In this document: piece by piece, positions 1 through 33,328 of the stretch | Layout of the letters: every line of letters starts with the position of its first letter | Numbering within the stretch: position 1 is the first letter of the stretch | Made by a program: the position numbers and the translations under genes | Notes under the pieces: model-generated | The model's database searches: none | What the model was told of the DNA's origin: nothing | What the model saw: the letters and a program-made list of their open reading frames with translations, nothing else | Assembly (NCBI GenBank): GCA_027485145.1 | Contig: JAIXRO010000051.1 | Coordinates: 1-33,328 of the forward strand | From: Hyphomonadaceae bacterium | Lineage (GTDB): Bacteria > Pseudomonadota > Alphaproteobacteria > Caulobacterales > Hyphomonadaceae | DNA length: 33,328 nucleotides | Direction of reading: 5' to 3'

Positions 1-647
1 ACGACGCCCATGTTGTGCGTGATCAGCACGATGCCGGTGCCGGTCTCGCGCTTCAGTTCATCCATCAGTTCCAGCACCTGCGCCTGAACCGTCACGTCGA
101 GCGCGGTGGTCGGCTCGTCCGCAATCAGCAGCTTGGGGCCGCAGAGCATGGCAATGGCGATCATCACGCGCTGGCGCATGCCACCGGAAAGCTCGTGCGG
201 AAACTGGTCGAGCCGGCGCGCGGCCTCCGGGATCCGGACGTGCTCCAGCCAGTCGACACACCGCTTGTTGGCCGCCTCGCCCTTCAGGCCCTTATGCAGC
301 GCAAGGATTTCGCGCATCTGGGCGCCGACCGTCATGTGAGGGGTCAGGCTGGTCAGCGGGTCCTGGAAGATCATCGACATTTCAGCGCCGCGGATCTTGC
401 GCAGTTCCGGCCTCGGCGCCGTCAGCATGTCCGTGCCGTTGAACAGGATCTGGCCAGTGGCCGCGCCATTCTCGGCCAGAAGGCCCATGGCGGCGAGGGC
501 AGACTGGCTCTTGCCGGAGCCGCTTTCACCGACGATGCCGAGGCATTCGCCGGCGGCCACATCAAACGAAATTCCCCTGACAGCGTTCACGGCGCCATCG
601 GCGGTGTCAAAGGTCACGGCGAGGTCTTTTACGGTCAGGATCGTCAT
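1..647 (-). CDS. Oligopeptide/dipeptide-type ABC transporter ATP-binding protein (5' part, runs off window)
   Basis: This is the nucleotide-binding subunit of a peptide/nickel-type ABC importer (OppD/DppD class), which powers solute uptake from the cytoplasmic face. The frame opens at ATG 647 (MTILTVKDLAVTFD) and is still open at base 1, giving about 215 residues; the family is usually about 320 or more, so the C-terminal part lies outside. Visible in order are Walker A (GESGSGKS), the Q-loop region (MIFQDPLTSLTPHMTVG, typical of the Opp/Dpp family), the ABC signature LSGGMRQRV, Walker B LLIADEPTTALD, and the H-loop THNMG at the window edge. All catalytic motifs are intact. Partner permease and substrate-binding genes are not in the window, so the substrate cannot be named. 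The family call is firm; the specificity is not. Confidence 0.93.
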   Translation of the reverse strand, partial: MTILTVKDLAVTFDTADGAVNAVRGISFDVAAGECLGIVGESGSGKSQSALAAMGLLAENGAATGQILFNGTDMLTAPRPELRKIRGAEMSMIFQDPLTSLTPHMTVGAQMREILALHKGLKGEAANKRCVDWLEHVRIPEAARRLDQFPHELSGGMRQRVMIAIAMLCGPKLLIADEPTTALDVTVQAQVLELMDELKRETGTGIVLITHNMGV

Positions 648-695
648 GCCCAACGGGTAGCGGCTTGAACCCGGCGCGCAAGAGGCATGGCGCAG

Positions 696-734
696 AAAAC
701 GGCCCGCTGCGTCCCCTCTGAGGGGGAACGCAGC
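696..734 (-). terminator. Intrinsic terminator after ompW
   Basis: The outer arms GCTGCG (706-711) and CGCAGC (729-734) pair, with an inner CCCCTC/GAGGGG stem (713-718 and 720-725). Read on the minus strand, the stem is followed within a few bases by TTTT (696-699). It sits 14 bases past the ompW stop codon and before the ABC gene, so it separates the two minus-strand transcripts. Confidence 0.75.
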
Positions 735-747
735 GCACCTTCAGGCA

Positions 748-1428
748 TCAGTATTTGTAAGCGAGGCCAAGCCCGACAACCAGCGGATCGATATCGACAT
801 CGGCATTGACCGTGGCGCCAAGGGCGGAGGTGAAGTCGACCTTCACGTCCGTGTTGATCCAGATCTTCTTGATGTCGGCATTCAAGGCGAAGCCGCCTTG
901 CTTGCCGTCGAGGTCATAGTCGACCCCGGCCTGCAGGGCAGGGCCGAAGCTCGGGTCATAATCGATCCCGTCCGCGACCGGGCCTTCATCCTCGTTGAAG
1001 AAGAAGGTCGCGTTCACGCCGGCGCCGATATAGGGCTTGAACCTGCCGGCGTTCCGGAAATGGTATTGCACGGTCAGGGTCGGCGGCAGCAGCCAGACAT
1101 CGCCAAGGTCGATGGTGGCATTGGTCAGGGCGCCCGGCACCGTCACGTTCACGGCGCTGACATCGTGCGGCGTGACCGCGAGGATCAGCTCAGCCGCGAT
1201 GTTGTCGGTGAAGAAATAGGTGAAGTCGAGTTCGGGCACATACTGGTCACCGATCTCGGCGTCGCCGGCGAGGTTGGTCCCGCCAACCGAGAGCCCGGCG
1301 GACTCATCGGGCAGCACGGCCAGCGCGCGGGCGCGCACCATCCAGGGATTGTCTTCGGCCATCGCCGGATCTGCAAATCCGGCAAAGGCGGCGCCTGTCA
1401 TCAGGGCAACAAGAAGAAACTTTTTCAT
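748..1428 (-). CDS. ompW: OmpW family outer membrane protein
   Basis: A small eight-stranded outer-membrane beta-barrel of the OmpW family, thought to give passage to small hydrophobic compounds. The 226-residue product matches the usual family length. A signal peptide is evident (MKKFLLVALMTGAAFAG, cleavage probably after AMA at about residue 24). The mature N-terminus NPWMVRARALAVLPDES is the diagnostic OmpW opening, followed by PELDFTYFFTDNIAAELI and the LPPTLTVQYHF and KPYIGAGVN segments. The chain ends in an aromatic residue (GLAYKY), as expected for Bam-dependent barrel insertion. It is monocistronic, with a strong terminator downstream. OmpW genes are often stress- or oxygen-regulated, but no FNR-type site was recognised upstream. 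Its ligand is unknown. Confidence 0.93.
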   Translation of the reverse strand: MKKFLLVALMTGAAFAGFADPAMAEDNPWMVRARALAVLPDESAGLSVGGTNLAGDAEIGDQYVPELDFTYFFTDNIAAELILAVTPHDVSAVNVTVPGALTNATIDLGDVWLLPPTLTVQYHFRNAGRFKPYIGAGVNATFFFNEDEGPVADGIDYDPSFGPALQAGVDYDLDGKQGGFALNADIKKIWINTDVKVDFTSALGATVNADVDIDPLVVGLGLAYKY

Positions 1429-1743
1429 GGCTCAGGTTCCATAATTCCATTGAGGGATGCCCCTCGTTAAACCCCTGTAATCGCAAGTGAAATTAGCCAG
1501 CTTGCCGCGCGTCCGCGCGCCGCGCGGCACAAGCGCGCGATTAGGTAATCGTCCGTATTGAGATGAAATCCGGAACGGTCCAGTTTCGGACAACTGCGGC
1601 GGGGACCCGCAGTGGAAGTCGCCGCCGGTTCGAGGACCGGAGCGCCTCGGGGCTCATTTGCCTGCCGCTGAGGAAAGGCTTGAACTTCCCGCCTCCAGTT
1701 GGGAACATGGGAGAGATCCCTGTTTCCGGCTGGAGTGTGCCTG
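1429..1743. other. Divergent intergenic region between ompW and the Fe-ADH gene
   Basis: This 315-base spacer has no credible gene; the open frames crossing it are shadows. It holds a GC-rich stretch of alternating CG (about 1503-1540) and a small inverted repeat GATTA-GG-TAATC at 1539-1550. It must contain both divergent promoters, but no convincing -35/-10 pair could be picked by eye. A GGAG at 1732-1735 serves as Shine-Dalgarno for the dehydrogenase. Confidence 0.5.
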
Positions 1744-2877
1744 ATGCCCGTTATGAACTTCCTGACCCAATGCGTCTTTGATTCCGGCGCGCTGAAACAG
1801 CTTGCCGCGCTGGCCAAGGGGAAAGGCATCTCCCGGCCCTTCATCGTCACGGACGCCGGCATCAAGGCGTCCGGCATCCTTGCCAAGGTCGAAAACGCGC
1901 TCGGCGTCGCGCCGGCGGGCGTGTTTGCGGAAACGATCCCGAACCCCACCGAGACCCAGACACGCCAGGCGACGGCGCTCTACAAGGAGTCCGGCGCGGA
2001 TGGCATCATCGCGGTCGGCGGCGGCTCGTCCATGGACCATGCGAAAGCCATCGGCCTGATGGCGAGCCATTCCGAACCGCTCGAAACCTACGCCGCGATC
2101 ATCGGCGGCGCGAAGAAGATCGGCAAGATCCCGCCCTTGATCGCCATCCCGACGACAGCCGGCACGGGTTCGGAAGTCTCCGTCGGCATGGTCATCATCA
2201 TGGAGAACGGCCGCAAGGAAACCTTCGCCTCTCCGAACCTCATCCCGGTCGTCGCGCTTTGTGACCCCGACCTGACGCTCGGCTTGCCGGCGGGCCTCAC
2301 CGCGGCCACCGGCATGGACGCGCTCACGCACTGTATCGAAGCTGTGCTGACGCCGTCGGTCAATCCGCCTGCGGAAGGTATCGGCTATGACGGCGCCCAG
2401 CGCGCCTTCGGGCAGGGCATGCTGGTGCGCGCCGTGAAGGACGGCTCGGACGCCGAAGCGCGCTGGCACATGATGATGGCGAGTTATGAAGGCGCGCTCG
2501 CCTTCGTGAAGGGCCTTGGCGGCGTCCATGCGCTCAGCCACGCGGCTGGACGGCTCTACGAGAAAAAGCTGCACCATGGCACGCTGAATGCGGTGTTCCT
2601 GCCTCACATCCTGCGCTTTCATCACGGCGCGGCAGACGCGAAATATGTCCGCCTGCGGCAGGTTATGGGCCTGAAGCCCGGCGCCGATCTCGCGGACGCG
2701 ATCCAGGACCTCAACAACGCGATCGGTATCCCGAAGAACCTCGGCGCCATGGGACTCGCCGCCTCGGACGGTCCCGGCATTGTCGAGTATGCGCTGAAGG
2801 ATCTCGCCCACTTCGGCAATCCGCGTCCGATGAGTGCGGACGATTATGCCAAAGTGTACGAGACCGCGCTCAGCTAA
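1744..2877 (+). CDS. Iron-containing (group III) alcohol dehydrogenase
   Basis: A cytoplasmic NAD(P)-dependent metal alcohol dehydrogenase of the Fe-ADH family. The start at 1744 (MPVMNFLTQC) is chosen because GGAG lies 8 bases upstream and it gives 377 residues, near the family's 380-390; an in-frame ATG at 1699 lacks this support. The N-terminal Rossmann-like half has the nucleotide motif GGGSSMDHAKA (about residues 92-102) and PTTAGTGSEV (136-145). The C-terminal helical half has the metal ligands: D192 and H196 in GMDALTHCIEA, H262 in GGVHALSH, and H277 or H278 in KLHHGTLNAVFLPH. There appear to be two extra residues between the last two histidines compared with FucO. The alcohol substrate cannot be told from sequence, and the neighbours do not form a pathway with it. 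Confidence 0.92.
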   Translation: MPVMNFLTQCVFDSGALKQLAALAKGKGISRPFIVTDAGIKASGILAKVENALGVAPAGVFAETIPNPTETQTRQATALYKESGADGIIAVGGGSSMDHAKAIGLMASHSEPLETYAAIIGGAKKIGKIPPLIAIPTTAGTGSEVSVGMVIIMENGRKETFASPNLIPVVALCDPDLTLGLPAGLTAATGMDALTHCIEAVLTPSVNPPAEGIGYDGAQRAFGQGMLVRAVKDGSDAEARWHMMMASYEGALAFVKGLGGVHALSHAAGRLYEKKLHHGTLNAVFLPHILRFHHGAADAKYVRLRQVMGLKPGADLADAIQDLNNAIGIPKNLGAMGLAASDGPGIVEYALKDLAHFGNPRPMSADDYAKVYETALS

Positions 2878-2886
2878 GCTGGGAGC

Positions 2887-3942
2887 CTACTCGGCCTCAA
2901 GAACCGGCAGACCCAGCGCGGCTTCTATATCCGCCCAGCTGACCAGCTTGAAATTCTGGTCCTGGCCCTTCTTGGGGTTGCCGTCGTCCTGCGCGACGAA
3001 CAGGCCGCGCGGGAAGCCGGGCAGGGCGCCGGAGTTGACGTCCAGACCGTCCGTATGCGTCACATTGTCGATATTCGGGTTGAAGTTCTCGGCGACCGAA
3101 AAGCTGCCCGGCGAGAGGTGCGGTGCCTTGCGGTCATAGACGACAAACCGGTCATGCGTCTGCGACGAGACCACGATCCAGCCCGCGCCATCCTTGCCGC
3201 GCCAGAGGGAGACGCCTTCGACGTCCGCAACCAGCCCGGCTGCGTCGCCCACTTCATCGATCAGTTCCGGTTTCGCGCCGTCCTCGCGGTAGGCGAGCTT
3301 CCAGAGTCCGCGGGCTTCCTCGCCGATGAACAGCAAGCCTTGCGCCTCGTCGAACACGCAACCTTCCAGTTGTGTTTCCAGCTTCACGGTCTTGACCAGC
3401 GTGCCGCCGAGTTCGGAGGCTGTAGCCGTCAGCGCCCAGATCTCGACCGTGCCATCCTTGTAGGTCACGCCCGCATAGTCGACGCCGTTCTCGCGCCCCT
3501 GGCAGATGCCGTACGGCTCGATCGTGGACACCGGCACATCGCCGCGATGGGAGACTTCGCGCGTGGCGCGGTCGATGAAGAAGACGGAGATCGCATTCGC
3601 CTGGTCATTGCTGGCGACCGCCACATCGTAGGGACGATCCGTAGACTGACGAAGGTCGACATTGTTCAGCCGCCCGATGCGCAGGTCCTTCGCGAGCACG
3701 CCTTGAAGCGTATAAACGACGAGGCCCGTTTGCTTGTTGGTGCCGAGGACGAGCGATTCGGCGCGGTCCTGCGGGTTGACCCAGATGGCCGGATCATCCG
3801 CCGAGTCGCCTTGCGAGCCGGCGGGCGCGGTCTCGACCGCCGCCGTCACGAACTTCTGGTTTTCAAGCACCGGCGGGGCAGACACGCAGCCGGCAATCAG
3901 TGCGAGCGAGGCGGCAGAGGCAGCAAGAAGGAAGCGGTTCAT
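2887..3942 (-). CDS. Beta-propeller phytase (3-phytase), lipoprotein
   Basis: A calcium-dependent beta-propeller phytase that removes phosphate from phytate (myo-inositol hexakisphosphate). Its 351 residues match the family. The N-terminus is a lipoprotein signal with lipobox LIAGC (Cys19), so the enzyme is probably membrane-anchored in the periplasm or at the outer membrane. Family signatures run through the chain: DDPAIWVNPQD, GTNKQTGLVVYTLQG, LNNVDLR, LEGCVFDEAQGLLFIGEE, VADVEGVSLW, DRFVVYDR, THTDGLDV and the C-terminal GLFVAQDDGN with NFKLVSWADI. Acidic residues in these loops bind calcium and phosphate in characterised members. It is divergent from a TonB-dependent receptor, a neighbour pair known for this phytase class in Caulobacter and relatives. 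The shared promoter carries PhoB-box-like repeats, suggesting induction by phosphate starvation. Confidence 0.95.
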   Translation of the reverse strand: MNRFLLAASAASLALIAGCVSAPPVLENQKFVTAAVETAPAGSQGDSADDPAIWVNPQDRAESLVLGTNKQTGLVVYTLQGVLAKDLRIGRLNNVDLRQSTDRPYDVAVASNDQANAISVFFIDRATREVSHRGDVPVSTIEPYGICQGRENGVDYAGVTYKDGTVEIWALTATASELGGTLVKTVKLETQLEGCVFDEAQGLLFIGEEARGLWKLAYREDGAKPELIDEVGDAAGLVADVEGVSLWRGKDGAGWIVVSSQTHDRFVVYDRKAPHLSPGSFSVAENFNPNIDNVTHTDGLDVNSGALPGFPRGLFVAQDDGNPKKGQDQNFKLVSWADIEAALGLPVLEAE

Positions 3943-4010
3943 GGGAAGGGTCCTTGATCAGATGGGCGGGCCGGATTTCGCCTTAGCGAGCACCTGTTAC
4001 ACAAAAGCGA

Positions 4011-4039
4011 CTGTCACAAATCTTATACCAATCCGTCAC
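4011..4039 (+). promoter_or_regulatory. Putative tandem PhoB box (three 7-bp repeats, 11-bp period)
   Basis: Three heptamers CTGTCAC (4011-4017), CTTATAC (4022-4028) and CCGTCAC (4033-4039) are spaced exactly 11 bases apart, with AT-rich spacers AAAT and CAAT. This matches the known PhoB-box layout of CTGTCAT-like repeats separated by four A/T-rich bases. A further CTGTTAC lies at 3994-4000 but out of phase. The site is in the 151-base divergent region between the phytase and the TonB receptor genes. That the phosphate regulator PhoB binds here is inference from pattern and context. Confidence 0.65.
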
Positions 4040-4093
4040 TCTATTGCGAAAAACGGGTGATAGCCGCCCGGTCATTACAACCCGGGGTGATCC

Positions 4094-6520
4094 ATGAAAA
4101 CCAGATTTTCGCTGCTCTGCAGCGCCAGCTTCGTAACCATCTGCCTCAGCGCCGCCATGGCCGCATCGGCACAGACGGCGCCTGCGCCGGCCACCGAAGA
4201 CGAGGAAGCCCTCCGCCGCGCCGAAACGGTCGTGGTCCAGGGCGGCATCACGTACCGCAACCGTACAGAAGCGACCGAACCGACGCTCGAATACGGCCAG
4301 GACTACTTCCAGCGCTTCGAGCCGCTGACCGCCGGTGACGCCCTGAAGCGCGTGCCTTCGGTCACCTTCCTGTCGGACGTGATCGAAAGCGACGGCGCCC
4401 GCCTGCGCGGCCTGGATCCTGGCTACACGCAGATCCTCATCAACGGCGAAAAAGTTCCGGGCAGCAACGCGGACCGCTCCTTCTTCCTCGACCGTATTCC
4501 GGCCGAACTGATCGACCGCGTCGAAATCGTCCGCTCCTCCTCCGCGCGCCGCTCGGGCGATGCGCTTGCTGGCACATTGAACATCGTGCTGCGCGACGGC
4601 TACGAGCTTGACGGCGGCTACCTGCGCGCCGGCGCCCTGCGTTTCGATGACGGCGAGTTCAAGGAAAGCCTCGGCGGCGTCTATGGCGGTGAGATGGGCC
4701 CCGGCCGTATCATTCTCGGCGCCAACCTCCAGGGCCGCTACAACCCGAAACTCAAAAAGTCGCTGCGCTATGGCGACAGCCCGGAAAACAATCCGGATTT
4801 CCGCGACGACGATTTCGACAACCGCGAAGACCAGACGGACACCCGCGACGGCACGGATTATTCGTTCAACGCCGAATACTCGATCGACGAGGCAGACTAC
4901 GATTTCGATATCGGCGGCTTCTACGTCTTCACCGACCGGACCGAAACCGAGCGGTCTTTCGAATACGATGACCCGACCGCCATCACCGGCCCGCTGCCGG
5001 ACGGCAACCTCCTGACCGACAACTCGAACGTCAACGGCATCGAGCAGACAAACTACAGCCTGCGCAGCCGCTACGAGCGCGACTGGTCGCTCGGCGAAAC
5101 CGTGTTCAAGCTGGGCTTCGCCAAGTTCGAAGACGACCAGACGGAATATGAAGAGGAAATCGATTTCGACGTCGATTACGATGACGATGAAGTGCCGGTG
5201 CTCGAAGGCGAAACCTTCACGACCGCCATCGTGGACGAGGAAACCTCGGCCGAGATCGCTCACAAGTTCGACGTGTTCGAAAATTCGACGCTTGAGTTCG
5301 GCTTGTTCTATCAGTCGAAAGAGCGCTCGACCGCCATTCTTGCGGCTGAGGACGAAGACGAACTGGACTCGCTGACCGGGTACGATCAGTTCCGCAATCG
5401 CCCCGAAGAGTTTGGCCTCACCTATGTGGATTTTGAGCCCATCGCGGGCGGCCTCAGCGATCTTGAAGAAGACCGTCTCGACGGCTTCGTGGTGCTCAAC
5501 GGAGAGACCGGCCGCATCGCCTGGGAAACCGGCGTTCGCTACGAAACGACCGACGTCACGATCAACGACCAGACTGCAGATGACGACCTGCAGAATGTCG
5601 AAAACGACTACGCGTTCTTCCTCCCGTCGGCGCACCTCAAGTTCGACGTCACCGATGCCGACCGCCTGACCTTCTCGGTTGCCCGTACGCTTCGCCGCCC
5701 GAACTTCAACTTCGTCTCGCCCGCCCTTCTGGAAGGCGAGTTCGGCGACAACGACTTCATTGGCAACCCGGGCCTCGAGCCGGAAAACGCCTGGGGTCTC
5801 GACGTGGGTTATGAGCGCCGCCTCGGCAAGTCGGGCGTGTTCGGCGTCAACGTGTTCTACCGGGATGTCAAAGACCTCGTGGAAGTCACCAATACCGGCG
5901 CCCCCTCCGATGCCTATTGCGGTGATTTCGAAGATGATGAAGGCTTCACCTGCGACCAGGCGCTTGCGGGCAATGCGGCCGCTCTCGCTGTCTTCGATCC
6001 GGACTCGTTCGTCCTGACACCCCAGAACGTCGGCGACGGAAAAGTGTACGGCATCGAGTTTGACCTCTCGACTCCGCTGACCAGCTTCGGCCTGCCGAAC
6101 ACCGGTGTGTTCGCCAACGTCTCTTTGCTCGACAGCGAGATCGAAGACTTCGCCGGTGAGCGCCGCTTCAACGACCAGTCGGAGTTCGTCTACAACTTCG
6201 GCTTCGTCCACGACCTGCCGGAACTCGCCGCCGCTTTCGGTGCCACCTATCGCAAACAGGGCGACGCTTTCGGCCGGATCGCCGCTGAAGAAGTCACCAC
6301 TTCGTACGGTGCTGACCTCGAAGTCTTCATCGAGAAGAGCCTTGGCGAACGCTTCACGATCCGCGCAGTCGGTTCGAATCTCCTGAACACCAAGAAGGAA
6401 GAAGTCTTCAACAAGTTCGACACGATCGGTGACCAACTCGATCGCGACTTCGACGAATACGAACTCGAATCCGAAGAAGCCGGTCCGGTCTTCCAGGTGA
6501 TCGCGCGTTACGCCTTCTGA
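4094..6520 (+). CDS. TonB-dependent outer membrane receptor, probably for phytate or its breakdown products
   Basis: An 808-residue TonB-dependent transporter for active uptake across the outer membrane. It has a signal peptide (cleavage near ASA, residues 24-26), a TonB-box-like ETVVVQG (44-50), and a plug domain at about 60-180 with LINGEKVPGSNADRSFFLDR and DRVEIVRSSSARRSGDALAG. A long 22-strand-type barrel follows, including the family signatures FSVARTLRRPNFNF, NPGLEPENAWGLDVGYERR and the C-terminal VIARYAF ending in phenylalanine. Extracellular-loop regions are strongly acidic (for example DFDVDYDDDEVPVLEGE), which might suit calcium-bound substrate. The gene is divergent from the phytase and followed at once by a terminator, so it is monocistronic. 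The substrate assignment is inference from the phytase neighbour and the putative PhoB box. Confidence 0.93.
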   Translation: MKTRFSLLCSASFVTICLSAAMAASAQTAPAPATEDEEALRRAETVVVQGGITYRNRTEATEPTLEYGQDYFQRFEPLTAGDALKRVPSVTFLSDVIESDGARLRGLDPGYTQILINGEKVPGSNADRSFFLDRIPAELIDRVEIVRSSSARRSGDALAGTLNIVLRDGYELDGGYLRAGALRFDDGEFKESLGGVYGGEMGPGRIILGANLQGRYNPKLKKSLRYGDSPENNPDFRDDDFDNREDQTDTRDGTDYSFNAEYSIDEADYDFDIGGFYVFTDRTETERSFEYDDPTAITGPLPDGNLLTDNSNVNGIEQTNYSLRSRYERDWSLGETVFKLGFAKFEDDQTEYEEEIDFDVDYDDDEVPVLEGETFTTAIVDEETSAEIAHKFDVFENSTLEFGLFYQSKERSTAILAAEDEDELDSLTGYDQFRNRPEEFGLTYVDFEPIAGGLSDLEEDRLDGFVVLNGETGRIAWETGVRYETTDVTINDQTADDDLQNVENDYAFFLPSAHLKFDVTDADRLTFSVARTLRRPNFNFVSPALLEGEFGDNDFIGNPGLEPENAWGLDVGYERRLGKSGVFGVNVFYRDVKDLVEVTNTGAPSDAYCGDFEDDEGFTCDQALAGNAAALAVFDPDSFVLTPQNVGDGKVYGIEFDLSTPLTSFGLPNTGVFANVSLLDSEIEDFAGERRFNDQSEFVYNFGFVHDLPELAAAFGATYRKQGDAFGRIAAEEVTTSYGADLEVFIEKSLGERFTIRAVGSNLLNTKKEEVFNKFDTIGDQLDRDFDEYELESEEAGPVFQVIARYAF

Positions 6521-6549
6521 TACGGACCTTCCGTACACAGACAAGGACA

Positions 6550-6576
6550 GGCCGCAGCTGAGCGCTGCGGCCTTTT
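6550..6576 (+). terminator. Intrinsic terminator after the TonB receptor
   Basis: A perfect 9-bp stem, GGCCGCAGC (6550-6558) with GCTGCGGCC (6564-6572), encloses a 5-base loop and is followed by TTTT (6573-6576). It lies 30 bases past the receptor stop codon and before the convergent CHAD gene. Confidence 0.92.
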
Positions 6577-6587
6577 CATTTCAGGGG

Positions 6588-7457
6588 TCAGTGCGAAAGC
6601 TTCCACCAGGCCATGAGGCGCGCGCTATAGGCGTCCGGTGTCTCGGATGTCAGGCGCCGCGCCGTGCGCAAGGCCCGTCGCAAGGCGTGCCGGCGTGAGC
6701 GGGTGATCACGTCCCCCGCCGCCTCGGCGTCGGCTTTGGCCAGCAGATGGGCTGGCACAGTCGCGGCCGCCTGTTCCAGCAGGCCGAGGTCGCGCCAGTC
6801 GCCGAGATCATTGCAAACCTGCTCGGCCGCCTTGGCATATCCGTCCATCACGGGCGGGAAGGCGCCGCGCAGAAGCAATGTGTGATACCAGTGGTCCTTC
6901 GCGCGCTTGCGCCAGTCATGCACGTCGTCTTCGGATTTCGTTTGCCGTGCGGCGGCCTGCGCGCGCGCTAGGCGCCGGTAGCTGCGCTCGAGGCCGGGCG
7001 AGAGGGCGCCCCAGCCATCCGCAGTGAGGGTCCAGCCGAGCGCCCGCGATTCGATCGCCTCGATCCGGGCGTTGAATTCTGACAGCAGGCGTTTGATCTC
7101 TGTCCTGCCAGGGGCATCATTGGTGTCCAGCGCCGCGCGAAGTCCGGCGGCCGGCGCCGCCGGCAGCGTCAGGGTTTCCATCGCTTCGACCAGTGCGCCG
7201 CGGTCCCGCAGTGCAGAGAGAAGCCCCGCCGCGTCTCGCAAGGCGGCAATCTCCTGGCGCGCCTCGGGAAACACCGGCGCGGCAAGGCGGACGAGCGCAC
7301 GCAGACGTTTCGTTCCCTTGCGCGCCTCGTGAACCTTGCGTTCCGATGCCAGCTTGCGGTCGGCGCGCGCCGCTGCGATCAGCGCGAATTCTTCCGCCGC
7401 GATCCGGCGCAATCCGTCTGTCATGGATGCGTCGTTGGCCTTGAACCTGTAGGACAT
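6588..7457 (-). CDS. CHAD domain-containing protein
   Basis: A 289-residue alpha-helical CHAD (conserved histidine alpha-helical) domain protein. CHAD domains bind inorganic polyphosphate through conserved His, Arg and Lys residues, and several localise to polyphosphate granules. The N-terminal helix VHEARKGTKRLRALVRL (about 42-58) is the diagnostic motif; a second basic helix, VHDWRKRAKDHWYHTLLLR, marks the duplicated half. No CYTH/triphosphatase domain is fused to it, so it is a stand-alone CHAD protein. The start MSYRFKAND (7457) is preferred over an upstream in-frame ATG at 7493 because the added residues are unlike the family; neither has a strong Shine-Dalgarno. It is convergent with the TonB receptor. 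Its proximity to phytase genes hints at phosphate metabolism, but that link is inference. Confidence 0.9.
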   Translation of the reverse strand: MSYRFKANDASMTDGLRRIAAEEFALIAAARADRKLASERKVHEARKGTKRLRALVRLAAPVFPEARQEIAALRDAAGLLSALRDRGALVEAMETLTLPAAPAAGLRAALDTNDAPGRTEIKRLLSEFNARIEAIESRALGWTLTADGWGALSPGLERSYRRLARAQAAARQTKSEDDVHDWRKRAKDHWYHTLLLRGAFPPVMDGYAKAAEQVCNDLGDWRDLGLLEQAAATVPAHLLAKADAEAAGDVITRSRRHALRRALRTARRLTSETPDAYSARLMAWWKLSH

Positions 7458-7569
7458 TCTGTGGCGGCGTCTCCCTGCGGGGTGAGATTGCATAGCCGCT
7501 GGACGACTTCCAATCCTCTCGCGCGCCCGGCGACTACATGTTCATGGAGTCAGGCTGGATCTCGATACT

Positions 7570-7581
7570 TGCAATTGCATC
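7570..7581. promoter_or_regulatory. Candidate MarR operator upstream of the marR-like gene
   Basis: TGCAATTGCATC at 7570-7581 contains the exact palindrome TGCAATTGCA and lies 44 bases before the MarR-family start codon. A near copy, TGCAATTACATC (11 of 12 identical), lies at 8080-8091 across the start of the porin gene. MarR regulators often bind short AT-rich palindromes near their own promoter and that of a target gene. Binding here is inference. Confidence 0.4.
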
Positions 7582-7624
7582 GAATTTGAGTAGCGTGATG
7601 GCCTTGGTTTCCTGACAGGTTTCG

Positions 7625-8041
7625 ATGATCGTCTGCACCTGCCGCGCGCTGTCCCAGGCCACCCGAAGGGTTCACCGGCTCTACGATGCGGCCCTCGCGC
7701 CGCTCGGCCTGACCATCGGTCAGTTCAGCCTGCTCTCGCAGATCCGCACCTCGCCTGGACAGACGCTGATGGAACTCGCCACCCGGAACATCATGGACCC
7801 TTCGACTGTTTCGCGCCTCCTCCGGCCGCTGATTGCGCGCGGACTGGTCGAGACGCTTGTCGACGCTGAGGACCGCCGCACACGCCGGGTGCGCCTGACC
7901 GAAGAGGGTGCGCGGCTCCAGGCCGAGGGCGTGCCCAAATGGAAAGCCGCCCAGGCGGGCCTCGAAGCCGCCATCGGCAGCACGGCCAACGCCGACCTGC
8001 GCGCCCTGCTGGGCACTGTCATCACAACCCTCGCGGACTGA
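7625..8041 (+). CDS. MarR family winged-helix transcriptional regulator
   Basis: A 138-residue MarR-type dimeric DNA-binding regulator, usually a ligand-relieved repressor. The N-terminal helix (LSQATRRVHRLYDAALAPLGLTIGQFSLL) matches the MarR dimerisation and ligand region. The wing-helix core follows: QTLMELATRNIMDPSTVSRLLRPLIARGLVE is the helix-turn-helix, and DAEDRRTRRVRLTEEG is the wing with its conserved D-x-R-x-x-x-V-x-LT pattern. The gene lies 37 bases upstream of a porin gene on the same strand, suggesting that it controls that gene and itself. Candidate operator sequences are at 7570 and 8080. The inducing ligand is unknown. A cysteine pair at residues 4 and 6 (VCTCR) could in principle sense oxidants, but that is speculative. 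Confidence 0.92.
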   Translation: MIVCTCRALSQATRRVHRLYDAALAPLGLTIGQFSLLSQIRTSPGQTLMELATRNIMDPSTVSRLLRPLIARGLVETLVDAEDRRTRRVRLTEEGARLQAEGVPKWKAAQAGLEAAIGSTANADLRALLGTVITTLAD

Positions 8042-8078
8042 TCCGATCGTGTCCCACCAACGTGCCGGAACTGAAAAC

Positions 8079-9458
8079 ATGCAATTACATCTGTCCTTGT
8101 CCTGCGCATTGGTGTTTGCCTTGGCGCCTGACGCCCTGGCGCAGGCCACATCTGCCCTGCCCACGGCCGAGTCCACGCTCAAGCCCGACCGGTGGCTTGA
8201 AGACTGGCGCTGGGTCGATGCGGCAGATGAGGCGGCGCCGCCGCTCAAGAATCTGCCGTTGGGCCCCGACGGCACCTGGCGACTCACCCTCGGCGGCGAA
8301 GGCCGCGTCCGCGCCGAAACCCGCGATCCGGTGGAATTCGGGATCGGCAATCTGGACGCTGTCACGGCCGTCAATTTCCGCGGCCTCGTGCATGCCCATG
8401 CAGAGCTCGGTCCGAATGTGCGCCTCTTCGTTCAGGCCGGCAGTTGGGGCCAGCAGGGGCGGGACGTGCCGCGCATCTTCGACGAGGCCGAGTTTGCCGT
8501 TCAGCGCGCCTTTGCCGACGTGACGCTGACGCCCGAAACCTCGCTTCGCCTCGGCCGGCAGGACCTCTACAAGTCCTCCTCGCGGCTGCTTTTCCCGGTC
8601 GATATCTTCAACTACCAGCTCGTCCATGATGCCGCCGCGGTCCGCTACAAATCCGGCCCCGTGCGCGCGCAGGCATTCCACGGCGAGCGGTTCCTGACCG
8701 GGCCGGGCGTGCTGGAGCCCCGCGATCTCGGGGGCGAAACAGTCACCGGCCTGTTCTACGAGCGCACCTTCGAAGCCCTGCCGGGATACGATTTCGGCGC
8801 CTTCGTCCTGCATCAGGAAACCGATCTCGGCGCTTTCCCCCGCCGGCGCGGTCCCGAGACGCGCACCAGCTGGATCGTGCGCGGCGCGCGCAAAACCGGC
8901 CCTTGGACGATCTCGGCTGAGGCCGCAGTCCAATCCGGGCAGGCACCGGGCGCAGATATCTCGGCCTGGGCGTTCGCGACCGAGATCATTCGCAAGCTGG
9001 ACGCGCCCGGAAATCCGGCGATGACCCTGCGGATCGATGGCGCCTCCGGGGATGATGCGGCGACACCGGAGCGCGAAACCTGGGCCACACTCGCCCCGAT
9101 CATGGGCTATCTCGGCCGCACGGGGGACTATGCCGCCACCAATGTGATCGGCGTCTATCCCGATCTCGCCATCGACGCTGCGCCGGACCTGCGCCTGTCG
9201 ATGGGCGGCGAAGTCAGCTGGCGGGCCTCCGGCACCGCCGGCATCGGCGCGCCGGGCGGGGCGGCAGCGTACCTGCCGGCGGGTGCGCCCGGAGACGGCC
9301 CGATCCTCTACGGCGCGATCCTCAAGGGCCGCTGGGCACCGTCTGCCCGCTGGGATATCAATGGTGAACTGACCTGGCTCGAACCAGCGGGCGCGCTCAA
9401 GGATTTCGGCGGCGAGGGCCGCCTCAACGCGGTGCTCAGCCTGACCACCCGCTTCTGA
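8079..9458 (+). CDS. Alginate-export (AlgE-like) family outer membrane porin
   Basis: A 459-residue outer-membrane beta-barrel of the alginate_exp family, whose members include AlgE-type export channels and many putative porins for organic anions or oligosaccharides. The start at 8079 (MQLHLSLSCALVFALAPDALAQA) gives a clean signal peptide cut after ALA; upstream in-frame codons overlap the marR gene and look non-coding. Family-typical segments are DWRWVDAAD, TLGGEGRVRAETRD, NVRLFVQAGSWGQQGRDVPR, EFAVQRAFADV, LRLGRQDLYKSSSRLLFPVD and the terminal LSLTTRF ending in phenylalanine. No alginate biosynthesis genes are nearby, so alginate itself is unlikely to be proven. Location just behind a MarR gene, with an operator-like motif across its start codon, suggests inducible expression. 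Confidence 0.85.
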   Translation: MQLHLSLSCALVFALAPDALAQATSALPTAESTLKPDRWLEDWRWVDAADEAAPPLKNLPLGPDGTWRLTLGGEGRVRAETRDPVEFGIGNLDAVTAVNFRGLVHAHAELGPNVRLFVQAGSWGQQGRDVPRIFDEAEFAVQRAFADVTLTPETSLRLGRQDLYKSSSRLLFPVDIFNYQLVHDAAAVRYKSGPVRAQAFHGERFLTGPGVLEPRDLGGETVTGLFYERTFEALPGYDFGAFVLHQETDLGAFPRRRGPETRTSWIVRGARKTGPWTISAEAAVQSGQAPGADISAWAFATEIIRKLDAPGNPAMTLRIDGASGDDAATPERETWATLAPIMGYLGRTGDYAATNVIGVYPDLAIDAAPDLRLSMGGEVSWRASGTAGIGAPGGAAAYLPAGAPGDGPILYGAILKGRWAPSARWDINGELTWLEPAGALKDFGGEGRLNAVLSLTTRF

Positions 9459-9516
9459 TTCCGCCGGGGTGTTTTAGGCTCTTTCCGTCCCGGCGCGAAT
9501 CCGCCGATAATCGGAC

Positions 9517-9939
9517 ATGCCTGAAAGCCTCGCCTTCCTGCTCAACAATCTCGGCTTGATGGCCACCGCGCTTGTCCTCGGTGCATCCTGGGTCGCGGCC
9601 ATCGTCTCGCCGAACTGCAGTTTCGACAAGCTGACCGGCGCGCGCGCGGACAATCACGTGCGCGAACTGATCCACCGCACCAGCCCGCAAGCCGGGTTCA
9701 TGATGGTGGTCGCCGGCGGCCTGCTGATCGGCGGCGGCAGCCTGATTGCCGGTATCGTGGCGCTGGTATCGGCATTCGGCTTCTACGCCACGCGCATGAT
9801 GCTGGCCCCCAAGGAGGGCAAGAACGCGCCTGGCGTGCGCACCAAGCGCAAGGAACAGCGCGGTGCCTCGGTCAGCCTGTTCCTGATGTTCACGGTCGCC
9901 GCGTTCGCTGCCGGCGTGCTGGGCCTGATCGGCCTCTAG
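9517..9939 (+). CDS. Hypothetical small membrane protein
   Basis: A 140-residue protein not recognised as a named family. Hydrophobic segments predict about four membrane helices: residues 8-30 (LLNNLGLMATALVLGASWVAA), about 60-95 as a long hydrophobic region likely forming two helices, and 119-140 (VSLFLMFTVAAFAAGVLGLIGL). A basic cytoplasmic loop (KEGKNAPGVRTKRKEQRG) separates the last two. A perfect inverted repeat, CCGAT-A-ATCGG (9504-9514), sits immediately before the ATG, and there is no clear Shine-Dalgarno. Its stop codon overlaps that of the convergent gene at 9936 (shared CTAG). Function unknown. Confidence 0.72.
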   Translation: MPESLAFLLNNLGLMATALVLGASWVAAIVSPNCSFDKLTGARADNHVRELIHRTSPQAGFMMVVAGGLLIGGGSLIAGIVALVSAFGFYATRMMLAPKEGKNAPGVRTKRKEQRGASVSLFLMFTVAAFAAGVLGLIGL

Positions 9940-10319
9940 GACTTCACCAGCCAGAGACAGCCCATCTCGTGCAGGCGGCGGAAGGCCTCGGTCGAACGGT
10001 CAGCCGCCGACCGGGCAAGCCGTCCGGCTGTCTTGCGGTTTGCGGCCAGCATCAGCACGCAGATCGCGAGGCCGGCGGCAGCGGTCCACCAGTGCACGGC
10101 CTGAACTGCCAGCACGCCCACAAGGCAGATCAGGTAGGCGGCGGTGTCCAAAAGACGCATCCGGACATGCAGCCAGCGCCCGAACGGCTTCAGCAGTTCC
10201 GGCCGCCGGTGCAACGCCTCGGCGTCAATCGCAAAATGGGTACCGGGTGTCTTTTCGTACACCAGTGCCCTCGTCATGCGGCCGCCATCGTGAGGGTTCG
10301 GTCGACAGTCCAGGAACAT
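9936..10319 (-). CDS. Hypothetical membrane protein
   Basis: A 127-residue protein of unknown function. The start at 10319 (MFLDCRPNP) is fixed by a strong AGGAGG Shine-Dalgarno six to nine bases upstream; the internal ATG at 10277 has none. The chain has a soluble N-terminal segment, then a hydrophobic stretch at about residues 56-92 (TAAYLICLVGVLAVQAV and AAAGLAICVLMLAA) predicting two membrane helices, and a basic, amphipathic C-terminus (RKTAGRLARSAADRSTEAFRRL). It is convergent with, and overlaps by its stop codon, the membrane protein gene at 9517, and is divergent from phaZ. A link to PHA metabolism is possible only by position. Confidence 0.72.
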   Translation of the reverse strand: MFLDCRPNPHDGGRMTRALVYEKTPGTHFAIDAEALHRRPELLKPFGRWLHVRMRLLDTAAYLICLVGVLAVQAVHWWTAAAGLAICVLMLAANRKTAGRLARSAADRSTEAFRRLHEMGCLWLVKS

Positions 10320-10519
10320 CTCGATCTCCTCCTGATGGGCGCAATCCGCAAAGTTTTAGCAGCAACCACTCTCCCGGCGATGAGTTTCAGGACCAAAATT
10401 TATCGCTTGATCAACACATTGGATTAACCTTCAAAAAATGCGCCCGGCTGGCGAGTGCCATTGCCGGAACGCACTCGTCGTGTTTACGTTGCAGTGCAGC
10501 ATGAAGGGTATGTCACGCG
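10320..10519. promoter_or_regulatory. Divergent promoter region upstream of phaZ
   Basis: A 200-base gene-free region shared by phaZ and the minus-strand membrane protein. It has an AT-rich centre (about 10390-10437) likely holding promoter elements. An inverted repeat CGAGTGC (10452-10458) / GCACTCG (10471-10477) lies in the probable phaZ leader. A TGC-rich patch, TTGCAGTGCAGCA, is at 10489-10501. No specific regulator can be assigned. Confidence 0.4.
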
Positions 10520-11806
10520 ATGCTCTATTCCCTTGTCGAAATGAACCGGGTGGCGATGGCGCCGATGCGGCTCGCCGCGAAAGCCGGGCGCGCCGCTCTG
10601 GCGTCGCCCCTGAACCCGATGGGCAATACCAGCTACGGCAAGTCGCTCGCCGCCATGGCCGACGTCTTCGAAAGCGCGACCCGTTATTACGGAAAGCCGG
10701 AATGGCGCATCGACTCGGTGCGCATCAACAGCGTCACCGTGCCCGTCACGCCCACCGTCGCCTGGCGCTCGCCGTGGTGCGGTCTGGTTCACTTCAAGAA
10801 GGATGCGGACATTCTCGCCTCCTGCCGCCGCCCCGGCGCAGCGCCGCTCCCCCGCATGTTGATCGTCGCCCCGCTGTCGGGCCACTACGCGACGCTGCTG
10901 CGCGGCACGGTCGAAGGCTTCCTCGAAACGCATGACGTCTACATCACCGACTGGTCGGATGCGCGCATGGCGCCGGTCTGGCTCGGCCGGTTCGATCTCG
11001 ATGACTACATCGACCATATCCGCAAGATGCTGACCTATCTCGGCGGTGGCGCGCACGTGCTCGCCGTCTGCCAGCCGGGCCCGCCCGTGCTGGCCGCCAT
11101 CTCGATGATGGCCGAGGAAGACGACGCTGCGCTGCCCGCGTCGATGACCTTCATGGGTTCGCCGATCGATGCGCGCCTGTCGCCGACGGTGCCGAACAAG
11201 CTCGCTGAGGAACGGCCCTTCTCCTGGTTCGAGGAGAACATGATCCACACCGTGCCAGGCCCCTATCCCGGCATGCTTCGGCGCGTCTATCCGGGCTTCG
11301 TCCAGCTCTCCTCGTTCATGAACATGAACTGGGGCCGCCACGTCGATGCGCAGTGGAAGTTCTTCAACCACCTCGTCGGCGGCGACGGCGACAATGCCGG
11401 CAAGCACCGCGAATTCTACGACGAATACCTCTCCGTGCTCGACCTGACGGAAGAGTTCTACCTCCAGACCATCCAGCGCGTGTTCCAGGAACACCATCTG
11501 CCGCGCGGCATCTATCACTATCGTGGCAAGCGGCTCGTCAAACCGTCCGCCATCCGTACGGTCGCCCTGATGACGGTTGAAGGCGAGAAGGATGACATCT
11601 CCGGCATCGGCCAGACCCAGGCGGCGCACGACCTGTGCACGAAGATCCCGAAAGATATGCGTACGGACTATATCCAGCCCGGCGTCGGCCATTACGGCGT
11701 GTTCAACGGTTCGAGGTTTGAAACCGAGATCGCGCCCCGCGTCACGCAGTTTACCCGCCGGTTCACCTCGCGGGACGCCGAAGAGGCGGCCGCTGCTAAA
11801 CGCTGA
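10520..11806 (+). CDS. phaZ: Intracellular polyhydroxyalkanoate depolymerase
   Basis: A cytoplasmic PHA/PHB depolymerase that mobilises storage polyester granules to hydroxyacid monomers or oligomers. The 428-residue length is typical. The catalytic nucleophile is Cys184 in VCQPGPPVLAA, the cysteine-type lipase box characteristic of intracellular PhaZ (Cys183 in the Cupriavidus enzyme). The other triad residues fit Asp358 or Asp359 (VEGEKDDISG) and His391 (PGVGHYGVF). The family hallmark PSWRSPWCGLVHF-like region appears as VAWRSPWCGLVHF at about 80-92, and the C-terminal PHB-depolymerase domain is complete. GAAGGG about ten bases upstream is a plausible ribosome site. It stands alone: no phaC, phaP or phaR gene is in the window. 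It implies that the host accumulates PHA. Confidence 0.95.
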   Translation: MLYSLVEMNRVAMAPMRLAAKAGRAALASPLNPMGNTSYGKSLAAMADVFESATRYYGKPEWRIDSVRINSVTVPVTPTVAWRSPWCGLVHFKKDADILASCRRPGAAPLPRMLIVAPLSGHYATLLRGTVEGFLETHDVYITDWSDARMAPVWLGRFDLDDYIDHIRKMLTYLGGGAHVLAVCQPGPPVLAAISMMAEEDDAALPASMTFMGSPIDARLSPTVPNKLAEERPFSWFEENMIHTVPGPYPGMLRRVYPGFVQLSSFMNMNWGRHVDAQWKFFNHLVGGDGDNAGKHREFYDEYLSVLDLTEEFYLQTIQRVFQEHHLPRGIYHYRGKRLVKPSAIRTVALMTVEGEKDDISGIGQTQAAHDLCTKIPKDMRTDYIQPGVGHYGVFNGSRFETEIAPRVTQFTRRFTSRDAEEAAAAKR

Positions 11807-11818
11807 CCGGCGTTCGGT

Positions 11819-12640
11819 TCAGGGCTCCGCCGCCTCGCTGCGGCTGAGATTGCGGAAGTCAATCCCGGCGGCTTCGGGGCCATGGCCGTGATCATCCAGC
11901 ACGCCATGCTCGTGGATCGGCAGCGCCAGGACCGCGAGTGCAAACAGGACACCTGCGCCCAGCGATCCCATCGCCCGCAATGGTGAGACCTCTTTCAGGG
12001 GCTCCATCATCGGCCCGGTTGCGACGTAGATGAGCAGTCCGGCCGACAAGGCATACAGCGCCGTGAGGGTGCCTTCGCCGAGCCCGCTCACGAACAGTCC
12101 GGACACCAGCGCGCCCAGCGGCGTCGTCGCGGCGGCGGCAATGAAGGCCCAGACGAGCGCTTCCTTCACCTTGAAGCCATGCCGCGAGAGAATAGCGAAG
12201 GCGATGATGCCTTCGGCAAACTCATGCAGGATCAGACCGAGCGAGGCATAGACTCCGGACTGGAAACTCGCCGCGAACGAGACCGAATAGATCACGCCGT
12301 CGAAAAATGAGTGGACGCCCACAGCGAGCAGGGGCGTGAAGGCCTCCGCCCGGGCCTGCCCGGCGCCTTCGGGAAAGAAGGTCCGCATCGCGAAACTGAG
12401 CAGAAGTCCGGCGAAGAAACCGCCCAGCACGAATCGCGCCGCGCCGTGTCCCGCGCCGAGGGCTTCCGGCGCGATATGCAACAAGCTCATCGTTATCAGC
12501 ATGCCGCCCGCCGCCAGCGCAAACAGGCCCGACTGGCGCGCCGACCATTCGCTGCGCAGCGCAACGGCGAGAAGACCAAGCGAGGTCACCAGCGCCGCCA
12601 GCAGGCCAAACGAAACGGAGGCCTGTAGGGAAAAGGGCAT
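11819..12640 (-). CDS. ZIP family metal (zinc) transporter
   Basis: A 273-residue inner-membrane ZIP (ZupT-like) permease that takes up divalent metal, most often zinc. About eight hydrophobic segments are seen. The metal-site helices are explicit: HSFFDG (His110) in the fourth helix and HEFAEG (His139) in the fifth, the binuclear metal-binding motifs of the family. A histidine-rich C-terminal segment (HEHGVLDDHGHGPE) after the last helix could bind metal. The gene is divergent from an operon resembling the Zrg zinc-import system, and a Zur-like palindrome lies 63 bases upstream of its start. This strongly suggests zinc as substrate, induced under zinc starvation. It ends 12 bases from the convergent phaZ stop. 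Confidence 0.92.
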   Translation of the reverse strand: MPFSLQASVSFGLLAALVTSLGLLAVALRSEWSARQSGLFALAAGGMLITMSLLHIAPEALGAGHGAARFVLGGFFAGLLLSFAMRTFFPEGAGQARAEAFTPLLAVGVHSFFDGVIYSVSFAASFQSGVYASLGLILHEFAEGIIAFAILSRHGFKVKEALVWAFIAAAATTPLGALVSGLFVSGLGEGTLTALYALSAGLLIYVATGPMMEPLKEVSPLRAMGSLGAGVLFALAVLALPIHEHGVLDDHGHGPEAAGIDFRNLSRSEAAEP

Positions 12641-12702
12641 CGGCGGAACGGTCCTGCTGGCAAGGTGCGCACGGTTGCCCGTCGTCCGGGAGGTGCTTGC
12701 GA

Positions 12703-12720
12703 GAATTGTTATAATGTTTC
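12703..12720. promoter_or_regulatory. Putative Zur (zinc uptake repressor) box over a -10 element
   Basis: GAATTGTTATAATGTTTC is an 18-bp imperfect palindrome: outer GAA/TTC and inner TTATAA are symmetric (12 of 18 bases). The core TGTTATAA-type sequence resembles known Zur boxes. It contains TATAAT (12710-12715), so a bound repressor would mask the plus-strand -10. It lies between the divergent ZIP gene and the DUF2796 operon. Zur binding is inference. Confidence 0.6.
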
Positions 12721-12789
12721 AATATGGGCTTGGCGAGCGGAATCTCACCGCTTATGCCAAGTGCTTGCCCTGACCTCCCGGAGCCGCCC

Positions 12790-13383
12790 ATGACCGTACC
12801 CGCTGTCCGCCTGTTCCTCGCCGCATCCGCTGTCGCCCTCATCGCCGCCTGCGGTGGCCCCAAGCCGGAGCCTGTGCCTGCCCCGGCAGATGCGGCTATG
12901 GACGCTGCAACCGGCGAAGACGCCGCAGCGCCCGAGGCGCCTGCCGAAGACCATGCGCATGACGGCGAAGCCGAAGCCGGCGGCGAAGCCCATGTCCACG
13001 GCCTCGCAGACCTTGCGATCACGCGCGAGGGCAACAGGTTCATGGGTGAGCTGATCTCGCCGATGGCCAATTTTGGCCTTTCGGAAACCGATGCGGCGTA
13101 CACGGATGTTGTGACCGCCGAACTGTCCGGTCTCGTCGAGGTGGACGGCGGAGACTGCCAGGCGGGCGTTCCGCATCCGATGACGGACGATTCCGGAGAC
13201 CACACCGATGCCGTGGTTCACTTCATCTGGACCTGTGCGAAGCCCGATGAAGTGCGCACGGTGCGGTTTGCCGGGTTCGCGGCGTTCTCCGGCTTCGAAA
13301 AAGTCAGTACCATCTATATCACCGACGCCGAACAGAAGGCGGGTGACCTGACGCCGTCTGCGCCAGAGCTTTCGCTGAAATAA
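12790..13383 (+). CDS. DUF2796 (ZrgA-like) histidine-rich zinc-binding lipoprotein
   Basis: The likely metal-capturing component of a zinc uptake system. The start at 12790 is supported by CGGAG six bases upstream; upstream in-frame ATGs overlap the promoter. The product has 197 residues with a lipoprotein signal ending in ALIAAC (Cys21). A linker rich in Pro, Ala and Glu leads to a His/Asp/Glu cluster (EDHAHDGEAEAGGEAHVHG, about residues 56-74). The DUF2796-type core follows, with LADLAITREGNRFMGELISPMANFGL, the pattern FIWTCAKPDEVRTVRF and a C-terminal ITDAEQKAG. In Vibrio the homologous ZrgA is a periplasmic zinc-binding protein working with an ABC-type partner; here the next three genes supply that partner. 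First gene of the operon, with a Zur-like box just upstream. Confidence 0.85.
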   Translation: MTVPAVRLFLAASAVALIAACGGPKPEPVPAPADAAMDAATGEDAAAPEAPAEDHAHDGEAEAGGEAHVHGLADLAITREGNRFMGELISPMANFGLSETDAAYTDVVTAELSGLVEVDGGDCQAGVPHPMTDDSGDHTDAVVHFIWTCAKPDEVRTVRFAGFAAFSGFEKVSTIYITDAEQKAGDLTPSAPELSLK

Positions 13384-13390
13384 GCGGCGC

Positions 13391-14110
13391 ATGAGCGATC
13401 CCGTCATTGATATCGAGGACCTCACCTTCGCCTGGAAACAAGGCCCCCAGGTGCTGCACATTCCCGCATTCCGCGTCGAAGCGGGTGAGCGCGTCTTCCT
13501 GCGCGGGCCGTCCGGCTCCGGGAAGTCAACGCTGCTCGGCCTGATCGCGGGTGTCCTTGCGCCGCAGACGGGCCGCATCCGCGTCCTCGGCGAGGACATG
13601 CGCGCGCTTTCGCCGTCGCGGCGCGATCGTCTGCGGGCGGATCATGTCGGCGTGATCTTCCAGATGTTCAATCTGGTGCCTTACCTGTCGGTTACCGGGA
13701 ATGTGCTTCTGCCGCTCCGCTTCTCGCCCGCGCGCCGCAAGGCCGCAGGCAGCGATGCGACAAGCGAAGCATGCCGCCTGCTCGCCCGCCTCGGGCTTGA
13801 CGACCCATCGCTGCTGCAGCGCCGCGTCTCGGACCTTTCCGTCGGCCAGCAGCAACGCGTCGCCGCTGCCCGTGCGCTGATCGGCGCGCCTCGACTGATC
13901 ATCGCGGACGAGCCGACTTCCGCCCTCGACGCCGATGCGCGCGACCGGTTCATCGCACTGCTGTCCGAGGAAGTGACCCGCACCGGCGCCAGCCTCCTCT
14001 TCGTCAGCCATGATGCCAGCCTCGCGCCGCTCTTCACCCGCGCTGTCGATCTCGCGGCGATCAACCAGGCAAGTAGCGGGGCCAATCATCGGGCAGGGGT
14101 GCACGCATGA
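13391..14110 (+). CDS. LolD/MacB-type ABC transporter ATP-binding protein of the zinc operon
   Basis: The ATPase subunit of a type VII (MacB/LolCDE-like) ABC system. The 239 residues carry Walker A GPSGSGKST (39-47), Q-loop IFQMFNLVPYLSV (about 89-101), the signature LSVGQQQRV (149-157, in place of LSGGQ), Walker B LIIADEPTSALD (169-180) and H-loop His207 (VSHDAS). All catalytic residues are present. It starts 7 bases after the DUF2796 lipoprotein gene and overlaps the permease gene by 4 bases (ATGA), so the pair is translationally coupled. It probably uses ATP-driven conformational change to load or release zinc-binding lipoproteins, rather than acting as a classical importer; that is inference from the family. 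Confidence 0.93.
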   Translation: MSDPVIDIEDLTFAWKQGPQVLHIPAFRVEAGERVFLRGPSGSGKSTLLGLIAGVLAPQTGRIRVLGEDMRALSPSRRDRLRADHVGVIFQMFNLVPYLSVTGNVLLPLRFSPARRKAAGSDATSEACRLLARLGLDDPSLLQRRVSDLSVGQQQRVAAARALIGAPRLIIADEPTSALDADARDRFIALLSEEVTRTGASLLFVSHDASLAPLFTRAVDLAAINQASSGANHRAGVHA

Positions 14111-15375
14111 CCGCGCTCTTCTCCCTCGCCTGGGCGAGCCTTCTCAACCGCAAAGGCTCGATCATCCTCACCATCGTCGCGGTAGCGCTCTCGGTCGCGC
14201 TATTCCTTGGCGTCGAGAAAGCGCGCAGCGGCGCGCGCGAAGGCTTCGGCAACACGATATCCGGAACGGACCTGATCATCGGGGCGCCGACCGGTTCGGT
14301 GAACTTGCTGCTTTACTCCGTGTTCCGGATGGGCGGCGCCACGGCGGAAGTCTCCTGGCCCACCTACCAGAAGATCGCCGCACGCGAGGACATCGCCTGG
14401 ACCGTGCCGATCGCCCTCGGCGACAGCCATCTCGGCTACCGCGTGATGGGCACGAACCTCGACTATTTCAAACACTACAAGTTCGGCGGCGGACAGGCGC
14501 TGACCTTCGCCGAAGGCCAGCCCTTCGATGATCTCTTCGATGCCGTCATCGGCTCGGAAGTCGCGCGCGAGCTTGGTTACACGCTCGACACTCCGCTGAC
14601 CCTGTCGCACGGCCTCGGCGCCGCTGATCTCGGCTCGGGCCACGAAAACCGGCCGTTCCGCATTGCCGGCATCCTGAAGCCGACCGGCACGCCGGTTGAC
14701 CGCACCGTGCATGTCTCGCTCGAAGCGATCACGGCCATCCATGTCGGCTGGGAGACCGGCGCCAAGAACCCGCTCGCCGATACGATCCCGGAAGAGATGA
14801 TCCGGTCCTTCGACCTTACGCCGAAGACCGTCACGGCCATCTTTGCCGGGCTCGAACGCAAGGGCACGATCCTCACCACCCGCCGCGCCATCAACACCAA
14901 CCGGGGCGAGCCCCTGATGGCGATCATACCCGGTGAAGCCCTCGCCGAACTCTGGAACGTCACCTCGGTGGCCGAGCGCGCACTGCTTGCCGTTTCCGCC
15001 TTCGTCATCGCGGTCGGCCTCGTCTCGATCCTCACCTCGATCCTGTCGAGCTTGAATGAACGGCGCCGGGAGATGTCGATCCTGAGGGCAACCGGCGCGC
15101 GGCCGGGTCACATCTTCGTCCTGCTGGTGCTCGAAGCCGGGCTCGTCGGCTTCCTCGGCGCCGTGCTCGGCATTGCGCTGGTGCATGGCCTGATCGCCGT
15201 GTTCGCGCCGATGCTGCAGGCCCAGTACGGCGTCGCCTTCTCGATGGGTGCGCCGGGGCTCGTGGATCTCGCCGTGCTCGGCGCGGTCACACTTGCCTCG
15301 CTGCTGATCGGCGCCATCCCCGCGCTCACGGCCATGCGCCGCTCGCTCGCCGATGGCCTCAGCGTGCGGCTGTAA
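14107..15375 (+). CDS. FtsX-like (MacB/LolC-type) ABC permease of the zinc operon
   Basis: The 422-residue inner-membrane permease partner of the upstream ATPase. It has the canonical four-helix MacB/FtsX layout: one N-terminal helix (ILTIVAVALSVALFLGV, about residues 20-37), a large periplasmic MacB-core domain (about 38-290), then three C-terminal helices (LLAVSAFVIAVGLVSILTSIL, LLVLEAGLVGFLGAVLGIAL and LAVLGAVTLASLLIGAIPAL). The coupling-helix sequence NERRREMSILRATGARPGHIF precedes the third helix and is typical of FtsX domains contacting the ATPase. It overlaps the ATPase gene by 4 bases. Together with the two flanking lipoproteins it forms the membrane engine of the presumed zinc system. 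Confidence 0.93.
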   Translation: MTALFSLAWASLLNRKGSIILTIVAVALSVALFLGVEKARSGAREGFGNTISGTDLIIGAPTGSVNLLLYSVFRMGGATAEVSWPTYQKIAAREDIAWTVPIALGDSHLGYRVMGTNLDYFKHYKFGGGQALTFAEGQPFDDLFDAVIGSEVARELGYTLDTPLTLSHGLGAADLGSGHENRPFRIAGILKPTGTPVDRTVHVSLEAITAIHVGWETGAKNPLADTIPEEMIRSFDLTPKTVTAIFAGLERKGTILTTRRAINTNRGEPLMAIIPGEALAELWNVTSVAERALLAVSAFVIAVGLVSILTSILSSLNERRREMSILRATGARPGHIFVLLVLEAGLVGFLGAVLGIALVHGLIAVFAPMLQAQYGVAFSMGAPGLVDLAVLGAVTLASLLIGAIPALTAMRRSLADGLSVRL

Positions 15376-15428
15376 GACATGGCAAACATCTCTGGCGCCC
15401 GGCCTCTCCGCCGATTAATTAGGAACGC

Positions 15429-16157
15429 ATGATGACATCGCTCAACACCCGCACCGTGTCCGTCCTGTTCGCCCTCGTCCTTGCGGCTTGCGGCGCAGCC
15501 TCCACCACCGACACGGCTGAGGCCGCTCCGGCCAAGCCGGCCGTGAAGGCCGCGCCTGCCACGGTCCAGCCTGTCTCCGGCCCGCAGGTCGGTGACAAGA
15601 TCGGTGAAACCGCCGCTGACCGCGCCGCCGCCCGCGAGAAGAAAGCGGCTGAACGCGCTGCCGCCGCCAAGAAGCAGGATGCCGAACTCGCCGCGCGCGG
15701 CGTGAAACGGATCGGCTGGGAAGAGCTGATGCCGGAAGGGGAGGAGGAGCGCCTCGCCCAGATGTACCAGGCCCAGATGGCCATGCTTTATTCCGGCGCC
15801 GGTGTTGCCGAAGGTTCCGCCGCTGACACCATGGTGCAGGTCGGCACGTTCAACACGGTCAAGGAACTCAACGGAAAGAAGATCCGCATCCCCGGCTATA
15901 CGGTACCGTTCGAATATGGCGCCGACGCGCAGATCAAGGAGTTCCTGCTGGTCCCGTATTTCGGCGCCTGCATCCACTCGCCGCCGCCGCCGCCGAACCA
16001 GACAATCTTCGTCATCGCGGACAAGGCCATCAAGATGAAGGACCTCGCCCAGGCCGTCTGGATCGAAGGCACGATCTACACCCAGACGCAGGAAAGCGAA
16101 TTGGCGGATGCGGCCTACACGATCAAGCTGACCGGCATCGAGGAATACACCTACTGA
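15429..16157 (+). CDS. DUF3299 lipoprotein of the zinc operon
   Basis: A 242-residue lipoprotein with lipobox LVLAAC (Cys21). The start at 15429 follows an AGGA 5-9 bases upstream. After the signal comes an Ala/Pro/Lys-rich linker with a charged helical stretch (AAAREKKAAERAAAAKKQDAEL, about 70-90), which probably spans the periplasm. The DUF3299 domain begins at IGWEELMPEGEEE and includes GKKIRIPGYTVPFEY, the conserved FLLVPYFGACIHSPPPPPNQ and VWIEGTIYTQTQ. The C-x-H-x-P-P-P-P-x-N-Q motif is the family hallmark and could be a metal site. DUF3299 genes recur beside LolD/FtsX and DUF2796 genes, as here. The exact role is unknown; chaperoning zinc between lipoproteins is one possibility. Confidence 0.87.
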   Translation: MMTSLNTRTVSVLFALVLAACGAASTTDTAEAAPAKPAVKAAPATVQPVSGPQVGDKIGETAADRAAAREKKAAERAAAAKKQDAELAARGVKRIGWEELMPEGEEERLAQMYQAQMAMLYSGAGVAEGSAADTMVQVGTFNTVKELNGKKIRIPGYTVPFEYGADAQIKEFLLVPYFGACIHSPPPPPNQTIFVIADKAIKMKDLAQAVWIEGTIYTQTQESELADAAYTIKLTGIEEYTY

Positions 16158-16786
16158 GCCGCCTCGATCCCGCCGCAGTCCAGGTTGTCGCCTGGGACTT
16201 TGACGGTGTGCTGAACCGCAACATCGAGAATGGCGTGTTCGCCTGGTCGCGGCATTTCGAGCGGGACCTCGGCCTCTGCGTGCGCTCGTTCAGCGCGCAC
16301 CTGTTTGGCGGGCGGTTCCAGAAGGCGATGGTGGGCGAGGCGTGCCTGATCGATATCGTCACCGAATGGACCGAGCTCAACGGTGCGCAGGGCCGCACGC
16401 ACGAGATTATCGACTACTGGTTCCGCGCCGATGCCTTGCCTGATCCCGACACGCTGGCGATCGCCGGCGCGCTGAAGTCGCGCGGCGTCCGGAACGTGAT
16501 GGCCACCAACAACGAAGCGCAGCGCACCAATTTCATCGAGAGCGAAATGGGCTTCACCGCGCATGTCGAGCGCATCTTTGCGGCCGGCCGAATGAAGCTC
16601 GCCAAGCCCGACACGGCGTACTTTGCGCATATCGAAGACGAGTTGCAGGCCGACCCGGCGTCGATCCTGCTCGTCGATGACATGCACGAGAACATCCTCG
16701 CCGCCCGCGGACGCGGCTGGCAGGCGTTTCACTTCACCGAAGGCTCCCACGCGGCCCTCGCCGAAGCGCTCGGCCTCCAGCCCTGA
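16154..16786 (+). CDS. HAD superfamily hydrolase, probable CTG start
   Basis: A 210-residue haloacid-dehalogenase-type hydrolase, probably a small-molecule phosphatase. Motif I is WDFDGVLN (Asp15 nucleophile, Asp17), motif II is VMATNNE, motif III is the lysine in KLAKPDT, and motif IV is LLVDDMHENI; the cap region lies between about 25 and 95. Motif I lies upstream of the first standard start codon in frame (GTG 16208), so that start would delete the catalytic aspartates. No ATG, GTG or TTG exists between the preceding gene's stop and motif I. CTG at 16154 overlaps the DUF3299 stop as CTGA and has GAGGA nine bases upstream, so it is the best start. It seems co-transcribed with the zinc operon, but its substrate is unknown. 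Confidence 0.82.
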   Translation: MSRLDPAAVQVVAWDFDGVLNRNIENGVFAWSRHFERDLGLCVRSFSAHLFGGRFQKAMVGEACLIDIVTEWTELNGAQGRTHEIIDYWFRADALPDPDTLAIAGALKSRGVRNVMATNNEAQRTNFIESEMGFTAHVERIFAAGRMKLAKPDTAYFAHIEDELQADPASILLVDDMHENILAARGRGWQAFHFTEGSHAALAEALGLQP

Positions 16787-16830
16787 GCCCGGTTCATGCG
16801 CGGAGCTCTGCTTCGCGCGGAACCCGTTGA

Positions 16831-16863
16831 AAACAAAAAAGAAGGGCGGCCATCTGGCCGCCC
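16831..16863 (-). terminator. Intrinsic terminator after mscL
   Basis: A perfect 9-bp stem, GGGCGGCCA (16844-16852) with TGGCCGCCC (16855-16863), is followed on the minus strand by a TTCTTTTTTG tract (16834-16843). It terminates mscL transcripts; the plus strand has no T run after it, so it is a weaker terminator for the HAD side. A direct repeat TACTCTACT occurs at 16869-16877 and 16881-16889 between it and mscL. Confidence 0.9.
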
Positions 16864-16941
16864 CTCACTACTCTACTCGGTACTCTACTGTTCCGGAGTC
16901 TAGGCTCGAAACCCTAATGCTCCGTGAACGCTTTGACGCCC

Positions 16942-17352
16942 CTAGCTCTGCTTGGCGAGCAGGTTGCGAATTTCTTCCAGCAGCACTTCCTGGCGCGGCG
17001 GTGGCGGCGGCGGGGCGGCGGCTTCGGCCTTCTTCATCTTGTTCATGCCCTTGATGATCATGAACATCACAAACGCGACAATCAGGAAGGAAATCAGCGC
17101 CGAGATGAACCCGCCGAGATCGGCGACAGCGGCTTCCTTCGCGACGCTGCCATCGGCATTCAGCACGGCCTGCTGGATCGTCACCTTGAGGTTCGCGAAA
17201 TCGATCCCGCCCATGACCGGTGCCAGGATCGGCAGAAACAGGCCCTCGATGAACGCCGTGACGACGGTGGCGAACGCGCCGCCCATCACGAAGCCCACGG
17301 CCATGTCGATGAGGTTGCCCTTCATCGCGAACTCTTTGAATTCCTTTAACAT
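16942..17352 (-). CDS. mscL: Large-conductance mechanosensitive channel MscL
   Basis: The homopentameric inner-membrane channel that opens under osmotic downshock to release solutes. The start at 17352 (MLKEFKEFAMKGN) is preceded by GGGGAATT and matches the conserved family N-terminus; an in-frame ATG at 17388 adds a tail that the family lacks. At 136 residues the length is normal. The first membrane helix is LIDMAVGFVMGGAFATVVTAFIE with the glycine/alanine pore constriction, the periplasmic loop contains VMGGIDFANLKVTI, and the second helix is ISALISFLIVAFVMFMIIKGMN. The C-terminal bundle after a proline run (PPPPPP) is EVLLEEIRNLLAKQ. It is a single gene with its own terminator. Confidence 0.97.
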   Translation of the reverse strand: MLKEFKEFAMKGNLIDMAVGFVMGGAFATVVTAFIEGLFLPILAPVMGGIDFANLKVTIQQAVLNADGSVAKEAAVADLGGFISALISFLIVAFVMFMIIKGMNKMKKAEAAAPPPPPPRQEVLLEEIRNLLAKQS

Positions 17353-17468
17353 AATTCCCCTTTTCCGCGTCCGGTCATCCCCTCGCAACGCATCGTCAGA
17401 TTGCGGGGTTTGAGCCGAGCGTCAAGCGCGCTTGTCATGAAGACTGCGAAAGCTTGTGGGGGGAGCGC

Positions 17469-17768
17469 TCAGCGCGCTTCCGGGTCATCGCCGCCATTGA
17501 CGCGGGCCCGAAGTTCCTTGCCGGCCTTGAAGAAGGGGACCGCCTTGGCCGGTACTTTCACCGGTTCTCCCGTGCGCGGGTTGCGCCCCCTGCGCGCGTC
17601 GCGCTTGCGAACCGAGAAGGCACCGAAGCCGCGCAGTTCCACCCGGTCGCCGCGCTTCAGCGCTTCGCCGATTTCTTCGAGCACCACGTTGACCACCTTC
17701 TCTACGTCTTCATGACGCAGGTGAGGATATTCTGCCGCGAGCTTGTCGATCAGTTGGGACTTCAGCAT
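17469..17768 (-). CDS. ihfB: Integration host factor subunit beta
   Basis: The beta subunit of the DNA-bending IHF heterodimer, which shapes promoters, replication origins and recombination sites. The start at 17768 ([17 protein letters not shown]) matches the family; a longer in-frame start at 17819 falls within a hairpin and is unlikely. The 99 residues include [47 protein letters not shown], where the GRNPRTG arm carries the intercalating proline, and the C-terminal [14 protein letters not shown]. It lies 97 bases downstream of rpsA in the conserved rpsA-ihfB order. No good Shine-Dalgarno is seen (AGG abuts the ATG), and a strong hairpin lies in the gap, so expression may be tuned separately from rpsA. 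Confidence 0.95.
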
Positions 17769-17787
17769 CCTGTTGATAATAAACGCA

Positions 17788-17820
17788 TTTGCGGCGGAAG
17801 CGCTAGGCCCCCGCCGCAAA
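17788..17820 (-). terminator. Hairpin in the rpsA-ihfB gap (possible attenuator)
   Basis: A perfect 10-bp inverted repeat, TTTGCGGCGG (17788-17797) and CCGCCGCAAA (17811-17820), has a 13-base loop. It lies between the rpsA stop and the ihfB start on the transcribed minus strand. The sequence after it (TGCGTTTATTATC) is only mildly T-rich, so it could be a partial terminator or a processing stem rather than a full terminator. Confidence 0.5.
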
Positions 17821-17865
17821 CATTGCCTGAATTTTAGACAGGGCCCGTGCGGGTCCCCGCCGGCC

Positions 17866-19851
17866 TCAGCCGCCCGACATCAAGGCTTCCGATTGGCCTT
17901 TCCAGTCTTCCCGCTCCATACGGCCCTGGAAGGCCAGCTCTTCCTCGAGGTTTCCGACCTGCTCTTCCGAGAGGGCGGCAATCTGCCAGAAGTGGAAGAT
18001 GCCGGCTTCATGCAGGCGCTTTTCGAAGGCAGGGCCCACGCCCTTGATCTTCTTCAGGTCATCGGCGGTGCCTTGCGGCGCCGACAGGCGTCCGCGGGCG
18101 TCGAGCGACTTGGCGTCGCCTTTGGCAGCCGGAGCGGCCTTGCCTTTGCCCTTGGTGCCCGACGAGGCAAGCGCCGCGCCGAGAATGTCGCCAAGCGAGG
18201 CGCCGGCGTCTGCCGAGCCGTACTGGGCCACGGCTTCGGCTTCTTCGGCGATCTCGAGCGCCTTGATCGAGAGCGAGACGCGGCGCGAAGCCTTGTCGAA
18301 CGTCACGACTTTCGCATCGACCTTGTCGCCGACCGCAAAGCGCTCGGGGCGTTGGTCCGCCCGGTCGCGGGAGAGGTCAGAGCGGCGGATGAAGGTCTTC
18401 ACCGGCGGGGTGCCGAATTCGACTTCCAGGCCGCCCGTCGAGACTTCCGTCACGGTGCAGGTCACGGTCGAGCCGCGCTTGATGCCGCCGCTTTCGCCGC
18501 TGCCGGCCGCTTCGATCGGGTCACCCGACAGTTGCTTGATGCCGAGCGAGATGCGCTCCTTGTCGACATCGACGTCGAGGACTTTCGCCTTGACGCGGTC
18601 GCCCTTGGTGAAGGCTTCGATGGCCTGGTCACCCGGCTTGTCCCACGAGATGTCGTTGATGTGCACCATGCCGTCGAGGTCGGGGCCAAGGCCCACGAAC
18701 AGGCCGAACTCGGTGATCCCGCGCACTTCGCCTTCGATTTCGGAGCCGACCGGGTGTTCCTTGATGAAGGCGTTCCACGGATTGTCCATCGTCTGCTTGA
18801 GGCCGAGCGAGATGCGGCGCTTGTCGCTGTCCACATCCAGCACTTCCACTTCGACTTCCTGGGTCGTCGAGAGCAGCTTGCCCGGGTGCACGTTCTTCTT
18901 GGTCCAGCTCATTTCCGAGACGTGGATCAGGCCTTCGACACCATCTTCGAGTTCCACGAACGCGCCGTAATCGGTGATATTCGTGACGATGCCCTTGAGG
19001 CGGGCGCCCGACGGGTAGCGTGCCGAGATATTGTCCCACGGATCGGAGCCGAGCTGTTTCATGCCGAGCGAGATACGCTGGGTCTCGGGGTTGATCTTGA
19101 TGATCTGGACTTCGACTTCCTGGCCGACTTCCACCACCTGCGACGGGTGGTTGATGCGCTTGTAGGACATGTCGGTGACGTGCAGCAGGCCGTCGATGCC
19201 GCCGAGGTCAACGAACGCACCGTAATCGGTGATGTTCTTGACGACGCCTTTGCGGACATCGCCTTCCTTCATGTCGGAGACGATTTCGGCGCGCTGTTCG
19301 GCGCGGCTCTCTTCGAGGATCGCACGGCGCGAGACAACAATGTTGCCGCGCACGCGGTCGAGTTTCAGAACCGCGAACGGCTGAACTTCGCCCATCAGCG
19401 GGCCGACATCGCGCACCGGGCGGATATCAACCTGCGAACCGGGAAGGAACGCGTTGACGCCGCCGAGGTCGACCGTGAAGCCGCCCTTGACGCGGCCGGA
19501 GATGGCGCCCTTGACGGGCTCGCCCTTGGCAAAGCTGCGCTCCAGCTTGACCCAGCGCTCTTCGCGGCGGGCTTTCTCGCGGCTGAGGACGGCCTCGCCG
19601 AGGGCGTTCTCGATCCGGTCGAGATAGACGTCGACGATATCGCCGGGGGCGGGCTGCTTGTCCTCGAGGGAGAATTCCTTGATCGGGATACGGCCTTCGG
19701 TCTTCAGGCCGATGTCGACGACGATCGAGTCATTGTCGATGCGAAGGACGGTGGCCGCGATGACCTGGCCTTCCTTCATGGCGCCGGCGGCAGCCGAGCT
19801 TTCGAACATCGAGGCGAAGTCGGCAGGGGTAGGGTTCATTGACGTGTTCAT
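17866..19851 (-). CDS. rpsA: 30S ribosomal protein S1 with C-terminal helix-hairpin-helix extension
   Basis: Ribosomal protein S1, which binds mRNA and helps docking on the 30S subunit. The start at 19851 ([12 protein letters not shown]) has GGAG six bases upstream. The product is 661 residues, about 100 longer than the E. coli protein. Six S1 (OB-fold) repeats are visible, beginning at [80 protein letters not shown] and [15 protein letters not shown]. After a Lys/Ala/Gly-rich linker (about 565-585), the last about 70 residues hold an extra domain: [17 protein letters not shown] (a helix-hairpin-helix) and [15 protein letters not shown]. This resembles the small HhH module found in some alphaproteobacterial L21 and NADH dehydrogenase-associated proteins. 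It follows cmk, as is usual. Confidence 0.96.
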
Positions 19852-19982
19852 TGGGTCTCCGGGGAAGGGCATGAATGGTTCAAAGGCAGGGCCTGCACCA
19901 TTGCAGCCTGCGGACATCCGGCCCCTTGGGGTGGTCTTGTTCTGTTGCGGCGCCGCCTGTTTGGATTGAGCCGCGAGGGCCC

Positions 19983-20621
19983 TCAGGCAGTCTTTCCACG
20001 GGCGAGGGCAGCCTCTACAGCCGCCACCGCCTTTTCCACAGCCGCGTCTATAGTGAGATCAGTGGTATCGATCAAGATGGCATCGGCGGCCATCTGCGCC
20101 GGGGCATCGCTGCGCCCCTGATCGCGGGCATCGCGGGATTTCAGTTGCTGGATCACCTCGTCGAGGGTGAAGGTTGCCCCCTGTGAGACGAGTTCCTTCC
20201 ACCGGCGCGCCCCGCGCTCGCGCACATCCGCGTCCACCCACAGCTTCACGTCCGCGTCCGGGGCGATCACCGTGCCGATATCGCGCCCGTCGAGCAGCGC
20301 GCCGCCGGCCCTTGTGGCGAAGGCCCGCTGCAGCTCGAACAGGGCCTGTCGCACAGACGGGATCGCCGCCACCACGCTTGCGGCCCGCCCGGCCTCGGCG
20401 GAGCGCAGCTCGTGTTCGATGAAGTCGTTCAAGTCCAGCGTTCGGGCGAGATCTGACAACGGCCCCGCCGCATCCAGTGGCACGCCGTGCTTCAGCGCCG
20501 CCACGCCGACCGCGCGGTAAAGCCGTCCGGTATCCATATGCGGCAACCCGAAATACCCCGCGAGCCGCGTGGCAATCGTCCCCTTGCCGGACGCCGTGGT
20601 GCCATCAATCGCTATGATCAT
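19983..20621 (-). CDS. cmk: Cytidylate kinase
   Basis: Phosphorylates CMP and dCMP to the diphosphates in pyrimidine salvage and nucleotide balance. The 212-residue product begins MIIAIDGTTASGKGT with the P-loop (DGTTASGKGT; the usual motif is DGPxxSGKGT, so a threonine replaces the proline). Further hallmarks are the CMP-binding MDTGRLYRAVGVAAL, the conserved LDGRDIGTVIAPDADVKLWVDAD, the lid region ERGARRWKEL, and SRDARDQGRSDAPAQMAADAILIDTT. It lies upstream of rpsA, 131 bases away, in the conserved cmk-rpsA-ihfB order. The usual next gene, aroA, is displaced to 27.1 kb by an accessory block that starts right behind cmk. Confidence 0.95.
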   Translation of the reverse strand: MIIAIDGTTASGKGTIATRLAGYFGLPHMDTGRLYRAVGVAALKHGVPLDAAGPLSDLARTLDLNDFIEHELRSAEAGRAASVVAAIPSVRQALFELQRAFATRAGGALLDGRDIGTVIAPDADVKLWVDADVRERGARRWKELVSQGATFTLDEVIQQLKSRDARDQGRSDAPAQMAADAILIDTTDLTIDAAVEKAVAAVEAALARGKTA

Positions 20622-20701
20622 GGCGCCGGGGAGTGCGGCAGGGCAGGAGGGGAGTCAAGCTGGCCGGTCCGGCCCCGGGTTGGGCACGCGCCCCCGAACG
20701 G

Positions 20702-22153
20702 TCAAACGGCCCGTTCGGCCGCCTGGCGAAGGGCTTTCCAATCGCCGGTGATCGCGACGGTGATGCCGGGGGTCTGGATATTGACGAACATCGTGCTGCC
20801 ATCCGGCGAGAAGCAGGCCCCTGCGAACTCCGATGGCTTGGACTGTGCGTTGCGGGCGATCTTGTACACCAGCCCGCCGGGTGTGACTGCGCGCACGAAT
20901 TCTTCGCCGGAGCCGTCTTCGCAGACGATCAGATCACCGATCGGAGAGGCGACGATATTGTCGGCATGGTCAAAGTGCTGGTCGCCGGCGCTTTCGACGA
21001 ACAACTCGACTGTGCCTGGCGATCCGGTTTCGGACGCAGACCCTTCCGATGGGCTCGGTGTATAGCGCCAGATCTGACCCATCTTGGCCGCGCCGCCGGA
21101 GGTGCAGGCGAAATAGATGACCGCCTTGCCGCCTTCGATGGCGAGCGCCATGCCCTCTCCGCGCGCAAAGATCGCGGCGCCCTTGGCCCGCCCGCGCATC
21201 CTCAGGTCGCTGTCCGGGGATTGCACCGCATCCAGATCGATCCACCGGACGCCGAAGCGGCGGCCCATCTCAAAGATCTGCGCCGGATCGCCGCCGCTCG
21301 CGGCAGACCAGTTGCGCGTGTCAGCGCCGGGCTGGTCGAGAATGGCCAGCGCCTGCAGGCGTCCGCCTTTGTGCAGTTCGCCGGGCGCGCTCGGCAGGAA
21401 CCTGTAGAGGAGACTGTCACCGGTATCTTCCGTCAGGTACACAACGCCCGTCGCCGGATCGACCGCGGCTGCCTCATGCTTGAAGCGCCCCATGTCCACC
21501 AACGGCCGGGGCTCGACCAGCCCGGTCGCCGCGGCGGGCACTTCGAAAATGAAACCATGGTCCTTTGCGCCGCGATCGCCCGCTTTCAGCTCCGTCTCTT
21601 CACAGCTCAGCCAGGATCCCCAAGGGGTCGGGCCCCCGGCGCAATTCACCGCTGTCCCCGCCAATGACAGATGGCTGCGTTCGACCCGCTGGGTGCGCGT
21701 GTTGACCATCAGCGTCGTGGTGCCACCGGCATGCGGACGGCCGGCCGGGGTTCGATCATAAATCAGGGTCCGCTCGATCGTCCGGGCGCCTGCGCCGTCA
21801 GACCCGAATGCCCCGATCCCGGCATCGTCATCGTCGGCGCCAAGTTCATGATTGCGAACGATGAGGCACCGGTCGGGATCGCCCGCGACCGGGAAGGTGG
21901 CCATGCCATCATGCTTGCCGGGCTCGGCAAGGCCGTCCGACATCGCGTCCCCGGTTTGCGACACCACCCAATAGCGAAGGCCGGGCGCCAGATCGAGCAG
22001 ACCCTTCGGGTCAGGTATCAGCTGAAGCGCAGACGCCGTCGGGCCGAGCCCGGCGGGCCCCGCCGTTGCGCAGCCCGACAGAAACTTCAGCGTTGGCGCC
22101 GCCAGTGCGATGGTTGCGGCAGAGCGGATAAGCGCGCGGCGAGAATAATGCAT
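20702..22153 (-). CDS. PhoX/DUF839 family secreted phosphatase-like protein (Tat signal)
   Basis: A 483-residue protein of the PhoX/DUF839 family, whose characterised members are calcium- and iron-dependent alkaline phosphatases exported by the Tat pathway. The start at 22153 (MHYSRRALIRSAATIAL) gives a twin-arginine signal (SRRALI) followed by LKFLSGC (Cys28), so it may be a Tat-exported lipoprotein. Family motifs include DRCLIVRNHELG, the calcium-site TPWGSWLSCEET, the hallmark GRFKHEAAAVDPATGVVYLTEDTGDSLLYRF, and NIVASPIGDLIVCEDGSGEEF. Longer in-frame starts (from 22342) overlap the SDR gene and are rejected. If active it would release phosphate from esters, matching the phytase theme elsewhere in the window, but no convincing PhoB box was seen upstream. 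Confidence 0.87.
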   Translation of the reverse strand: MHYSRRALIRSAATIALAAPTLKFLSGCATAGPAGLGPTASALQLIPDPKGLLDLAPGLRYWVVSQTGDAMSDGLAEPGKHDGMATFPVAGDPDRCLIVRNHELGADDDDAGIGAFGSDGAGARTIERTLIYDRTPAGRPHAGGTTTLMVNTRTQRVERSHLSLAGTAVNCAGGPTPWGSWLSCEETELKAGDRGAKDHGFIFEVPAAATGLVEPRPLVDMGRFKHEAAAVDPATGVVYLTEDTGDSLLYRFLPSAPGELHKGGRLQALAILDQPGADTRNWSAASGGDPAQIFEMGRRFGVRWIDLDAVQSPDSDLRMRGRAKGAAIFARGEGMALAIEGGKAVIYFACTSGGAAKMGQIWRYTPSPSEGSASETGSPGTVELFVESAGDQHFDHADNIVASPIGDLIVCEDGSGEEFVRAVTPGGLVYKIARNAQSKPSEFAGACFSPDGSTMFVNIQTPGITVAITGDWKALRQAAERAV

Positions 22154-22250
22154 CTGGGGCCCCAGTCGGCGTTTCGAGACACCGTTGGTAACATTTAGGC
22201 CGAGCCGGAAGTGTGAAATCTGTGTGTCGGCGTGCCCCCACAAGCTGGCT

Positions 22251-23033
22251 TCAACGCGGCGCCATCCGGATGCCGCCATCCAGCCGGATGCACTGGCCGT
22301 TGAAATAGCTGTTCGTCGCCAGCTGCAGCGCGAGCGAGGCATATTCCTCCGGCTTGCCGAGGCGTTTCGGGAACGGCACCGAAGCCGCCAGCGAGTTCAG
22401 CACCTTGTCCGAGGCGCGCAGCATCAGCGGCGTTGCGAAGATGCCCGGCATGATCGAGTTCACCCGGATGCCAAGGTCCATCAGGTCGCGTGCCATTGGC
22501 AGCACGAGGCCGTTGACGCCCGCCTTGCATGATCCGTACACGACCTGTCCAATCTGGCCGTCCTGCGCCGCCACCGATGCCGTCAGCGTGATGGAGCCAC
22601 GCTCGCCATCTTCCAGCTCCGGAAGGTAAGCCATACCCTCGGCGGAGAGCGACGCGATCCGGTAGGACGCGACCAGCACACCCTCGGCGCCGAACGCATA
22701 ATCGGCGGTCGGCAGGCGCTTGTACCTGGCGTTTTCCTTGTCCCAGCTCAGCGTCTTGCCGCCCTTCGCCGCCATCGCGCAGTGCACGGTGATGCGTTCC
22801 TGCCCGTTGGCCGCGCGCGCTTTCTCGAAACCGGCGACGCAGCTCTCCTCGCTCATGATATTGACGTTGCAGAAGATGCCGCCGATTTCCTTGGCGGTCG
22901 CTTCACCCGCTTCGGCGTTGATATCGAAAATGGCAACCTTCGCGCCGGCCTTCGCCAGCGCTCGCGCGGTAGCCTGTCCGAGGCCCGAGGCGCCGCCGGT
23001 GACGACGGCGGCGGTGTCTTTGGTGATCTGCAT
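22251..23033 (-). CDS. Short-chain dehydrogenase (3-hydroxyacyl-CoA dehydrogenase type II-like)
   Basis: A 260-residue classical SDR, closest in look to type II 3-hydroxyacyl-CoA dehydrogenase (HSD10-like). It has the cofactor motif TGGASGLG (12-19), an acidic residue after the second strand (FDINAE, favouring NAD), and catalytic Ser153, Tyr166 and Lys170 (TASVAAQDGQIGQVVYGSCK). The substrate loop IRVNSIMPGIFATPL and the terminal FNGQCIRLDGGIRM are typical. Oddly, the structural NCAG motif of the family is HCAM here (residues 84-87), replacing the conserved Asn and Gly. A good GGGAGAG ribosome site precedes the ATG. It lies 40 bases behind an Old Yellow Enzyme homologue, so the two probably form an operon for enone or acyl-CoA metabolism; the substrate is unknown. 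Confidence 0.9.
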   Translation of the reverse strand: MQITKDTAAVVTGGASGLGQATARALAKAGAKVAIFDINAEAGEATAKEIGGIFCNVNIMSEESCVAGFEKARAANGQERITVHCAMAAKGGKTLSWDKENARYKRLPTADYAFGAEGVLVASYRIASLSAEGMAYLPELEDGERGSITLTASVAAQDGQIGQVVYGSCKAGVNGLVLPMARDLMDLGIRVNSIMPGIFATPLMLRASDKVLNSLAASVPFPKRLGKPEEYASLALQLATNSYFNGQCIRLDGGIRMAPR

Positions 23034-23073
23034 GGTGTCTCTCCCTTGGTATTTTATCAGTCAGCGGATGATG

Positions 23074-24156
23074 TCAGGCGGGCTCGGCAACGAAGCCCTT
23101 CCAGGTCTTCATGTAACTCAGGAAGGCCGTGCCGAGGCCCTCGGCCTTCAGGTGCGCTTCCGGCACGGGCAGGGCGATGGGGGCAAATCCCGCATCGGCG
23201 GCCACCCGTTTCGGAAAGTCATGATGCAGGATGGCCGAACGGCCGATGACCACGAAGTCGAGGCCCTTCTCCATCGCCGCGCGGCAGTCGCGGCCGTTGA
23301 CGATCTTGCCCGCCGCGCCCAGCCGGCAATTGCCGCGCGGCAACGCGCAGAACCACTCCAGCAGCGTCTTGTCCTTGAAGGCCGCGTCTTCCGGTGTCTT
23401 GAAGACATCCCAGAGCGACATGTCGAGATAATCAACCTTGCCGCCCTGCATCAGGTCTCCGGCCAGACCCAGGATTTCCCCGAGGTCCATCCCGAACCGC
23501 TCCGGCGACAGCCGCACGCCCACGGAGAAGTCCTTGGCGCAGGCCGCCCGCACGCCGTCCAGAATCTCGAGCAGGAAGCGCCTGCGATTCTCGGGGCTCC
23601 CGCCATACTTGTCTGTACGCAGATTGACCTCGCCGGACAGGAACTGGCAGATCAGGTAGCCATGCGCCCCGTGCAGTTCCACGCCGTGGAAGCCGGCCTC
23701 TTCGGCCCGCTTCGCCGCCGCTATGAACGCGTCGCGGGACGCTTCCACCTCATCGAGGCTCATGGCCCGCGCGCCGAACTCGGCATTGTCGGACGGGCAG
23801 TGCGGCGCCTCGCCGATCAGCTCCTTGGGGCTGCGCATCCCGGCATGGTGCAGCTGCACCACCGAATGGGTCCCCTCGGCGTTCAGCGCCGCGGCAAGCC
23901 GGGACAGGCCGGAAAGGTGCTTGTCGGCAAAAATGCCAAGCTGGCCGGGAAATCCCTGGCCGGCCGCCTGGACATGTGCCGCGCACGTCATCGTCAGGCC
24001 AAAGCCGCCCTGCGCCCGGTAGGTCAGCCACCGGAACTCGTCATCGCTCAGCGTGCCGTCAGCATGGCTCTGGAGGTTGGTCAGCGGCGCCAGCATGAAG
24101 CGGTTCTTCAGGGCGGGGCCGCGCGAAAGGGTCAGGGGAGCGTTGAGGTCGGTCAT
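23074..24156 (-). CDS. NADH:flavin oxidoreductase / Old Yellow Enzyme family protein
   Basis: A 360-residue FMN-dependent TIM-barrel oxidoreductase of the Old Yellow Enzyme family, which reduces activated alkenes with NAD(P)H. The N-terminus LKNRFMLAPLTNLQSHADGTLSDDEFRWLTYRA places FMN, QLHHAGMRSP contains the histidine and glutamine region, and GFHGVELHGAHGYLICQFLS is the central family motif. NLRTDKYGGSPENRRRFLLEI is the strongest signature. C-terminal GKIVNGRDCRAAMEKGLDFVVIGRSAI binds the FMN phosphate. It is too short for the 2,4-dienoyl-CoA reductase class with its extra domain. First gene of a probable two-gene operon with the SDR; an imperfect palindrome in its upstream region may be an operator. 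Confidence 0.93.
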   Translation of the reverse strand: MTDLNAPLTLSRGPALKNRFMLAPLTNLQSHADGTLSDDEFRWLTYRAQGGFGLTMTCAAHVQAAGQGFPGQLGIFADKHLSGLSRLAAALNAEGTHSVVQLHHAGMRSPKELIGEAPHCPSDNAEFGARAMSLDEVEASRDAFIAAAKRAEEAGFHGVELHGAHGYLICQFLSGEVNLRTDKYGGSPENRRRFLLEILDGVRAACAKDFSVGVRLSPERFGMDLGEILGLAGDLMQGGKVDYLDMSLWDVFKTPEDAAFKDKTLLEWFCALPRGNCRLGAAGKIVNGRDCRAAMEKGLDFVVIGRSAILHHDFPKRVAADAGFAPIALPVPEAHLKAEGLGTAFLSYMKTWKGFVAEPA

Positions 24157-24293
24157 GAAGGTATCAAGCGCGCCTCTGCGCCCTGCGTCAATTTCTGCCG
24201 CCGGGGCAGGCGCTTCGGGAGGAGCGCGGGCTTCCGCACCCGAGCGCCGGAACGCGCCGGATTAAGGAGTAAGAAAGGTTTGGACACCGAAAA

Positions 24294-24311
24294 TAAACCA
24301 ACCGGTGTTTA
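24294..24311. promoter_or_regulatory. Candidate operator in the OYE/GGDEF divergent region
   Basis: The 18-base stretch with outer arms TAAAC (24294-24298) and GTTTA (24307-24311) is an imperfect palindrome in an AT-rich patch of the 250-base divergent region. The span resembles operators of TetR-type repressors in size and symmetry. No regulator gene is adjacent, so this is weak. The rest of the 24157-24407 spacer shows no gene. Confidence 0.25.
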
Positions 24312-24407
24312 GAAATGAAACACATGTCCGGGTTTCTGTCCTTGGGGGCAGGCTCCGCTGTATGGCGGCGTGGGATTCGGAGCCGGAGAAGGTTGGGAAC
24401 AGTGTCC

Positions 24408-25484
24408 ATGCAAGCTTCCGTTTCGGCCGAGGAAGGCGTTCCAGCGCCGCTCACCTTCGATCCGCGTGACAAGCAGGATATCTACCGCGTCGCCGCGGAG
24501 ACGATGAGCCTCATCCACCGGCACGACGCCTTGCCGGACCCCGTCGCGTATGCCGTCTGGTTTGCTTACGCCGCCAATACGAATACCGCGCTGGTGGATG
24601 CTGTCTCGAAAAAGCTGTCGAAGGGCCACAACCTCAGCCAGTACGAGCTCAACGACATCTACGCCGAGTTTCTGGAAGACAATTCGACCTCCGCAAAGAG
24701 CCAGCAGCTCGGGCTCGAAATCGAAGGCAGCATGTCGGTCGTCTCCGGCCTGATCGTCGAAAGCCTCAAGAACAACGATTCCTTCCGCGCCACCCTTGAG
24801 GCCGTCGGGCAGCGCATCCCCAACGTCGCCTCCAGCCAGGAAATCGACGACATCGTCTCGCGGCTGGTGACGGAAAACCAGAAGATGTCTCAAACCATGC
24901 GGGAACTGGACAAGGGCCTCAGCGAGAGCCAGGCCCAGATCCAGAAGCTCAACTCGGAACTGGAAGAGCTTCAGAAGCTCAGCCTGCGTGATCCCCTCAC
25001 GGAAGTCGCCAACCGCCGGGCGTTTGATGCCTTCATGACCAAGCTGATCGAACAGGCAGAGTTCTCCAAACAGCCTTTCTGTCTCGCCATGGCCGACATC
25101 GACCATTTCAAGCGCGTCAACGACACGCTGGGCCACCAGGTCGGCGATGTCGTCCTCAAGGGCTTTTCCACGGTCCTTCGGCGCAACACCAAGGGTCAGG
25201 ACATGGTCGCCCGGTGCGGCGGCGAAGAGTTCGCCATCGTCCTTCCGGATACCGGCATCATCGCGGCGCACAATCTCATGGTGCGGATTGCCCAGAATGT
25301 GCGCGATACGCGCCTCGTCTCGAACGAGGACCATGACAAGATCGGCCGCGTCACCGCCTCGTTCGGCGTCTGCGAATTCAAGCCGGGTACGACCGCCAAC
25401 GACCTGTTCGAACGCGCCGACGCGCGCCTCTACAGCGCCAAGCGCGCTGGCCGTGACTGCGTCCGCTCGGACCTGACGCCCTGA
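24408..25484 (+). CDS. GGDEF domain diguanylate cyclase
   Basis: A soluble enzyme that makes the second messenger c-di-GMP from two GTP. The start at 24408 (MQASVSAEEG) gives 358 residues; an upstream in-frame ATG at 24315 is possible, but the added Arg-rich residues look non-coding. An N-terminal helical domain (about 20-140) resembles that of other alphaproteobacterial cyclases (MSLIHRHDALPDPVAYAVWFAY). A coiled coil (about 155-192, TENQKMSQTMRELDKG onward) then leads to the GGDEF domain with LRDPLTEVANRRAFD, the metal-binding MADIDHFKRVNDTLGHQVGD, and an active-site GGEEF at 271-275. The product-inhibition I-site is KGQD (262-265) rather than RxxD, so feedback control may be weakened. It has no membrane helices. 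It may control motility or attachment. Confidence 0.92.
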   Translation: MQASVSAEEGVPAPLTFDPRDKQDIYRVAAETMSLIHRHDALPDPVAYAVWFAYAANTNTALVDAVSKKLSKGHNLSQYELNDIYAEFLEDNSTSAKSQQLGLEIEGSMSVVSGLIVESLKNNDSFRATLEAVGQRIPNVASSQEIDDIVSRLVTENQKMSQTMRELDKGLSESQAQIQKLNSELEELQKLSLRDPLTEVANRRAFDAFMTKLIEQAEFSKQPFCLAMADIDHFKRVNDTLGHQVGDVVLKGFSTVLRRNTKGQDMVARCGGEEFAIVLPDTGIIAAHNLMVRIAQNVRDTRLVSNEDHDKIGRVTASFGVCEFKPGTTANDLFERADARLYSAKRAGRDCVRSDLTP

Positions 25485-25542
25485 TTTACCGCTGCGCCGC
25501 GCAGGTCTAGGGTGCGGCCAGCCGTATCCGGAAGTCAGGCCC

Positions 25543-25917
25543 ATGAACCACGCTGAAATCGCCCGGCAGCTCTTTGCCGCCCTTGCCGGTCAGGACGAGG
25601 CCGCCGTTCGCGCCTTGTGCTCGGCCGATCTCAAGGTGCGCCAGAATAACGGCCCGCCGATGAGCCTCGACATGCTGCTCAAGTTCAACCGCAAGGTCGG
25701 CGCCGCCGTCACCGGATTTCGTTACGAGGACGCCGTCCGCTCCGCCACCGAAACCGGCTTCGTCGAGGAACACGCCGTCCGCGGCACATTGCCGGACGGC
25801 ACGGCAATGGATCTCGCGGTCTGCGTCGTTGCCGATGTGCAAGACGGCAAGGTCACGTCCGTCCGCGAATATGTCGACTCGGCCGCTTCCGCCGGGCTGT
25901 CCGCAGCGCTGCGCTGA
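25543..25917 (+). CDS. NTF2/SnoaL-like protein
   Basis: A 124-residue protein of the NTF2-like (SnoaL) fold, a small cone-shaped domain used by isomerases, hydrolases, dehydratases and ligand-binding proteins. The pattern is characteristic: an N-terminal helix (EIARQLFAALAGQDEAAVRALCSADLKVR), a central helix (LDMLLKFNRKVGAAVTGF) and curved-sheet strands ending in DGKVTSVREYVDSAASAGL, where the REYxD-like motif is typical. It begins 58 bases after the cyclase gene on the same strand and is convergent with a GNAT gene. No active-site assignment is possible from sequence alone, so the substrate and role are unknown. Confidence 0.8.
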   Translation: MNHAEIARQLFAALAGQDEAAVRALCSADLKVRQNNGPPMSLDMLLKFNRKVGAAVTGFRYEDAVRSATETGFVEEHAVRGTLPDGTAMDLAVCVVADVQDGKVTSVREYVDSAASAGLSAALR

Positions 25918-25945
25918 GGGCAAGCCCGTACGGTCTTTGCGCCGG

Positions 25946-26437
25946 TCACGGCAGAAAGTATTCCATCATCAGCGCGTCATAGGTCACGCCGTCCAGCCGG
26001 CGATAATCCATGATGACGCCGATGTCCGTGAAGCCGGCCCGCCGGTAAAGCGCGATCGCCGCCGTGTTGCTCGTGAACACCGTCAGCTCCACCTTCGTCA
26101 GGCCGCAGCGCGGCGCGTGGGCGAGACAGGCGTCCAGCAAGCGCCGCCCGGTCCCGGCGCCGCGATGGCTGGAGAGGAGTCCCATGCCGAGCACGCCGCG
26201 ATGCACGCTCTCGGGCACGCCCACCGGCGTGATGTCGGCCCAGCCCACGAGGTCATCCTCGTCCATCGCCGCATACATTGGCCAGTCATTCTCGATCAGC
26301 CGGAGCGGAAAGACGCGCTCCGGATCGAAAGGCGGCAGCGTCACCAGCCCCAGATAAATCCGCTCAGCGGCGACCGCTTCCACGGCGGAGCGGTGCGCCG
26401 CAACCTGGTCCTTTCGCAGATAGACGATGTCGATCAT
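25946..26437 (-). CDS. GNAT family N-acetyltransferase
   Basis: A 163-residue GCN5-related acetyltransferase that transfers acetyl from acetyl-CoA. The acetyl-CoA-binding motif A is GVLGMGLLSSHRGAGTGRRLLDACL (about 83-107), with the pyrophosphate-contacting RGAGTG loop. Strand and helix motif B (VELTVFTSNTAAIALYRRAGFTDIG) contains the NxxAIALYxxxGF pattern that marks the family. The upstream region LVGWADITPV forms the preceding beta strand. The C-terminal YDALMMEYFL resembles small-molecule or protein-alanine acetyltransferases. The acceptor cannot be predicted. It lies just downstream of the parDE genes on the same strand, 39 bases after the toxin's region, and could be read through from them. 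Confidence 0.9.
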   Translation of the reverse strand: MIDIVYLRKDQVAAHRSAVEAVAAERIYLGLVTLPPFDPERVFPLRLIENDWPMYAAMDEDDLVGWADITPVGVPESVHRGVLGMGLLSSHRGAGTGRRLLDACLAHAPRCGLTKVELTVFTSNTAAIALYRRAGFTDIGVIMDYRRLDGVTYDALMMEYFLP

Positions 26438-26476
26438 CGCTCACCTCCATTTATACAACGCAGCCGGTGCGGGGGT

Positions 26477-26791
26477 TCAATCGCCGAAGGCTTCCCGAAG
26501 GCGATCCGATTGCATCATCGACACATGCAGGATGGCCGTGATACCGACCGCGCCATCGTCGTACTTCTGCCAATAGACGAAGTGCTGCTCATACCGCCAG
26601 ACATAACCGGACACACCAAATTCGGTCGGGATGGGTCTCCACACGATCTGCTTACGGACGATATCGTCGAAAAAACCGATAAGGCCGTCGATGTAGCGAT
26701 CCGCTTGCTTGGGTCCCCATTGGTCGCGCGTGTAATCGTAAATGTCCGCAATCGCTGCTTTCGCATGGGGCGAAAGCTCGTACTGGCTCAC
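26477..26791 (-). CDS. parE: ParE/RelE-family toxin
   Basis: A 104-residue toxin of the ParE/RelE superfamily. ParE members poison DNA gyrase, while RelE members cut mRNA; ParE is favoured by the partner antitoxin and sequence. The pattern fits: YELSPHAKAAIADIYDYTRDQWGPKQADRYI is the N-terminal helical hairpin, and the C-terminal sheet includes YVWRYEQHFVYWQKYDDGAVGITAILH. It overlaps the antitoxin gene by 4 bases (ATGA), giving the coupled antitoxin-first order normal for type II systems. It appears intact, with no frameshift. The pair lies between aroA and a GNAT gene in the accessory block. Activity is inferred from family and arrangement. Confidence 0.9.
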   Translation of the reverse strand: MSQYELSPHAKAAIADIYDYTRDQWGPKQADRYIDGLIGFFDDIVRKQIVWRPIPTEFGVSGYVWRYEQHFVYWQKYDDGAVGITAILHVSMMQSDRLREAFGD

Positions 26792-27069
26792 GACCGTTTC
26801 TGACGCGCAAACGCGCGGATCTCGTCAGCGGTCAGCGTGTGATAGTTTTCACGTGGCTCGGCAAACGCCGCCTGCAGCTCGGCCTTCACTCGCTGGAACG
26901 CCGCTTCTTCCTTCGCCGCCTTGTCCTTGCGGATCAGGTCGCGGACATATTCGCTGACGCTCTCATAATCGCCCTCGGACGCGGAACGCTCGACATGCTC
27001 GCGCAGCGCGCCGCTCACGCGGACATTGACGCTCATGGACGGGTTCTCAGGCGCGGGCGTTTTGCTCAT
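26788..27069 (-). CDS. parD: ParD-like ribbon-helix-helix antitoxin
   Basis: A 93-residue type II antitoxin. The N-terminal half is a ribbon-helix-helix DNA-binding domain (MSVNVRVSGALREHVERSASEGDYESVSEYVRDLIRKDKAAK, about residues 12-53), whose beta strand is SVNVRVSG and whose second helix is SVSEYVRDLIR. The C-terminal part, acidic and basic by turns (AELQAAFAEPRENYHTLTADEIRAFARQKR), should wrap and neutralise the toxin. The gene starts 37 bases after the aroA stop and overlaps parE. No Shine-Dalgarno is present. A good promoter ends six bases before the ATG, so the mRNA is probably leaderless. The protein is expected to repress its own promoter. Confidence 0.9.
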   Translation of the reverse strand: MSKTPAPENPSMSVNVRVSGALREHVERSASEGDYESVSEYVRDLIRKDKAAKEEAAFQRVKAELQAAFAEPRENYHTLTADEIRAFARQKRS

Positions 27070-27075
27070 GTGAAC

Positions 27076-27104
27076 AATATAAGAGATTTTGTGGCAGCCG
27101 CCAA
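27076..27104 (-). promoter_or_regulatory. Promoter of parDE, probably leaderless
   Basis: On the minus strand, -35 TTGGCG (27099-27104) and -10 TATATT (27076-27081) are separated by exactly 17 bases. The -10 ends six bases before the parD ATG (27069), placing the transcription start at or next to the A of the start codon. The -35 begins just past the aroA stop codon. No ribosome-binding site fits between. Confidence 0.62.
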
Positions 27105-27106
27105 GC

Positions 27107-28432
27107 CTACGCGCCTTCCGAAATCTCCGCCCCCAGCGCCGCCATATGGCTCAGGAATTCCGGATAGCTCGTGTCGATCATCGACACGTCGTCCACGCTC
27201 ACCGGCGCCTGCGCCGCGGTGCCCATCACCAGCGCGCTCATCGCGATGCGGTGGTCGTGGCGCGTCTCGACGAGGCCGCCGCCCGGCACCGGCCCCCCGC
27301 AGCCTTGCACAATAAAGCCGTCCTCGGTTTCTTCCACGCCGACGCCGTTGACGCGCAGCATCGCAACGATCGCCTTGATCCGGTCGCTCTCCTTCACGCG
27401 CAGCTCGTCTGCCCCCGTCACCCGCGTCTCGCCGCTCGCAAACGCCGCCAGCACGGCGAGGATCGGGAACTCGTCGATCATGTACGCCACCAGACGCTCG
27501 GGCACGGCAACGCCCTTCAGGTCCGCGTATCCTGCATGCAGATCGATCAGCCGCTCGCCCGCCGCTAGGCCCCGCTCCTCGGCGCCGAGATGGGCGCCCA
27601 TCAGGTTGGCCGCGTCATAGAAACCGGACCGCGTCGGATTCGACATCACGCCCTCGACCATCACATCCCCCTGCGGCGAGAGAATGCCCGCCGCAATCAG
27701 GAAGGCCGCCGAGGACGGGTCGCCCGGGATCGCGGCGTCCAGCGCGAACAGCGGCTGCTTGCCCTCGATCGAAATCTCGGTCGCCCCGCCCGGCGCCGTC
27801 TTGAAGCCGAGCTTCACCCCGAAGCCCTGCAGCATCCGCTCGGTATGGTCCCGCGTCGCCTTGGCCTCGACGACGGTGGTCGTGCCCACTGCATTCAGCC
27901 CGGCCAGCAGCACGGCGGACTTCACCTGCGCGCTCGCCTGCGGCGGGGCATAACGGATACCCTTCAGCTCGCGCGAGCCCGTCAGCGTGAAGGGCAGGCG
28001 CCCCTCCGGCCCGGCGGTATCCTTGAGGCCCATCTCCCGCAGGGGCTTGAGCACCCGGTTCATCGGCCGCGAACTCAGCGACGCATCGCCAATCAAGTGG
28101 GCCTCCAGGTCAAACCCCGCCATGACGCCCATCATCAGGCGCGATCCGGTGCCCGAATTACCGAAATCCAGCTCGCCTGCCGGCGAGGTCAGGCCCCGCG
28201 CGCCGACGCCCGTCACGTCCCAGGCGCCGGGCCCCGTATTGACGACTTCGGCCCCCAGCGCCGACATCGCCTTGCCGGTGCGGATCACGTCATCGCCCTC
28301 CAGCAGGCCGGTGAACCGGCTCGTGCCGCTTGCCAGGCCGCCGAAGATCAGCGCGCGGTGGCTGCAGGATTTGTCCCCCGGCGCGCGGACGGATCCGGCG
28401 ATGCGGCGAACGGGTCGGCTGGTCCAGACCAT
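27107..28432 (-). CDS. aroA: 3-phosphoshikimate 1-carboxyvinyltransferase (EPSP synthase)
   Basis: The sixth shikimate-pathway enzyme, joining phosphoenolpyruvate to shikimate 3-phosphate on the way to aromatic amino acids. The start at 28432 (MVWTSRPVRRIAGSVRAPGDKS) gives 441 residues, close to the family length; a longer frame from 28498 adds an unlikely tail. Conserved sites are GDKSCSHRAL (22-27 region, binding shikimate phosphate), FGNSGTGSRLMMGV, SSRPMNRVLKPL, QVKSAVLLAGL, the catalytic DEFPILAVLAAFASGETRV, and RVKESDRIKAI with DHRIAMSALVMG. The GNSGTGSR form places it nearer the class II-like alphaproteobacterial enzymes. It is divergent from the zinc-ribbon protein gene, and is followed by the accessory block rather than by cmk. 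Confidence 0.96.
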   Translation of the reverse strand: MVWTSRPVRRIAGSVRAPGDKSCSHRALIFGGLASGTSRFTGLLEGDDVIRTGKAMSALGAEVVNTGPGAWDVTGVGARGLTSPAGELDFGNSGTGSRLMMGVMAGFDLEAHLIGDASLSSRPMNRVLKPLREMGLKDTAGPEGRLPFTLTGSRELKGIRYAPPQASAQVKSAVLLAGLNAVGTTTVVEAKATRDHTERMLQGFGVKLGFKTAPGGATEISIEGKQPLFALDAAIPGDPSSAAFLIAAGILSPQGDVMVEGVMSNPTRSGFYDAANLMGAHLGAEERGLAAGERLIDLHAGYADLKGVAVPERLVAYMIDEFPILAVLAAFASGETRVTGADELRVKESDRIKAIVAMLRVNGVGVEETEDGFIVQGCGGPVPGGGLVETRHDHRIAMSALVMGTAAQAPVSVDDVSMIDTSYPEFLSHMAALGAEISEGA

Positions 28433-28556
28433 GGGGGAAGGCCCTGTTATGAATGGGTTGCTGTCGTCATTCGGGCTTTGACAGCGCCGGGCGTTCATGG
28501 CAAGCGCGCCAGCTTCCTACCGGTCTTTCCCCCCAAACCAAGAGGAGCGCGCCCAA

Positions 28557-29084
28557 GTGTCCAAGGACAAGCTCGGAACCAAGCAGGTCTGTCCGTCCTG
28601 CGAGTCGCGATTCTACGACCTTCACAAACGCCCCGCCGTCTGCCCGAAATGCGGCGCGGAGTTCGATCCCGAAGACGAAGTCATCCGCACGACCATCACG
28701 AAAGTGAAGGCCAAGGCCGCCCGCGCCGCCGTCAAGGCGGTCGCCGACGATGACGAAGACGCCGAGGAAGAGGACGACGCCGTCATCCGCGACGATGACG
28801 AAGACGACGCCGCCGAAGCCGAGGAAGAGGCTGAGGAAGACGAAGAAGAAACCAAGGAACTGGTCGGCGAAGACGATGACGTGATCATCGAAGGCGCAGA
28901 CGAGGAAGAAGAAGAGCCGGCCGCCGGCAAGGTTCCGCGCGGCGTCTCCGATGACAGCGCCGAGGCCGACGAAGACGGCCTCATCATTGCCGATGACGAT
29001 GACGAAGAATTCGAAATCGACGAAGACGACGACGCCGATGACGACCTCGAAATCGGCGGCGACGATGATGATGACGAGCGGTGA
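28557..29084 (+). CDS. FYDLN-type zinc-ribbon protein with long acidic tail (TIGR02300-like)
   Basis: A 175-residue protein of the alphaproteobacterial FYDLN-acid family, function unknown. The start is GTG 28557 (VSKDKLGTKQVCPSC), chosen for GAGGAG nine bases upstream and the conserved SKxxLGTK opening. The N-terminal zinc ribbon has two CxxC pairs (CPSC and CPKC) flanking the family signature RFYDLHKRPAVCPKCGAEF. From about residue 60 on, the protein is almost wholly acidic (runs of Asp and Glu, hardly any other charge), so it is probably disordered and very negatively charged. Family members sit beside aroA and tRNA-Ala, as here. It may bind a basic protein or nucleic-acid-associated factor; that is speculation. 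The tail's purine-rich coding strand is unlike neighbouring genes. Confidence 0.88.
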   Translation: MSKDKLGTKQVCPSCESRFYDLHKRPAVCPKCGAEFDPEDEVIRTTITKVKAKAARAAVKAVADDDEDAEEEDDAVIRDDDEDDAAEAEEEAEEDEEETKELVGEDDDVIIEGADEEEEEPAAGKVPRGVSDDSAEADEDGLIIADDDDEEFEIDEDDDADDDLEIGGDDDDDER

Positions 29085-29094
29085 GAAATAAGGC

Positions 29095-29123
29095 TTGAAA
29101 GCGCGGGGGGCACAGACTATCCC
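29095..29123 (+). promoter_or_regulatory. Promoter of tRNA-Ala
   Basis: -35 TTGAAA (29095-29100) and -10 TATCCC (29118-29123) are 17 bases apart. The element ends 16 bases before the mature tRNA 5' end at 29140, a normal distance for a short precursor leader. It lies directly after the acidic-protein stop codon. Confidence 0.5.
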
Positions 29124-29139
29124 TCCCGCTTCCCGGTCA

Positions 29140-29215
<76 letters not shown>

Positions 29216-29220
29216 GGACC

Positions 29221-29254
29221 GCCCGAACAGCGGATTGAAATCCGGTTTTCGGGC
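29221..29254 (+). terminator. Terminator hairpin after tRNA-Ala
   Basis: An inner stem, CGGATT (29231-29236) with AATCCG (29239-29244), is followed by GTTTT (29245-29249). A second, outer pairing of GCCCGAA (29221-29227) with TTCGGGC (29248-29254) encloses it and uses part of the T run, so two alternative or nested folds exist. It starts six bases past the tRNA CCA end. Confidence 0.72.
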
Positions 29255-29436
29255 AAACCCGTCAAAAATTGAGCATTTAGCCCCGCTTCACAGCCCTGTG
29301 AGGCGCCGCCGCTGTCTTGCCGCAGACCGGCGCTTGAACCGGACACATTCGAAGCCCACCTTCTTCTCCGTGGGAGGCAGCCAAAGGGTCTGCCCTCCCA
29401 GCGATCCCCCGACGGGGCGCGGAAAGGAGTGGACCT
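29255..29436 (+). promoter_or_regulatory. Structured leader region upstream of the DUF1150 gene
   Basis: No gene is seen in these 182 bases. Three hairpins can be read: TCACAG-CC-CTGTGA (29288-29301); a 10-bp stem with one bulged C between TGGGAGGCAG (29371-29380) and CTGCCCTCCCA (29390-29400); and CCCC-GAC-GGGG (29407-29417), ending eight bases before the AGGAG ribosome site. This could be a regulatory 5' leader; no known RNA family is recognised. Confidence 0.4.
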
Positions 29437-29676
29437 ATGACGGCCGGCCTGAAATCAAATCCCCTTGAGGGCAATTCCTTCGTCTATATCCGCCATCTGG
29501 ACGACGGAGAAATCCGCAGCCTTCTGCCACCGGATGCGCTCGACGAGGTCGCCGATCCGGATGACCTGTTCGTGGTTGCTTCGGCCGACGGCCAGCGCCT
29601 CGCTATCGTCGAAGGCCGGGCAGCTGCCTTTGCGGCCGCGCTCGCCCATGACCTGAATCCCCTCAGCGTTCACTAA
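29437..29676 (+). CDS. DUF1150 family protein
   Basis: A 79-residue protein matching the alphaproteobacterial DUF1150 family. The hallmarks are the early FVYIRHLDDGEIRSLLP, the central DDLFVVASADGQRLAIVEGRAAAFAAA, and the C-terminal HDLNPLSVH, where the SVH ending is typical. It has a strong AGGAG ribosome site seven bases before the ATG. The biochemical role is unknown. In many alphaproteobacteria the gene directly follows a small heat-shock protein (Hsp20) gene, but none is present here; instead a tRNA and a structured leader precede it. It is a cytoplasmic, acidic protein with no membrane helix or signal. Confidence 0.82.
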   Translation: MTAGLKSNPLEGNSFVYIRHLDDGEIRSLLPPDALDEVADPDDLFVVASADGQRLAIVEGRAAAFAAALAHDLNPLSVH

Positions 29677-29734
29677 ACCCTGTCTTGCTTTTCCCTGGAT
29701 TGACGTTGACACTTGAGGCAACGGATCCGGGGAA

Positions 29735-30988
29735 ATGTCCATGAAACTCACGCGCGCCGCCTTCGCTCTCCCATTGGCGATCATCCTCGCCGCCTGCGGC
29801 CAGGAGGCGGTCACCCCCGCGCCGGATGCGGCGGGCTTGCCCGCCCCGCTTTCGGCCGAAGGCGATTTCGGCGCCACGCTTCAAGCGGCGCTGATTTCCG
29901 CCAAGCCGGGCGACACGATCGTCATGCCGGAAGGCACCTTCTCCCTGATCGACCCGCTCTCGCTGGATGTGGACGGCGTCACCCTGCGCGGCGCGAGCCA
30001 GGGCGGCACGGTGCTCGACTTTGCCCAGCAGGCCGGCGCGGGGGAGGGGCTGCTCGTCACCTCCGATGATGTCATCCTGCAGGACTTCACCGTCCGCGAC
30101 ACCAAGGGCGACGGCATCAAGTCGAAGGGCGCCGATCGGATCACCTACAAATACCTCACCGTGGAATGGAGCGGCGAGCCGGAAGAAACCAACGGCGCCT
30201 ACGGCATCTATCCGGTCGAATCGACCGACGTGCTCGTCGAGCACGTGACGGTGCGCGGCGCGTCCGACGCCGGCATCTATGTCGGCCAGTCGAAGAACAT
30301 CATCGTGCGCAATTCGGTCGTCGAATACAATGTCGCCGGCATCGAGATCGAGAACTCGACCGGCGCTGACGTGTACGGAAATATCGCGCGCAACAATACC
30401 GGCGGCATCCTGGTGTTCGACCTGCCGGCCCTTCCGGTTTCGGGCGGCAATTCCACCCGGATCTATTCCAACCAGATCGTCGCCAACAATACCCGCAACT
30501 TCGCCCCCGCCGGCAACATCGTCGCCGGCGTACCCTCCGGCACCGGCGTCATCATCATGGCCAACCGCAACGTGCATGTGTTCGAGAACACGTTCGAGAA
30601 CAATCGCTCCGCACACGTCCTGATCACGGCCTATTCCGAGCCCTTCACCGATCCGGCCTATAACCCGCTGCCGCGTGATATCGTCGTGCGGGACAATAGC
30701 TATTCGGGCGGCGGGGACGATCCGCAGGGAACCCTCGCGCCGCTCGCGGCTGCGCTGGGCGGCAAGCTGCCCCCCATCGTCTGGGACGGTGTCGCCACCT
30801 GGGCCGGCGCGGCGGAGCCGCAGGCGGTGAACCTCACGATTGCCGAGGCGCCGGAGGTCGGTTTCCTGTCTCTCGGCGTGCCCGCCTATCCGCTGGATCC
30901 GGCCGCCATCGCGCCGTCGCCGGATCGTCCCACCGGCACCCCGCCGGCAGAGCCCGCCCCGATCGTGCTGGCCCACGTCAAGGGCTAG
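29735..30988 (+). CDS. Parallel beta-helix repeat lipoprotein (TIGR03805-like)
   Basis: A 417-residue secreted right-handed beta-helix protein. The signal ends in a lipobox IILAAC (Cys21 or 22 from the first Met). After a short Pro/Ala linker, the region AALISAKPGDTIVMPEGTF opens the helix, as in NosD, pectate-lyase and epimerase-type folds. Repeated coils follow, with asparagine- and valine-rich turns such as ENSTGADVYGNIARNNTGGILVFD, and NIIVRNSVVEYNVAGIEI. The C-terminal tail is Pro-rich. No lyase catalytic triad could be assigned. It is followed three bases later by a diheme cytochrome gene, a partnership seen in Hyphomonas and Shewanella (HNE_0200/SO2930 type). It could be a polysaccharide-binding or surface scaffold; function unknown. 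Confidence 0.88.
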   Translation: MSMKLTRAAFALPLAIILAACGQEAVTPAPDAAGLPAPLSAEGDFGATLQAALISAKPGDTIVMPEGTFSLIDPLSLDVDGVTLRGASQGGTVLDFAQQAGAGEGLLVTSDDVILQDFTVRDTKGDGIKSKGADRITYKYLTVEWSGEPEETNGAYGIYPVESTDVLVEHVTVRGASDAGIYVGQSKNIIVRNSVVEYNVAGIEIENSTGADVYGNIARNNTGGILVFDLPALPVSGGNSTRIYSNQIVANNTRNFAPAGNIVAGVPSGTGVIIMANRNVHVFENTFENNRSAHVLITAYSEPFTDPAYNPLPRDIVVRDNSYSGGGDDPQGTLAPLAAALGGKLPPIVWDGVATWAGAAEPQAVNLTIAEAPEVGFLSLGVPAYPLDPAAIAPSPDRPTGTPPAEPAPIVLAHVKG

Positions 30989-30991
30989 GCC

Positions 30992-32017
30992 TTGCGTCTC
31001 GCCGCGTTCCTGCTGGCCGCTTGTCTCGCCGGTTGCGGCGTGCGCTCCGCGCCGGGGCCGGACATGGGCGTGATCCTCGCCGAGGCGCCCGCCGAAACAC
31101 TCTCCGCCTACGGACTGTTCTCCGATATCGCCGCCGCGGCGCCCGCCAGCGGTGTTGTGCCCTACAAGCTCGCCACCCCGCTGTTCTCGGATCACGCCGA
31201 AAAGCACCGCCTCGTCTTCGTGCCCGGCGGGACGTCCGCGGCTTTCCGCAAAGACGATGTGTTCGCCTTTCCGGTCGGCACGGTGCTCGTCAAGACATTC
31301 GCCTTCGCCCCCGACATGCGCGCGCCGGAAGCCGGCGCCTACAGGGTCGAGACGCGCCTGCTGATCCACAAGGAAACCGGCTGGGCCGCCTATCCCTATC
31401 TCTGGAACGAAGACGGCACCGAGGCCGTCTATTCGCCGGTGGGCGGGCGCCGGACGATCGAGACGATCAGCCCTGCCGGTGATCCGCTCACGATCAAATA
31501 CGCTGTCCCCAACCAGAACCAGTGCAAGACCTGCCACCAGGCCAGCTCCGCGCTCTCGCCGATCGGCCCCAAGGCCCGCAATCTCAATCACGAAGGCCAG
31601 CTCGACGACTGGGCGGCGCGCGGCATCCTCTCGGGCCTGCCGGCGGGTCTCGCGCCGGCGCCCGCAATGTATGATGTCTCGCTGCCCATTGAAGCGCGCG
31701 CCCGCGCCTGGCTCGATACCAACTGCGCACATTGCCACAAGCCGGACGGGTCGGCCTCCAATTCCGGGCTCTGGCTCTCCGCGACGGAGACCGATCCGGT
31801 CAAGCTCGGCATCGGCAAGCATCCCGTCGCCGCCGGGCGCGGGGCCGGCACGCTGATGCAGGTGGTCGTCCCCGGCAAACCTGACGAATCGATCCTGGCT
31901 TTCCGGATGTCCTCGGTCGAGCCCGGCGTCGCGATGCCCGAGCTTGGCCGTACTGTTCCGGACCCGGACGGTCTCGCCCTCGTGCGTGCCTGGATCGCGG
32001 AGATGGACACGCCCTGA
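30992..32017 (+). CDS. SO2930/HNE_0200-family diheme c-type cytochrome lipoprotein
   Basis: A 341-residue exported protein with two c-type heme sites: CKTCH (residues about 174-178) and CAHCH (about 246-250). The start is TTG 30992, three bases after the upstream stop, with AAGGG seven bases before it; the short signal LRLAAFLLAACLAGC has two possible lipobox cysteines (11 and 15). The N-terminal about 170 residues form the family-specific domain, with YKLATPLFSDHAEKHRLVFVPGG, FPVGTVLVKTFAF, ETRLLIHKETGWAAYPYLWNEDGTEA and VPNQNQCKTCH. Distal methionines (EPGVAMPELGRT) are candidate heme ligands. It is translationally linked to the beta-helix protein gene, so the two likely act together at the outer membrane or periplasm. 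The redox partner is unknown. Confidence 0.9.
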   Translation: MRLAAFLLAACLAGCGVRSAPGPDMGVILAEAPAETLSAYGLFSDIAAAAPASGVVPYKLATPLFSDHAEKHRLVFVPGGTSAAFRKDDVFAFPVGTVLVKTFAFAPDMRAPEAGAYRVETRLLIHKETGWAAYPYLWNEDGTEAVYSPVGGRRTIETISPAGDPLTIKYAVPNQNQCKTCHQASSALSPIGPKARNLNHEGQLDDWAARGILSGLPAGLAPAPAMYDVSLPIEARARAWLDTNCAHCHKPDGSASNSGLWLSATETDPVKLGIGKHPVAAGRGAGTLMQVVVPGKPDESILAFRMSSVEPGVAMPELGRTVPDPDGLALVRAWIAEMDTP

Positions 32018-32057
32018 CGCTTGGGATTGCGGGTAACTCTCTCTCACGCCTTCATTC

Positions 32058-32087
32058 TTGTCATCCCGGCTTTCGCCGGGATGACAA
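32058..32087. repeat. Extragenic palindromic element
   Basis: Perfect 13-bp arms TTGTCATCCCGGC (32058-32070) and GCCGGGATGACAA (32075-32087) enclose a 4-base loop TTTC. Stems with this TCATCCCGGC...GCCGGGATGA design recur as repetitive extragenic palindromes in many alphaproteobacterial genomes. It sits between the cytochrome and small lipoprotein genes and has no T run after it. No second copy was found in the window. Confidence 0.65.
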
Positions 32088-32170
32088 ACGAACGGACCGG
32101 CGCTTGCCCGGCGGATATCAGGCTCTAATTCGGCCTTCGCATCCTTCCCTTCACCCCGGACACAACGCCC

Positions 32171-32581
32171 ATGAAAATCCTTCTCGCCGCGGCCGCCTTC
32201 CTGCTCGCCGCCTGCGCCACGCCCACCGCCGAAATTGCGGCGCCCGCGATTGCGCCGACGGACCTGAACGGCGCCTGGGACGTCGCCATGTTCTGGTCGC
32301 CGACCGAGCCGCCGAGTTCCACGGTCATGGTCCTCAACGTCGCCGAAGACGGCAAGCTCACCGGCTCGTTCTACCAGTCGGATTTCCTCGAAGCCGAATA
32401 CTCCCTGCGCGTCGAAACGCTCGCCTTCGGCAGCGTCACCACCGATGGCGAGGCGCCCTACAGCCATTCCGGCCGTCTCGTGAATGGCCGGATCGAAGGC
32501 CAGACCTTGTCTCAGGGCCGTGATTTCCTCATGATCTGGGTGGCCACGCGCCGGGAGGAAGCCGCTCCCGCCGCAGGCTGA
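32171..32581 (+). CDS. Small lipoprotein of unknown function
   Basis: A 136-residue lipoprotein with signal MKILLAAAAFLLAAC (Cys15). The mature part begins with an Ala/Pro/Thr linker and then a beta-rich domain: LNGAWDVAMFW, TVMVLNVAEDGKLTGSFYQSDFLEAEYSLRVETLAFGSVTT and GRLVNGRIEGQTLSQGRDFLMIWVATR. The alternation of short strands with a GxW start and a G-x-I-E-G-x-T pattern suggests a small lipocalin-like or beta-barrel domain, but no family is recognised. It lies 12 bases upstream of the UPF0178 gene on the same strand, so the two may be co-transcribed. Function unknown. Confidence 0.8.
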   Translation: MKILLAAAAFLLAACATPTAEIAAPAIAPTDLNGAWDVAMFWSPTEPPSSTVMVLNVAEDGKLTGSFYQSDFLEAEYSLRVETLAFGSVTTDGEAPYSHSGRLVNGRIEGQTLSQGRDFLMIWVATRREEAAPAAG

Positions 32582-32593
32582 CCGGAGCTGCGC

Positions 32594-33058
32594 ATGACCC
32601 CTCGTATCCTCGTGGACGCCGATGCCTGCCCGGTGAAGGACGAGATCTACAAGGTCGCCCTCCGGCACGGCGTTGAAGCGGTGATCGTTGCCAATTCCTA
32701 CATCCGCATTCCGGAACACGCCCTGTTCTCGCGCCGAATCGTCAGCGACGGATTCGATGCCGCCGATGACTGGATCGCCGCCGAGGCGACGCCCGCCTGC
32801 GTCGTGATCACGGCCGATATTCCGCTCGCGGATCGCTGCCTGAAGGCCGGCGCCCGGGTGCTCGGTCCGAACGGCAAGCCCTTCACGCCCGATTCGATCG
32901 GCGGCGCGCTCGCCACCCGCGCCATCAAGGCGGACCTGCGCGTCGGCGTCGCCGGAATCGGCGCGAGCGGCCCGCCGCCTTTCTCGAAGTCGGACCGCTC
33001 CCGCTTCCTCTCCGCCCTCGATACCGCGCTTGTCGCCGTCAAGAAGACGGCGGGTTAG
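32594..33058 (+). CDS. YaiI/YqxD family protein (UPF0178)
   Basis: A 154-residue protein of the UPF0178 (DUF188) family, widely conserved but with no settled function. Hallmarks are the N-terminal ILVDADACPVKDEIYKVALRHG, the central VITADIPLADRCLKAGARVLGPNGKPFTPDSIGGALATR, and the C-terminal PPFSKSDRSRFLSALDTAL. The conserved aspartates (DADACP and TADIPLAD) resemble the metal site of PIN-type nucleases, which makes a nuclease role plausible but unproven. It is 12 bases downstream of a lipoprotein gene and 48 bases upstream of the RNase D start. Confidence 0.93.
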   Translation: MTPRILVDADACPVKDEIYKVALRHGVEAVIVANSYIRIPEHALFSRRIVSDGFDAADDWIAAEATPACVVITADIPLADRCLKAGARVLGPNGKPFTPDSIGGALATRAIKADLRVGVAGIGASGPPPFSKSDRSRFLSALDTALVAVKKTAG

Positions 33059-33106
33059 GCCGGCGTCCTCACTTGCCCTTAACAGGGGCCATGCTAAGGG
33101 CCGCAC

Positions 33107-33328
33107 ATGACCCAGATCACGCTTCACAAAGGGGATCTCCCCAAAGGCCTCAGCTTCGGACCGGTCGTTGCCGTCGATACCGAAGCGATGGGCCTCAATC
33201 CGAACCGGGATGTCCTGACGCTCGTGCAGCTTTCGTCCGGCGATGGCACGGCGCATCTTGTCCAGCTGACGCGGGATTTCGATTGCCCGAACCTCAAGGC
33301 GCTGATGACTGATCCGAAGGTCGTGAAG
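33107..33328 (+). CDS. rnd: Ribonuclease D (5' part, runs off window)
   Basis: The first 74 codons of a DEDD-superfamily 3'-5' exoribonuclease, probably RNase D, which trims tRNA precursors. The exonuclease motif I is VVAVDTEAMGLNP (Asp and Glu metal ligands at about 24 and 26), followed by LTLVQLSSGDGTAHLVQL, typical of the family. The start at 33107 follows AAGGG at a normal distance. The rest, including the HRDC domain if present, lies outside. A short stand-alone DEDD nuclease is also possible; alphaproteobacteria carry both types. Confidence 0.88.
   Translation, partial: MTQITLHKGDLPKGLSFGPVVAVDTEAMGLNPNRDVLTLVQLSSGDGTAHLVQLTRDFDCPNLKALMTDPKVVK

Follow-up and report, generated by a model that had tools for sequence, protein, structure and literature searches.

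The window, the whole analysed stretch of 33,328 nucleotides from a Hyphomonadaceae bacterium (genome G000), carries a real, conserved and probably Zur-controlled variant of the Zrg system, of which the less ordinary part is a ZIP partner in a genome without a ZnuA match. On balance, we favour reading the locus as a Zur-repressed zinc-acquisition divergon in which Zrg and ZIP act as a relay in bacteria that have no ZnuA match.

Gene content and organization

Open reading frame calls and Pfam searches place five genes and their families at the locus in the arrangement that an earlier note on this DNA had described, namely a ZIP gene divergent from genes for DUF2796, an ATPase, an FtsX-like permease and DUF3299. 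The features are as follows:

11819..12640, minus strand: ZIP-family metal permease, 273 aa (PF02535, E 1.6e-14, 54.4 bits against a cut-off of 35.1)
12704..12726, no strand: predicted Zur-like operator between the divergent units, about 63 bp from either start codon
12790..13383, plus strand: ZrgA (DUF2796), putative lipid-anchored zinc-binding protein, 197 aa (PF10986, 4e-18, 66.4 bits, cut-off 27.4)
12850..12852, plus strand: lipobox cysteine of ZrgA; the next residue is Gly and not Asp
12991..13203, plus strand: ligand span of ZrgA zinc site 1 (His 12991, His 12997, Glu 13084, His 13201; codon positions taken from the alignment)
13391..14110, plus strand: ABC ATPase, ZrgC type (PF00005, ABC_tran, E 1.3e-30)
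14107..15375, plus strand: FtsX/MacB-type permease, ZrgB type (FtsX PF02687, 1.8e-18; MacB_PCD PF12704, 3.8e-9)
15429..16157, plus strand: putative DUF3299 lipoprotein, ZrgE type (PF11736, E 9.6e-45, 152.5 bits; PA4066 structure 4hsp, E 1.1e-26)
15489..15491, plus strand: lipobox cysteine of the DUF3299 protein

In the zrg unit (zrgA-ATPase-permease-DUF3299, 12790-16157, plus strand), the ATPase and permease genes share 4 bp, and the two remaining gaps measure 7 and 53 bp. The ZIP translation contains the motifs HSFFDG and HEFAEG, which presumably belong to the metal-site helices; by sequence, this protein matched no solved structure at E 0.001. A HAD-family gene (16208-16786) was rejected as a member of the system, as it occurs in 20 of the 42 genus loci (of the others, two are cut before that point), and the range 11819..16786 is thus too wide to be taken as one system. 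A promoter scan of 12600-12850 found nothing, and a PHROGs search of the two putative lipoproteins returned no match.

The closest NCBIfam models of the ATPase are DevA, LolD and FtsE, all below their cut-offs. Neither the LolCDE equivalog level (LolD, 150.6 of 307.75 bits; lolCE, 29.2 of 362.45) nor that of MacB (permease, 29.6 of 966 bits; ATPase, 122.3 of 966) is reached. The predicted structure of the permease resembles MacB, LolE, the heme exporter HrtB and FtsX, and no metal-ion importer is named among the 50 solved matches listed per fold search. In transporters of the MacB/LolCDE class, ATP hydrolysis mostly performs work on the periplasmic side of the membrane and not inward ion pumping.

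Zinc site and putative lipidation of ZrgA and ZrgE

Zinc site 1, as defined in the available part of PMC9820375, is nearly invariant among ZrgA proteins of the divergon type, with His, His, Glu and His occupying their columns in 52/52, 52/52, 52/52 and 51/52 sequences. The disulfide cysteines are present in the window, and all these columns, cysteines included, are conserved in 51 or 52 of 52. The window's ZrgA also has the noncanonical ferredoxin-like fold, and it matches the NCBIfam ZrgA equivalog below cut-off (42.9 of 185). In the DUF3299 protein, the motif GAC-x-H-x-PPPP is whole in 50/50 divergon-type and 63/72 other homologues, and its Cys and His columns are kept in 121/121. Together with the adjacent ABC ATPase, the MacB-like permease and DUF3299, the ZrgA family, site 1 with the disulfide cysteines, and fold are features expected of a Zrg system.

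As the earlier note supposed, two putative lipoproteins flank the ABC genes. In alignment columns that include a few rows from the same genome twice, the lipobox cysteine is kept in 50/52 ZrgA and 49/50 DUF3299 proteins of the divergon type. Outside this set, a simple lipobox script flagged 3 of 72 ZrgA sequences, two of them false by eye and one convincing (L084, G067), and 12 of 72 DUF3299 sequences, about 7 of them real by eye, 5 of which are second Hyphomonas loci (L073-L077). Genome G067, from a sister family, has a lipobox in both partners. By eye, the remaining relatives mostly carry ordinary signal peptides, many of those on DUF3299 proteins being twin-arginine-like, and the ZrgA proteins of the divergons in another family, f109 (L217, L224), have no lipobox. 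Column counts are the safer guide to lipobox calls, as the script suffers from start-codon errors (e.g. L054, L062, L065, L066, L071, L161) and false matches (e.g. L168, L174, L176, L184, L193, L211, L215).

Conservation of the ZIP-zrg arrangement

The genus set comprised 42 genomes, the window's own and 41 other Hyphomonas relatives; belonging to a single genus, they do not count as independent cases. In 41 of them ZIP lies next to zrgA in divergent orientation; in the other, G001, the contig starts within zrgA. The complete five-gene set is present in 39, and the three exceptions (G001, G021, G027) are cut by contig ends. The divergent order recurs in three other Hyphomonadaceae genera (G043, G044, G048), with different flanks save for an MscL gene in G044. 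Among loci from 289 genomes of the class, a divergent ZIP gene was also found in two genomes of f109, G184 and G269 (where the contig stops after the ATPase gene), whose ZIP proteins share 33% and 37% identity with that of the window over 222 and 175 residues. Because the order holds in 41/42 genus genomes as well as in other genera and another family with different flanks, it exceeds what chance would produce, and ZIP is, as proposed, genuinely linked to the ABC/lipoprotein genes.

A further 80 named loci, retrieved through the permease and drawn partly from the same genomes as the genus set, delimit this association. At permease identities of at least 67%, 32 of 35 loci have an adjacent ZIP and the other 3 are cut; at identities of 55% or less, ZIP lies within the available flanks in 0 of 45, two of which (L173, L190) have less than 1.5 kb upstream. 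Some genomes are counted in both collections (e.g. L133/L033, L162/L081). The close named loci are mostly Hyphomonas, and four bear Acidobacteria-type labels.

In G075, ZIP, zrgA and zrgE are consecutive on one strand and the ABC genes lie elsewhere in the genome; with the divergon, this order ties ZIP to Zrg in two different arrangements. ZrgA-ZrgE pairs located away from ABC genes are L073-L077, L085 and L086, and all three such pair genomes that were searched for a ZrgB homologue (G018, G068, G075) have one at another place. G066 was rejected as a Zrg genome, its ZrgA match being weak (27.8 bits) and its locus (L083) having no zrg neighbour except an ATPase match.

A conserved Zur-like box

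The intergenic regions have one strongly conserved element in common, located in the window at 12704-12726. The pattern derived from it fits 37 of 41 genus regions without mismatch and 4 with one, a fit that is not independent, as the pattern was built from the same regions. Searched across the 42 genus genomes, it yields 26 sites, 25 at the divergon and 1 elsewhere, and the reversed control yields 1. When the pattern was allowed one mismatch in 10 genomes, it gave 20 sites, of which 10 belong to the divergon, 3 precede ZnuD-like genes and 7 fall in other places, against 3 in the control; the four of those seven that were inspected lie near nothing clearly zinc-related. In G000, G038 and G040 the box directly precedes apparently orthologous receptor genes, of which that of G000 alone was scanned against models; among NCBIfam models, ZnuD matches it best (E 3.2e-94, 316.9 bits, below the cut-off of 950), and the closest solved structure is that of ZnuD, 4rdr (E 9.6e-50). 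The near-uniqueness of the box and its position before ZnuD-like genes constitute evidence independent of the regions from which the pattern was built.

In a matrix scan of the window, 12704-12726, itself among the matrix inputs, scores 35.8 and the next site 1.2; the shuffled maximum, from shuffles that preserve base composition only, is 12.8. No high-scoring box lies near the TonB-dependent receptor gene of the window (4094-6517). Elsewhere, the Hyphomonas matrix gives sites below the shuffled maximum at L073 (10.1), L086 (11.1), L217 (9.2) and L224 (12.6), all at the expected intergenic places, and nothing above 12.8 at the ABC-only loci of G075 and G068, around zur in G000, or at L079, L082, L084, L085 and L172. 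The Caulobacter work (PMC4176598, in the available text) takes GTTA-N5-TAAC as its Zur motif. Relative to this canonical core, the box in the window retains the GTTA half, and its other half deviates from TAAC at two positions. The canonical core stands in the f109 gap at both loci (L217, L224); in a scan of 16 loci for the core or its TATC variants, the sole match beyond these gaps is one inside L224. Of two FUR-family genes in the window's genome, the weaker one matches the Zur model best (123.8 bits, cut-off 167).

Zur control of both the ZIP and zrg units, which the earlier note had guessed, is therefore supported by the conserved box and graded as likely on these predictions. Against it stand the two-position departure of the window's box and the sub-threshold scores of the f109, L073 and L086 sites.

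ZIP in relation to ZnuA

ZnuA (PF01297) was matched in 0 of 42 genus genomes, including G000, in assemblies that are incomplete to varying degrees, and in none of the 7 other genomes of the family that were searched, compared with 223 of 289 class genomes; the absence of PF01297 signifies no ZnuA-type match and is compatible with other importers. Exactly one ZIP above cut-off, that of the divergon, is present in 40 of 42 genus genomes, the remaining two (G001, G037) being cut or masked at that place.

After 4 weaker matches were dropped, 21 class genomes have ZrgA above cut-off, 18 of which have ZnuA. The three without it (G000, G007, G184) all possess the divergon, and of the four divergon genomes in the class, only G269 has a ZnuA match, a weak one (9.9e-19) in an assembly with 10% contamination. 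The association between divergon and ZnuA absence gives a Fisher's exact value of 4/1330, about 0.003 by hand, with two of the three genomes belonging to one genus. Class-wide, ZIP occurs in 8 of 21 ZrgA-positive genomes and 61 of 268 others, a weak difference which, with the 0/45 among distant named loci, led to the rejection of ZIP as a general ZrgA partner. G067 contains a full zrg operon and, by the models used, neither ZIP nor ZnuA, which argues against the Zrg-ZIP relay as a general rule. In the open-licence literature, no report linking ZIP to Zrg was found. A ZrgA survey (PMC7731109, section 2.4) finds ABC genes close to 97% of ZrgA genes, and ZIP goes unmentioned in the available text of that section.

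Proposed mechanism and alternative explanations

The role in zinc acquisition that was first suggested for the locus gains support from these data. Under zinc shortage, Zur would leave the shared box and both the ZIP and zrg units would be expressed, along with the ZnuD-like outer-membrane receptor that bears the same box. Lipid-anchored ZrgA may then capture periplasmic zinc at its His/His/Glu/His site; the MacB/LolCDE-type ABC pair, with ZrgE as a putative adaptor, would unload or reset ZrgA, and ZIP would provide the route across the inner membrane. Both the order of transfer and the roles of the ABC pair and ZrgE are what we infer. The combined evidence suggests that the ABC part helps feed zinc to ZIP instead of importing it, and such a supply is consistent with the genome data. 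The strictest form, in which the MacB/Lol-type ABC moves no zinc and ATP serves to strip the lipid-anchored carrier and hand its zinc to ZIP in replacement of ZnuABC, is offered tentatively, as a possibility with somewhat less than an even chance. Several observations speak against a relay: the composition of G067, the lack of a general ZIP partnership, the coexistence of divergon and ZnuA match in G269, and the ability of V. cholerae Zrg to work without ZnuABC. In addition, according to the available parts of PMC11481552, loss of PA4065 in Pseudomonas aeruginosa caused no further fall in zinc content and PA4066 has no evident zinc-binding ability.

Alternatively, as has been proposed for V. 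cholerae, ZrgBC may itself import zinc and use ZrgA as solute-binding protein, and ZIP would be a separate co-regulated route. In V. cholerae, zrgA is essential for the zrg system and is required for growth at low zinc in a znuA deletion background (PMC9820375, available text), so that Zrg there is independent of ZnuABC; the proximity of 97% of surveyed ZrgA sequences to ABC genes and the presence of Zrg without ZIP or ZnuA in G067 fit this proposal too. We nevertheless regard it as rather unlikely here, given a permease of MacB/LolE/FtsX fold with no metal-ion importer named among its listed matches and the ZrgA-ZrgE pairs that stand apart from ABC genes, even though ZrgB is found elsewhere in G018, G068 and G075.

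Improbable, in our estimate, is the export of a metal-metallophore complex or an unwanted metal by ZrgBC under zinc shortage, as proposed for PA4064/PA4065 with pyochelin-cobalt. The genetics and metal content of P. aeruginosa and the fold matches to MacB and HrtB speak for export, but the pairing with ZIP and the missing ZnuA point to supply, and Pfam identified no MacA-type adaptor or metallophore enzyme among 19 scanned ORFs of the window, a subset of its genes that includes five without any match. The mechanism literally put forward in the earlier note, in which a Lol-like engine acts by releasing or moving its two lipoproteins with their zinc, would account for the lipobox cysteine in both partners of nearly all divergon-type proteins and of G067 (L084) as well as for the LolE-like permease fold. 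Yet the same ABC serves unlipidated partners, which makes lipoprotein movement unlikely as the basic task; since ZrgA has no lipobox in most relatives, f109 divergons included, it could only be a derived role, and we consider this reading very improbable.

Under the strictest form of the relay, an otherwise passive ZIP importer would be assisted by ATP, which could explain why Zrg seems to import in Vibrio but to export in Pseudomonas. Published accounts disagree on the function of Zrg, seeing zinc import in V. cholerae and export of pyochelin-cobalt in P. aeruginosa. The question of ABC against channel can be put more cleanly in Hyphomonas, with no ZnuA match, one ZIP above cut-off and one apparent operator shared with zrg.

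Comparison with known systems

The term "essentially undescribed" suits the mechanism but not the system, as Zrg has appeared in several papers. Vibrio ZrgABCDE (zrgA, VC2552) has in common with the present cluster the ZrgA family and fold, an FtsX/MacB-type permease, an ATPase and a DUF3299 protein, and it is Zur-controlled; here, such control is predicted from the conserved Zur-like box. It differs in that, here, ZrgA and ZrgE bear lipoboxes, ZrgA is without a long central His-rich loop, a ZIP gene stands divergent to the zrg unit and the genome gave no ZnuA match. As far as the available texts go, ZrgD is missing in some Vibrionaceae and a V. parahaemolyticus operon with DUF2796 and DUF3299 genes is strongly induced in low zinc (PMC9817125), and V. 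cholerae ZrgB is a predicted four-helix permease similar to MacB (PMC9820375). P. aeruginosa PA4063-PA4066 consists of the same four genes in the same order; the available parts of PMC11481552 call the MacB-type pair PA4064/PA4065 a MacB transporter, mention mechanotransmission, argue for pyochelin-cobalt export and make no mention of a ZIP linkage. With Vibrio ZrgBC and PA4064/PA4065 already described as MacB-like, such an engine does not set the locus apart from Vibrio Zrg as had been supposed.

Among other zinc systems, the outer-membrane receptor ZnuD has a likely counterpart in the ZnuD-like gene that lies outside the window and shares its operator. The Zur regulon of Caulobacter crescentus (znuGHI, znuK-M) has, as here, an alphaproteobacterial Zur box with GTTA-N5-TAAC spacing, whereas its transporter is of the ABC-2 type; a control search of Caulobacter vibrioides gave no PF01297 match and no ZrgA. 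The Ang-1-HupE/UreJ-2 "anglerases" likewise present a domain of ZrgA-like fold to an inner-membrane metal permease, but they are fused and bind copper and nickel, and the available account mentions no ABC partner. LolCDE and MacB have the same permease architecture, whereas the cluster has a zinc-site protein and DUF3299 as partners and scores below the NCBIfam cut-offs of their models. Among these systems, the cluster is a Zrg system, a known kind in a variant paired with ZIP.

Separated and duplicated zrg genes

The components of the divergon are arranged differently in several relatives, at the following loci:

L086, 4690-6905: ZIP, zrgA and DUF3299 gene, one apparent transcription unit (G075)
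L073, 3348-7012: second zrgA-zrgE locus (Hyphomonas)
L172, 5264-7242: ATPase-permease pair (Oceanicaulis sp.)

In G075, the three-gene unit is preceded by a large ORF that was judged by eye to be glutamate-synthase-like, and the ABC pair lies away from it at a separate locus (L238). Five Hyphomonas genomes carry the zrgA-zrgE pair a second time (loci L073, L074, L075, L076 and L077), where it is preceded by a Zur paralogue gene and the genes divergent from it encode a MerC-like protein and a ZigA-type zinc chaperone, with no ABC genes beside it in the 12 kb fetched. Neither ZrgA nor a DUF3299 gene was detected near the Oceanicaulis pair. The sister-family genome G067 has a complete zrg operon (L084), with a lipobox on both its ZrgA and its DUF3299 protein, despite having no match to ZIP or ZnuA.

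Permeases 92-95% identical to the window's Hyphomonas permease occur on public contigs L134, L135, L136 and L166, which are labelled Acidobacteria or Candidatus Sulfopaludibacter; these labels appear to be wrong, or the bins mixed.

Other features of the window

4094-6517: TonB-dependent receptor gene
7908-9455: alginate-export-type outer-membrane protein gene
15969-15977: GAC-x-H-x-PPPP motif of the DUF3299 protein
29140-29215: tRNA-Ala (GGC)

No high-scoring Zur-like box was found near the receptor or alginate-export-type gene. The DUF3299 motif, which to our knowledge has no assigned role, retains its Cys and His invariantly in 121 of 121 aligned homologues.
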